A stretch of 42,032 bases of DNA. Source: Thermoplasmata archaeon. Its GTDB lineage: Archaea; Thermoplasmatota; Thermoplasmata; Lutacidiplasmatales; UBA184. Shown in pieces: positions 1-42,032 of the stretch. Location: assembly GCA_022749995.1 (NCBI GenBank), contig JAKIWO010000002.1:1-42032 (forward strand), given 5' to 3'. Every line of letters begins with the position of its first letter. Positions within the stretch are counted from its first letter, which is position 1. The notes under the pieces are model-generated. The model did no database searches. It was not told where the DNA came from and saw nothing but the letters and a program-made list of their open reading frames with translations. A program made the position numbers and the translations under genes.

Positions 1-95
1 AGAAGATGCCGTGTTCAGAGCTCCGAGCAAGAGTGGTGCACCCTTCCTAATGCGGTGCGCCTTTTTACACTTCACCCTCGGCCCGAACGCTGCGG

Positions 96-863
96 TCAGT
101 CGGCCTCTCTCCAATCGTACCAGTGGAGGGCGAGCGCCGTGCCTACGACGGTGGACAGGGCGAGTAGCCCCAGGTCCACGAGCGGGTTCGACGGTACGGC
201 CCCGGGCAGTCCGAGCACCTGCTGGACGAGGAACGCCGCATAGGTGGGAGGCAGGAACCGGGCCGCGTCCTGCCAGAGCGGGGGGAGCTTGGTGATCGGG
301 TAGTACAGCGGCGAGAGCATGCCGATCACCGTGAAGGTGAGGTTGCCCACGGGCCAGACTTCCCGCTGGCTCTTGAGCCGGCTCGACAGCGAGATGCCGA
401 TAGCGCTGAACAGCACCCAGAGCATCCCGATCGCTGCGACGAGCGCCGCCCAGCCGAGCAGCGGAACGTGCACGAGCGTCGCGAGGAGCACGCCGAGCAC
501 GAGGAGCGCCGGCATCGCCGGGATCAGGTTGGAGAACGCCACACCGATCAGGTAGCGGACCCGCCCCATCGGGGAGGCGACGAAGATCTCCTGCAGACGC
601 ATCTCGATCCGCCAGGTGGCGGAGTCGCCCAGAACCCAACTACCGATGTTCTGGGTGGTGAACAGCATCGCCCCCACGACCTCGAGCGGGAAGTACTCGG
701 GGGGCGAGATGAGCCGCAGGAAGTACAGAAACATGAACGGCAGCAGGATCGGCGCGATGGCCGAGGCCGGGTTCCGGCTGATCCACCTCCAGCCGATGAA
801 GGCAAACGCCGGGAGCACCCGTCCGGACGTCGGAGGTGTGGACGTCGGTGCGTCGGCGCTCAC
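96..863 (-). CDS. ABC-2 type transporter permease
   Basis: Integral membrane subunit of an ABC-2 exporter, 255 aa, GTG start. About six hydrophobic segments are visible (roughly residues 35-52, 62-80, 105-130, 133-157, 172-190, 228-247). A late motif, LSPLYYPITKLPPLW followed by LPPTY, is typical of NodJ/DrrB-like ABC-2 permeases, where a re-entrant Y-P element precedes the last helices. It lies 22 nt downstream of the PPOX-fold gene and on the same strand as an ABC ATPase and a second permease (1460-2206), so the two permeases probably form a heterodimer served by the single ATPase at 2206-3135. The substrate cannot be inferred; drug, lipid or polysaccharide export are all compatible. The family call is firm; pairing with the ATPase is inferred from synteny. 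Confidence 0.85.
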   Translation of the reverse strand: MSADAPTSTPPTSGRVLPAFAFIGWRWISRNPASAIAPILLPFMFLYFLRLISPPEYFPLEVVGAMLFTTQNIGSWVLGDSATWRIEMRLQEIFVASPMGRVRYLIGVAFSNLIPAMPALLVLGVLLATLVHVPLLGWAALVAAIGMLWVLFSAIGISLSSRLKSQREVWPVGNLTFTVIGMLSPLYYPITKLPPLWQDAARFLPPTYAAFLVQQVLGLPGAVPSNPLVDLGLLALSTVVGTALALHWYDWREAD

Positions 864-885
864 GGGCCTCCCGCGGCGGTGAGGG

Positions 886-1374
886 TCAGTCGCTCTGCCG
901 GCGGGTCGTCGGCCGGCCCCGCTTGAGGTCGGTGTAGTACTGGAGCCACACTTCGACCGTCTCTTCCTCGGAGCGGCCCAGGTCGTACCCCGGGGAGATG
1001 AGCGGTGCCGCCCGCTCCACCGTGATGAGGAGGTAGGCGTGGGCCCGGTGCGCGAGGTCGATCACCTCCGGTTCGAGGAGCCTGCGGGCCCGCTCGAGCG
1101 CTGCGGGGTCGGCGATCGCATGGGCGTGGCCGCTGAACCGGTACCCCTTGCGGAGGAACGGGTCGACCACGTTCACCTCGACCGCAGGGTTCCGCACCAG
1201 GTTGGCGGTGCTCTGGGGCGAGCGGAGGTCGGCGTACATCAGGTGGTCGTCGTCCCAGACCACGAGCGTACCCCGGGGGGAGAGGTTGGGCCGTCTGTCC
1301 GGACCGACCGTGGCCACGTAGGCGAGCCGCTGCTCCCGAATGATGGCCTGCATGGCGGGAGTGAGAATGCCCAC
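886..1374 (-). CDS. Pyridoxamine 5'-phosphate oxidase-fold (PPOX) flavin/F420-binding protein
   Basis: A 162-aa split-barrel protein of the PPOX/FMN-binding superfamily. The N-terminal pattern (helix, then RLAYVATVGPDRRPNLSPRG) is the usual first strand and turn of this fold; DPFLRKGYRFSGHA matches the later barrel strand. Members bind FMN or F420 and reduce small substrates, but the substrate here is unknown. GTG at 1374 is taken as the start; an internal ATG at 1353 is possible but would remove the first helix. It sits between the two ABC-2 permease genes on the same strand, with 85 nt to the upstream gene and 22 nt to the downstream one, so co-transcription with the downstream permease is likely. 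Confidence 0.8.
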   Translation of the reverse strand: MGILTPAMQAIIREQRLAYVATVGPDRRPNLSPRGTLVVWDDDHLMYADLRSPQSTANLVRNPAVEVNVVDPFLRKGYRFSGHAHAIADPAALERARRLLEPEVIDLAHRAHAYLLITVERAAPLISPGYDLGRSEEETVEVWLQYYTDLKRGRPTTRRQSD

Positions 1375-1459
1375 GAGTCCTCCGTGGGACAGCTCCAGTC
1401 CTCGGGGATAGATGAGAGCGGGCCGGAGACTCGAGGTTGCCTAGCCGCGGGCGCTGCAT

Positions 1460-2206
1460 CTAGCTCTCCCGGGCGGTGCGACGGGCCCAGTAGAGGGCGA
1501 AGGCGAACAGTCCAATGGCCTCGACCGAGAGAGCCGTCCCGGCGAAGAGTAGCTCGGCCGGTGCGAGATGGACCAGCCCGCCCTGGGCGGCCTCCACCAG
1601 GATGACGGCCGCACTCGAGGGGATCGCGAGCGCGATCGGGTGCCAGTACCCGGGCAGGAACCCGATCGGGTAGAAGACCGGCGGGAGGACCCCGAACACG
1701 TTGGTGAGCAGGCTCGAGTACGGCCAGATCGCCCGCATGTCGCGGAACAATGTCGAGATGACGTAGCCCAGCGAGCTCGTGAACAGCCAGACCGCCGCGA
1801 TGACGCCGGCGAGCACCGCCGCCGAGAGCAAGCTCAAGGGAACGATGACCTCGACCAGCACGAGCAGGATCACGACGGGCGGGAGGTAGGCGAGCAGGAC
1901 GCCGATCGATAGGCCGAGAAAGTACCCCTCCGCCGTGAGCGAGGACGCGTGGTAGAGCTCGTTCAGCTTGTGGTCGATCCGGATGAAGGCGGCCTCGTTC
2001 TGGATCCGGGGGCCGAGCTGGAAAACCGAGTACACCACCGCGCCGATGAGCGCGTAGGAAAGGAGCGAGGGCGCCAAGATGACCACGAAAATGAGCAGCA
2101 CCACTTGGACGATCATCGACGTGGCGATGGCGATGCCCTCGTGGAGCTGCACCCGCAGCTCCGTGAGTGCGAACGCCCGGGTGCCGCCACCGAACCGGAG
2201 CGCCAT
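1460..2206 (-). CDS. ABC-2 type transporter permease
   Basis: Second ABC-2 membrane subunit, about 248 aa. It has an amphipathic N-terminal stretch and then about six membrane segments; the motif LPPVFYPIGFLPGYW near residues 175-190 is the counterpart of the LSPLYYP motif in the neighbouring permease. The ATG at 2206 overlaps the stop codon of the upstream ATPase gene (TGATG); a GTG one codon earlier (2209) is an alternative. This tight overlap implies translational coupling with the ATPase. The two permeases differ clearly in sequence, so this looks like an asymmetric transporter rather than a recent tandem duplication. Substrate unknown. Confidence 0.87.
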   Translation of the reverse strand: MALRFGGGTRAFALTELRVQLHEGIAIATSMIVQVVLLIFVVILAPSLLSYALIGAVVYSVFQLGPRIQNEAAFIRIDHKLNELYHASSLTAEGYFLGLSIGVLLAYLPPVVILLVLVEVIVPLSLLSAAVLAGVIAAVWLFTSSLGYVISTLFRDMRAIWPYSSLLTNVFGVLPPVFYPIGFLPGYWHPIALAIPSSAAVILVEAAQGGLVHLAPAELLFAGTALSVEAIGLFAFALYWARRTARES

Positions 2207-3135
2207 CACCCCTCCGAGTCGATCGACCGACCGACCACCCGCAGGAACGCTTCCTCGAGGGTCACCGGTCCGACCGTGGTCGGCAGCTTGGCCCGCAGGG
2301 TGAGGCCGAGCAGCTCCTGCACCTGCTCGGGGCTCGTGATCACGTGCACCGCCTCGCCGTCGGGGACGACCGTGCCGAACGACTCGAGTTCCGGCCCGAG
2401 GCGAGCGCCGCCGACGATCGAGACTCGCAGCGTCCCGCCCGCTCGACGCTTGAGCTCCTCACCCGACCCCTCGACGAGCACGCGTCCCCGCTCGATGATG
2501 GACAGCCGCTGCGCGAGGTTCTCGGCCTCGTCGAGGTAATGGGTGGTGAGTAAGATCGTCGAGCCACGCTGGGTGAGCCGGCGCAGCGACGCCCACACCT
2601 CCCGTCGGGCGAACGGATCCATCCCGATCGTCGGCTCATCGAGGAACATGATCGGTGCCTCGGTGGCGATCACGGTAGCCACCATGGTGCGTTGGCGCTG
2701 GCCGCCCGAGAGGGTGATCGAGAGCCGGTCGGCCACCTCGAGGAGCCCCATCTGCTCGAGCGCGCTCTCCGACTGCGCGCGGGCGCTCTCACGCGCGAAG
2801 CCCCGCGCGCGCAGGTAACTGTAGACCTGCTCTCGGGGCGTGAGATGGAAGAACGGTTTGCCCTCCTGCGGCACCACGGCGAGCAGCGGGCGGACCGAGT
2901 CCGGGTCGGCGATCGCGTCGTGGCCGAAGACGTGGACCGACCCGGAGCTGGGCACGAGGAGTGTGGAAGCGATCCGCAGGAACGTCGTCTTCCCGGCGCC
3001 GTTGCGGCCCAGGAGCGCCACCCGCTCGCCCTTGGCGATCCGAAGGGAGACCCCGCGCAGCGCGTCGATGGGCGGTGACCCGCGGGTGGTGTACTGCTTG
3101 CGGAGTTCGACGGCGACGAGCGCCTCCTCGCTCAT
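2206..3135 (-). CDS. ABC transporter ATP-binding protein (ABC-2 exporter family)
   Basis: Nucleotide-binding subunit, 309 aa. Walker A GRNGAGKT (residues 43-50), Q-loop VVPQEG (about 88-92), signature LSGGQ (142-146), Walker B IMFLDEP (162-168) and the H-loop in TTHYLDEAE are all intact, so it should be catalytically competent. After residue 230 there is a C-terminal domain of about 75 residues like that of DrrA/NatA-type ATPases, with the late motif TLEEAFLRVVG. It is the first gene of the ABC-2 cluster and overlaps the downstream permease. A TATA-like element on the minus strand (3161-3166) is about 28 nt before the ATG, so the transcript is probably leaderless. Confidence 0.93.
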   Translation of the reverse strand: MSEEALVAVELRKQYTTRGSPPIDALRGVSLRIAKGERVALLGRNGAGKTTFLRIASTLLVPSSGSVHVFGHDAIADPDSVRPLLAVVPQEGKPFFHLTPREQVYSYLRARGFARESARAQSESALEQMGLLEVADRLSITLSGGQRQRTMVATVIATEAPIMFLDEPTIGMDPFARREVWASLRRLTQRGSTILLTTHYLDEAENLAQRLSIIERGRVLVEGSGEELKRRAGGTLRVSIVGGARLGPELESFGTVVPDGEAVHVITSPEQVQELLGLTLRAKLPTTVGPVTLEEAFLRVVGRSIDSEG

Positions 3136-3158
3136 AGAGCGAGGCGGACCCAGCGCCG

Positions 3159-3168
3159 TGTATAAAGC
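3159..3168 (-). promoter_or_regulatory. TATA box of the ABC-2 exporter operon
   Basis: The minus strand reads CTTTATAC here, close to the archaeal box A consensus, centred about 28 nt upstream of the ATPase start at 3135. That distance puts transcription start at or next to the ATG. It stands out against very GC-rich surroundings. Confidence 0.6.
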
Positions 3169-3237
3169 GAATATCGCCGACGGGGGATTACCAGCGTGCG
3201 AAACGGCCCGTGGGGGCCCTGGGGCCTGACGGGCTGC

Positions 3238-3633
3238 CTAACCGCAGCCGCAGCCGCCGCCCTTCTCAGAGGAGCTGCCGCAGGAACCGCAGCCTTCGGC
3301 GGCACCGCCGGCGTCCGGTTCGGGCAGCGTCGGGTTGGTGACCTTGAAGCCGGATTCCTCGAGCGATTCGACGTAGTCGATGACGGCGCCGTCGCAGAAC
3401 TTGACGCTGCCGGGATCGATCAGCACGGAGAATCCGTCGACCTTCAGCACCTCGTCGTCCGCTCGGGGCTTGGCGAACGACATCCCGAAGCTCACCGCGC
3501 CGCCTCCGCCCCCGCAGCAGCCGCCCCCGCCCGGCTGGGCGTAGAGGCGGACCGCGAGCTCCGTCTTCTGGCCCCGAAGTAGCTGCTGCACCTGGGCGAC
3601 GGCGGTCGGTCGGACTTCGACGTGGAGCGACAT
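3238..3633 (-). CDS. HesB/IscA-like A-type iron-sulfur carrier with Cys/Gly-rich insert and tail
   Basis: 131-aa protein when started at the ATG at 3633 (SLHVEVRPTA); an in-frame upstream ATG would add 14 unlikely residues and overlap the promoter. The core matches the HesB/IscA fold: helix with QQLLRGQK, then VDGFSVLIDPGSVKFCDG, GAVIDYVES and SGFKVTNP. In classic carriers one Cys lies in a Gly-rich turn and a CxC lies near the C-terminus. Here the turn is expanded to GGGGCCGGGGGAVSFG, and the tail carries GCGSCG, then a gap, then GCGCG. These Cys would bind a cluster or metal in transfer to apoproteins. The gene appears monocistronic with its own TATA-like box (3665-3672). The fold call is firm; client proteins and the role of the extra Cys are unknown. 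Confidence 0.78.
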   Translation of the reverse strand: MSLHVEVRPTAVAQVQQLLRGQKTELAVRLYAQPGGGGCCGGGGGAVSFGMSFAKPRADDEVLKVDGFSVLIDPGSVKFCDGAVIDYVESLEESGFKVTNPTLPEPDAGGAAEGCGSCGSSSEKGGGCGCG

Positions 3634-3664
3634 GGTGGGTCTCGAGCAGAGAAGCCCGGAACCG

Positions 3665-3672
3665 AATTTAAG
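3665..3672 (-). promoter_or_regulatory. TATA-like element for the HesB/IscA-like gene
   Basis: AT-rich octamer (minus strand CTTAAATT) centred about 34 nt before the ATG at 3633, predicting a leader of only several nucleotides. It argues against the longer in-frame start at 3675, which would lie upstream of the box. Confidence 0.5.
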
Positions 3673-3693
3673 CATGTCGGAGTGGCGGAATCC

Positions 3694-5457
3694 CTAGTGG
3701 AGCCCCCGGGGCCGCTCCGGGATGTCCGAACCGCCCGGCTCGCTTCGGGTCCGGTCCAGGGTTTCGTCGCTCTCGAGCCCCCGGTCGCCGAGGAGCAGCT
3801 CCCCAGCGTCCCGGGTTTCACGACGCCGGCACGCGCGGGCGAAGAAGGCGCCGACGCGGGGTGGGAGCCCGAGGAATCCCGCGATCTGTTTCACGTCGGT
3901 CTGCGAGAGCTCGCCGGAGAGCGCGAGCGCTAGGAAGTACACCGTGAACCCGAGCACGAGCGCGAGCCCCAGGGTGTACCAATGGGTCGGATTGATGACC
4001 GTGTTGAGGCGGGAGATGACCAGGAAGCTCGCGGCCGCGCTCGCCACGATGGCGAGGATCGGTCGGGGCTGGATCCGGACCGCCAGGATGCGCTCGAGGA
4101 AGTAGGTGTTGAGGATCAGCGCCCCCACCGAGCTGATCAGCACGGCCCAGGCCGCTCCGGCAAGGCCCCAGTTGCCCAGGACGGCGTACGGGGGCAGGAC
4201 GAGGAACAGCACGCCGAACAGCAGCACCACTTGCAGTGCCTGGAGGTACAGCTCGAGCCGCTGCCGGCCGACCGAGTTGAGGGCGGTGAGAATGATCTGG
4301 GCGAGGGCCGCTGGGACGGAGGAGACCGCCAGGATGGCGAGCGTGGTGCTCGGGCTGGAGCCCAGCGGGGCCGAGGCGGAGGACGCCGCCCCGCAGCTGG
4401 GGGGGCTGACGTAGTTCCCTCCGAACAGGAGGTCGAGCAGATTCGACCGGTAGACGACGAGTGCGATGGCCGCCGGTATGACGAGCATCGCGGTGTAGCG
4501 GAGCGCGATCCACGTGCGGCGCCGCAGCTGCTCGTACTCCCGCCGGATGTGGAGGTTGGTCAGGTGCGGGAACAGCGGCACCGAGACCGCGTTCGGCATC
4601 CCCATGAGCAGGATCCGGAAGCCGTTCGCGGCGAGGAAGATCGTCACCGCCTCGTCGGAGACCCCGTTGACGAAGAACGGCAGCGTGTTGGACGCGAGGT
4701 ACTGGAGGAAGAGCCCCCCCATTAGCGGGCCGGCGTAGACGAAAAGTCGCTTCGCCTCCTTCGCGCTCGGGCTGCCCTTCGTGTAGCGAAGGACCGAAGG
4801 CAAGGAGTAGGCCGCGGAGGCGACTCCGCCCAGCACGTACGCGGCCACGATGCCCCAGATGGCGACCGGGGCGCTGTGAGCGAGGAAGGAGACCGCGATG
4901 AGCCCCGCGGTCTGGACGACCGATTGGACCAGGAGCGGATACTGGCCCCGGATCGAGTAGCCGCGGGCTACCCAGAGCTGCCCGTACACTACCCCCGGCG
5001 ACCACAGGAGCGGCACGAGGAGGAACAGCCCGAAGATCGTGTACTCTTGCGCCTGCGAGATTCCGCCGCAGACGCTGCCGTGGATGAACGGGAGGAACGG
5101 CGCGAGAAGGAAGGCGGCCGCGCTCGCGATCCCGATGAGGCCGAGCCGCAGCGCGAGATAGGTCGACGTGAGCGCTGTGGGGTCCCGGCCGCGGGCGACA
5201 TAGTAGACGTAGGCCGATCCGACCCGAAGGTCCCCGAGGCCGCTCAGCGTCGAGGCGACGAGGAGGTAGAGCTGGGCGACGCTGAGGATGGTGAGCCCCT
5301 GGGCCCCCATCCCGCCGATCTGGTGGGAGGTGTAGAAGCTCGCCGCGTAGCCGATCGCTTGGATGGCGATGGTGATCAGGAAGACGCCGCTCGAGCTCAG
5401 CCCGACGGAGCTCGGTGGCCCCGTGGACGCCAACGGGGCGGGCTCCGACTCTCTCAC
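3694..5457 (-). CDS. Polysaccharide biosynthesis flippase (Wzx/MATE-like)
   Basis: Multi-pass membrane protein of about 587 aa from GTG 5457. At least twelve hydrophobic segments are spread along it, starting with GVFLITIAIQAIGYAASFYT, as in lipid-linked oligosaccharide flippases (Wzx/RfbX) of the MOP superfamily. The C-terminal 75 residues are polar and Arg/Glu-rich and probably cytosolic. The open frame continues upstream to an ATG at 5604, but that extension is Arg/Pro/Ser-rich, overlaps the hemerythrin gene and precedes the AT-rich GATTAATC element at about 5490, so the GTG is preferred. No glycosyltransferase is adjacent, so the substrate (surface glycan or N-glycan precursor) is unknown. 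Confidence 0.82.
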   Translation of the reverse strand: MRESEPAPLASTGPPSSVGLSSSGVFLITIAIQAIGYAASFYTSHQIGGMGAQGLTILSVAQLYLLVASTLSGLGDLRVGSAYVYYVARGRDPTALTSTYLALRLGLIGIASAAAFLLAPFLPFIHGSVCGGISQAQEYTIFGLFLLVPLLWSPGVVYGQLWVARGYSIRGQYPLLVQSVVQTAGLIAVSFLAHSAPVAIWGIVAAYVLGGVASAAYSLPSVLRYTKGSPSAKEAKRLFVYAGPLMGGLFLQYLASNTLPFFVNGVSDEAVTIFLAANGFRILLMGMPNAVSVPLFPHLTNLHIRREYEQLRRRTWIALRYTAMLVIPAAIALVVYRSNLLDLLFGGNYVSPPSCGAASSASAPLGSSPSTTLAILAVSSVPAALAQIILTALNSVGRQRLELYLQALQVVLLFGVLFLVLPPYAVLGNWGLAGAAWAVLISSVGALILNTYFLERILAVRIQPRPILAIVASAAASFLVISRLNTVINPTHWYTLGLALVLGFTVYFLALALSGELSQTDVKQIAGFLGLPPRVGAFFARACRRRETRDAGELLLGDRGLESDETLDRTRSEPGGSDIPERPRGLH

Positions 5458-5488
5458 GGCGGGTATCCGAATCCGGACACGGCCCCTG

Positions 5489-5499
5489 TCGATTAATCT
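5489..5499 (-). promoter_or_regulatory. TATA-like element for the flippase gene
   Basis: Minus strand GATTAATC in GC-rich surroundings, about 37 nt before GTG 5457. It predicts initiation near 5468 and a short leader, and supports the GTG as the translation start. Confidence 0.45.
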
Positions 5500-5533
5500 T
5501 GGCCAGCCGCGGCGGTGGAACCGCGACGGCCAG

Positions 5534-6205
5534 CTAGTCGGAGGCCGGGTGGAGCTGGGCGACCCAGGCGATGAGCGCTCCTTCGGCGTCCGCTCGGGCG
5601 GCATCGCGCCCCCGGATGTCGCGGGCTAGGCGTATCCGGGCCGCCCCCGTCAGCCACGCATCCAAGTGCGCATAGAGCGACTCCTCGTCGAACAGATGGT
5701 GCCGCTCGATCCGCTCGGCCTCTTCCCGGAACAGCGCCGGGAGCGCGCGCACGTCGGCGGCGCGTCCGCTTCCCAGCTGCCCCAGTAGTGCGGCGGCGGT
5801 CGCCGCGAACTTCAGAGCTCGGGGGTGCTCCTGAGAGCACCGCTCGGCGACGGCGGCCGCCTCGGGGGGACCTACCGCACGCAGGGCGGTGAGCACCTTG
5901 TCTTCGTCCGCCTGATGGACCTCGATCAGAAACTTTCGATGGACTTCCAGAGCCCGCCGCAGCCGAGGGCCACGGGCCCCCCCGGAGTCATCCCACAGGG
6001 TGGCTGCCTCCCGCATTCGCTCGGCCATCATCTGCAACAGCGTGTGCTGGCGTCGGAGCTCCGATTCGAGCCCGGGCACTTCTCGGGGCAAGGGAGAGCG
6101 AGAGCTTCCTTGCGGGATCGCGGCCCGACGCGCCGGAGCCCGGGAACTGGCACCCCTGCGACTCCGGGAACTGGCCGCGCGACGCTCGGCCGAACTGGGA
6201 GACAT
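5534..6205 (-). CDS. Hemerythrin-like HHE-domain protein
   Basis: 223 aa from ATG 6205. The C-terminal 150 residues are helical with a spaced set of metal-ligand candidates: RRQHTLLQMM, VHRKFLIEVHQADEDKV, SQEHPRALKF and ERIERHHLFDEESLYAHLDAW. This is the H...H...E...H...H...E pattern of the hemerythrin/HHE cation-binding family, which forms a four-helix bundle holding a di-iron site; roles include O2 or NO sensing and iron handling. The first 40 or so residues are Ser/Arg-rich and probably disordered. The frame stays open upstream to 6337, but that would run into the tRNA-Trp gene. A TATA-like TTGAATAG at about 6236-6243 fits the ATG. No obvious functional partner is nearby. Confidence 0.72.
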   Translation of the reverse strand: MSPSSAERRAASSRSRRGASSRAPARRAAIPQGSSRSPLPREVPGLESELRRQHTLLQMMAERMREAATLWDDSGGARGPRLRRALEVHRKFLIEVHQADEDKVLTALRAVGPPEAAAVAERCSQEHPRALKFAATAAALLGQLGSGRAADVRALPALFREEAERIERHHLFDEESLYAHLDAWLTGAARIRLARDIRGRDAARADAEGALIAWVAQLHPASD

Positions 6206-6328
6206 TGCCGAACCGGAAGGCCGGATACGGACGGGTCTATTCAAGGAGGCACGCCAGCGGGAGGGAAGTCGGCGTTCGTCGGGCGGATGCTTCCCCGCGT
6301 CGAACCGGCGCTCGGCCGGTGGGGGGGG

Positions 6329-6488
6329 TGGGAGCACAGGGATTTGAACCCTGATATGCGGGTCTCTCCGCCGCTCCAGTCACTCGTCATTGGGTCCCTT
6401 GCAGGACCCTCCGCAGACCCATCGTTCCAGAGTGGCAAGCGCCACCCTGACTGGAGCCCGCTGGTCTGCCAAGTTAGCCTATGCTCCC
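6329..6488 (-). tRNA. tRNA-Trp (CCA) with an 87-nt intron
   Basis: Acceptor stem GGGAGCA (6488-6482) pairs with TGCTCCC, followed by discriminator A at 6329; CCA is not encoded. The T arm is CAGGG-TTCAAAT-CCCTG. The anticodon stem is GCGGG/CCCGC with loop CTCCAG|A, giving anticodon CCA. Exon 1 is 6488-6451 and exon 2 is 6363-6329; the intron interrupts the canonical 37/38 position. In the precursor CTCC pairs with GGAG to give the 4-bp helix of a bulge-helix-bulge motif, with 3-nt bulges AGT and AGA cut after the second base. One oddity is a C-A mismatch in the D stem (positions 12-23), and the variable loop is only 4 nt. A Trp identity with an intron at 37/38 is the common archaeal arrangement. 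Confidence 0.9.
6364..6450 (-). ncRNA. tRNA-Trp intron, possible degenerate C/D box guide RNA
   Basis: In many euryarchaea the tRNA-Trp intron doubles as a C/D guide RNA for 2'-O-methylation at positions 34 and 39. Here I see box C-like ACGATGG, box C'-like ATGACGA, and two CGGA tetramers in box D/D' positions that keep the GA needed for a kink-turn. GGGTCT upstream of the first CGGA can pair with AGACCC, and the fifth-nucleotide rule then points to position 39. TGACTGGAGC upstream of the second pairs perfectly over 10 bp with the anticodon loop and flanks. Two strong hairpins (a 9-bp stem with GCTT loop, and GGGTCC/GGACCC) flank the boxes. The boxes are degenerate, so this is a hypothesis. 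Confidence 0.45.
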
Positions 6489-6572
6489 TCCGAGGGAGAA
6501 TCACGCGACCCGCGAGATAGCCTTTCGCCCCTCAGCCTGCGAGTGCGCCGCCATGGTCGCGCGGCCCGACAA

Positions 6573-6588
6573 TGCTTAAGTTAAAGTG
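6573..6588 (+). promoter_or_regulatory. AT-rich promoter element upstream of btuF
   Basis: TGCTTAAGTTAAAGTG-like block centred 22-28 nt before the ATG at 6606, in an otherwise GC-rich 117-nt gap between tRNA-Trp and btuF. It predicts a leaderless or nearly leaderless btuF message. I see no cobalamin riboswitch fold in this gap. Confidence 0.5.
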
Positions 6589-6605
6589 AATTTGTCCAGA
6601 TAACA

Positions 6606-7652
6606 ATGAGCTTGAATCCCCCCTCTCCGGCCGCCCCTCCCGCCCGAGGCCCCGTGCCGCTCGCGCTGGTGCTGGTGCTCCTGCTCATCGTCGGCGGGGC
6701 CGGGATCGCGGCGACGGCTGCCTACTTCGAGCTCAAACCGGCCCCGGTCCCGCCGGGATCGATCTCGCTCACGGACGACGAGGGTCGGACCGTGGCCGCT
6801 CCATCGAACCCGCACCGTGTGGTGGTGCTCGCTCCCAGCATCTTGGACACGATGGTCCGCCTCGGGCTGCGCGACCGGGTGGTAGGTGTGGATTGCGGTC
6901 CGACGGGGCTCGGGACCGACTACAACGGCAGCCAGATCGCGAACTGGTCGCTGACGAGCTCAATCTGCGTCGGCACGTACCCTTCGCTCAACATCCCCCA
7001 GCTGCTCAACGCCAGCCCCCAGCTCGTCCTTGCCTCGACGATCGTGAGCCTGAGCGATGTCGAGGAACTCTCCTCGACGTATCACCTGCCCGTGCTCGTG
7101 CTGCAACCGGCGACGCTCGGCGGGATCACGGTCGACGTCAACCTGCTTGCCGAGATCTTCCCCGTCTCGAGCGCCGCGGACGCCCTGGTCGGTCAGCTCC
7201 AGAAGGTGCTCGGCAACGCGCAGGTCATCCAGGCCAATCTCACCAACAGCGGAGCCTCGTTGCCCACGGTCCTCGTCACCTACTACGCCGTTCCCGCAAG
7301 CAGTCCGGACCCGGGATACTGGAGCTACGGACCGGGAACGTTCGGCGAGTCGCTGATCGAGTTCGTGGGGGCCTCGAGCATCTCGGCGAGCTCGCAGTTG
7401 CCGTATCCCGTGCTCTCGGGTCCCCAGGTGCTGCTCGCCAACCCCTCCGTGATCATCTACGGCACGGGGTTCGGGGTGGACCTGTCGGAGTACCAGCAAG
7501 GCCCCGACTGGTCGAGCCTCGGGGCCGTCACGGGTGGGCACGCCTGGGGAGTCGACGGCAACCTGCTCACCGAGCCCGACCCGACGATGATCCTCGACGG
7601 CATCCCGATCCTCTTCGGGCTGATCCATCCGGGACTCTACCCTCCCGCGTAG
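6606..7652 (+). CDS. btuF: ABC transporter substrate-binding protein, probable cobalamin-binding BtuF
   Basis: Extracytoplasmic solute-binding protein, 348 aa. Residues 16-40 form an N-terminal membrane anchor with no lipobox Cys. The mature part starts with ISLTDDEGRTVAAPSNPHRVVVLAPSI cut short by an L-R-G-L loop, the usual entry to the two-lobed BtuF/FhuD/FecB class-III fold. The region around VVGVDC, the PQLVLASTI strand and the C-terminal TEPDPTMILDGI helix match the family. It delivers ligand to the FecCD-type permease encoded next. Vitamin B12 is favoured over ferric siderophore or heme because the ATPase at 8755 has the C-terminal domain seen in haloarchaeal BtuD. The btuF-btuC-btuD order and strand are consistent with one operon. 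Substrate assignment is inferred. Confidence 0.75.
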   Translation: MSLNPPSPAAPPARGPVPLALVLVLLLIVGGAGIAATAAYFELKPAPVPPGSISLTDDEGRTVAAPSNPHRVVVLAPSILDTMVRLGLRDRVVGVDCGPTGLGTDYNGSQIANWSLTSSICVGTYPSLNIPQLLNASPQLVLASTIVSLSDVEELSSTYHLPVLVLQPATLGGITVDVNLLAEIFPVSSAADALVGQLQKVLGNAQVIQANLTNSGASLPTVLVTYYAVPASSPDPGYWSYGPGTFGESLIEFVGASSISASSQLPYPVLSGPQVLLANPSVIIYGTGFGVDLSEYQQGPDWSSLGAVTGGHAWGVDGNLLTEPDPTMILDGIPILFGLIHPGLYPPA

Positions 7653-7690
7653 GGTCGAGTGCGCTCGGGGGTCCCCGTGGGGAGGCACCG

Positions 7691-8758
7691 CTGAGCCGCG
7701 GCCGCTCCCACCTCCTGCTCGGGCTGCTCGTCGCCGGCTCCGTGCTGGTCGTCCTCGCCTCCCCACTCCTTGCCGGCGTTCCCATCCCGGTCGGAACGGA
7801 AGTGCGAATCCTCCTGCATCAGCTGAGCTTCGGCCTGCTGTTCCCCCAACCGTGCCCGAGTGGCACGAGTCCGCTGCAGTGCACCGCCTGGACGGAGATC
7901 CTCTGGTACGCGGTGCTGCCCGAGGTGCTCCTCGCGCTGCTGGTGGGCGCCGCCCTCGGCCTCTCGGGCGCTGCGCTCCAGGGTACGTTCCGCAACCCGC
8001 TCGCCGACCCGTACCTGCTCGGAATCTCTTCCGGTGGCACGCTCGGTGCGGCGTTCCTGTTCATCTTCCGGCTCGGGGTCGCCCAGGCCAATCTCGTCCT
8101 GCCGCTGCTGGCGTTCATCGGCTCCTTGGGCACGGGCGTGGTCATCCTGCTCGCGTCGAGATATCTCGGCGGATCGGTCGAGACGCTCCTTCTCGTCGGA
8201 GTGGCGTTGGCCAATGTCCTGTCGGCGATCCTCTCCGTCGTCCTCCTGTTCAATCCGGTCGGGAGCATCCAGGTGAGTTTCTGGCTCCTCGGCGGTCTTG
8301 GCGGGGCGACGTGGGATCGGGACGGCTTGGTCCTCGGCGGTCTGCTCATGGCCGGCGCGCCGCTCCTGCTGCTCGGACGCGAGCTCAACCTCCTCCAGCT
8401 CGGGGGGGATGTCGCCCAGAGCTTGGGCGTGGACGCGCGACGGGTGCGTAACCGGCTCCTCCTCCTCGCGTCCGTCGCAACCTCGATCGCGGTCGCTTTC
8501 ACCGGCATCATCGGGTTCGTCGGCCTCATCTCACCCCACGTCGTCCGCCGGGTCTGGTCCTCCGACTACCGTGCGGTACTGCCGGGCTCGGCGCTGGTCG
8601 GGGCGGCGTTCCTCCTCCTGGCCCACGACCTCTCGGTCGTCGCCGTGCCGACCGTCGTACTGCCCGTCGGCCTCTTCACCGCCTTCGTCGGCGCGCCGTT
8701 CTTTTTCCTTCTCCTGTTCCGCCACCGCCGAGGAGTGTACATGGGAGGCGGTGCGTGA
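7691..8758 (+). CDS. btuC: FecCD-family ABC permease (probable BtuC), start codon unresolved
   Basis: About 355 aa of a polytopic permease of the BtuC/FecCD family. The family signatures are clear: GLSGAALQGTFRNPLADPYL, then GISSGGTLGA, and near the C-terminus FTGIIGFVGLISPHVVRR. About ten membrane helices are expected and visible. It forms the B12 channel with BtuF and BtuD. There is no ATG, GTG or TTG in frame before the first helix; the coordinate given is a CTG at 7691, chosen only because LSRGRSHLLLG starts the family-like sequence. A GTG at 7659, six nt after the btuF stop, would give a normal N-terminus if one base were added in the G run around 7667-7671, so a homopolymer sequencing error or natural frameshift is likely. 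The stop overlaps btuD by 4 nt. Confidence 0.82.
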   Translation: MSRGRSHLLLGLLVAGSVLVVLASPLLAGVPIPVGTEVRILLHQLSFGLLFPQPCPSGTSPLQCTAWTEILWYAVLPEVLLALLVGAALGLSGAALQGTFRNPLADPYLLGISSGGTLGAAFLFIFRLGVAQANLVLPLLAFIGSLGTGVVILLASRYLGGSVETLLLVGVALANVLSAILSVVLLFNPVGSIQVSFWLLGGLGGATWDRDGLVLGGLLMAGAPLLLLGRELNLLQLGGDVAQSLGVDARRVRNRLLLLASVATSIAVAFTGIIGFVGLISPHVVRRVWSSDYRAVLPGSALVGAAFLLLAHDLSVVAVPTVVLPVGLFTAFVGAPFFFLLLFRHRRGVYMGGGA

Positions 8759-10062
8759 GCGCCTCCCGCCCCGTCGAGGTGGAAGATCTGAGCGTACGGT
8801 TCGGCGCGCGGAGCGCTCTGAGCCGGGTGAGCTGGACCGCCTCGGCCGGCGAGCTAGTCGCGTTGGCCGGCCCGAACGGATCCGGGAAGAGCACGCTGCT
8901 GCGTGCCTGCCTGGGGCTGCTCGCCCCCACGCAGGGTACCGTGCGACTGTTTGGAACCGACTGCGGGCAGCTGTCCATCCGGGAAAGGGCCCGGCGGGTG
9001 GCGTGGGTGCCCCAGGAGGAGGCTCCCCGGGACAATCTCCGCCTGATCGAGTACGTGCTGTTCGGGCGGTACGCGCACCTTCCCCCGTTCACCGGAGAGT
9101 CCGCCGACGACCGGCGCACGGCGGAGCGGGCGCTCGCGGAAGCTGGCCTCGCCGACCGAGCCGAATCGGGCATCCTGGAGCTGAGCGGCGGGGAGCGGCA
9201 GCGGCTCCTGTTGGCGCGCGCCCTCGCCCAGGAGACTCCGCTCCTCCTGCTCGACGAGCCGACCGCCCACTTGGACATCGGCCACCAACTCGACCTCTTT
9301 GAGCGGGTGCGCCGTCAGGTCCGAGACCGTGGCCTGTGCGCCATTGCCGCGATGCACGACCTCAATCTCGCCGCCCGTTTCGCCGACCGCATCCTGGTCC
9401 TATCCCACGGCCGGCTGGTCAGCGACGGCCCCCCCGAGTCGGTGCTCTCCGTCCCGCTCTTGCGGGAAGTCTGGGGCGTCGAGACGGAGCTGCGACGCGA
9501 CCCGCACTCGCACCGCCCCTACCTTCTCCCGCTCCGCGCTGCGGCGGAGGGACGGCTCTCCAGCCCGGCGGACCGGCGGCTCGGGCCCGTACATGTCGTG
9601 GGGGGAGGCGGCAGCGCGTCGCCGGTACTACGCCGGCTCGTCGACGAAGGGTTCCACGTGACGGCCGGGGCGCTGCCCCTGCTCGACACGGACGCCGACA
9701 CCGCCGCGGAGCTCGGCATCCCGTTCTCCGCCGAGGTCCCGTTCGCCCCCATCGGCGAGCTCGCCCGGGTGCGGACACAGGAGTTGCTGAGCACCGCCCG
9801 GGCGGTGGTCATCGCGCCGGTGCCCACGGGTCCGGGGAACCTGGTGAACCTCGAGCTGGTCGAGGCGCTCGGCCATCCGGAGCGAGTCCTCTGGCTCAAT
9901 CGGCGCGCCGACCTGGACTACACTGGTGGACGGGCCAACGAACTCGCCGAGCGGCTCCTAACCCGAGGTGCCACAGAGGTCAACGACCTCGACGCGCTCG
10001 TCGATCAACTGCGCCGCGTGATCCCCGCGGCCTCGTTCCCGGCCGCGGTCGCTCTGAGTTGA
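8755..10062 (+). CDS. btuD: Cobalamin import ATP-binding protein BtuD with C-terminal accessory domain
   Basis: 435 aa, GTG start overlapping the btuC stop (GTGA). Residues 1-255 are an ABC ATPase: Walker A GPNGSGKS (39-46), Q-loop VPQEEA, signature LSGGE (143-147), Walker B LLLLDEP (163-169), and H-loop AAMHDLNLAARFADR, the form typical of FecE/BtuD proteins. From about residue 268 there is a second domain of some 165 residues beginning VHVVGGGGSASPVLRRL and containing GALPLLDTDADTAAELG. From memory, this extension occurs in haloarchaeal BtuD proteins; its function is unknown to me and its glycine-rich start suggests a nucleotide-binding-like fold. The 3' end overlaps the converging regulator gene by 83 nt. 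The ATPase call is certain, B12 specificity likely. Confidence 0.85.
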   Translation: MSASRPVEVEDLSVRFGARSALSRVSWTASAGELVALAGPNGSGKSTLLRACLGLLAPTQGTVRLFGTDCGQLSIRERARRVAWVPQEEAPRDNLRLIEYVLFGRYAHLPPFTGESADDRRTAERALAEAGLADRAESGILELSGGERQRLLLARALAQETPLLLLDEPTAHLDIGHQLDLFERVRRQVRDRGLCAIAAMHDLNLAARFADRILVLSHGRLVSDGPPESVLSVPLLREVWGVETELRRDPHSHRPYLLPLRAAAEGRLSSPADRRLGPVHVVGGGGSASPVLRRLVDEGFHVTAGALPLLDTDADTAAELGIPFSAEVPFAPIGELARVRTQELLSTARAVVIAPVPTGPGNLVNLELVEALGHPERVLWLNRRADLDYTGGRANELAERLLTRGATEVNDLDALVDQLRRVIPAASFPAAVALS

Positions 10063-10864
10063 GCCGCTCGACCACCAAGCTGTCGGGTGGCACCCCCGCG
10101 AACTCGGTGAGGAAGCGCGGAAGCTCCGTCTCGAGCAGCACGACGGTCGAGTCGACCCCCAACCGGGAGGCCTCGAGTACACCGGCCCCGACGCCGAACC
10201 GCTCGACCGATCGAGAGCCGATCGTGCGCAGCAGTTGCCACGCCTCGAGTCCGACCGCGCCGAGGATCCCGCTGGGCTCCGACTGGAGCCGCTGCCTCAG
10301 ACGTCCGGCCGTGCCCGCGTCGGAGAGTTCCGACTCGGGGAGGCTGAGCACGCGGATCCGACCCGGGACGATCGGCAGGATGCCGTCCAGTTCGACCACC
10401 TCGAGGAGTTCGCCGGCCCGTGCCGAGCCGACCGCCCGGCCACGGGAAGGGCCGGAGCTCCCTGGCCGGGCGACGAGCCAGCCCTCCTGCATCTCGAGGG
10501 AGACCGTCGTATCGGCGGCGATCGAGGACTGGGCGATGGCACGGGCTCGGCGGAAGACCCGCAGGCTCGCGAGCCGTTCGGTCAGATCCTGTTGCAGCGA
10601 ACCCAGCGCACCGTGCAGCCAAGCGACACCGGCGACGGTGGGCCGATAGACACCGGCCCGCAGCTCGACGAGCCCGGCGCGCCGCAGCTGGCGGAACACA
10701 TGGGAAACCGCCTGGACCGTGAGCTCGAGCTGCTCGGCGATTGGCTGGAGCCGGGTACGCTCGCCTGTGGTGCACTCGTACAGGAACAGGAGCGCGGTGA
10801 CGCTCCCACCCCGCCGCAAGTCGGTGAGCCGCGCGGGTCGAGCTGGCGCCGACTCTCGTCCCAC
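9980..10864 (-). CDS. Winged-helix transcriptional regulator of unknown target
   Basis: 294 aa, GTG start. Residues about 25-80 form a winged HTH: TALLFLYECTTGERTRLQPI, then AEQLELTVQAVSHVFRQLRR as helices 2-3, then AGLVELRAGVYRPTVAG as the wing. The rest (about 90-270) is a mixed alpha/beta region without a fold I recognise, with a conserved-looking VPGRIRVLSLPES strand; the last 30 residues are basic and low complexity. It converges with and overlaps btuD by 83 nt, so it might regulate the B12 importer, but the arrangement gives no direct evidence. No membrane segment is seen, so it is presumably cytosolic and DNA-binding. Confidence 0.7.
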   Translation of the reverse strand: MGRESAPARPARLTDLRRGGSVTALLFLYECTTGERTRLQPIAEQLELTVQAVSHVFRQLRRAGLVELRAGVYRPTVAGVAWLHGALGSLQQDLTERLASLRVFRRARAIAQSSIAADTTVSLEMQEGWLVARPGSSGPSRGRAVGSARAGELLEVVELDGILPIVPGRIRVLSLPESELSDAGTAGRLRQRLQSEPSGILGAVGLEAWQLLRTIGSRSVERFGVGAGVLEASRLGVDSTVVLLETELPRFLTEFAGVPPDSLVVERLNSERPRPGTRPRGSRGAVDRRARRGR

Positions 10865-10931
10865 GGCAGGCTACCCCGCGGCGCCTACTAGAGCCCTACC
10901 GGCCGATCCGGGCCGGCCGCTGGCGGTGGGC

Positions 10932-13022
10932 CTAGGCCGGCGCCGAAGCTGGGCTGGGAGTCGTGCGACGGCCCCCGCGCCGCACCCCGTAGCGCTCCTC
11001 GACGGCGCGAATCTTGTCGCGGATCCGTCCGGCCTCTTCGAACTCGAGCCGCTCGGCGGCCAACCGCATCTCCTCCTCGAGGTTCGCGAGGAGGATGGGG
11101 AGCTTGCGGGCGGGGACCTCCCCGACCGTGGACTCCTCGGCCTCCGGTCCCTCGGAAAGGAGCGAACGGACCGCCTTGCGGATCGTCTCGGGAACGATGC
11201 CGTGCTCCTCATTGTACGCGAGCTGAAGCTCGCGGCGCCGGGACATCTCGGCCCGGGCCCGCTGGATCGATCCGGTCTCGCGGTCGGCGTAGAAGATCAC
11301 CTTCCCCCGGAGATTGCGCGAGGCACGGCCGGAGGTCTGGATGAGCGCCGTTGCGCTCCGCAGGTAGCCCTCTTTGTCGGCGTCGAGGATGGCGACCAGG
11401 CTCACCTCGGGCAGGTCGAGCCCCTCCCGGAGCAGATTGATCCCTACGAGGACGTCGAACACCCCGAGCCGCAGGTCCCGGAGCACCTCGATCCGCTTGA
11501 GCGTCTCCACCTCCGAATGGAGGTAGCGGACCTTGAAGCCGAGCCCGGAGAGATGGTTGGCCAGGTCCTCCGAAGTACGCTTGGTCAGCGTGATCACGAG
11601 CGCCCGCTCGTCCCGGGCAATCACCTCCTTGAGCTCGCGGACCAGGTCCTCGATGTGGCCGGCGATCGGCCGGAGCTCCACCGGGGGGTCGACGAGCCCG
11701 GTCGGCCGGATGACCTGCTCGACCACCCCGCGGGAGACCTGGAGCTCGAACGGACCGGGGGTGGCCGAGACGAACAGCAATCGCCGCGCCCGCGCCAGGA
11801 ACTCGGGGAACTTGAGCGGCCGATTGTCCCGGCAGGAGGGGAGCCGCCAGCCGAACTCCACCAGCGTGTCCTTGCGGCTCCGGTCGCCCCGGTACATCCC
11901 GTTGAGCTGGGGGATCGTGACGTGCGACTCGTCGATGACCACGAGCGCTTCCGGCGGGAAGAAGTCGAGGAGCGTGTACGGCGGCTCTCCGGCGGCTCGG
12001 CCGGCAAAGTACCGGGCGTAGTTCTCGATCCCGCTACAGAAGCCGGTCTCGCGGATCATCTCGATGTCGTAGTCGGTGCGGCTGTTGAGCCGCTGGGCCT
12101 CGAGGGCCTTGCCTTGCCGGGTGAACTCGGCGACGGCGGCCTCCTTCTCGGCCCGGATCTCGCTGAGGATCGCCTCCTGCCGGTCCCGGTCGGTCAGGAA
12201 GTGGGTCGCCGGGAAGATCAGCACGCGCGGCAGCGGCCGCCGCTCCTCCCGGGTCACCGGCTCGAGCTCGAGGATCTCGCTCACCGTGTCCCCCTCGAGC
12301 ACGATGCGGAAGGCCTGGTCGTTCGGGTCCATCACGTCGATCGTGCCGCCGTGCGCCTGGAAGGTGCCGCGGGAGAGCGCCGTGTCGTTGCGGCTGTAGC
12401 GCGTAGCGACGAGCTTCTTGAGCAGCTCTTGGCGGCGCACCGTCTGGCCCCGTTCCACCTCGATGACGCCGGCACGGTACTCTGCGGGGGAGCCGAGCCC
12501 GTAGATGCAGCTCACCGAAGCGACGACGAGCACGTCCCGACGGGAGAGCAGCGCTTGGGTGGCCCGATGACGGAGCCGCTCGATCTCCTCGTTGACGGCC
12601 GCGTCCTTCTCGACGTACAGGTCGATCTGCGGAACGTACGCCTCGGGCTGGTAGTAGTCGTAGTAGCTGACGAAGTACTCGACGGCGTTCTCCGGGAACA
12701 GCGCGCGGAACTCGCTCACGAGCTGGGCGGCGAGCGTCTTGTTCGGAGAGATGACCAGCGTCGGGCGGTTGAGCCGCGCCACCGCCTGGGCCACGCTGAA
12801 GGTCTTGCCCGAGCCGGTGACACCGAGCAGCGTCACGTACTGCTCGCCGGCGTCGAATTTCTCGAGGATTCCCTCGATGGCGCGGGGCTGATCCCCCTGC
12901 GGGGTGAGCTCGGTGTCCAACCGGAACCGGTCCCCCTCCCGACCGGCGCCGAGCGGCCGCGGGACCGGTCGCTCGCGGGCCGGCGGAGCCTCTTCGTCGA
13001 CCGGGGGGGCCTTGGCCTTCAT
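10932..13022 (-). CDS. uvrB: Excinuclease ABC subunit UvrB
   Basis: 696 aa, full length for UvrB. Walker A GVTGSGKT (67-74), the beta-hairpin region YYDYYQPEAYVPQ that clamps DNA, the DESH box in VVIDESHVT, helicase motifs FVSATPGPFE and QTSGRASRN, and a C-terminal UVR coiled coil (LEEEMRLAAERLEFEEAGRI) that contacts UvrC are all present. It verifies lesions and loads UvrC in nucleotide excision repair. UvrABC is bacterial in origin and patchy in archaea, so this implies ancient horizontal acquisition. uvrA and uvrC are not in the window. It begins 4 nt after the larE stop, so the two genes are co-transcribed. The first 30 residues form a Pro/Glu/Arg-rich extension. Confidence 0.97.
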   Translation of the reverse strand: MKAKAPPVDEEAPPARERPVPRPLGAGREGDRFRLDTELTPQGDQPRAIEGILEKFDAGEQYVTLLGVTGSGKTFSVAQAVARLNRPTLVISPNKTLAAQLVSEFRALFPENAVEYFVSYYDYYQPEAYVPQIDLYVEKDAAVNEEIERLRHRATQALLSRRDVLVVASVSCIYGLGSPAEYRAGVIEVERGQTVRRQELLKKLVATRYSRNDTALSRGTFQAHGGTIDVMDPNDQAFRIVLEGDTVSEILELEPVTREERRPLPRVLIFPATHFLTDRDRQEAILSEIRAEKEAAVAEFTRQGKALEAQRLNSRTDYDIEMIRETGFCSGIENYARYFAGRAAGEPPYTLLDFFPPEALVVIDESHVTIPQLNGMYRGDRSRKDTLVEFGWRLPSCRDNRPLKFPEFLARARRLLFVSATPGPFELQVSRGVVEQVIRPTGLVDPPVELRPIAGHIEDLVRELKEVIARDERALVITLTKRTSEDLANHLSGLGFKVRYLHSEVETLKRIEVLRDLRLGVFDVLVGINLLREGLDLPEVSLVAILDADKEGYLRSATALIQTSGRASRNLRGKVIFYADRETGSIQRARAEMSRRRELQLAYNEEHGIVPETIRKAVRSLLSEGPEAEESTVGEVPARKLPILLANLEEEMRLAAERLEFEEAGRIRDKIRAVEERYGVRRGGRRTTPSPASAPA

Positions 13023-13026
13023 CGAC

Positions 13027-13872
13027 TCACGCGGACGCCCGTCGGCGATACCCTGCGCGGTCCAAGTCCACCGCCCGGAATCCTAGCTCCTCGAGGCGCC
13101 GATGCACGGCCGCGGAGGTCACCGGCTCGAACAGCCGATCGACCTCCTCGGGGTCCACCTCGACCCGGGCAGTACTCTCGCGGACCCGTACGCGGACCCG
13201 GCCAAAACCCAAGCCGCGGACGACGGCCTCGGCCCGCTCCACTTGGGCGAGCAGCTCCGGAGTGACCGTCTCACCGGTCGCGATGCGCGAGGCCAGGCAG
13301 GCGTTGGAGGGAAGGTCGGCGTTGGGCAACCCCCGTTCGGTGGCGAAGGCCCGCACGTCGGCCTTGCGCCAGCCTCCCTCGAGCAGCGGGTGGCGGAACC
13401 CTGCCTCCTCCATGGCCCGCGTTCCGGGTCGGTCTTCGCCGAGGTCGTCCCCATGAACGCCATCGAGCTTCTGAGCGATTCCTCTCTCGGCGGCCCGGGC
13501 CGCGAGGGCGCCCCCCTCGACGGTACGGCACCGATAGCAGCGGTCGGGGCCGTTGGCCCGGTACGCGACGTCGGCGAGCGGGTCCGCCGGTACCCACTCG
13601 TGGGTGATCCCGAGATGGCGTGCCACCCGAGTGGACCAGGCGAGCTCCTCCTGCGCGACGGCCGGCCCTACGACGGTCGCTGCGAGAGCCTCCTCGCCGA
13701 GGGCATCGACCGCCAGCGCCGCCACCACCGCCGAGTCGACGCCACCGGAGAGCGCCACGAGCGCCGGGCCCCCGGCCGCGATTCGACGCCTGAGCTCGGC
13801 GGCAGAGAGCCGCTCCTGGGGCGGCTCGAGCCGGAGCAGCGGCATGGGGAGCTGGGAGGGGTTGCGGCCCAT
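13027..13872 (-). CDS. larE: ATP-dependent sacrificial sulfur transferase LarE family, three-Cys type
   Basis: 281 aa from ATG 13872; the frame is open further upstream but enters the divergent promoter and the neighbouring gene. PP-loop SGGVDS (residues 42-47) activates substrate with ATP. Candidate sulfur or cluster ligands are Cys112 and Cys115 (RCYRC) and Cys192 (NACLASR). In Lactobacillus LarE a single Cys is sacrificed as sulfur donor for the nickel-pincer cofactor; proteins with three Cys bind a [4Fe-4S] cluster that carries the extra sulfur, which fits here. No larA, larB or larC lies in the window, so the product might be another thiolated cofactor or tRNA. It is the first gene of a larE-uvrB transcript and is divergent from the PPC gene. 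Confidence 0.85.
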   Translation of the reverse strand: MGRNPSQLPMPLLRLEPPQERLSAAELRRRIAAGGPALVALSGGVDSAVVAALAVDALGEEALAATVVGPAVAQEELAWSTRVARHLGITHEWVPADPLADVAYRANGPDRCYRCRTVEGGALAARAAERGIAQKLDGVHGDDLGEDRPGTRAMEEAGFRHPLLEGGWRKADVRAFATERGLPNADLPSNACLASRIATGETVTPELLAQVERAEAVVRGLGFGRVRVRVRESTARVEVDPEEVDRLFEPVTSAAVHRRLEELGFRAVDLDRAGYRRRASA

Positions 13873-13933
13873 ACCGTTTGCTCCGGAAGCTGCCGCCGGC
13901 AACCCCTTAGAGGCCTCTCCACTCCCCCCGGCC

Positions 13934-14374
13934 GTGCAGCTGCATCGCGACGGAGCCCGCTGGGTGCTCCGCTTGGATGAGGGACAGGAACTACTCGCCA
14001 CGCTGAGCGAGCTCGCCCGCACCCACGGCCTGCGGGCCGGCATCGTGGTCTCGGGGATCGGCATGCTCCGGCGGGGTCGCATCGGCTACTGGAACGGCCG
14101 CGAGTACGAGGCCCACGAGCTCGACGGGCCGCACGAGCTCGTGAGCCTGCACGGGTCGATCGCCGAACTGGACGGAGCACCGTCGGTCCACCTGCATGTC
14201 GCGGTCGCGGGGAAGGACCATCGCCTCCTCGGCGGGCACCTCCTCGAAGGGACGATCGGGATCGTCGGAGAGCTCTACCTCGAATCCTTCGAAGGGGAGC
14301 GGTTCGGACGCCGTTTCGATGCGCGAGCGAACCTCAAGCTGCTCGACCTCGAGCCGGCTGCATCCCCGCCGTAA
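13934..14374 (+). CDS. PPC/DUF296 (AF0104-like) domain protein
   Basis: 146 aa from GTG 13934. It matches the plants-and-prokaryotes conserved (PPC, DUF296) domain: LRLDEGQELLATLSELAR, then AGIVVSGIGMLRRGRIGYW, and the conserved His pattern SVHLHVAVAGKDHRLLGGHLLEG broken here after 20 residues in family comparisons; the three His cluster around bound metal in archaeal homologues. The domain forms trimers. In plants it is fused to AT-hooks, but archaeal stand-alone versions have no established function. It starts 61 nt from the divergent larE and is followed 27 nt later by the Lhr helicase gene, so it may be the first gene of a two-gene transcript. The upstream frame extension is antisense to larE and is not coding. 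Confidence 0.8.
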   Translation: MQLHRDGARWVLRLDEGQELLATLSELARTHGLRAGIVVSGIGMLRRGRIGYWNGREYEAHELDGPHELVSLHGSIAELDGAPSVHLHVAVAGKDHRLLGGHLLEGTIGIVGELYLESFEGERFGRRFDARANLKLLDLEPAASPP

Positions 14375-14401
14375 CCGGGCCGGCAGGCCCAGGCACCAGG
14401 A

Positions 14402-17230
14402 GTGACGCGCGAGCCGCCGCCGTGGCCCCCGCTCCCGCCGGAGCTGCGACGGGTGATCGAGGAACGCGGTTTCCTCGCTCCCACCGAAATCCAGCGGATC
14501 GCCTTCCCCCTGCTGCGCCACTCCACCGCCGACGCCCTCTTGGTCGCGCCGACGGGTACCGGCAAGACGGAAGCGGCCCTCCTGCCGCTCCTCGACGCCC
14601 TCGCCAGCCAGCCCAGTCCGGCGATGAGCCTCCTGTACGTCACTCCCCTGCGGGCGCTCAACCGGGACCTCGAGCAGCGGTTCATCACGCTCGCAGCAGC
14701 GGTCGGGCTCCGGGCCGGGGTCCGCCATGGGGATACCTCGACCGGCGAGCGCGCTCGCCAGGCCCGCCAACCGCCGGATCTCCTCCTCACGACACCGGAG
14801 ACGCTCTCGCTGCTGCTCTCTGGATCCCGCCTGCGGGCCGGGCTGCGCGAGCTGCAGACCGTCGTCGTCGACGAGGTCCACGAGCTGTTCCCCTCCGACC
14901 GGGGCGCCCAGCTCTCGGTGGTGCTCGAGCGGCTCGATGCCTTCCTTGGGCGACCGGCACGCCGGATCGGTCTCTCCGCGACCGTGGCCAACCCCGAGGA
15001 GGTGGCGCGGTTCCTCTCCCCCGCTCCGCGGCGCGTCGTGAGCCGGGTGGCCCGCCAACCGCGGAAGATCTCGATCGAGGTACGCACCGGAGTTCCGGAC
15101 CTGGAGCGCTTGCCCACGGAGTTGCGCGGCGAACTGCGCGCGGACGCGCCCTACCTCCAGGCGCTCCTCGCCGTCGAGGAGGAGGTGCGGGCCCACCAGA
15201 GCACGCTCGTGTTCGTCAACACCCGGCCGACCGCGGAGGGGCTGGGAGCCCGGCTGCGACGGCTCGCACCCGATCTCCCGCTCGCCGTCCATCACGGCTC
15301 GCTCTCGCGACCGATTCGGGAAGAGGCGGAGCAGGAGTTCCGGGAGGGGAAGCTGCGCGCGCTGGTCGCGACCTCCTCGCTGGAACTGGGGATCGACGTC
15401 GGCAGCGTCGACCGGGTGGTGCAGTTCGGTTCCCCGCATCAGGCGAGTCGACTGCTCCAGCGGGTCGGGCGGAGCGGACACCGGTTGGACCGGACCGTTT
15501 CGGGCGCGGTCCTTGCCCTCGACACGGACGACCTGGAAGAAGCCGCCGTGATCGCTCGCCGGGCCCTCGCCGGCGAGGTCGAGCCGACCCGCTGGCGAAC
15601 CCGCAACCGACTGGCGCTCGCCCAACAGGTGGTGGCGACCCTCTGGGCCGAGCGGCAGGCCGACGTCGCCGGGCTGTTCGCCCAGTTTCGCCACGCCCCG
15701 TGTGCCGCGGATCTCACCGAGGTGGAGTGGGAGGAACTGCTCCGGTACCTGGAAGGGCTTCGGAGCCTCGCACGGGAGGGTTCGACGCTGCGCCGCGGTC
15801 GCGGGACACTCGAGCGGTTCCACTCCACGCTCTCGTTGATCCCGGAGCAGAAGACCTACCGTCTGCGCGATCTCGGCAGCCGCCAGCCCATCGGCACGCT
15901 CGACGAACGGTTCGTGGTGACGCAGTTGCTCGCCGAACCCGAGCTGCTGTTCCTACTCCATGGTCAGACGTGGAGGGTGGTCGAATTTCGGGACGACGAG
16001 CTGCTCGTGGAGAGCGTGGCGCAGATCGGGGAGGAGCCGCGGTGGGTCGGCGAGGACCTCCCGGTCCCGTTCGAGGCGGCGCAGGAGATCGGTGCGATGC
16101 GCCGAACCGGCTCCAGCGACCGCTACCCGCTCACCGCGGCCGCGCGGGTCGAGCTCGACCGCCGGTTGCGCATCGCCCAAGCCGAGGAGGCCGCCACCGA
16201 CCGCCGCATCACCCTCACCGTCTCCGGCCGCGTGCTCGCCATCGGGGCCTGCTTCGGCAACCGCACCAACGCGACCCTCGCGCTCGCCCTGGCCGGGCTT
16301 ATGGGCCACCGGCTCGGAGGTCGGGTCGAAGTGCTGGCCGTCGAACCCACATGGATCGTGCTTGGGCTGCCCGTAGCCCTCGAGCCGGCGAAGGTGGAGG
16401 TCCAGCTGCAGATCGCGCCGGAAGAGATCGAGCCGCTCGTGGAGCGGCTCGTCCCGTCGAGTTCGGAGTTCCGGTATGTCTTCCTCAACGTCGCCCGGAA
16501 GTTCGGCGTACTACCGGTCGGCTCCGACCCGAGAGCGCTGCGCGACCTCGAACCGCTCATCGAAGCCTCCCGCCAGACCCCGCTGGGCCAGGAGGCGCTC
16601 GAGAAGACCCTGCACGAGCGGTTCGACGTTCCGCATGCCCGCGAGGTGCTGGAGCGGCTCCGCTCGGGTGCGATCCAGGTCCGGCCCGTTCCGACCGGAC
16701 CACTCAGCGAGCTCGTGCTGAGCCGGCTCAAGTGGCGCGAGCTGCCGGACACGCCTCCGCCGACGCTCCTCGCCGCCGTCGGCGAGCGACTGAAGCAGGA
16801 GACCCTCGTCCTGGTCTGCCTGCGGTGCGGATTCACGCGCAACACGACGCCCGCCAAGTTCACCGCGTCCGGTTCGGCCTGTCGCATCTGCCACGGTGCG
16901 CTCTCGGCGGCGCTCTCCCCTCGACGGACCGACGAGATCGACCGCATCCGACGGTACGCGCGCCGAAAATGGGAGTCCTCCCGCCGCACGCCCTCTGCGA
17001 AGGTCCGTACTCCCTCGCGACTCGAGCCGGTGCTTCGCGCGGCGTACACGAGCGCTGAGCTATTGGCCCACTACGGCGGGCGGGCGCTCCTTTGCCTGGC
17101 CGCCCGAGGGGTCGGGCCGGACACCGCCAAGCGGTTGCTCGCGCGGCCGTACCGGTCCGAAGCGGAGCTCCTGATCGCCCTCACGAAAGCCGAGCGGCAA
17201 TACGCTCGTACCCGCGCGTTCTGGGAGTGA
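14402..17230 (+). CDS. lhr: Lhr-type superfamily 2 DEAD/H-box helicase with C-terminal zinc ribbon
   Basis: 942 aa, GTG start. Helicase core: Q-motif TEIQRIAF (28-35), motif I APTGTGKT (49-56), TPLRALNRDL, TTPETL, DEVH (157-160), SAT (192-194), then in RecA2 ATSSLELGIDVG and QRVGRSGHR. This is followed by the Lhr winged-helix and core domain with VVEFRDDELLVE. At about residues 806-832 there are CLRCG and CRICHG, a likely zinc ribbon, and the C-terminal 60 residues contain helix-hairpin-helix-like LAARGVGPDTAKRLLARPY. Archaeal Lhr unwinds branched DNA and RNA-DNA hybrids at stalled replication forks. It lies 27 nt after the PPC gene. The stop of a converging membrane protein gene is 86 nt downstream. 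Confidence 0.92.
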   Translation: MTREPPPWPPLPPELRRVIEERGFLAPTEIQRIAFPLLRHSTADALLVAPTGTGKTEAALLPLLDALASQPSPAMSLLYVTPLRALNRDLEQRFITLAAAVGLRAGVRHGDTSTGERARQARQPPDLLLTTPETLSLLLSGSRLRAGLRELQTVVVDEVHELFPSDRGAQLSVVLERLDAFLGRPARRIGLSATVANPEEVARFLSPAPRRVVSRVARQPRKISIEVRTGVPDLERLPTELRGELRADAPYLQALLAVEEEVRAHQSTLVFVNTRPTAEGLGARLRRLAPDLPLAVHHGSLSRPIREEAEQEFREGKLRALVATSSLELGIDVGSVDRVVQFGSPHQASRLLQRVGRSGHRLDRTVSGAVLALDTDDLEEAAVIARRALAGEVEPTRWRTRNRLALAQQVVATLWAERQADVAGLFAQFRHAPCAADLTEVEWEELLRYLEGLRSLAREGSTLRRGRGTLERFHSTLSLIPEQKTYRLRDLGSRQPIGTLDERFVVTQLLAEPELLFLLHGQTWRVVEFRDDELLVESVAQIGEEPRWVGEDLPVPFEAAQEIGAMRRTGSSDRYPLTAAARVELDRRLRIAQAEEAATDRRITLTVSGRVLAIGACFGNRTNATLALALAGLMGHRLGGRVEVLAVEPTWIVLGLPVALEPAKVEVQLQIAPEEIEPLVERLVPSSSEFRYVFLNVARKFGVLPVGSDPRALRDLEPLIEASRQTPLGQEALEKTLHERFDVPHAREVLERLRSGAIQVRPVPTGPLSELVLSRLKWRELPDTPPPTLLAAVGERLKQETLVLVCLRCGFTRNTTPAKFTASGSACRICHGALSAALSPRRTDEIDRIRRYARRKWESSRRTPSAKVRTPSRLEPVLRAAYTSAELLAHYGGRALLCLAARGVGPDTAKRLLARPYRSEAELLIALTKAERQYARTRAFWE

Positions 17231-17316
17231 GGACGCCCCTTAGGCTGGTCGGCGCTCCCGCCGATCGGCGAGGGGGCCCAACGTTGACACGCAGGCGCGG
17301 TGGCACCCGTCCGCGA

Positions 17317-17796
17317 CTAGCTGCGAGGGAAGGCCCCGCATCCAGCGCAGACGGCACTCCCTGCAAGGAAGGGTCGGCCGCAGTTCCAACACGCGGTCGG
17401 TCGATCCGGGGCCCTCCGAGGGAAGAGGGATTCCACCCCGCTCTCCTCCTCGGAGGTCTCGAACACTATCGCGAGAATCCCCCCGAGGAGGCCGAGCAGG
17501 ATGCCGATGAGGAAACCCCCACCTCCGAAGAAGCTCAGGATGGACACTGCGACTATCACCACGCCCAGCGCGACGTGCGCTTCCGGGTACACCCACAGCA
17601 GCGCCGCCAGGAGCACGACGATGAACCCCAGTGCCATCCCCAGGAGTGCGATGCCCGAAAGGAGCGCGCTCGCCGCCGAGTAGCCGAGCGAGTTGGCCAC
17701 GCTTCCCGCGATGAGGAACACTGCGCCTTCGACCAGCATCAGGAGGCCGGCGATCACGGTGAGGGCGAATGCGAGCTGAGGGCGGTTCTCCTCCAT
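17317..17796 (-). CDS. Small membrane protein with C-terminal zinc ribbon, unknown function
   Basis: 159 aa from ATG 17796; an ATG at 17814 is possible, but a TATA-like CATATC at about 17835-17840 favours the shorter form. Four hydrophobic segments fill residues about 10-115, interrupted by short loops, followed by an acidic linker (SEEESGVESLF) and a ribbon CWNCGRPFLAGSAVCAGCG with two CxxC pairs. The layout of membrane helices and a cytosolic zinc ribbon is common among archaeal orphan membrane proteins. It does not overlap Trm1 upstream (121-nt gap). I cannot name the family with confidence. Confidence 0.7.
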   Translation of the reverse strand: MEENRPQLAFALTVIAGLLMLVEGAVFLIAGSVANSLGYSAASALLSGIALLGMALGFIVVLLAALLWVYPEAHVALGVVIVAVSILSFFGGGGFLIGILLGLLGGILAIVFETSEEESGVESLFPRRAPDRPTACWNCGRPFLAGSAVCAGCGAFPRS

Positions 17797-17935
17797 CCAG
17801 TACGAGGGGCGCAACCGCCTCGAGAACGTACGGCGATATGAACTCCTCCGCAGCCCACGGCAGACCGCCGCGCGCTATCGGAGACTGTTGTTCTTCCGAG
17901 CTCGTAGCCGTCTCGGCCCGGGGGCGGCACACGTC

Positions 17936-19051
17936 CTAGGAAATCGCGGGGCTCCCCGGGCCCAGCTTCCGAGCGGTCTCCCGGGCGGCAGCGGTGACCT
18001 CGGTCCGTGGGGCCGTGGTACGAAAGGCGCTACCGGTGAGGTGGCTGCGAGCCGCGCCGTACCCTCGGCTCCGCAGCTCGGCGAGGAGCTCGGCAAGTGG
18101 CGGAGGGGATGCCAGGCCTAGCTCCCCCGCGAGGCGGTTCGCCTCGTAGGCGAAGGGAACGTCGACGGCGGATTCCTCCCGCCACCGGCCGAGCAACTGC
18201 CCAAGCCGCGCCGGGTCGGATACCCCGATCGGCACCTCGAGGGACTCCACGAACGAACGCTCGAACAGTGGTCCGGTCCACATCGGGCCGTACGGCCCTG
18301 GAGCTCCCAGGGGTGGCCCATCGTCCGCAGCGGGTGGATACTCTCCGACCGGAGGCCGAAGCGGAGAGTTGGATGGCGCTAGCTCGCCGTAGACTCGGAG
18401 ATGATGCCCCAGGACATACGCCAGGATGGGTCGGAGACCGAGCCCACGCTCGCGGGCCGCGGAGGTGAGCGTGGCGAGGAGGATGCGCAACCCGCCCTCG
18501 GGTCCGAGCCAGCCTCGGACCGGTCGTGCGCCGTACCGCCGCTCGCAGACCTTCCGTTGAGGCCCGGCCAGCACCATGAGGTCGGTGGCGGTGACCCCGA
18601 GGAGCCCCCCCCGCTCGAGCGCGGTCATCGCCGCGGGGAGGAACAGCAGGGGCGAGCCGTATGGGTCCAAGTCGACGTAGTCGTACGGGCCCGCGGGGCC
18701 TCCCTCGCGTGCGTCGGCCCGGAACGCCCTCGCCCCCCGGTCGGCGTAGCGTGCGCAGTTGCTCTGAAGGACCTCGTGGGCCTCGGGGTGGGCCTCGGTC
18801 GAGTCGAGACCGGAGAACGCACCCGATTCCACGAGCAAGCGGAGGCCCCGGACTCCGGTCGCCGAGAGCATCTCCCAGGCTCGCTGCGGGGGCGGGTGGA
18901 GCTTTCCCCAGGCCGTGAGCACGCTCACACCCACGTCCCGGTCGATCCGCATCGCCGGATTGTAGAACACGGGCGCCCGGCGCGCCGGTCCCTCCCTCTG
19001 CGGCGCCGGCGGGAGCAGGAGCTCGGTCCGTCCCTCGCGCCCGAGGCGCAC
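17936..19051 (-). CDS. trm1: tRNA (guanine26-N2)-dimethyltransferase Trm1
   Basis: 371 aa, GTG start. It dimethylates G26 of tRNAs with S-adenosylmethionine. Family marks: VFYNPAMRIDRDVGV (residues 28-42), the SAM motif LSATGVRGLRL, YDYVDLDPYGSP (the D-PPY-equivalent catalytic motif of Trm1), GLLGVTATDLMVLAG, and the C-terminal domain with GPMWTGPLFERSFVE. Length is typical of archaeal Trm1. The start is 5 nt after the stop of the upstream NTPase gene, so the two are co-transcribed. Position 26 of the tRNA-Trp in this window is A, so that tRNA is not a target. Confidence 0.95.
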   Translation of the reverse strand: MRLGREGRTELLLPPAPQREGPARRAPVFYNPAMRIDRDVGVSVLTAWGKLHPPPQRAWEMLSATGVRGLRLLVESGAFSGLDSTEAHPEAHEVLQSNCARYADRGARAFRADAREGGPAGPYDYVDLDPYGSPLLFLPAAMTALERGGLLGVTATDLMVLAGPQRKVCERRYGARPVRGWLGPEGGLRILLATLTSAARERGLGLRPILAYVLGHHLRVYGELAPSNSPLRPPVGEYPPAADDGPPLGAPGPYGPMWTGPLFERSFVESLEVPIGVSDPARLGQLLGRWREESAVDVPFAYEANRLAGELGLASPPPLAELLAELRSRGYGAARSHLTGSAFRTTAPRTEVTAAARETARKLGPGSPAIS

Positions 19052-19056
19052 CGCGG

Positions 19057-19590
19057 CTAGTGGGCCCGGCCCGTGAGCAGCTTGACGATCTTGAACGCGA
19101 GCAGGTTCTTGTTCACCGGCGTCACCTCGAGCAGTCGTAGTTCATCCCTCCGCCGGATGTCCTGGAGCAAGGGGTTCCGGGATTTCTTGTGGAGGGTCAT
19201 CACGATCGACTTGTCGGCGTCCAGCGTGTCGACCACCGAGCGGGTGAACGGCTCGCTCTCGACCTCCATCTTGCCGACCTCGTCGATGACGATCACGTCG
19301 GCGCTCTCCCGGGCCTCGGCCAGGGAACGCACCCCGAGCCCCTCGAGGGCGGCGAGGTTCACACCGTACCGGCCGGATCGCACCCGCGACTTGAGCTCTT
19401 CGTGGGCGAACACCTCGTGCTCCTTCGTGAGCCAGTTGGTGATCTGGAAGCCCGCGCGGCGGTGCTTGTCCTCGATCGGCTCGGTGACCATCCCGCCGAC
19501 CCGGATCCCTTCCTGTTCGAGGAGCTGGATGATCCGGAGCAACGTTTGGGTCTTGCCCGAGCCCGGGAGGCCTGTGATTCCGATCTTCAC
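19057..19590 (-). CDS. THEP1-family nucleoside-triphosphatase
   Basis: P-loop NTPase, 177 aa from GTG 19590 (KIGITGLPGSGKT); a GTG eight codons upstream (19614) is an alternative. Walker A GLPGSGKT, Walker B VIVIDEVGKMEV (DEVGKME is the hallmark of the THEP1/human NTPCR family) and C-terminal VTPVNKNLL are present. Members hydrolyse nucleoside triphosphates slowly; the biological role is unclear. It forms an operon with trm1 (5-nt gap). A minus-strand TTTCTAG at about 19617-19624 could be the TATA box, about 30 nt before the shorter start. The family call is firm. Confidence 0.87.
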   Translation of the reverse strand: MKIGITGLPGSGKTQTLLRIIQLLEQEGIRVGGMVTEPIEDKHRRAGFQITNWLTKEHEVFAHEELKSRVRSGRYGVNLAALEGLGVRSLAEARESADVIVIDEVGKMEVESEPFTRSVVDTLDADKSIVMTLHKKSRNPLLQDIRRRDELRLLEVTPVNKNLLAFKIVKLLTGRAH

Positions 19591-19686
19591 CGGTGCTGCA
19601 AGGCGACGAGGCACAGCTAGAAACTCCGTTAGGAATCTTGCGTATGGCCCGTGGGAATAAGAGGGTTCGTGCGAGGACCGTCGTAT

Positions 19687-20499
19687 ATGCTACGCCGGCG
19701 CACGAGCCATCCGCGACGGGAGTCAAGGGGCAGCGTGTACTCCCCGCGGGAGGACACGTTCCTCCTGCTGCCGCTCGCCGAACGCACCCGTCCGGGCGAG
19801 CTGGTACTCGACGTCGGCACCGGTTCCGGACTACTCGCTTCGCGTGCCGCCCTCGCGGGGGGTCGAGTGCTGGCTACCGACCTGAACCCGAAGGCGCTCG
19901 AGCAAGCCCGTTCGCGCTGTCGCGAGGTCGGCGCCCAGGTCGAGTTCGTGCGCACCGACCTGGCCCGCGGGACCCGGCAATTCGACCTCGTCCTGGCCAA
20001 TCCTCCGTACCTTCCCTCGGGCGGCCACGCCGGGCGCAGCGCCCCGGAGGACCGACTCGCGCTCGATGGGGGGCCGGACGGCTGTCGGGTGAGCGCGCAA
20101 CTGCTGCGCGAGCTTCCCGAGCACCTCGGACCCGGGGCTCGAGCCTACGTCGTCGTTTCCTCCCTCCAATCGCCGGCGCGGATGAGGGGCCTGCTCGAGC
20201 ACTGGGCCCGCCAGGTCGGGCCGGTGCGTACGGTCGCGGAGCGCCGTCTCGAGGGGGAGTGGCTCCGAGTGATGGAGCTGCGCCGCCGCGCTACCACAGG
20301 GCGCGCCCGCGCGGCTGGGCGCGGAGTCGCCGGCGCAGGTGGAACGCGTTCATCCGGGGCGCCGGCGCCGGAGCGCCCCCCATCGTCTCGACGGACACCA
20401 CCTCGAGGGAGGGCTCCAACAGGTCCACGACATCGCCGACGGAGAGCCGGTAGGGCGGACCCACCCGGCGCCGCTGCTCCTCGCGCGCGAACGCCATGA
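19687..20499 (+). CDS. HemK2/Mtq2-like glutamine N5-methyltransferase with run-on C-terminus
   Basis: The core spans about 19735-20300: VYSPREDTFLLLPLAERT, SAM motif I LVLDVGTGSGLLASRAA, LATDLNPKALEQA, and the catalytic NPPY in LVLANPPYLPSG. This is the HemK2/Mtq2 type, which in archaea, with Trm112, methylates the GGQ glutamine of release factor aRF1. Start options are ATG 19687 or GTG 19735; a TATATG at 19683-19689 would favour the GTG, an upstream AATAAGA the ATG. The family usually ends where this protein has RVMELRRR. Here no stop occurs until 20499, adding some 70 Arg/Pro-rich residues of poor coding character that overlap the opposite-strand methyltransferase by 209 nt. Confidence 0.82.
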   Translation: MLRRRTSHPRRESRGSVYSPREDTFLLLPLAERTRPGELVLDVGTGSGLLASRAALAGGRVLATDLNPKALEQARSRCREVGAQVEFVRTDLARGTRQFDLVLANPPYLPSGGHAGRSAPEDRLALDGGPDGCRVSAQLLRELPEHLGPGARAYVVVSSLQSPARMRGLLEHWARQVGPVRTVAERRLEGEWLRVMELRRRATTGRARAAGRGVAGAGGTRSSGAPAPERPPSSRRTPPRGRAPTGPRHRRRRAGRADPPGAAAPRARTP

Positions 20500-20929
20500 G
20501 CAGGTAGTCACCGCCAGGACGGAGCACCCGAGCCAGCTGAGCGGCGTACCTCTGCCGCTCCCGCGGCGTGAGCGTGTGCAGGAGGCCGATGTCCGTGACG
20601 AGGTCGAACGATTGGGCCGGGAACGGCAACCGTAGCACCGAGCCGACCTCGAAGCGGGGTCGGCGACCGTGGGCGGGCCGTCGACCGTTGGCGGCGGCGA
20701 TCGCCGACGGAGCGGCGTCCAGCCCCACCGCCGCGTAGCCGGTCCGGGCGAGCCAAAGCACGAGCGTACCGGCACCGCAGCCGAGGTCGAGCGACCGGCC
20801 CCGCGCGACACGGCGGCGGCGGACCGCGTTGGCCACCCACACCGGAGGGCGCGGGGAGAACCAGGGCAGGTTTCGGTAGTCCTGCTCCCGATACCGATCC
20901 TCAAATCGGCGGGTCAGCGCCTCGCTCAT
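20291..20929 (-). CDS. Class I SAM-dependent methyltransferase, unknown substrate
   Basis: 212 aa from ATG 20929. Rossmann-type motifs: RSLDLGCGAGTLVLWLAR (motif I), AVGLDAAPSAIAAA (acidic ribose-binding residue), PFPAQSFDLVTDIGLLHTL (motif II) and VLRPGGDYLLMAF (motif III). N-terminal RYREQDYRNLPWFSPRPP resembles the entry of the thiopurine-methyltransferase/UbiE-like group, but the substrate cannot be named. The frame is open upstream to 21508, but that part is antisense to purQ. It lies 37 nt after the purQ stop on the same strand and converges with the HemK2-like gene, overlapping its tail. Confidence 0.82.
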   Translation of the reverse strand: MSEALTRRFEDRYREQDYRNLPWFSPRPPVWVANAVRRRRVARGRSLDLGCGAGTLVLWLARTGYAAVGLDAAPSAIAAANGRRPAHGRRPRFEVGSVLRLPFPAQSFDLVTDIGLLHTLTPRERQRYAAQLARVLRPGGDYLLMAFAREEQRRRVGPPYRLSVGDVVDLLEPSLEVVSVETMGGAPAPAPRMNAFHLRRRLRAQPRGRALW

Positions 20930-20966
20930 CGAACCTTCGACCCCTCGCGTGCCCGTCCGAGTCGGA

Positions 20967-21806
20967 CTAGGTGGCGAGCGATGGGCCCTGCGCGAGATGG
21001 TGCACGAGCTCGTCGAAGAACCACCGGCCGCCGCCGGGCCCGGAGGGCTCGCCGGCGCGTGTCCAATCCGGTTCGAGCCGCCGGAAGAACCCTCGCTCGG
21101 GGTGCGGCATGAGACCGAAGACGTTCCCCTCGGGATTGGTGAGCCCGGCGACGCCCCGAGGCGAGCCGTTGGGGTTCCACGGGTAGCCCGCTGCACGCCC
21201 CTCGGGGTCCACCCATCGGAACAGGATCTGACCGGCCGCCTCGAGCTCATCGAGACGTCGCTCCTCGTCCCCGGCCAAGCACAGGTGCCCTTCGCCGTGC
21301 GCCGAGGGGGCGTAGAGCCGCCGTCCCGCCTGGACGCCCCGCAGCGGCGCGAAGTTTCCCCCCTCCCACCGCAAAAAGGTCGGGCGGCATTCAAAGTGGC
21401 CGGACTGGTTCGGCATGAGCGCAGCCTCCGGGGGGCCGAGCCGTTGGCCGGGGCGGCCGGGAAGCAGCCCCAGCTCGGTGAGGACTTGGAACCCGTTGCA
21501 GATCCCACCGAGGTAGCCGCCTCCGCGCAGGTAGGCTTCGAGCTCGGGGCCTACGGCAGCGCGCATGCGGGCGGCGAGGATCGCGCCGGCGCGGACGTAA
21601 TCTCCGCCGCTAAATCCGCCCGGAACGAGGAGCGCACGAAAGTCGGAGAGGCGGCGCCGGTCTTCCGGTCGGACGTCGCGCCCCTCGAACTGCTTGAGGT
21701 GCACCACCTCCGGTTGCGCCCCCGCGCCGGCGAGCGCGACGCCGAGCTCCCGGTCGCAGTTGGTCCCCTCGATGCTCAGGATCCCGACCCGGACGGAGGT
21801 CCGCAT
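20967..21806 (-). CDS. purQ: Phosphoribosylformylglycinamidine synthase subunit PurQ (glutamine amidotransferase)
   Basis: 279 aa from ATG 21806. Class I glutamine amidotransferase that supplies ammonia to PurL in step four of purine synthesis. N-terminal VGILSIEGTNCDRELG, oxyanion/Gly-rich VPGGFSGGDYVRAG, nucleophile Cys in GGICNGFQVL and the catalytic His-Glu in GLMPHPERGFF are intact. Length is above that of the short bacterial PurQ, as in many archaea. A GTG two codons upstream (21812) is an alternative. The TATA-like GGTTAAGCC covers the stop codon of the preceding moaA, so purQ likely has its own leaderless message. purS and purL are not in the window. Confidence 0.95.
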   Translation of the reverse strand: MRTSVRVGILSIEGTNCDRELGVALAGAGAQPEVVHLKQFEGRDVRPEDRRRLSDFRALLVPGGFSGGDYVRAGAILAARMRAAVGPELEAYLRGGGYLGGICNGFQVLTELGLLPGRPGQRLGPPEAALMPNQSGHFECRPTFLRWEGGNFAPLRGVQAGRRLYAPSAHGEGHLCLAGDEERRLDELEAAGQILFRWVDPEGRAAGYPWNPNGSPRGVAGLTNPEGNVFGLMPHPERGFFRRLEPDWTRAGEPSGPGGGRWFFDELVHHLAQGPSLAT

Positions 21807-21833
21807 CCCCACGCGGCTCGGAACGGGAACGGC

Positions 21834-21842
21834 GGCTTAACC
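21834..21842 (-). promoter_or_regulatory. purQ TATA box overlapping the moaA stop codon
   Basis: Minus strand GGTTAAGCC, centred about 30 nt before the purQ ATG at 21806. The TAA inside it is the moaA stop (21839-21837). It implies purQ is transcribed separately from moeA-moaA in spite of the very short gap. Confidence 0.5.
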
Positions 21843-22850
21843 GTTCGGAGCCATCTCGGTCCGGGGCTCGGGCGGAGCTCGCGCGCTCTCCTCGGGTTCG
21901 GAGGAGGGCACCGGGGTGCGCGGCCCGACGAAGTAGGGGCGGCGCCGTTGTACCGCGGTGGCGAAGGCGGGAAGGAGTTCCTCGGCGGTGGCGCCGCGCT
22001 CGAGCTCGGGACGCAGGTCGACGAGCCCCGCGTTGGTCATGAGGCAGCCCTTGAGCCGACCGTCGGAGGTGAGCCGCAGCCGATGGCACGCCATGCAGAA
22101 GTCGGGGTTCTCCACCGGCTGGACCAATTCGACCACGGCGGGGGCGCCGTCGAATTCGAGCGTGTAGCGGGGCCGGTCGTGCAGGCGATTGTGCTCGACC
22201 TGGAACGCCCGGGCCGCGGCCGCGCCGGTGAGGCGGCCGAGCTCCGAATGCAGCTCCCGGTAGACCGACGGGTCGACGCGCCCGGAGACGTTCTCGAACT
22301 CGATCACTTGCACCCACGCACCGACCGACTGCGCGAAGCGGATCACCGACCAGAGCGGAGGCTCCCTTCCTTCGGCAGGGGCGAGCGCGACCACGTTGAG
22401 CTTCACTGGGGTGAGCCCGGCGGCGACCGCCGCCCCGATCCCGGCGAGGGTCCGGGCGCAACCATCGACGCCGGTCAGCGCGCGGTACTCCTCGGGGTCG
22501 AGGCTCGGAAGGCTCACGTTCACTCGGTCGAGTCCGGCCCGCCGAAGCGGCTCGGCTAGCTCGACCAGCCGCAGCCCGTTGGTCGTCATCGACAGCTCGT
22601 CGACCCACGGTCGCAGCCGGGAGACGATCTCGACCACGTCGGTGCGGAGCGTGGGCTCTCCGCCCGTCAGCTTCACATGGCGGATCCCCCCGAGCGAGGC
22701 GGCGTGGACCACCCGCTCGATCTGCTCCGGCGAGAGCTCCTCACGCGCGACCGGTTGGCCCTCCATGTGGCAGAACACGCACCGGAGGTTGCACCGCTGC
22801 GTGAGGGAGACGCGGAGGTCGGTCACCTCACGGCCGTAGCGGTCGTGCAC
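21837..22850 (-). CDS. moaA: GTP 3',8-cyclase MoaA (molybdenum cofactor biosynthesis)
   Basis: 337 aa, GTG start. Radical SAM enzyme for the first step of molybdopterin synthesis. The N-terminal cluster motif is Cys20, Cys24, Cys27 (RCNLRCVFC), followed by VKLTGGEPTLR (GGEP binds SAM) and DELSMTTNGLRL. The second cluster site in the C-terminal half is FCMACHRLRLTSDGRLKGC, matching the CxxC...C ligands that bind GTP. The last 40 residues are a Pro/Glu-rich tail; the C-terminal double glycine of canonical MoaA is not seen. It begins 7 nt after the moeA stop, so pfkB-like kinase, moeA and moaA form one transcript. moaC, moaB, moaD and moaE are not in the window. Confidence 0.95.
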   Translation of the reverse strand: MHDRYGREVTDLRVSLTQRCNLRCVFCHMEGQPVAREELSPEQIERVVHAASLGGIRHVKLTGGEPTLRTDVVEIVSRLRPWVDELSMTTNGLRLVELAEPLRRAGLDRVNVSLPSLDPEEYRALTGVDGCARTLAGIGAAVAAGLTPVKLNVVALAPAEGREPPLWSVIRFAQSVGAWVQVIEFENVSGRVDPSVYRELHSELGRLTGAAAARAFQVEHNRLHDRPRYTLEFDGAPAVVELVQPVENPDFCMACHRLRLTSDGRLKGCLMTNAGLVDLRPELERGATAEELLPAFATAVQRRRPYFVGPRTPVPSSEPEESARAPPEPRTEMAPNG

Positions 22851-22857
22851 GACCGGG

Positions 22858-24144
22858 CTAGCGCCCGCGGTTACGATAGCCTTGTGGGCGGCCCGCGGGA
22901 GGGACCGGAGGTTGTCCGATGGGGTGGGGAAGGAGCGAGGCCACGACCCGCTCCCCCCGACGAATCGGTCCCGCCGTGCCCGGTCGAAGTAGAAAGCCGT
23001 TCGCGCCGGAGAGGCTCGTGATCGCCGAGGAGTCTTTGAACGTGGGATGCCCCAGGCCGCCCGCGATGCGGAGCGGCACGACCGTGGTGAAACCGGGACC
23101 CGATACGGGATAGGCCTCGGCCATGCGGACCGAGCATTCGGTCAGTCCCGTGCCCGGTAATCCGGCGAGTCGCCGGAGGATCGGGAGCAGCAACCAGTAG
23201 GCGTTGGCCAGGCAGGAGGTGGGATGGCCGGGCAACCCCATCACCAATCGGCCGTTCGCGACGGCCGCCAGCGTCGGCTTGCCCGGGCGGACCGCGATCC
23301 CGTGGAAGAGCAGCCGCCCGATACGGGGGAACACCCGGGGGAGGTAGTCCCGCTCCCCCACCGAGCTGCCCCCCGTGACGAGTACCAGGTCGCACTGGGG
23401 CAGCCCCCGTCGGATGGCCGCCTCGATGGCCTTCGGGTCATCGGGAACGGGCGGGATCCAGCTCACCTGAGCTCCGGCGGCGGAGCAAAAGCTGGCCAGC
23501 GAGACGTGGTTGGCCTCGTAGATCTGTCCAGCGCCGAGCGAGGCGCCGGCCAAGCGCAGTTCGTTGCCGTTCGGGATGATCAGGACCCGTGGCCGGGCGT
23601 AGACCTCCACCGTGGACCGGCCAATGGCCGCCAACGCCCCGAGCCCTGCCGCATCCAGCGGCTCTCCCGCTCGGACCAGTCGCGCCCCCCGGGCGAAGTC
23701 CTCACCGATGTCCGCGACGCGAGCCCCGCGGGCGACCGGGCGCGAGATCTGCAGGCGACCACCCACCGAGCGAACGTCCTCGTAGATGGCCACCGAGTCA
23801 GCGCCTCGTGGCAGTGCACTCCCCGTCGCGATCTCGACGGTCTCCCCCGCGCGCAACGGGCTCCGCCGGGAGGTTTCGGCGAACTGCTCTCCCACCACTG
23901 TGAGCCACACGGGCCGTTTCGCGCCGGACCGAGTCGTATCTCGTGCGCGCACCGCGAACCCGTCCCAGCTCGCGCGCCGAAAGCTCGGAACTGGACGGGG
24001 AGCGGTCACGTTGCGGGCCGACACGCGGCCCAGCGCCTCTTCCAGCGGAATCGCCTCCCGACGCCGGACGGGGCGAGCCTGCCGCGCCAACAGCCGCTCG
24101 ACCTCGGGGATCGGGCGCAGACGGCCGAACGGGTGGAACCCCAT
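22858..24144 (-). CDS. moeA: Molybdopterin molybdenumtransferase MoeA
   Basis: 428 aa from ATG 24144; the frame is open further upstream but that part is antisense-like and overlaps the kinase gene. MoeA inserts molybdate or tungstate into adenylylated molybdopterin. Visible family elements: LEEALGRVSARNVTAPRPVP, SFRRASWDGFAVRA (the S-x-x-D-G-F/Y-A motif), IATGSALPRGADSVAIYED, IIPNGNELRLAGASLGAGQI, LVLVTGGSSVGERDYL, and FHGIAVRPGKPTLAA with VMGLPGHPTSCL. Domain IV is present up to the C-terminus. It lies 7 nt after the kinase and 7 nt before moaA. Confidence 0.95.
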   Translation of the reverse strand: MGFHPFGRLRPIPEVERLLARQARPVRRREAIPLEEALGRVSARNVTAPRPVPSFRRASWDGFAVRARDTTRSGAKRPVWLTVVGEQFAETSRRSPLRAGETVEIATGSALPRGADSVAIYEDVRSVGGRLQISRPVARGARVADIGEDFARGARLVRAGEPLDAAGLGALAAIGRSTVEVYARPRVLIIPNGNELRLAGASLGAGQIYEANHVSLASFCSAAGAQVSWIPPVPDDPKAIEAAIRRGLPQCDLVLVTGGSSVGERDYLPRVFPRIGRLLFHGIAVRPGKPTLAAVANGRLVMGLPGHPTSCLANAYWLLLPILRRLAGLPGTGLTECSVRMAEAYPVSGPGFTTVVPLRIAGGLGHPTFKDSSAITSLSGANGFLLRPGTAGPIRRGERVVASLLPHPIGQPPVPPAGRPQGYRNRGR

Positions 24145-24151
24145 CGTTCGC

Positions 24152-25063
24152 TTACCTGTGGGCACGGGCTCGAGCCGGCAGCTGCGGATAGCGCATCCAC
24201 CCGACCGCGGCGCGATTGCCGGCACGGAGGCATTCGCCCAGCGGGGCCCCGGCGAACCATTCCGCGTAGAAACCGCCCCGGAAGGCGTCACCGGCTCCCG
24301 TGACTTGCCGCTTCCCGCGGACCGGAAGGCCGGGCGCCTTCTCGGTGCCCGCGCGATGGTAGGCGACGGCTCCGGCCGACCCCAAGGTGACCACCACATG
24401 CGGTACGATCGCGAGCAGCTCCCGGGCGCTGCGCAGTCGCAGGAGCGCTCGTACTCGGTCGAACTCGGACCGGTTGACGAACAGGAGCTCGGCGCCCTCG
24501 AGGAGGCGGCGGAGCGGACCGGGTTTCCACCAGTAGTGCAACTCCTGGGCCGGGTCGACCGCCACGTGCATCCCGTGCTGGCGGGCGGCCCGCTGGAGCC
24601 GGAGCTGGAATCTGGGGTCGCCCGTGCTCAGGTGGAGCCAGTCGTAGCGTGAGAGCAGCGCGCGGGGGATCTTCGCTGCCCCTGCCTGCCCCATCGGTCC
24701 CTGGAACATCGCGCTGACTTGGTGGCCGCGCCGATCGTGGAGGATGTAGCAGGTAGGCGAGCGGGCTCGGGCCACGCGTTCGAGTCCGGCCAGGTCGATC
24801 CGCTCGGCGCGCAGTTGGGCGGTGAACGCCACCGGGAAGTCCTCTCCCACCCGGCTCACGATCCCCGTGCGTACTCCCCGGGTCGCAGCCTGCCGCGCGA
24901 TCGTCGCCGCGGGACCGCCGAGAGCCTCATGCACGGAACGGACCGGCACGGTGCGGTCGGCCTCCGGCAGATGGGGCAGCTCCAAGAACCGGTCGATGTT
25001 CACGTGTCCGGCGACGAGCAGTTGCCGGCTCCGTTCGCGGAGCGCGCCGACCGGCCCGGACAC
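24152..25063 (-). CDS. PfkB-family carbohydrate/nucleoside kinase
   Basis: 303 aa, GTG start. Ribokinase-fold kinase: N-terminal LLVAGHVNIDRFLELPHLPE, EALGGPAATIARQAATRG (substrate-binding GG), and C-terminal GKRQVTGAGDAFRGGF with the catalytic Asp and anion hole. The substrate cannot be read from sequence; sugars, nucleosides and adenosine-like compounds are all options. It is the first gene of the kinase-moeA-moaA operon, with 7-nt spacing, though no known step of molybdopterin synthesis needs such a kinase. Minus-strand GGATAAGC at about 25085-25092 is 27 nt upstream, so the message is probably leaderless with a GTG. Confidence 0.85.
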   Translation of the reverse strand: MSGPVGALRERSRQLLVAGHVNIDRFLELPHLPEADRTVPVRSVHEALGGPAATIARQAATRGVRTGIVSRVGEDFPVAFTAQLRAERIDLAGLERVARARSPTCYILHDRRGHQVSAMFQGPMGQAGAAKIPRALLSRYDWLHLSTGDPRFQLRLQRAARQHGMHVAVDPAQELHYWWKPGPLRRLLEGAELLFVNRSEFDRVRALLRLRSARELLAIVPHVVVTLGSAGAVAYHRAGTEKAPGLPVRGKRQVTGAGDAFRGGFYAEWFAGAPLGECLRAGNRAAVGWMRYPQLPARARAHR

Positions 25064-25084
25064 GGCGAGGTCACGGGCGGAGCC

Positions 25085-25093
25085 CGCTTATCC
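25085..25093 (-). promoter_or_regulatory. TATA box of the kinase-moeA-moaA operon
   Basis: Minus strand GGATAAGC, centred about 27 nt before GTG 25063. It shares the 110-nt divergent region with the amidohydrolase promoter. Confidence 0.5.
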
Positions 25094-25132
25094 GTTGGGG
25101 CCGCCCGCACCGGCCCGAGCGGGTCCACGAGC

Positions 25133-25141
25133 CGTTAGATA
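25133..25141 (+). promoter_or_regulatory. TATA-like element of the amidohydrolase-glyS operon
   Basis: GTTAGATAG in GC-rich DNA, about 37 nt before the ATG at 25174. It predicts a leader of roughly a dozen nucleotides. Confidence 0.45.
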
Positions 25142-25173
25142 GACGCGTCCACTCCGAGCGATGGTTCGAGGCA

Positions 25174-26253
25174 ATGATCGTGGAGGGCGCGATCGTGGAC
25201 CTCGACGGCGCTCGCCCGGGATACGTGCGGATCGAGGCCGGCCGCGTGCGCGAGACCGGTGCGATCGGCACCGACTCCTCCCACGGCACCGAACGGCGGG
25301 TGCGCGGCATCGTCGTGCCCGCCCCGGTCAACGCGCACACCCACCTGGGGGACTCGGCGTACGGGCTCCGACCTCCGACGGGCACCCTCGCCGAGGTGGT
25401 CGGCGCCCCCGAGGGGGCCAAGTTCCGCTTCCTTGCCGAAACCGGCGCCGTCCGTAAGCGGGCGGGGATGACCGAGGCGCTGCGCCGGCTCCGACGTGAA
25501 GGAACGGCCGCGGTCATCGACTTCCGGGAGGAAGGTGTGCGCGGCGTGCGTCAGCTGCGCAGTGCGGCACGCGCCTCCGGCGTCGCCACGACGATTCTCG
25601 GCCGGCCGCTGCGCCGACCTGTCCTGGCCCAGGAGCTCGAGGCGCTGCTCGAGACCGCGGACGGGGTGGGGGTCAGCTCGGCGCGCGAGGAGGACCTGGA
25701 GAACCGCCGAAGGATCGCCGACGCGTGCCGGAGTCGCGGCAAGATGTACGCGCTGCACGCCAGCGAGGAGAGCCGGGAAGAACCGGCGAGTTACCTCGAA
25801 CCGCGGCCGGACCTGCTCGTGCATCTGCTCTCCGCGACCGAGGAAGACCTGCGCACCGTTGCCGCCGCCGGAGTACCCGTGGCGGTCTGCCCTCGCTCCA
25901 ACGCGCTGTTCGGTCGAGCCCCGGACCTGTCCGCCTTCGAACGGGCCGGCGTGCGCACCCTGTTGGGCACCGACAACGGCATGCTCAACGCACCGTCGCT
26001 CTTGCGTGAGCTCGAGTTCGCCTACGTGAGCCAGCGGTTGCTCCACCATCCCGTCACTCCGGGCTTCCTGGTGCGGGCCGCCTTCCTCGCGCCGTGGGCG
26101 CTGCTCGGGCATCCCGAGTACGCGCGAGTGCAAGCGGGCTCTACGGGGCCGCTGCTCCTCTTCCGCCTCCCGAGCGAGGACCCGGAGTACGCCTTGGTCG
26201 CGCGCGCCACCGAACAGCTTATTGTCCGTCCGGAAGGCCGAGCGGCGGCATGA
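25174..26253 (+). CDS. Amidohydrolase-superfamily deaminase-like hydrolase
   Basis: 359 aa. Metal-dependent hydrolase with the TIM-barrel amidohydrolase pattern: N-terminal beta domain, VPAPVNAHTHLGD with the first metal ligands His55 and His57, MYALHASEE for a later His, and LLGTDNGM with the catalytic Asp near residue 268. Closest in style to the cytosine deaminase/chlorohydrolase branch (AtzF/SsnA/TrzA-like), which deaminates or dechlorinates heterocycles; substrate not identifiable. There is no Lys between the two His regions that would suggest a carboxylated-Lys dihydroorotase type. The stop overlaps the glyS start by 4 nt (ATGA), an unusual partner for a tRNA synthetase. Confidence 0.83.
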   Translation: MIVEGAIVDLDGARPGYVRIEAGRVRETGAIGTDSSHGTERRVRGIVVPAPVNAHTHLGDSAYGLRPPTGTLAEVVGAPEGAKFRFLAETGAVRKRAGMTEALRRLRREGTAAVIDFREEGVRGVRQLRSAARASGVATTILGRPLRRPVLAQELEALLETADGVGVSSAREEDLENRRRIADACRSRGKMYALHASEESREEPASYLEPRPDLLVHLLSATEEDLRTVAAAGVPVAVCPRSNALFGRAPDLSAFERAGVRTLLGTDNGMLNAPSLLRELEFAYVSQRLLHHPVTPGFLVRAAFLAPWALLGHPEYARVQAGSTGPLLLFRLPSEDPEYALVARATEQLIVRPEGRAAA

Positions 26254-27758
26254 AGATCGAGGAGTTGTACGCGCTCCTGCGCCGGCGGGGCCTTCTCTGG
26301 CCCACGGCGGAAGTGTACGGCTCCGCCGCAGGACTGTACGACTACGGACCGCTCGGCCATGCGCTCAAGCGCCGGCTCGAAATGGCGTGGGAGAGCTGGT
26401 TCCTCGGCCTCTCGGAAGACTACTACCGGATCGAGCCGGCGGAGATACTTCCCGAGCCGGTGGTGCGCGCCTCGGGCCACCTGGCGAACTTCACCGACCC
26501 CGAGGTGAGCTGCGCGGAGTGCCACGCGTCCTTCCGGGCCGAGACGGTGCTCGAGAAGGTACGGCCCGTCGGCGTGGACGGGTTGAGCTCGGAGGAGATC
26601 GGCCGGCTCATCGCCGACAACCAGGTTCGCTGCCCGAGTTGCGGCAAGCGGGCGCTCGAGGTGCCGCGGCCGTTCAACCTCATGTTCGAGCTCGACTGGG
26701 GCGCCGCGGGGAAGGAGCACGCCTACCTCGCCCCCGAGACCGCCCAGGCGAGCTACCTCGCCTTCCCCCGCATGTGGGACGTGGGCCGGCACTCCCTCCC
26801 GCTCGGGATCGGGGTGATCGGCCACGCGTACCGGAACGAGATCGCGCCCCGGCAGGTGCTGTTCCGGATGCGGAGCTTCACGCAAGCAGAGCTGCAGATC
26901 TTCTTCGACCCGGAGCACTTCGACCTTCCGTTCCCGTCGGTCGCCGACGAACGGTTGCCGGTGCTGCGCGCGAGCGACCGGGCCCGCGGCCTCGCCGCCC
27001 CGGAGCTCGTGTCGGCCCGAGCGCTCGTGGAGAGCGGGCTACCGGAGTTCTACGTCTACCACCTGGTGCAGGAGCTGCGGTTCTTCCGGGACGTGCTCGG
27101 CTACCCGACCGAGCGGATCCGTCTCTTCGAAAAGAGCGAGAGCGAGCGGGCGTTCTACAACCGGATCCAGTTCGACGTCGAGGTCAACCTCGAGAGCCTG
27201 GGAGGGTTCCGCGAGGTCGGAGCGCTCCACTACCGGGGCGACTACGACCTGCGCCGCCACGGGGAGGGCTCGGGGAAGGAGATCGCCGTAACGGTCCCGG
27301 ACGGGCGGCGGATCGTACCGCACGTCCTCGAGCTCACCGTCGGCATCGACCGCAACTTCTGGGCGCTCGCCGACCTCGGGATCGGCGCCGAGGGCGAGCG
27401 GACGCTCTGGCGCTTGCCGGCGTACCTCGCTCCCGTCCCCGTCGCCGTCTTCCCGCTCATCGCCAAGGCGCACGGGACCGAGGCCCGCGCGCTCGTGGAG
27501 GAGCTGCGAGGGGCCGGGGTACCGGCGCTCTACGACGCGGGCGGCACGATCGGCAAGCGATACGCCCGCATGGACGAGGTCGGGACGCCGCTGTGCGTGA
27601 CCGTCGACGGCGAGACGCTGGACCCCGCGCACCCGCACCACGGGACCGTCACGGTGCGAGAGCGGGACACGAAGTCGCAGGAACGGGTGCCGGCGGGGGA
27701 ACTGGCCGCGCGGGTCGCCTCACGCGTGAAGCTTCCTCGCGCCGTGATGGCGAGCTAG
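26250..27758 (+). CDS. glyS: Glycyl-tRNA synthetase (archaeal/eukaryal alpha2 type)
   Basis: 502 aa from ATG 26250, which overlaps the amidohydrolase stop. Class II aminoacyl-tRNA synthetase: N-terminal EELYALLRRRGLLWPTAEVY, then GLYDYGPLGHALKRR; zinc-binding Cys88/Cys91 (CAEC) and Cys128/Cys131 (CPSC); RPFNLMFE; motif 2 IGHAYRNEIAPRQVLFRMR; motif 3 region VLELTVGIDRNFWALA; and a C-terminal anticodon-binding domain with VAVFPLIAK. It charges tRNA-Gly. The length is typical. Like other genes here it lacks an obvious Shine-Dalgarno site, so expression probably depends on translational coupling with the upstream gene. Confidence 0.97.
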   Translation: MKIEELYALLRRRGLLWPTAEVYGSAAGLYDYGPLGHALKRRLEMAWESWFLGLSEDYYRIEPAEILPEPVVRASGHLANFTDPEVSCAECHASFRAETVLEKVRPVGVDGLSSEEIGRLIADNQVRCPSCGKRALEVPRPFNLMFELDWGAAGKEHAYLAPETAQASYLAFPRMWDVGRHSLPLGIGVIGHAYRNEIAPRQVLFRMRSFTQAELQIFFDPEHFDLPFPSVADERLPVLRASDRARGLAAPELVSARALVESGLPEFYVYHLVQELRFFRDVLGYPTERIRLFEKSESERAFYNRIQFDVEVNLESLGGFREVGALHYRGDYDLRRHGEGSGKEIAVTVPDGRRIVPHVLELTVGIDRNFWALADLGIGAEGERTLWRLPAYLAPVPVAVFPLIAKAHGTEARALVEELRGAGVPALYDAGGTIGKRYARMDEVGTPLCVTVDGETLDPAHPHHGTVTVRERDTKSQERVPAGELAARVASRVKLPRAVMAS

Positions 27759-27790
27759 CCGGCCGTCGCGACGAACCGCCCCGTCGGAAC

Positions 27791-27800
27791 GCCTATAACC
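27791..27800 (+). promoter_or_regulatory. TATA box of the coiled-coil/UPF0200 operon
   Basis: GCCTATAACC centred 28 nt before the ATG at 27824, so the transcript should start at or next to the start codon. Confidence 0.6.
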
Positions 27801-27823
27801 GCTCCCCGACTTCTTGCCGGTAG

Positions 27824-28429
27824 ATGACGGCCGGCGGGCCCGACCACCCCTACGATGCCACGGCGGCTCACGTCACCGCCGCCCGCGAGTCGCGCTGGAG
27901 GGGCCAGGGATACGCCGACATCACCAAGCTGCGCGAGCTCTCCGCCAAGCACGACCGGGTCGGTGGGCGGCTGGTCTCACGCCAGGCACGTATCCTCACC
28001 AAGATCGAGCGGCTGCGCCACCAGTCGACCGTGCTGCGCGAGAAGGCGACCGACTACCGCAACCGGATCCCCGAGATCCAGCAGCAGATGTCGCAGAACG
28101 ACCGGGTGATCAAGGAGGCGACGGAGCGGACCAAGGGGATCGTGATCGGCTCCGACATCACCTCGCTGCAGTACCGCAATCAGAAGTCGCAACAGAAGAT
28201 CGTCGATATCCAGGCCAAGGCCCAGCGCCTCGAGCACCGGGCCGCGATGAAGACCCAAAAGAGCGCCGAGCTCAAGGTGAAGGCCGATGGCCTCCTAGAG
28301 CGGGCGCACCAGGAGCAGCTGGAGGCGCAGGCGTTCCGGGACCGCGCCGACCGACTCCAGCGGGCGACGGAGGCGGTCTCGCTACCCGGCGAGGACGCTA
28401 GCCGGAGCCCCGCTCCGCCCCACGCATGA
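27824..28429 (+). CDS. Coiled-coil protein, unknown function
   Basis: 201 aa, leaderless by promoter spacing. Residues about 35-185 are almost uninterrupted helix rich in Gln, Arg, Lys and Glu with heptad-like spacing (for example IERLRHQSTVLREKATDYR and IVDIQAKAQRLEHRAAM), and no Pro occurs in that part except at PEIQQQM. This indicates a long coiled coil. The ends are Gly/Pro-rich and probably flexible. No enzymatic motif or membrane segment is seen. The stop overlaps the ATG of the UPF0200 gene (ATGA), so the two proteins are translationally coupled and may act together. I do not recognise a named family. Confidence 0.75.
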   Translation: MTAGGPDHPYDATAAHVTAARESRWRGQGYADITKLRELSAKHDRVGGRLVSRQARILTKIERLRHQSTVLREKATDYRNRIPEIQQQMSQNDRVIKEATERTKGIVIGSDITSLQYRNQKSQQKIVDIQAKAQRLEHRAAMKTQKSAELKVKADGLLERAHQEQLEAQAFRDRADRLQRATEAVSLPGEDASRSPAPPHA

Positions 28430-28968
28430 AACTGATCGTCACCGTGGGGATGCCCGGCTCGGGCAAGGACGAGCTAGTCGAGGTCGCCCGCCACATCGGG
28501 CTCGCGACTCTCAAGATGGGCGATCTGGTCCGGGACGAGACCCGTCGTCGCGGACTCGCGCTCACGAGCCAGAACGTGGCGCGGATCGCCAACGAAGAGC
28601 GCGAAAAGCACGGCTCGGGCATCTGGGCTCAACGCTGCCTGCCGAAGCTCACCGAGACCCGCATGCTCGTCGACGGGTGCCGGTCCGACACCGAGGTCGG
28701 TGTCTTTCGCCACAACTTCGGGGACCTGTTCGTGCTCGGGATCTACTCCTCCCCCGAGGCGCGCCACGACCGGATGATGCGGCGCAGCCGGGGGGACGAC
28801 GGCGCGAGCCTGGCCGAGATGTACGACCGGGACCGGCGCGAGCTCAAGTGGGGGATCGGCAACGCGTTCGCGCTGGCCGATGGACTGCTGCTCAACGAGG
28901 GCCCGCTCGAGGAGTTCCGGCGTGCGGGCCGGGCCAAGCTCGAGCAGATCCTCGAGCGCGAGGACTAG
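28426..28968 (+). CDS. UPF0200-family P-loop nucleotide kinase-like protein
   Basis: 180 aa. Starts with a P-loop GMPGSGKD (residues 8-15) and continues as an adenylate-kinase-like fold: LKMGDLVRDETRRRG, LVDGCRSDTEVGVFR (Walker B-like strand with Asp), a lid with RMMRRSRGDDG, and ALADGLLLNEG. This matches archaeal UPF0200, related to dephospho-CoA kinase and nucleoside kinases; the substrate is not known. It is co-translated with the upstream coiled-coil protein. Its TAG shares a palindromic CTAG with the TAG of the converging gene on the minus strand. Confidence 0.85.
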   Translation: MKLIVTVGMPGSGKDELVEVARHIGLATLKMGDLVRDETRRRGLALTSQNVARIANEEREKHGSGIWAQRCLPKLTETRMLVDGCRSDTEVGVFRHNFGDLFVLGIYSSPEARHDRMMRRSRGDDGASLAEMYDRDRRELKWGIGNAFALADGLLLNEGPLEEFRRAGRAKLEQILERED

Positions 28969-29615
28969 CGCTTCCGCCCAGAGCCGGCGGCCGGCGAGAG
29001 CTGCCGTTCGAGCTCGGGGATCCGTTCGCGGTCGATGATCAAGGCGACCCGCTCGTTCGCGCCCTGGAGCGCGCGCACCTGTCGGCAAGTGAGCTCGGTG
29101 CGCTCCCGCTCGAACCGACGAGAGGCCCGACCTTTCCCGACGCGGCCTGCCCATCGCAGGACGAAATCGTCCGGGGAGTCGGCCGTCGGCGGAGAGCGGG
29201 TCAGCGAGCGTTCCCGCACCGTCCGACGCACCAGCTCCCAGTAGCCGATGTGGTGGGCGAACAGGTCGGCGTACTGCTCCTCGTCGGGGTCCACCGCCTC
29301 GACCGGTACGCCCTGGCGCCCGGCCCATCGAAGTCCCTCAATGAAAGCGGCGTGGGGAACCTCGACCTCCCCGAACCTCGCGAGCGCGAGCACCTCGGCC
29401 GTCTCGGTGGACAGGAGCGGAGCGAACGGGTCGGACCGGCCACGGACGAACTGCTCGGTGTAGCTCGCCATCTCCTCGGCCCCCAAGGCCAACGCGAGAC
29501 GGCTCGGGCGGAAGCGCTCGAGCTGGGCCGTCATCGGGGCCACCTCGGCGACCACACCCCGAACCACGCCGAGCACGAGGAGCGGGGGGGCTCCCGCCTC
29601 GGGCAGGACGATCAC
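28965..29615 (-). CDS. Conserved-looking unknown protein coupled to an HTH regulator
   Basis: 216 aa from GTG 29615, which overlaps the stop of the upstream HTH-regulator gene (GTGA). The first half alternates short strands and helices (PPLLVLGVVRGVVAEVAP, then LERFRPSRLALALGAEEM), the middle is acidic with HAAFIEGLRWAGRQGVPVEA and HHIGYWELVRRTV, and the last 70 residues are strongly basic. No P-loop, metal motif or membrane helix is evident. The layout of an early hydrophobic strand, 'RPSRLALAL' and a mid-protein pair of His faintly recalls TraB/PrgY proteins, but I cannot assign that family. Function unknown; tight coupling suggests partnership with the regulator. Confidence 0.65.
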   Translation of the reverse strand: MIVLPEAGAPPLLVLGVVRGVVAEVAPMTAQLERFRPSRLALALGAEEMASYTEQFVRGRSDPFAPLLSTETAEVLALARFGEVEVPHAAFIEGLRWAGRQGVPVEAVDPDEEQYADLFAHHIGYWELVRRTVRERSLTRSPPTADSPDDFVLRWAGRVGKGRASRRFERERTELTCRQVRALQGANERVALIIDRERIPELERQLSPAAGSGRKR

Positions 29616-30622
29616 GTGCCTTCGCGCTCGTGCAGCAGGTCGAGCAGCTCGGCTCGGTCCCTGTGGCGTCGGAGCTCGGGGACGCTGAGCAACGGCAGGC
29701 CGTCGACCGATTCGCGTCCGGTCGGTTGGGAGGTAACGAACATCGAGTACCCTTCGATGGCCCGCGCGATCCCCTGGAGCACCTCGGCTCGGTGCTGCGC
29801 GCTGCGCAGCGAGCCGACCGCCGTCAGCAGCAGCTCCTCGTCCTTGCCGGTGCCGCCGTGGGTGAACGCATCGAACGGGCATCGGATCGTGACGACCACT
29901 TCCCACCCCATCGAGCCGAGCCGGCGGAACACGTCGTCCCGGACCGGGTCGCCCGTGGATTCGAGCGGACGGTTCTCGGCGACCCGCTCCTTGGGCGAGC
30001 GGTCGGTCGTCCTGCCCTTGGGCTTTCCGCCGTCCCGGGGGGTACTGCGCGGCAGCAGCTCGATCGGGAGCACCACCGGCTCCCGTAGGTACTGCTCGAG
30101 CCGGCTCACGACGGTCACCTCGGCGCCGCCTCCCTCTTCGTAGAGCTGGATCGTACGGCGCGTGACGCCGGCGACCTGCGCGAGTGCGCCGAGGGAGAGC
30201 CCGCGGGCCTCGCGTAGGGTCTGCAGTCGGGGCCCGTCGATGCGGGCGAAGATACCGCCGGGGCTCGAGACCAGGAACGGCGGCACGCCGTGCAGGAGCT
30301 GCTCTTCGAACGTCTCCTCGACCACGATGGGGACGCCGTACCGCGTGTAGACGACCCCCGCCTCGAGCTGGGAAGCGCCGGAGGACCGGCCCACGATCAG
30401 CGTGGTCGCGCGGAAGAGCCCCGCCAGCTCGGTGAGCCGCTCGGCGTCCTCCGGAGAGAGCGCGTCGATGTTCTTCAGTATCTTGAGGAGCAGGAGGGTG
30501 GAGTCCCGCCGTGCGACCAGGTCAAAGCTCGTGGGCCGAATGCCGTGGGCGTCGGATACGTAGAAGCCGACGCGTTCGAGGATCTCCCGGACCCGCTCGA
30601 TCGCCTGCTCCCGTTCTTGCAT
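29612..30622 (-). CDS. Archaeal Cro/C1-type HTH transcriptional regulator (MTH967/MJ0162-like)
   Basis: 336 aa from ATG 30622. Residues about 131-162 form a Cro/C1-type HTH (LQTLREARGLSLGALAQVAG, then VTRRTIQLYEEG). The N-terminal 120 residues, with SFDLVARRDSTLLLLKIL and NIDALSPEDAERLTELA, form a separate alpha/beta domain that is characteristic of this archaeal family, and the C-terminal third has VRDDVFRRLGSMGWEVVV, a typical alpha/beta repeat. Members are widespread in archaea with few known targets. It is divergent from a metallophosphoesterase with one AT-rich promoter block between them, and its stop overlaps the start of the next gene by 4 nt. Confidence 0.85.
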   Translation of the reverse strand: MQEREQAIERVREILERVGFYVSDAHGIRPTSFDLVARRDSTLLLLKILKNIDALSPEDAERLTELAGLFRATTLIVGRSSGASQLEAGVVYTRYGVPIVVEETFEEQLLHGVPPFLVSSPGGIFARIDGPRLQTLREARGLSLGALAQVAGVTRRTIQLYEEGGGAEVTVVSRLEQYLREPVVLPIELLPRSTPRDGGKPKGRTTDRSPKERVAENRPLESTGDPVRDDVFRRLGSMGWEVVVTIRCPFDAFTHGGTGKDEELLLTAVGSLRSAQHRAEVLQGIARAIEGYSMFVTSQPTGRESVDGLPLLSVPELRRHRDRAELLDLLHEREGT

Positions 30623-30653
30623 TCGTGACCGCTGCGACGCTTCTCCGCCGGTA

Positions 30654-30676
30654 CGAATTAGCTTTTGTATATAAAG
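30654..30676. promoter_or_regulatory. Divergent AT-rich promoter block
   Basis: A 23-nt AT-rich stretch between the HTH regulator (minus) and the metallophosphoesterase (plus). The minus strand contains a near-perfect archaeal box A, CTTTATATA, at 30676-30668, about 50 nt before the regulator ATG, giving a leader of some 24 nt. The same core (GTATATAAA) and GAATTA at 30655-30660 could serve the plus-strand gene. Confidence 0.6.
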
Positions 30677-30680
30677 GACC

Positions 30681-31532
30681 ATGGTAACCTTCGAGGGACG
30701 GGTCGAGGTGAGGAGGCGCTCCGCGGGACCCCATCTGGAGCCGATCCGGGATGCATCGGCGCTCCTGTGGCGGACCTCCTCCGGTCGAACCCTGCTGGTC
30801 GCCGACCTGCACCTGGGGCTCGGCGACCCCCGCGGCAAAGGCACGGGGCTGGCCGAACAAGGGGCGAGGGAGATGGCCGAACGACTCCTTGCGCTCTGCT
30901 CGCAGCAGCGGGCGAGCCGCGTGGTAGTCGCGGGCGACCTCAAGCACCCCATCGTAGGGGCGCCGGGCCGTCTCGGCGCGTTGCTGTTCGACTTCTGCGG
31001 AGCGTTGCTCTCGCAAGGGATCGGGCTCGAGGTGGTCCCCGGCAACCACGATGTCGGGCTGGCAGCGCATCTTCCCAAGGAGGTGGAGTTGCACTCGCCC
31101 GGCGGACTCCTCCGGGAAGGTGTGGGCGTCTTTCACGGCCACCGTTGGCCGGACGCCGAGCTCGCCACGGCGCGGGCCCTCGTGGTGGGTCACCTCCATC
31201 CGGGGTACCGAATGGCGGCCGGGAGCGCCGGCGGGCCGGAGAAACGCTCCTGCTGGCTCCGGGTGGAGTACCGCGCCCGGGACCGTCCGCTGCTGCCGGG
31301 AGACATCCGGTGCGGCGCGGGAGAGCTCCTCGTGCTTCCGGCCTTCAACCCGCTCGGGGGGATCGAGTCGCTGAACCGCTCGGTACCGGCGCGGGGGCGG
31401 AGCTTCCTGTTCCGCCGCTTCATGGCCGGTACCCGGCCGAGAGCCTACCTTCTCGACGGAACCGACCTGGGTCCGATCCTCAGCTCGCCGCCGGCTCGCG
31501 CAGCGCGCCGGCGATCTTCGAAGGCGAGGTAA
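30681..31532 (+). CDS. Calcineurin-like metallophosphoesterase
   Basis: 283 aa from ATG 30681; if the TATATAAA core at 30668-30675 drives it, transcription would begin near 30697 and the GTG at 30708 would be the start. Full metallophosphoesterase signature: VADLHLGLGD, VVAGDLKHP, VVPGNHD, FHGHRW and VVGHLHPGY, which hold two metal ions. The GD-LKH variant is the archaeal ICC-like type, related to the PdeM phosphoesterases associated with DNA ligase/Lhr helicase systems in bacteria; the substrate here (nucleic acid or nucleotide) is unknown. The C-terminal 15 residues are basic, and the end overlaps the converging DUF255 gene by 53 nt. Confidence 0.85.
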   Translation: MVTFEGRVEVRRRSAGPHLEPIRDASALLWRTSSGRTLLVADLHLGLGDPRGKGTGLAEQGAREMAERLLALCSQQRASRVVVAGDLKHPIVGAPGRLGALLFDFCGALLSQGIGLEVVPGNHDVGLAAHLPKEVELHSPGGLLREGVGVFHGHRWPDAELATARALVVGHLHPGYRMAAGSAGGPEKRSCWLRVEYRARDRPLLPGDIRCGAGELLVLPAFNPLGGIESLNRSVPARGRSFLFRRFMAGTRPRAYLLDGTDLGPILSSPPARAARRRSSKAR

Positions 31533-33594
31533 CCGGCACCAGGCATCGGGTCCCGAAGCAGATCAACGCACGGGCCTCGACGGGTTCGGGACCATCGGCC
31601 CCGAGCTCCCCCGGCAGGGAGAACGGCTCGGGCGGAGTGCCTCGGAACACGACCACGTTCGGATGCCAGCTGCGCCGAGCGGCCGCGAACAAGGCGCGCG
31701 CCGGGGCGCCGCTTCCCTGGATGACGACCCGGGCCGGCGGCTCTTCGATGAGCGCGCAGGCGAGTGCCGTCCCCGCCGCGAACAGGCCCGAGCGTCGTAC
31801 CCCGGCGCGCAATGCGGCCAGTCGGCGGCGGGCGGCCGATAGCAGTCCCGGATCGCCGAGCAAGGCGGCGAGACGGATCTGCGCCAGGGCAAACCCTGCA
31901 TTGGAGGAGAGGTGGGGGGTGTCCTCGAGATGGAGCGGAGCGTCCTCGACCGTCCCCACCTTGGGACCATCGTACGCCGTCGGTGACAGGTCCGAGAGCA
32001 GTTCGTCCGGTCGCGCAAACTGCTGCTCGGTCAGCATGAGCAACTCACGCGCCCGTTCCAGGTACGACGGCTCGGCGGTGGCGGCCGCGAGCTCGAGCAG
32101 CCCTCGGGCGAACTCCACCTGATCCTCCAGCAATCCCCAGCCGGAGGCCCCGGAGCCATCGAGCCGGTGGGCCATCCCTTTGTCCGGGTCGAACGCCGCC
32201 TGCAGGAAGCGGTCGGCGGCACGTCGTGCGAGCGCCACCGAGCGCTCGTCGAGCAACAGCGCCCCCGCCCGTGCGAACCCGGCGATGAAGGCACCATTGA
32301 TGTGGGCGTAGAGCGCTCCGTCGACGGTGGGCGTGGGCCGCAGCGCCCGAGTGCGGCGAAGCTTGGCGATCGCCGAGCCCCAGCACTGTTCCAGCGCGGC
32401 GGGCTCCATCCCCCCGCCCTCACCGGCCTCCTCGAGGGAGAGCATCTGGAAGAGCACGTTCCGGTCCGGGTCGTGCGGCATCCGGCCCTCGGTGCCGACA
32501 CCGAAGCGGCGCGCGACGAGGCGATACTCGTTCGGGTCAAGCGCTTGCTTGAGTTCGGCCCGGCTCCAGGTGAAGTAGCTCCCGTCGTCGCCGGGAGCAT
32601 TGTCGGCATCCTGGCTCGCGGCGAAGCCGCCGTCGACCGCACCCAGCGTCGTGCTCACCCAGGCGAGGGTGCCCTGGAGCGCCCGCTCGAAGCTCGGCTG
32701 TCCGAAGAAGGCGGTCCCCTCGGCGTACGCCTCGAGGAGCGCCGCGTTGTCGACGCCCATCTTCTCGAAGTGGGGGATCCGCCAAGAGGCGTCCACCGCG
32801 TACCGGTGGAATCCGCCCCCGACCTGGTCGTACATGCCGCCCTCGGCCATCCGTTCCAGCGTGAGCTTGGCCCGAGCGAGCGTCTCCACCGAACCCGAAC
32901 GGAACCCGTCAACCAGCTCGAATCGGAGCGCGATCGGATGCGGGAACTTTGGGGCATCGCCGTACCCGCCGTTCAGGGGGTCGGACCGAGCCGCGAGGTC
33001 GGCGCGTACGGCAGCGAGGAACGGCGCGGACTCCGTCGCCGTCCCGAGCCCGGGACGGGCTCGCTGGAGTGCTCCGCGGACCGCTTCGGTGTTGGCCCGA
33101 ACTTTCTCCGGCTCCTCCTTCCACAGGCGCGCCACCTCGCCGAGCACGCGCCGGAATCCCGGTCGGCCCATCCCGTCCGTCGCCGGGAAGTACGTGCCTC
33201 CGAGGAACACCTCCCCGTCGGGGGTGAGGAAGGCCGTGAGCGGCCAGCCTCCCTCGCCGCTGAGCGCGCCCACCGATTGCTGGTAGCGTCGGTCCACCTC
33301 GGGGTTCTCGTCCCGGTCGACCTTGACGGCGATGAAGTGCTGCGAGAGCAGGCGGGCGACCTCGGCGTCGGCGTAGGTCCCTTCGTCCATGACGTGGCAC
33401 CAGTGGCACCAGGAGGCGCCGATGTCGAGCAGCACGGGCCGGTGCTGGCGTCGGGCGAGCTCGAACGGCTCGGTCCCCCACGGATGCCAGTCGATCGCCT
33501 GCTGGGCGGCGGAGCGCAGGTAGGTCGACGGCGACTCGCGCAGACGGTCGGCCCGAACCCCCGCCGCACCCGCACTTCCCCGGGTCATCGGCAT
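31480..33594 (-). CDS. DUF255/YyaL-type thioredoxin-domain protein (spermatogenesis-associated protein 20 family)
   Basis: 704 aa from ATG 33594 (or ATG 33588 two codons later). The N-terminal thioredoxin-like domain has DIGASWCHWCHVMDEGTY (Cys63 and Cys66), TFSD-like EVARLLSQHFIAVKVDRDENPEVDRRY broken by family variation, and GGWPLTAFLTPDGEVFLGGTYFP. The rest is an (alpha/alpha)6 glycosidase-like barrel with YGDAPKFPHP, MYDQVGGGFHRYAVDASW, PHFEKM and ASQDADN. This architecture is the YyaL/SSP411 family of unclear function; the CxxC suggests redox activity. The frame is open upstream to 34026, but that part is antisense to psmA. Not obviously in an operon. Confidence 0.93.
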   Translation of the reverse strand: MPMTRGSAGAAGVRADRLRESPSTYLRSAAQQAIDWHPWGTEPFELARRQHRPVLLDIGASWCHWCHVMDEGTYADAEVARLLSQHFIAVKVDRDENPEVDRRYQQSVGALSGEGGWPLTAFLTPDGEVFLGGTYFPATDGMGRPGFRRVLGEVARLWKEEPEKVRANTEAVRGALQRARPGLGTATESAPFLAAVRADLAARSDPLNGGYGDAPKFPHPIALRFELVDGFRSGSVETLARAKLTLERMAEGGMYDQVGGGFHRYAVDASWRIPHFEKMGVDNAALLEAYAEGTAFFGQPSFERALQGTLAWVSTTLGAVDGGFAASQDADNAPGDDGSYFTWSRAELKQALDPNEYRLVARRFGVGTEGRMPHDPDRNVLFQMLSLEEAGEGGGMEPAALEQCWGSAIAKLRRTRALRPTPTVDGALYAHINGAFIAGFARAGALLLDERSVALARRAADRFLQAAFDPDKGMAHRLDGSGASGWGLLEDQVEFARGLLELAAATAEPSYLERARELLMLTEQQFARPDELLSDLSPTAYDGPKVGTVEDAPLHLEDTPHLSSNAGFALAQIRLAALLGDPGLLSAARRRLAALRAGVRRSGLFAAGTALACALIEEPPARVVIQGSGAPARALFAAARRSWHPNVVVFRGTPPEPFSLPGELGADGPEPVEARALICFGTRCLVPVTSPSKIAGALREPAAS

Positions 33595-33671
33595 ACGACC
33601 CGGCTCCGCGCCATTAGCGTTCCGGCACCGCCCGGTCGGTGGCGCGCACGCCACCTCGTTCTCGCTCGCGT

Positions 33672-33683
33672 TTGAGTTATAAG
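33672..33683 (+). promoter_or_regulatory. TATA box of psmA
   Basis: TTGAGTTATAAG centred about 43 nt before the psmA ATG, giving a predicted leader near 17 nt. It is the likely main promoter of the proteasome-SBDS part of the superoperon. Confidence 0.55.
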
Positions 33684-33721
33684 GAGACGGAGGTCCCCCT
33701 CGCCCACCGAGGGCTACGGCA

Positions 33722-34477
33722 ATGGAGATGCAACCGGGCCAGATGGCGTACGACCGCGCCATCACCGTCTTTTCGCCGGACGGACGACTGTTCCAGGTCG
33801 AGTACGCGCGCGAAGCGGTCCGCCGGGGCGCGACCACCGCGGGCGTCTGCTTCAAGGACGGAGTGGTCCTGGCCGCGGACCGCCGGATCCCCAACCCCAA
33901 GCTCGCCGAACCGGCGAGCCTCGAGAAGATCCACCAGATCGATGAGCACGTGGCGTGCGCGACCGCCGGCCTCGTGGCCGACGCGCGCGTGCTGGTCGAG
34001 TTCGCACGTCTCTCCGCCCAGATCAACCGGGTGACCTACGCCGAGCCGATGACGGTGGAGCTGCTCGTCCGTCGGATCTGCGACTACAAGCAGCAGTACA
34101 CCCAGTTCGGTGGCGTCCGCCCGTTCGGCACCGCGCTGCTCGTGGGAGGCTACGACGACACCGGTGTGCGGCTCTTTGAGACCGAGCCGTCCGGCTCGCT
34201 CACCAGCTTCAAGGCGAGTTCCACCGGCGGCAACAAGGTACCGGTGATGGAGCTCTTCGAGCAGAAGTACACGCCCGGCATGGACGCCGACGCGGCGATC
34301 CTGCTGGCCCTCGAGGGGATCCGGACCTCGCTCGAGGACAGCCAGAACCTCTCCCAAGTGGAGGTCTGCATGGTGCAGATGGACAAGGGGTTCCGCCGGC
34401 TCGGCATCGACGACATCCAGAAGTACGCCACCCGCCTGCCGCCGCCGACCGGCGGCGCCCGCGCGGGCAAGTCCTAG
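33722..34477 (+). CDS. psmA: 20S proteasome subunit alpha
   Basis: 251 aa. N-terminal GQMAYDRAITVFSPDGRLFQ, then VEYAREAVRRGATT, is the alpha-subunit signature; the N-terminal residues gate the channel and the subunit lacks the catalytic Thr of beta subunits. Later GVRPFGTALLVGGYDD is typical. A second ATG at 33728 (MQPGQ) is possible. Alpha rings cap the catalytic beta rings in the archaeal proteasome. It is the first gene of the classic superoperon psmA-SBDS-rrp4-rrp41-rrp42 and is followed by SBDS after 29 nt. Confidence 0.97.
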   Translation: MEMQPGQMAYDRAITVFSPDGRLFQVEYAREAVRRGATTAGVCFKDGVVLAADRRIPNPKLAEPASLEKIHQIDEHVACATAGLVADARVLVEFARLSAQINRVTYAEPMTVELLVRRICDYKQQYTQFGGVRPFGTALLVGGYDDTGVRLFETEPSGSLTSFKASSTGGNKVPVMELFEQKYTPGMDADAAILLALEGIRTSLEDSQNLSQVEVCMVQMDKGFRRLGIDDIQKYATRLPPPTGGARAGKS

Positions 34478-34506
34478 GCGGGACGGCGCCCGGGAGACTC
34501 GGGCCG

Positions 34507-35205
34507 ATGGTGCAGGTCGAGGACGCGGTGGTGGCCCGGTGGGACACGCAGGGCTCCCGGTTCGAGGTGCTCGTCGACCCGGCCGCGGTCCAGGCGATCA
34601 AGGACGGCAAAGAGGTCAACCTCGCCGACAAGCTGGCGCTCGACCACATCTTCAAGGACGCGAAAAAGGGCGACAAGGTGAGCGACGAGTACCTGGAGAA
34701 GGTGTTCCACACCCGCTCGGTGCCCGAGATCGCCCGGCAGATCGTGCTCAAGGGCGAGGTACAGGTCACCACCGAACAGCGGCACCAGCTGCAGGAGGCG
34801 AAGTACCGCCAGATCGTGGCGGAGATCGCCCGTAACGCCATGAACCCGCAGACCGGAGCTCCGCACCCGCCGACCCGGATCGAGGCAGCGATGAAGGAGG
34901 CGAAGATCCACGTCGACCCGTTCCGCTCGGCCGAGCTGCAGGTCCCTGAGGTGCTCCAGAAGCTACGGCCGCTCCTACCGATCCGCCTCGACAGCGTGCA
35001 GGTGAAGATCCGGGTCCGAGCCCAGGACTACCCCAAGGTGATCGGCGACCTCAAGGGGCTCGGCAAGCTCTCCGAGGAGAGCTGGCTCGGGGACGGGAGC
35101 TGGACCGGCGTGCTCCAAATTCCTGCCGGCGTGCAGACGGAACTGTACGCCAAGCTCAACGCCCGGACCAAGGGAAGCGCCGAGACGACCCTGCTCACCA
35201 AGTAA
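34507..35205 (+). CDS. Ribosome assembly factor SBDS
   Basis: 232 aa. The three SBDS domains can be followed: N-terminal FYSH domain with RWDTQGSRFEVLVDP, a middle helical domain with EIARNAMNPQTGAPHPPTRI and EAAMKEAKIHVDPFRSAELQ, and a C-terminal ferredoxin-like domain with VQVKIRVRAQDYPKV. It releases the anti-association factor aIF6 from the large ribosomal subunit together with an EF-2-like GTPase. Location between psmA and rrp4 is the conserved archaeal order. It is 29 nt from psmA, and rrp4 has its own promoter 13 nt after the stop. Confidence 0.96.
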   Translation: MVQVEDAVVARWDTQGSRFEVLVDPAAVQAIKDGKEVNLADKLALDHIFKDAKKGDKVSDEYLEKVFHTRSVPEIARQIVLKGEVQVTTEQRHQLQEAKYRQIVAEIARNAMNPQTGAPHPPTRIEAAMKEAKIHVDPFRSAELQVPEVLQKLRPLLPIRLDSVQVKIRVRAQDYPKVIGDLKGLGKLSEESWLGDGSWTGVLQIPAGVQTELYAKLNARTKGSAETTLLTK

Positions 35206-35217
35206 CGCGGCGCGCGC

Positions 35218-35227
35218 GTTAAATAAG
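35218..35227 (+). promoter_or_regulatory. TATA box upstream of rrp4
   Basis: GTTAAATAAG, centred 26-27 nt before a GTG at 35249 and 40 nt before the ATG at 35263. The spacing puts transcription start on the GTG, which opens a 31-codon frame rather than the rrp4 frame. Confidence 0.6.
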
Positions 35228-35248
35228 CGGCCCCGGTCGCGCCCGACG

Positions 35249-35344
35249 GTGCAGCACCAAGCATGGACCATGGTCATCGACCCCGCCACCGACGACGGGG
35301 TCGCGAGGATCGCTCCTCGCCAGAACATTCCGAACGCGTTCTAG
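35249..35344 (+). CDS. Leaderless 31-codon ORF overlapping the rrp4 5' end (or displaced rrp4 N-terminus)
   Basis: A GTG at the predicted transcription start opens a 31-aa frame beginning MQHQAWTMVIDPATDDGV and ending NIPNAF before TAG at 35342-35344. Its codons have strong G/C at the third position, like other genes of this genome, while the rrp4 frame through the same DNA does not. So the true coding frame over 35249-35341 is probably this one. Either it is a small separate peptide gene or it is the real N-terminus of Rrp4 separated from the rest by a one-base deletion near 35339-35342. The peptide has no family I recognise. Confidence 0.4.
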   Translation: MQHQAWTMVIDPATDDGVARIAPRQNIPNAF

Positions 35345-36081
35345 TCCTTCCGGGCGAGGAGATCCCCGCCGATGGGCTTCGACCGGGCCCGGGCACGTAC
35401 CGCGTGTCCGGCCACCTCTACGCGAGCGTGCTCGGGCTCGTCCAGCGCAAGCCGCCGATCGTGCGGGTGGCGGCGCTCTCGGGACGGTACGCTCCGCACG
35501 CCGGTGACGTCATCGTCGGCATCGTCACGGACGTGCAGGGCAGCTTCTGGCTGCTCGACATCGGAGCCGCCCGCTGGGCACCGCTCCATATGACCGGCAC
35601 GCCCTGGAAGATCGACTTCGGCGAGACCGGCGAGCACCTCCGGGTGGGCGACTCGGTCGTCGTCGCCGTGGAGCAGATCGAGAACACCGGCCGGATCGGG
35701 GTAACGATGATCGGCGAGGGGCTCGGCAAGCTCGAGGGGGGCACGCTGGTCACCGTCTCGCCGGCCAAGATCCCGCGGGTCATCGGCAAGGGCGGCTCCA
35801 TGATCGCCACCCTGACCCATGCCACCGGTTGCAAGATCGTCGTCGGCCAGAACGGCCGCATCTGGGTGGACGGCCCCCTCGAGGGCGTCGACCGGGTGCG
35901 GGCGAGCCTCGAGCTCATCGAGCTCGAAGGTCAGCGCCGCGGACTCACCGAGCGCGTGGCGGAGCTGCTCGCCTCGAGCGGCCGCGGAGGCCCTGGACCG
36001 GCCCACCCACCGCCCCCCGATGCCGACGCGGGGGACGAGGGCGGAGTGCCGGTCGATTCCGAGTCCTTTCCAGAACAGTAG
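35263..36081 (+). CDS. rrp4: Exosome complex RNA-binding subunit Rrp4 (5' end uncertain)
   Basis: From about residue 25, RVLVLPGEEIPADG begins the Rrp4 N-terminal domain. An S1 domain follows (LKGRY-equivalent ALSGRYAPHAGDVIVGIVTD, then GRIGVTMIGEG) and a KH domain with VSPAKIPRVIGKGGSMI and GCKIVVGQNGRIWV. Rrp4 forms the cap of the archaeal exosome, feeding RNA to the Rrp41/Rrp42 ring. The acidic, Pro-rich C-terminal 35 residues are extra. The only ATG in frame is 35263, but the first 24 residues it gives (Arg/His-rich) look like out-of-frame translation: the third-position GC bias belongs to another frame. A frameshift or sequencing error near 35340 is likely. Followed by rrp41 after 9 nt. 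Confidence 0.88.
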   Translation: MDHGHRPRHRRRGREDRSSPEHSERVLVLPGEEIPADGLRPGPGTYRVSGHLYASVLGLVQRKPPIVRVAALSGRYAPHAGDVIVGIVTDVQGSFWLLDIGAARWAPLHMTGTPWKIDFGETGEHLRVGDSVVVAVEQIENTGRIGVTMIGEGLGKLEGGTLVTVSPAKIPRVIGKGGSMIATLTHATGCKIVVGQNGRIWVDGPLEGVDRVRASLELIELEGQRRGLTERVAELLASSGRGGPGPAHPPPPDADAGDEGGVPVDSESFPEQ

Positions 36082-36090
36082 GAGACCTCT

Positions 36091-36852
36091 ATGGGAAACG
36101 TGGGAGCGAGTGAAGTGCCGCAGCTGATCGGACCCGATGGCCTCCGTATCGACGGGCGGAGGGCGGACGAGCTCCGCCCGATGCGGGTCGTCGCCGGACC
36201 CCTCAAGCGCGCCGACGGCTCGGCGTTCGTCGAGTGGGGCGCGAACAAGGTGATGGCCGCGGTCTACGGGCCGCGGGAGGTGCATCCCCGCCACCTGCAG
36301 GTCAACGACAAGGCGATCGTGCAGTGCAAGTACAATATGGCGGCGTTCTCCGTCGATGAACGCAAGCGGCCCGGGCTCGACCGGCGGAGCCAGGAGATCT
36401 CCAAGGTAATCGCCGAGGCGTTCGAGTCGGTCGTCTTCGCCGAGGAGTTCCCCCGCACCAGCATCGACGTCTACATCGAAGTGCTCCAGGCCAATGCCGG
36501 CACCCGCTGCGCCGGCATCGTGGCGGCCTCCGTCGCCCTCGCGGACGCGGGGATCCCGATGGTGGACCTGCTCCCGGCCGTGGCCGTGGGCAAGGTCGGT
36601 GGCCACATCGTCCTCGACCTCAAGAAGGAGGAGGACAACTTCGGCGAGGCCGACCTGCCGATGGCGCTCGTCCCGCAGAGCGGACGGATGGTCTTGCTGC
36701 AGATGGAGGGGCACCTGAACCTCGAGGAGCTCAAGCGCGCGCTCGATCTCGGCGTCGGCGGCTGCCGCGCCATCTACGAGAAGATGAAGCAGGCGTTGCG
36801 CGACCGGTACTCGGTCGATCCTCCGACCCCCGTGGCGGAGGTCGCGGCATGA
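36091..36852 (+). CDS. rrp41: Exosome complex exonuclease subunit Rrp41
   Basis: 253 aa. RNase PH-fold catalytic subunit that phosphorolytically degrades RNA 3'-5' or adds A-rich tails. Family marks: [33 protein letters not shown], the phosphate-binding region around [20 protein letters not shown]-equivalent [18 protein letters not shown], and the catalytic acid in [13 protein letters not shown]. An AGGAGA just upstream (about 36083-36088) is one of the few Shine-Dalgarno-like sites in the window, which fits an internal operon gene. Its stop overlaps the rrp42 start (ATGA). Confidence 0.97.
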
Positions 36853-37631
36853 GCGGCGAGGTCACGGCCGAGATCCTGACCACCCATATCCTCGAGCTCG
36901 CGCGCGAGGGCCGGCGACTCGACGGACGCGCGATCGACGACTACCGGAAGGTCACGCTCGAGCCGGGCTACGTCACCTCCGCCGACGGCTCCGCGCTCGC
37001 CCGCATCGGCGACACGGTGGTGCTCTGCGGCGTCAAGCTCGAACCGGGCAAGCCGTTCCCGGACACCCCCAACGCCGGAGTGCTGACGACCAACGCCGAA
37101 CTGATCCCGCTCTCCTCGCCGGCGTTCGAGCCCGGTCCGCCCCACCCGAGGGCGATCGAGGTCTCGCGGGTCGTCGACCGGGCGCTGCGCGCCGCGGAGG
37201 CGATCGACCTCAAGGCGCTCTGCATCACCTCGGCGGAGAAGTGCTGGACCTGTTTCGTGGACATCCACGTCCTCGACCACTCCGGCAACCTCATCGACGC
37301 CGCGCTGCTCGCGGCCTCCACCGCCCTCTCCCATACCACGATGCCGCGGGTGCGCTTCGGGCTCGCCGAGACCGACATTCCTCTCGACGTTCGGCACCTC
37401 GCGATCGAGACGACGTTTGCCCGACTCGGGGACGCCATCGTAGTGGACCCGAGCGTGGACGAGGAGACCGCCTGCCAGGGCCGGCTCACGATCGCCACCG
37501 ACGAGGCCGGCAACATCGTCGCGATGCAGAAGGGTCTCGTCGGCGCGTTCGGGCCCAACGAGGTCGTCGAGCTCGCCGAGCGCGCCTTCCGCCACGGCGA
37601 CCGGCTGCGCGCCCAGATCCGCGGAGGCTAG
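36849..37631 (+). CDS. rrp42: Exosome complex subunit Rrp42
   Basis: 260 aa. RNase PH-fold partner of Rrp41; Rrp42 lacks the active-site acid but shapes the hexameric ring. Seen: [60 protein letters not shown] and the C-terminal [19 protein letters not shown]. It overlaps rrp41 by 4 nt and is followed by rpl37ae after a single base, the conserved archaeal order. Confidence 0.97.
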
Positions 37632-37632
37632 G

Positions 37633-37923
37633 ATGAGCAAGCGGACCAAGAAGATCGGTTCCACGGGCTGGATGGGACCCCGCTACGGGATCCGTATCCG
37701 GCGGCGGGTCCTCGAGATCGACCGGGAGAAGAACAAGGACTCCCCCTGTCCCCGCTGCTCGACGGTGACCCTCGCGCGGGTCGCGAGCGGGATCTTCGAG
37801 TGCCGCCGGTGCGGCACCCGCTTTGCCTCCGGAGCGTACCAGTTCGCACCCCCGCCGCCGATCACCCGCACGGAGCGCAAGGAAGAGGCTGCGGCGGCAG
37901 TGCGCGGGCCCCGCGGCGGCTGA
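37633..37923 (+). CDS. rpl37ae: 50S ribosomal protein L37Ae
   Basis: 96 aa. Basic N-terminus RTKKIGSTGWMGPRYG, then a zinc ribbon with Cys39, Cys42, Cys57 and Cys60 (CPRC and CRRC), followed by GTRFASGAYQF. This is the archaeal/eukaryal ribosomal zinc-ribbon protein L37Ae. The C-terminal 25 residues (PPPPITRTERKEEAAAAVRG) form a low-complexity tail longer than usual. It begins one base after rrp42 and precedes rpoP. Confidence 0.96.
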   Translation: MSKRTKKIGSTGWMGPRYGIRIRRRVLEIDREKNKDSPCPRCSTVTLARVASGIFECRRCGTRFASGAYQFAPPPPITRTERKEEAAAAVRGPRGG

Positions 37924-37930
37924 CCGAAAC

Positions 37931-37938
37931 GCTATAGG
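37931..37938 (+). promoter_or_regulatory. TATA box of rpoP
   Basis: GCTATAGG centred about 27 nt before the rpoP ATG at 37962, predicting a leaderless rpoP transcript separate from the exosome operon. Confidence 0.55.
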
Positions 37939-37961
37939 AGCGGCGCGGTCGACCGAAGACC

Positions 37962-38096
37962 ATGTTCCGATGCATCCGCTGCGGAGAGGCGCTTCCGAGC
38001 GACTCGAACCTGTTCGGTGTCCGCTGCGACAACTGCGGCGGGAAGATCTTCACGAAGGAGCATCCCAACGTGAAGAAGCCCCTCAAGGCCCGGTAG
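37962..38096 (+). CDS. rpoP: DNA-directed RNA polymerase subunit P (Rpb12/RpoP)
   Basis: A 44-aa gene, easily missed because of its size. It starts MFRCIRCGEALPSDSN and continues GVRCDNCGGKIFTKEHP, ending VKKPLKAR. The four Cys (4, 7, 22, 25) form the single zinc ribbon of RpoP, and the basic C-terminal KARP-like end is conserved. The subunit helps assemble the D-L-N-P platform of archaeal RNA polymerase. It follows rpl37ae by 38 nt, the order found in many archaea. Third-position GC and a well-placed TATA box support it as a real gene. Confidence 0.93.
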   Translation: MFRCIRCGEALPSDSNLFGVRCDNCGGKIFTKEHPNVKKPLKAR

Positions 38097-38120
38097 ACCG
38101 GGCCCCCCGCGGGCACGCCA

Positions 38121-38130
38121 ACCGTTAAAC
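38121..38130 (+). promoter_or_regulatory. TATA box of the RNase J-like/radB operon
   Basis: ACCGTTAAAC centred about 27 nt before GTG 38155; a leaderless transcript starting on a GTG is predicted. Confidence 0.5.
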
Positions 38131-38154
38131 CGCATTAGCCGGCTCGGCGCTCTC

Positions 38155-39513
38155 GTGCGGCCGCCCACCGTCCGATTCCTGGGCGGGGTGCGGGAGATCG
38201 GTGGGAACAAGATCCTCGTCGAGGACGGGCCGGACCGGATCCTCTTCGACTTTGGCCCTTCCTTTGACCCCCGCCGCGAGGAGTACTACTTCGACTTCCT
38301 CCAGCCGCGCTCGACGAGCCCGGTCAAGGACCTGCTCGAGTTCGACCTGATCCCCTGGCTCGACGGCCTGTACTCGCCGGAGGCGCTCGGTGGCATGGAA
38401 GAGCGGTACACGGAGCCCTCGGTCCACGCGGTGTTCGTGAGCCACGCGCACGCCGACCACGCCGGGTACTTGCGGTACATCGATCCCGCCATTCCCGTGT
38501 ACACGAGCGCCGGGACCCGGAAGATCCTCGAGTCCAACCGCGCCACCAATCCGTCACTCAACTACGGCGACCATCCCTGGAAGACGCTCTCCCCAGGGAG
38601 CGCGGTCCGGGTGGGATCGATCGAGGTGGTACCGTACCCCGTCGACCACAGTGTGCCCTACGCCACGGGGTTCCTCGTCCGGACCGGCGCCGGGTCACTC
38701 GCGTACACGGGCGACTTCCGCCGCCACGGCCCCCGGGCGGCACTCACCACCCGATTCCTCTCGGCGGCCGCTGCCGAGCGGCCCGCGGGACTCATCATCG
38801 AAGGGACTCGCGCGGGACCGGATCCGCGACGGAGCCTCTCGGAGGAGGGGGTACGCAAGGAATTGGACCGGCTGCTCGCCGCCACGCCCGGACTCGCCCT
38901 CGTCTCCTGCTACCCGCGCGACGTGGACCGGATACGCACCCTCCACGCCGCCGCGCAGGATGCCGGGCGCACTCTGGTGGTGCCGGCCAAAGCCGCCTTT
39001 CTTTTGCAAAGCCTGCAAGGCGACGACGAGCTCCCCGTCCCCCGCCTCGGCCAGGACCCATACCTCCGGGTCTATCGACGGTCCAAGAAGCGGCTGTTCA
39101 AGTGGGAACAGCCGCTGCTCGACGAGGCGATCGACGCCGAGGAGGTTCACCGCCGCGGCAAGGAACTGTTGTTGTTGCTCGACCTGTTCCAGTTTGCGGA
39201 ACTCAACGACCTGAGGCCCGAGCCGGGCACGCCGTTCGTCCGCTCGATGAGCGAGCCGTTCTCCGAGGAGGACGTCAACGACCACGTGCTCCGCAACTGG
39301 CTCGAACACTTCGACCTGCGACTGCACCAGATGCACGCCTCGGGCCACTGCTCCGGGCCCGAGCTGGCGGAGGTCTGCCGCGAGGTGAACGCGCGGGCGG
39401 TCTTTCCCGTGCATACCGAGCACCCCGAGGCGTTCGCGAGTGGGCCGGGACGGTTCTGCCCCCCGACGAAAGGGGACCGCTACCGGATCGAGACCGGCGA
39501 GGTGGAGCGATGA
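38155..39513 (+). CDS. RNase J-like metallo-beta-lactamase/beta-CASP nuclease
   Basis: 452 aa, GTG start. Metallo-beta-lactamase motif HAHADH (residues 97-102), a further metal ligand His in YPVDHSVPYA, Asp in YTGDFRRHG, a beta-CASP insertion, and the C-terminal MHASGHCSGPEL and FPVHTEHPEAF that are typical of RNase J-type proteins (motifs B and C). It probably degrades or trims RNA 5'-3' or cuts internally. The N-terminal VRFLGGVREIGGNKILVEDG is the RNase J-like opening. Its stop overlaps the radB start by 4 nt. Exact relation to aRNase J as opposed to other MBL RNases needs a tree. Confidence 0.87.
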   Translation: MRPPTVRFLGGVREIGGNKILVEDGPDRILFDFGPSFDPRREEYYFDFLQPRSTSPVKDLLEFDLIPWLDGLYSPEALGGMEERYTEPSVHAVFVSHAHADHAGYLRYIDPAIPVYTSAGTRKILESNRATNPSLNYGDHPWKTLSPGSAVRVGSIEVVPYPVDHSVPYATGFLVRTGAGSLAYTGDFRRHGPRAALTTRFLSAAAAERPAGLIIEGTRAGPDPRRSLSEEGVRKELDRLLAATPGLALVSCYPRDVDRIRTLHAAAQDAGRTLVVPAKAAFLLQSLQGDDELPVPRLGQDPYLRVYRRSKKRLFKWEQPLLDEAIDAEEVHRRGKELLLLLDLFQFAELNDLRPEPGTPFVRSMSEPFSEEDVNDHVLRNWLEHFDLRLHQMHASGHCSGPELAEVCREVNARAVFPVHTEHPEAFASGPGRFCPPTKGDRYRIETGEVER

Positions 39514-40232
39514 GCCCGACCGCGACGCCTGCCGAGGGGGCCGGTCCGACCCGTCTTCCCACGGGAGTGCCCGCGCTCGACCGGCTCCTGGGCGGCGGCT
39601 ACGACACCGACGGGCTCACGATGCTCTACGGCGAGGGTGGGAGCGGAAAGACGGTCCTGTGTTTGGCTGCGGCGACGCAGGTGGCCCGGGAGGGGCGGCA
39701 CGTTCTCTACATCGACACGGAGGGGGTCTCCCCGGAACGCGCGGCGGCCGGCTCGGGGGACGGTGCCAGCGCGTTGTTGCGGAGGTGGCTGTTGGCCTCC
39801 CCCCGGTCGCTCGAGGAACAGGGTCGGGCCGTCCGCACCGGGTGTGCCCTGGTGCGGGAAGGGCGTCGTCCGTTCGGCCTGGTGGTGCTGGACTCCGCGA
39901 CGCTGTACTACCGCCTCGCCCTCGGCACTCCCGAGGAGGACGAGGCTCGCTCGGAGCTCCTGCACGAACTGGCCGAGCTCCTCGCAACGGCGATCCACGC
40001 CGAAGTACCGGTGCTGCTCACCAACCAGGTCTGGCACAACGTCACCACCGGCGTCACCGAGCCGCTGGGCGGTTCGTTCCTGATCCACGTGGCCAAGACG
40101 GTCCTGCGGCTCGAGCGACCTGCTCCGGATCGGCGCCGAGCGGTGCTCGTCAAGCACCGCTCCCGGCCCGAAGGCAGCGCAGAGTTCCGCATCACGGGCA
40201 CCGGTATCGAGGGGTTGCCGAGCGAACTATAA
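39510..40232 (+). CDS. radB: DNA repair and recombination protein RadB
   Basis: 240 aa from ATG 39510, overlapping the upstream stop (ATGA). RecA-fold ATPase core without the N-terminal helix-hairpin-helix domain of RadA. Walker A GEGGSGKT (41-48), TRLPTGVPALDRLLGGG, HVLYIDTEGVSPER, Walker B LVVLDSATLYYRL, L2-like VLLTNQVWHNV and C-terminal RRAVLVKHRSRPEG. RadB is a euryarchaeal RadA paralogue that aids homologous recombination. The frame continues upstream, but that part is antisense or out of frame with the RNase J-like gene. Its TAA lies inside the TATA box of the next gene. Confidence 0.92.
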   Translation: MSPTATPAEGAGPTRLPTGVPALDRLLGGGYDTDGLTMLYGEGGSGKTVLCLAAATQVAREGRHVLYIDTEGVSPERAAAGSGDGASALLRRWLLASPRSLEEQGRAVRTGCALVREGRRPFGLVVLDSATLYYRLALGTPEEDEARSELLHELAELLATAIHAEVPVLLTNQVWHNVTTGVTEPLGGSFLIHVAKTVLRLERPAPDRRRAVLVKHRSRPEGSAEFRITGTGIEGLPSEL

Positions 40233-40233
40233 G
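40226..40233 (+). promoter_or_regulatory. TATA box of the methylguanine methyltransferase, overlapping the radB stop
   Basis: ACTATAAG centred 26 nt before GTG 40256; the radB stop TAA (40230-40232) is part of it. Predicts a leaderless transcript and separate control from radB. Confidence 0.6.
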
Positions 40234-40255
40234 CCGCCCCACCGATGCCGCCGGC

Positions 40256-40816
40256 GTGGCCAGCGGGTCGGAGTTCGCCCTCGTGTCGACCGTCATCGGC
40301 ACCTTCCGGATCGTTTACCACGACCGGACCGTCCAGGCCGTCGACCTCCTCGAGCGGGGGATCGAGCAGTCGGGCCCCCCCAGCGACGCGCGCCCCACCG
40401 CCCACTTCCCCCCCGGCAGTCCGCCGGCTCAGCTCCGGGAGTATTTCTCCGGGCGCCGACGGGAGTTCCAACTCGAGGTGGACCCGCTCGGGGGCGAGTT
40501 CGACCGGGGTGTCTGGAAGGTGCTGGAAAAGGTGCAGCCGGGCCGGACCATCTCCTACGGCGAGCTGGCCCGGAAGTCCGGCCATGCCGGCAGCGCCCGG
40601 GCCGTCGGCGGCTCGGTCGCCCGCAACCCCATCCCGATCGTGAGTCCCTGCCACCGGGTCGTGGGCGAGAAGGGGGACCTGACGGGCTTCGGCCTCGGGC
40701 TCTGGCGCAAGCGCTGGCTGCTCCAGCACGAGGGTGCCTGGCCGCTCAAGTCGCACACGGTCGACGGACCGCCGGACCACGCCCAGCGGACGCTGGACGG
40801 ACCGCACCGGCGTTAG
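40256..40816 (+). CDS. ogt: Methylated-DNA--protein-cysteine methyltransferase (O6-methylguanine)
   Basis: 186 aa from GTG 40256. Suicide enzyme that transfers the O6-alkyl group of guanine to its Cys. Seen: FDRGVWKVLEKVQPGRTISYGELAR (helix-turn-helix entry, shown in part), GSARAVGGSVARNPIPIV, and the active site PCHRVV with Cys132, then LTGFGLGLWRKRWLLQHEG. The short N-terminal domain is present. The tail (about 25 residues) is Pro/His-rich. It converges on the EF-2 gene and their stops share bases: TAG at 40814-40816 and, on the minus strand, TAA at 40815-40813. Confidence 0.94.
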   Translation: MASGSEFALVSTVIGTFRIVYHDRTVQAVDLLERGIEQSGPPSDARPTAHFPPGSPPAQLREYFSGRRREFQLEVDPLGGEFDRGVWKVLEKVQPGRTISYGELARKSGHAGSARAVGGSVARNPIPIVSPCHRVVGEKGDLTGFGLGLWRKRWLLQHEGAWPLKSHTVDGPPDHAQRTLDGPHRR

Positions 40817-42032
40817 CCGGAGTAGTACGCGGCGTCGTACGGCTCGGGCTTGAGCCCACGGCGCTGGCGGATCTGGCCCACGACCTCGGGCTGCATCTCC
40901 TTCGGGAGGGTCTCAAAGCCCATCGACTCCGTCGACCAGAGCACCTTGCCGGCGGTGGCGCTGCGGATGTCGGAGGCGAAGCCGAACATCTCGGCGACGG
41001 GGACCTTGGCCACGATCGTCTGCAGGTCTCCGACGCTCGTCATGTCCTGGATCTCCCCGCGCCGGCGCTGGAGTTCGCGGGTACCGTTGGCCAACACCTC
41101 CTGGGGGACGTTGAGGGTGACCTTCTGCAGCGGCTCTAGGAGCACCCGGCCGGCGACGCACATCGCGCCGTACATCCCCGAGCGGGCCGCGGGGATCGTC
41201 TGGGCCGGACCCCGGTGGATGGAGTCCTCGTGCAGCTTGGCATCGACGAGCCGCACCTTGAGCCCGTAGACCTTCTCGTTGGCGAGCGGGCCCCGGTTCA
41301 TCGCCTCCTTGAAGGCGTCGACGATGAGCTCCATCGTCTCGTTCAGGTACTGGATGCCCTTGGTCACATCGAGGAGCAGGTTCGTCCCCTCCACGGCGAC
41401 GATCCCGCGTCCTTCCTCCCGGGGCACGCCGAGCTCGGCGAGCTTGGCGACGACCACTTTGGTGTCCTTGAACGACTTGCCCTGAGGGATCTCGCCGTCG
41501 CGGATGGCGGCCACGACGCCGGCCGGCAACGCCTCGACCTCGAAGTAGAACTTGTTGTGCTTGTTCGGGGACTTCCCCTCGAAGGGACCCCCGGGGCCGC
41601 CGACGGTCTCCCGGTAGACGACGATCGGCTTGGAGGCCTCGATCTCGACCTTGTAGTCGTTGACGATCCGGTACTGGGTGATCTCGAGGTGGAGTTCGCC
41701 CATCCCCGAGAGCAGGTGCTCGCCGGTCTCGGGGTTGATCTCCACGCGCAGGCTCGCGTCCTCCTTGGCGATCTTGCGCATCGTCTCGATGAGCTTGGGC
41801 AGGTCGGCCATGTGCTTCGGCTCGATCGCGACGGTGACCACCGGCTCGGAGACGTGGCGGATCTCCTCGAACGGCACCATCTCCGGGGCGTTGGACATGG
41901 TCGTGCCGGCGAAGGCATCGGAGAGGCCGATGACCGCGGCGATGTTGCCGGCGGTGACCTCCTCCACCATGAGCCGCTCCGGGCCCATGAACAGCGAGAC
42001 GTGCTGGATCCGGTTCTTGAGCTTCGTCCCGA
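40813..42032 (-). CDS. fusA: Elongation factor 2, C-terminal part (gene continues past the right edge)
   Basis: Partial: the frame is open to the edge of the window, entering with GTKLKNRIQHVSLFMGPER, so about 406 codons of domains II to V are present and the GTPase domain lies outside. Domain III-V marks: EPKHMADLPKLIETM, SGMGELHLEITQYR, the diphthamide site SIHRGPAQTIPAARSGMYGA (His target of the diphthamide pathway) and the C-terminal FGFASDIRSATAGKVLWSTES, ending RRGLKPEPYDAAYYSG. It drives translocation. An ATG at 41988 is internal, not the gene start. Confidence 0.96.
   Translation of the reverse strand, partial: GTKLKNRIQHVSLFMGPERLMVEEVTAGNIAAVIGLSDAFAGTTMSNAPEMVPFEEIRHVSEPVVTVAIEPKHMADLPKLIETMRKIAKEDASLRVEINPETGEHLLSGMGELHLEITQYRIVNDYKVEIEASKPIVVYRETVGGPGGPFEGKSPNKHNKFYFEVEALPAGVVAAIRDGEIPQGKSFKDTKVVVAKLAELGVPREEGRGIVAVEGTNLLLDVTKGIQYLNETMELIVDAFKEAMNRGPLANEKVYGLKVRLVDAKLHEDSIHRGPAQTIPAARSGMYGAMCVAGRVLLEPLQKVTLNVPQEVLANGTRELQRRRGEIQDMTSVGDLQTIVAKVPVAEMFGFASDIRSATAGKVLWSTESMGFETLPKEMQPEVVGQIRQRRGLKPEPYDAAYYSG

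Follow-up and report, generated by a model that had tools for sequence, protein, structure and literature searches.

Leaderless mRNAs are widespread in archaea, in which AUG, GUG, and UUG can all serve as start codons, and Thermoplasma is counted among the heavy users of such transcripts (PMC7531240). In mycobacteria, a 5′ ATG or GTG (RTG) is necessary and sufficient for translation (Shell et al. 2015, PMC4633059), and in some haloarchaeal reporters a leaderless GUG has proved weak (PMC4983044). The closest counterparts of the locus described here are the mycobacterial leaderless small open reading frames (ORFs) and overlapping upstream ORFs (PMC4633059; pervasive translation, PMC9094748), which were found by ribosome profiling and most of which show little codon-level selection; the ORF at the start of the rrp4 gene, in contrast, is documented by comparative evidence only, is archaeal, and combines strong start and stop conservation with paired RNA hairpins. 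The regulatory cysteine-rich leaderless sORFs of mycobacteria are likewise conserved, leaderless, short, and located at the 5′ ends of genes or operons; as far as they are cited in PMC9094748, they are attenuators with conserved cysteine codons, whereas the rrp4 ORF overlaps the main start and is devoid of such a codon run.

Two further systems bear on parts of the arrangement. Coding-region structures of the START type (PMC7664666), proposed from eukaryotic and prokaryotic screens, place a stable hairpin just past the footprint of the initiating ribosome, at +16 to +19 there as compared with about 21–22 nt past the AUG in rrp4, which differs further in its covariation support, its second hairpin, and its competing upstream start. 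Similarly, the ambush hypothesis (PMC3700767, PMC5909447) resembles rrp4 in that synonymous codon choice creates an off-frame stop; however, it concerns a disputed genome-wide statistical trend, whereas in rrp4 a single site is nearly fixed and tied to a particular upstream start codon. A literature search found no archaeal exosome gene described as being under the control of an upstream ORF or an RNA structure.

The locus lies in a window of 42,032 nucleotides, the whole stretch of DNA that was analyzed, from a Thermoplasmata archaeon whose assembly comprises 1.6 Mb in 95 contigs. The genes for proteasome alpha, SBDS, rrp4, rrp41, and rrp42 follow each other in this order, every one on the plus strand, and those from SBDS onward are positioned as follows:

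34507–35205, plus strand: SBDS ribosome assembly factor gene, the upstream neighbor (TIGR00291, 264 bits).
35263–36081, plus strand: rrp4, with an Arg/His-rich tail in codons 2–25 followed by ECR1_N, S1, and KH domains (Pfam matches ECR1_N, RRP4_S1, and KH_6).
36091–36852, plus strand: rrp41, exosome catalytic subunit, downstream neighbor (TIGR02065, 344 bits).
36849–37631, plus strand: rrp42, downstream neighbor (NF003282, 290 bits).

The rrp4 product scores above the Pfam cut-off for PF14382, PF21266, PF15985, and PF00013 (ECR1 N-terminal, S1, and KH domains) and reaches 192.5 bits over residues 24–237 with the NCBIfam Rrp4 equivalog model, below the cut-off of 200; the domains and the SBDS-rrp4-rrp41-rrp42 order support the name Rrp4 despite that score. 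In the source species, the tail reads MDHGHRPRHRRRGREDRSSPEHSE, directly before RVLVLPGEE. By protein searches, rrp4 was located in 95 of the 103 genomes of the family, and the loci compared were 82 from genera g1, g5, and g6 (82 species of Ca. Lutacidiplasmatales, in three genera) and 12 from the sister genera g2, g3, g4, and g7. Same-genus relatives of the source genome include Ca. Lutacidiplasmatales AcS11-62, AcS5-34, and SubAcS15-67, which are of acid-soil origin (PMC9287336). An Arg/Gly/His-rich tail in the annotated frame is found in all 82 species, and the rrp4 ATG is retained in 81; one species (L038, genome G049) carries AAG at the start position with its upstream GTG ORF intact, which reflects either an assembly error or a species with an unusual Rrp4 start.

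Around the beginning of rrp4, six smaller features were delineated:

35219–35226, plus strand: TATA-like promoter box TTAAATAA, located 43–45 nt ahead of the rrp4 ATG in all 82 relatives.
35247–35251, plus strand: CGGTG, an initiator-like CGG joined to the GTG start codon (35249–35251), at the predicted transcription start.
35249–35344, plus strand: overlapping upstream ORF of 31 codons, in the +1 frame relative to rrp4 and probably leaderless, closing at rrp4 codons 20–28 in all 82 species.
35279–35302, plus strand: RNA hairpin P1, in the source species a longer local form (GACCCCG...CGGGGUC), from the fold of the window RNA and compensatory changes in relatives.
35303–35320, plus strand: RNA hairpin P2 (GCGAGGA-UCGC-UCCUCGC, 7 pairs), from the fold of the window RNA and compensatory changes at columns 64–75 and 67–72 of alignment A1.
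35341–35343, plus strand: rrp4 codon 27, a rare Leu codon (CTA) that ends in A in 78 of 81 species and creates a +1-frame TAG at 35342–35344.

The ORF that opens with the GTG at 35249 and closes with the TAG at 35342–35344 would yield MQHQAWTMVIDPATDDGVARIAPRQNIPNAF; it starts before the rrp4 ATG at 35263, occupies another frame, and ends inside rrp4, as an overlapping upstream ORF does. Its GTG precedes the rrp4 ATG by exactly 14 nt in 81 of the 82 species; in the remaining one (L009) the distance is 16 nt. The G, T, and G of this codon have undergone 0, 0, and 1 parsimony changes across the 82 species (tree length, 19.2 substitutions per site), as opposed to 4–26 at most other leader positions, and the preceding CG is about as conserved as the GTG itself. 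The TATA-like box, which in relatives lies partly within the final codons of the SBDS gene upstream, starts 30 nt upstream of the GTG, and the leaderless-type genes of the source genome have their box 28–31 nt before the start codon, in keeping with the placement of the GTG at a predicted transcription start in the preliminary description of this DNA; the genes of a relative fall into box-to-start classes of about 27–30 nt and about 38–49 nt. Judging from the box distance, the ORF is probably leaderless, with its start codon at or near the 5′ end of the mRNA, and the GTG could lie 1–2 nt away from the true 5′ end. Box, GTG, and ATG at the rrp4 spacing occur in 9 of 21 sampled genomes, once each, at rrp4. 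In the 12 sister-genus species, neither ATG nor GTG is present at +28 to +31 from the box, and rrp4 of one of them (L016) has GTA at the position corresponding to the GTG.

The same description had reported poor third-position GC in the Arg/His-rich rrp4 frame ahead of RVLVLPGEE and, in a different frame opened by the GTG, 31 codons with the genome's usual third-position GC and then a TAG. By codon count, both statements are accurate (12 of 24 for rrp4 codons 2–25 and 26 of 31 for the GTG ORF), but the second carries no weight as evidence of coding. The third position of the GTG frame coincides with the first base of the rrp4 codons, and this base is always C or G where Arg (CGN), Gly, His, Pro, Asp, or Glu is encoded, so the high GC is automatic; an open +1 frame across the tail is likewise nearly automatic, because a +1 stop needs a middle T (Val, Leu, Ile, Met, or Phe), which is almost absent from the tail. 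For this reason neither feature was accepted as coding evidence, both being consequences of the Arg/Gly/His/Pro-rich tail. What does lie far beyond chance is that GTG and stop have both been conserved in the 82 species.

In 79 of 82 species, the stop of the GTG frame falls at the Leu codon of the (V)LVLPG motif, and Leu27 is encoded by CTA or TTA in 78 of the 81 species that have Leu there, as against 1.0% (CTA) and 0.1% (TTA), together 1.1%, of the Leu codons in the rest of rrp4. The third base of this codon shows 2 parsimony changes, compared with about 19 for a typical third position. A general ramp of AT-rich codons was ruled out as the cause of the CTA, since Leu29 (A-ending in only 4 of 82 species) and the neighboring codons are not fixed as A-ending. 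Species that depart from the usual arrangement retain a stop by other means: in L036, CTG followed by ATT (Val to Ile) provides a TGA for the GTG frame; in L053 and L058, which have CTC at the Leu, a rare GTA for a tail Val gives TAG and TAA 17–18 nt earlier; and in L009, where the GTG at −16 opens another frame, a TGA closes that new frame after 28 codons. Among the 12 sister-genus species, 11 are without a stop at the corresponding Leu; the three genera may share one origin, and the co-occurrence of GTG and stop relative to the sister genera would then amount to about one event. The stop usually lies at the first position that allows a +1 stop, whereas under synonymous resampling of rrp4 the GTG frame extends to a median of about 73 codons. 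The per-species probability of an early stop under this resampling is modest (median 0.086), so it is the codon and the covariation, rather than the resampling figure, that carry the case for the stop.

A second layer of constraint lies in the tail codons. Strong constraint acts on the third positions of codons 8, 9, 14, 15, 18, and 19, but codons 10–11 and 16–17 are free to vary, a pattern that matches two hairpins, P1 and P2; in most relatives P1 takes the form GGCCAC...GUGGCC at codons 8–14, and the family form of P2 is GCGAGGG/CCCUCGC. In alignment A1, which comprises 60 species, 86.8% of the cells pair as compared with 41–54% in slid registers, 10 of the 13 pairs have changed on both sides, and 53 cells are double-changed against 18.0 expected and 6–24 in slid registers; none of 500 shuffles of this alignment reaches any of five pairing measures. 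Moreover, the tree-based sum of compensatory paired-to-paired changes is 15.6, versus 0–1.7 in slid registers. An all-pairs G-test covariation scan with a tree-based null is suggestive only (E of about 2 for the best helix pair, not significant alone), and RNAalifold returned no consensus structure. Folding relative to gene-wide codon resampling is weak (mean z −0.45, not stronger than in control windows), and folding relative to within-tail codon permutation is stronger (mean z −1.67); because these local results are mixed, folding energy alone was not taken as proof of the hairpins. Taken together, the aligned sequences argue that helices P1 and P2 are real, a conclusion that is well supported but not beyond doubt.

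In a search of nine genomes, a covariance model of the whole element found one strong site per genome, at rrp4, in g1, g5, and g6 only, and it gave no significant match to the sister-genus rrp4 genes. Rfam yielded a single sub-threshold match, elsewhere in rrp4, and no relevant described RNA family. Outside the hairpins, the nucleotides CATCG (window positions 35275–35279, rrp4 codons 5–6) are nearly invariant in relatives; His5 is CAT in 66 of the 68 species with His there, as against CAC for 88% of the His codons elsewhere in rrp4, and the constrained third positions of codons 3 and 5 also lie outside the hairpins.

Comparison of the loci shows that selection has maintained the GTG, the stop, and the hairpins of the rrp4 start in more than 80 species. 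The reading preferred here, at a rough probability of 0.6, is that rrp4 has, at its 5′ end, a conserved element of translational control, in which a leaderless overlapping upstream ORF and a structured RNA would tune Rrp4 synthesis. Transcription would start at or beside the GTG at 35249, and some ribosomes would initiate there in leaderless fashion, read the 31-codon frame out of frame with rrp4, cross the rrp4 ATG 14 nt downstream, and leave at the TAG in rrp4 codon 27. Other ribosomes would start at the ATG to produce Rrp4, so that GTG starts would compete with ATG initiation and presumably affect the level of Rrp4; a weak leaderless GUG would suit the role of a minor, tunable competitor. 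The two hairpins, which begin about 21 nt past the ATG in the family alignment, probably assist start choice or serve as the binding site of a regulator, which might be the exosome cap itself: as P1 starts just outside the region covered by the initiating ribosome, they may favor the AUG or hold a regulator. The preliminary description had suggested a tiny leaderless gene over the rrp4 start. That such an ORF exists as a conserved genetic element is strongly supported, and the hairpin pair, unseen in that description, belongs to it; the element is nevertheless better regarded as an overlapping upstream ORF with probable translational control than as a conserved micropeptide gene.

Rrp4 is an RNA-binding subunit of the exosome cap, and its autoregulation through the hairpins is accordingly a possibility. 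In the fuller form of this idea, the Rrp4 cap or another factor would bind the hairpins and shift ribosomes between the GTG mini-ORF and the ATG, thereby letting the exosome level set its own synthesis; such an autoregulatory switch is a speculative and rather doubtful extension. If the proposed control element is real, leaderless initiation in archaea can be used as a competing start that throttles a main gene, and the locus documents, as a natural record of unusual clarity, how selection acts on an out-of-frame stop, including cases in which the stop has shifted frame with its start. It would also mean that comparative genomics alone can detect short overlapping ORFs in unculturable lineages.

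The start and stop could instead reflect damage control, in which the GTG is an incidental part of the promoter's start-site motif, or GGTG acts as a Shine-Dalgarno-like site for the ATG, and the early stop has been selected only to curb the long out-of-frame peptide that unwanted leaderless starts would make, given a median of about 73 codons for the frame without that stop. In the EF-1alpha genes of the family, CCGGAG occupies roughly the place relative to the box that CCGGTG has in rrp4, for which reason the CGG around the rrp4 GTG can be taken as a probable initiator motif, with the T as the rrp4-specific part; the comparable conservation of the CG ahead of the GTG points the same way, while selection for out-of-frame stops in general is debated in the literature. 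However, the T has not changed once in 82 species, though GAG (EF-1alpha) or GTA (L016 rrp4) is accepted at this place, so that a single base change would remove an unwanted start, and the invariant T favors a GTG that is kept for a useful short ORF over one made tolerable by a safety stop. Nor does damage control, which is considered possible but unlikely, account for the constant 14-nt distance or for the hairpins.

If the peptide itself mattered, the locus would be a case of dual coding with a functional micropeptide read from the GTG. The constrained third positions at rrp4 codons 3, 5, 8, 9, 14, 15, 18, and 19 do spell a loose motif (E-V-I-x-P-A-T...V-A-A-R..P-R); six of these eight positions, however, fall within the hairpin stems, and with freely varying loop codons (10–11 and 16–17) and covarying paired positions, RNA structure suffices to explain them. 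The encoded peptide is only loosely conserved across species and has no family match in Pfam or NCBIfam, and what conservation it has may derive from the hairpins and the Rrp4 tail. A functional micropeptide is thus held to be improbable.

Far less can be said for a programmed or natural frameshift, whereby a ribosome starting at the GTG would shift into the rrp4 frame near the TAG to make Rrp4 with another N-terminus, as in the earlier suggestion that the Rrp4 N-terminus is split by a one-base shift near 35339–35342. The stop is indeed placed exactly where the Rrp4 core begins, and the AAG of L038 would fit such a scheme; against this, the in-frame Arg-rich tail and the ATG are retained in 81 of 82 species, and Rrp4 of the sister genera has longer in-frame Arg-rich tails (43–168 residues) without such an overlapping ORF. 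This comparison of orthologous rrp4 starts, which the preliminary description had proposed, refutes its frameshift option. No slippery sequence is conserved ahead of the stop, where the bases vary (TAC, CAC, TTC, TGC, and others); the hairpins are situated upstream of it, whereas frameshift stimulators usually lie downstream; and the stop has moved in L053, L058, and L009 without a common shift site, all of which makes frameshifting highly improbable. A base missing from the window through a sequencing or assembly error near 35339–35342, which nothing suggests beyond the apparent frame conflict, can be practically discounted, since the same arrangement occurs in 81 other species and many separate, independent assemblies.

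In eight sister-genus species (L016–L020, L022, L025, and L026), the N-terminal tail of Rrp4 is an in-frame RGG/RG-rich, low-complexity stretch of 85–168 residues, possibly an extension with which the exosome cap binds RNA. The EF-1alpha genes (L188–L217) carry a conserved initiator-like motif, CGCGCCCGGAG, about 27–30 nt after their TATA box, at the predicted transcription start. These genes were rejected as a second conserved case, as GTG is present only in the G047 gene, where an in-frame stop follows immediately, and the other 29 genes are without GTG, nearly all having GGAG. This EF-1alpha gene (G047, contig C4, 220142–221419) reads GTG-CCC-TAG and then ATG, with the GTG at the predicted 5′ end, an arrangement that is not conserved in relatives. 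On the same contig, a likely aldolase gene (299301–300365) has GTG-TTC-TGATG, again with the GTG at the predicted 5′ end and a stop after one further codon.
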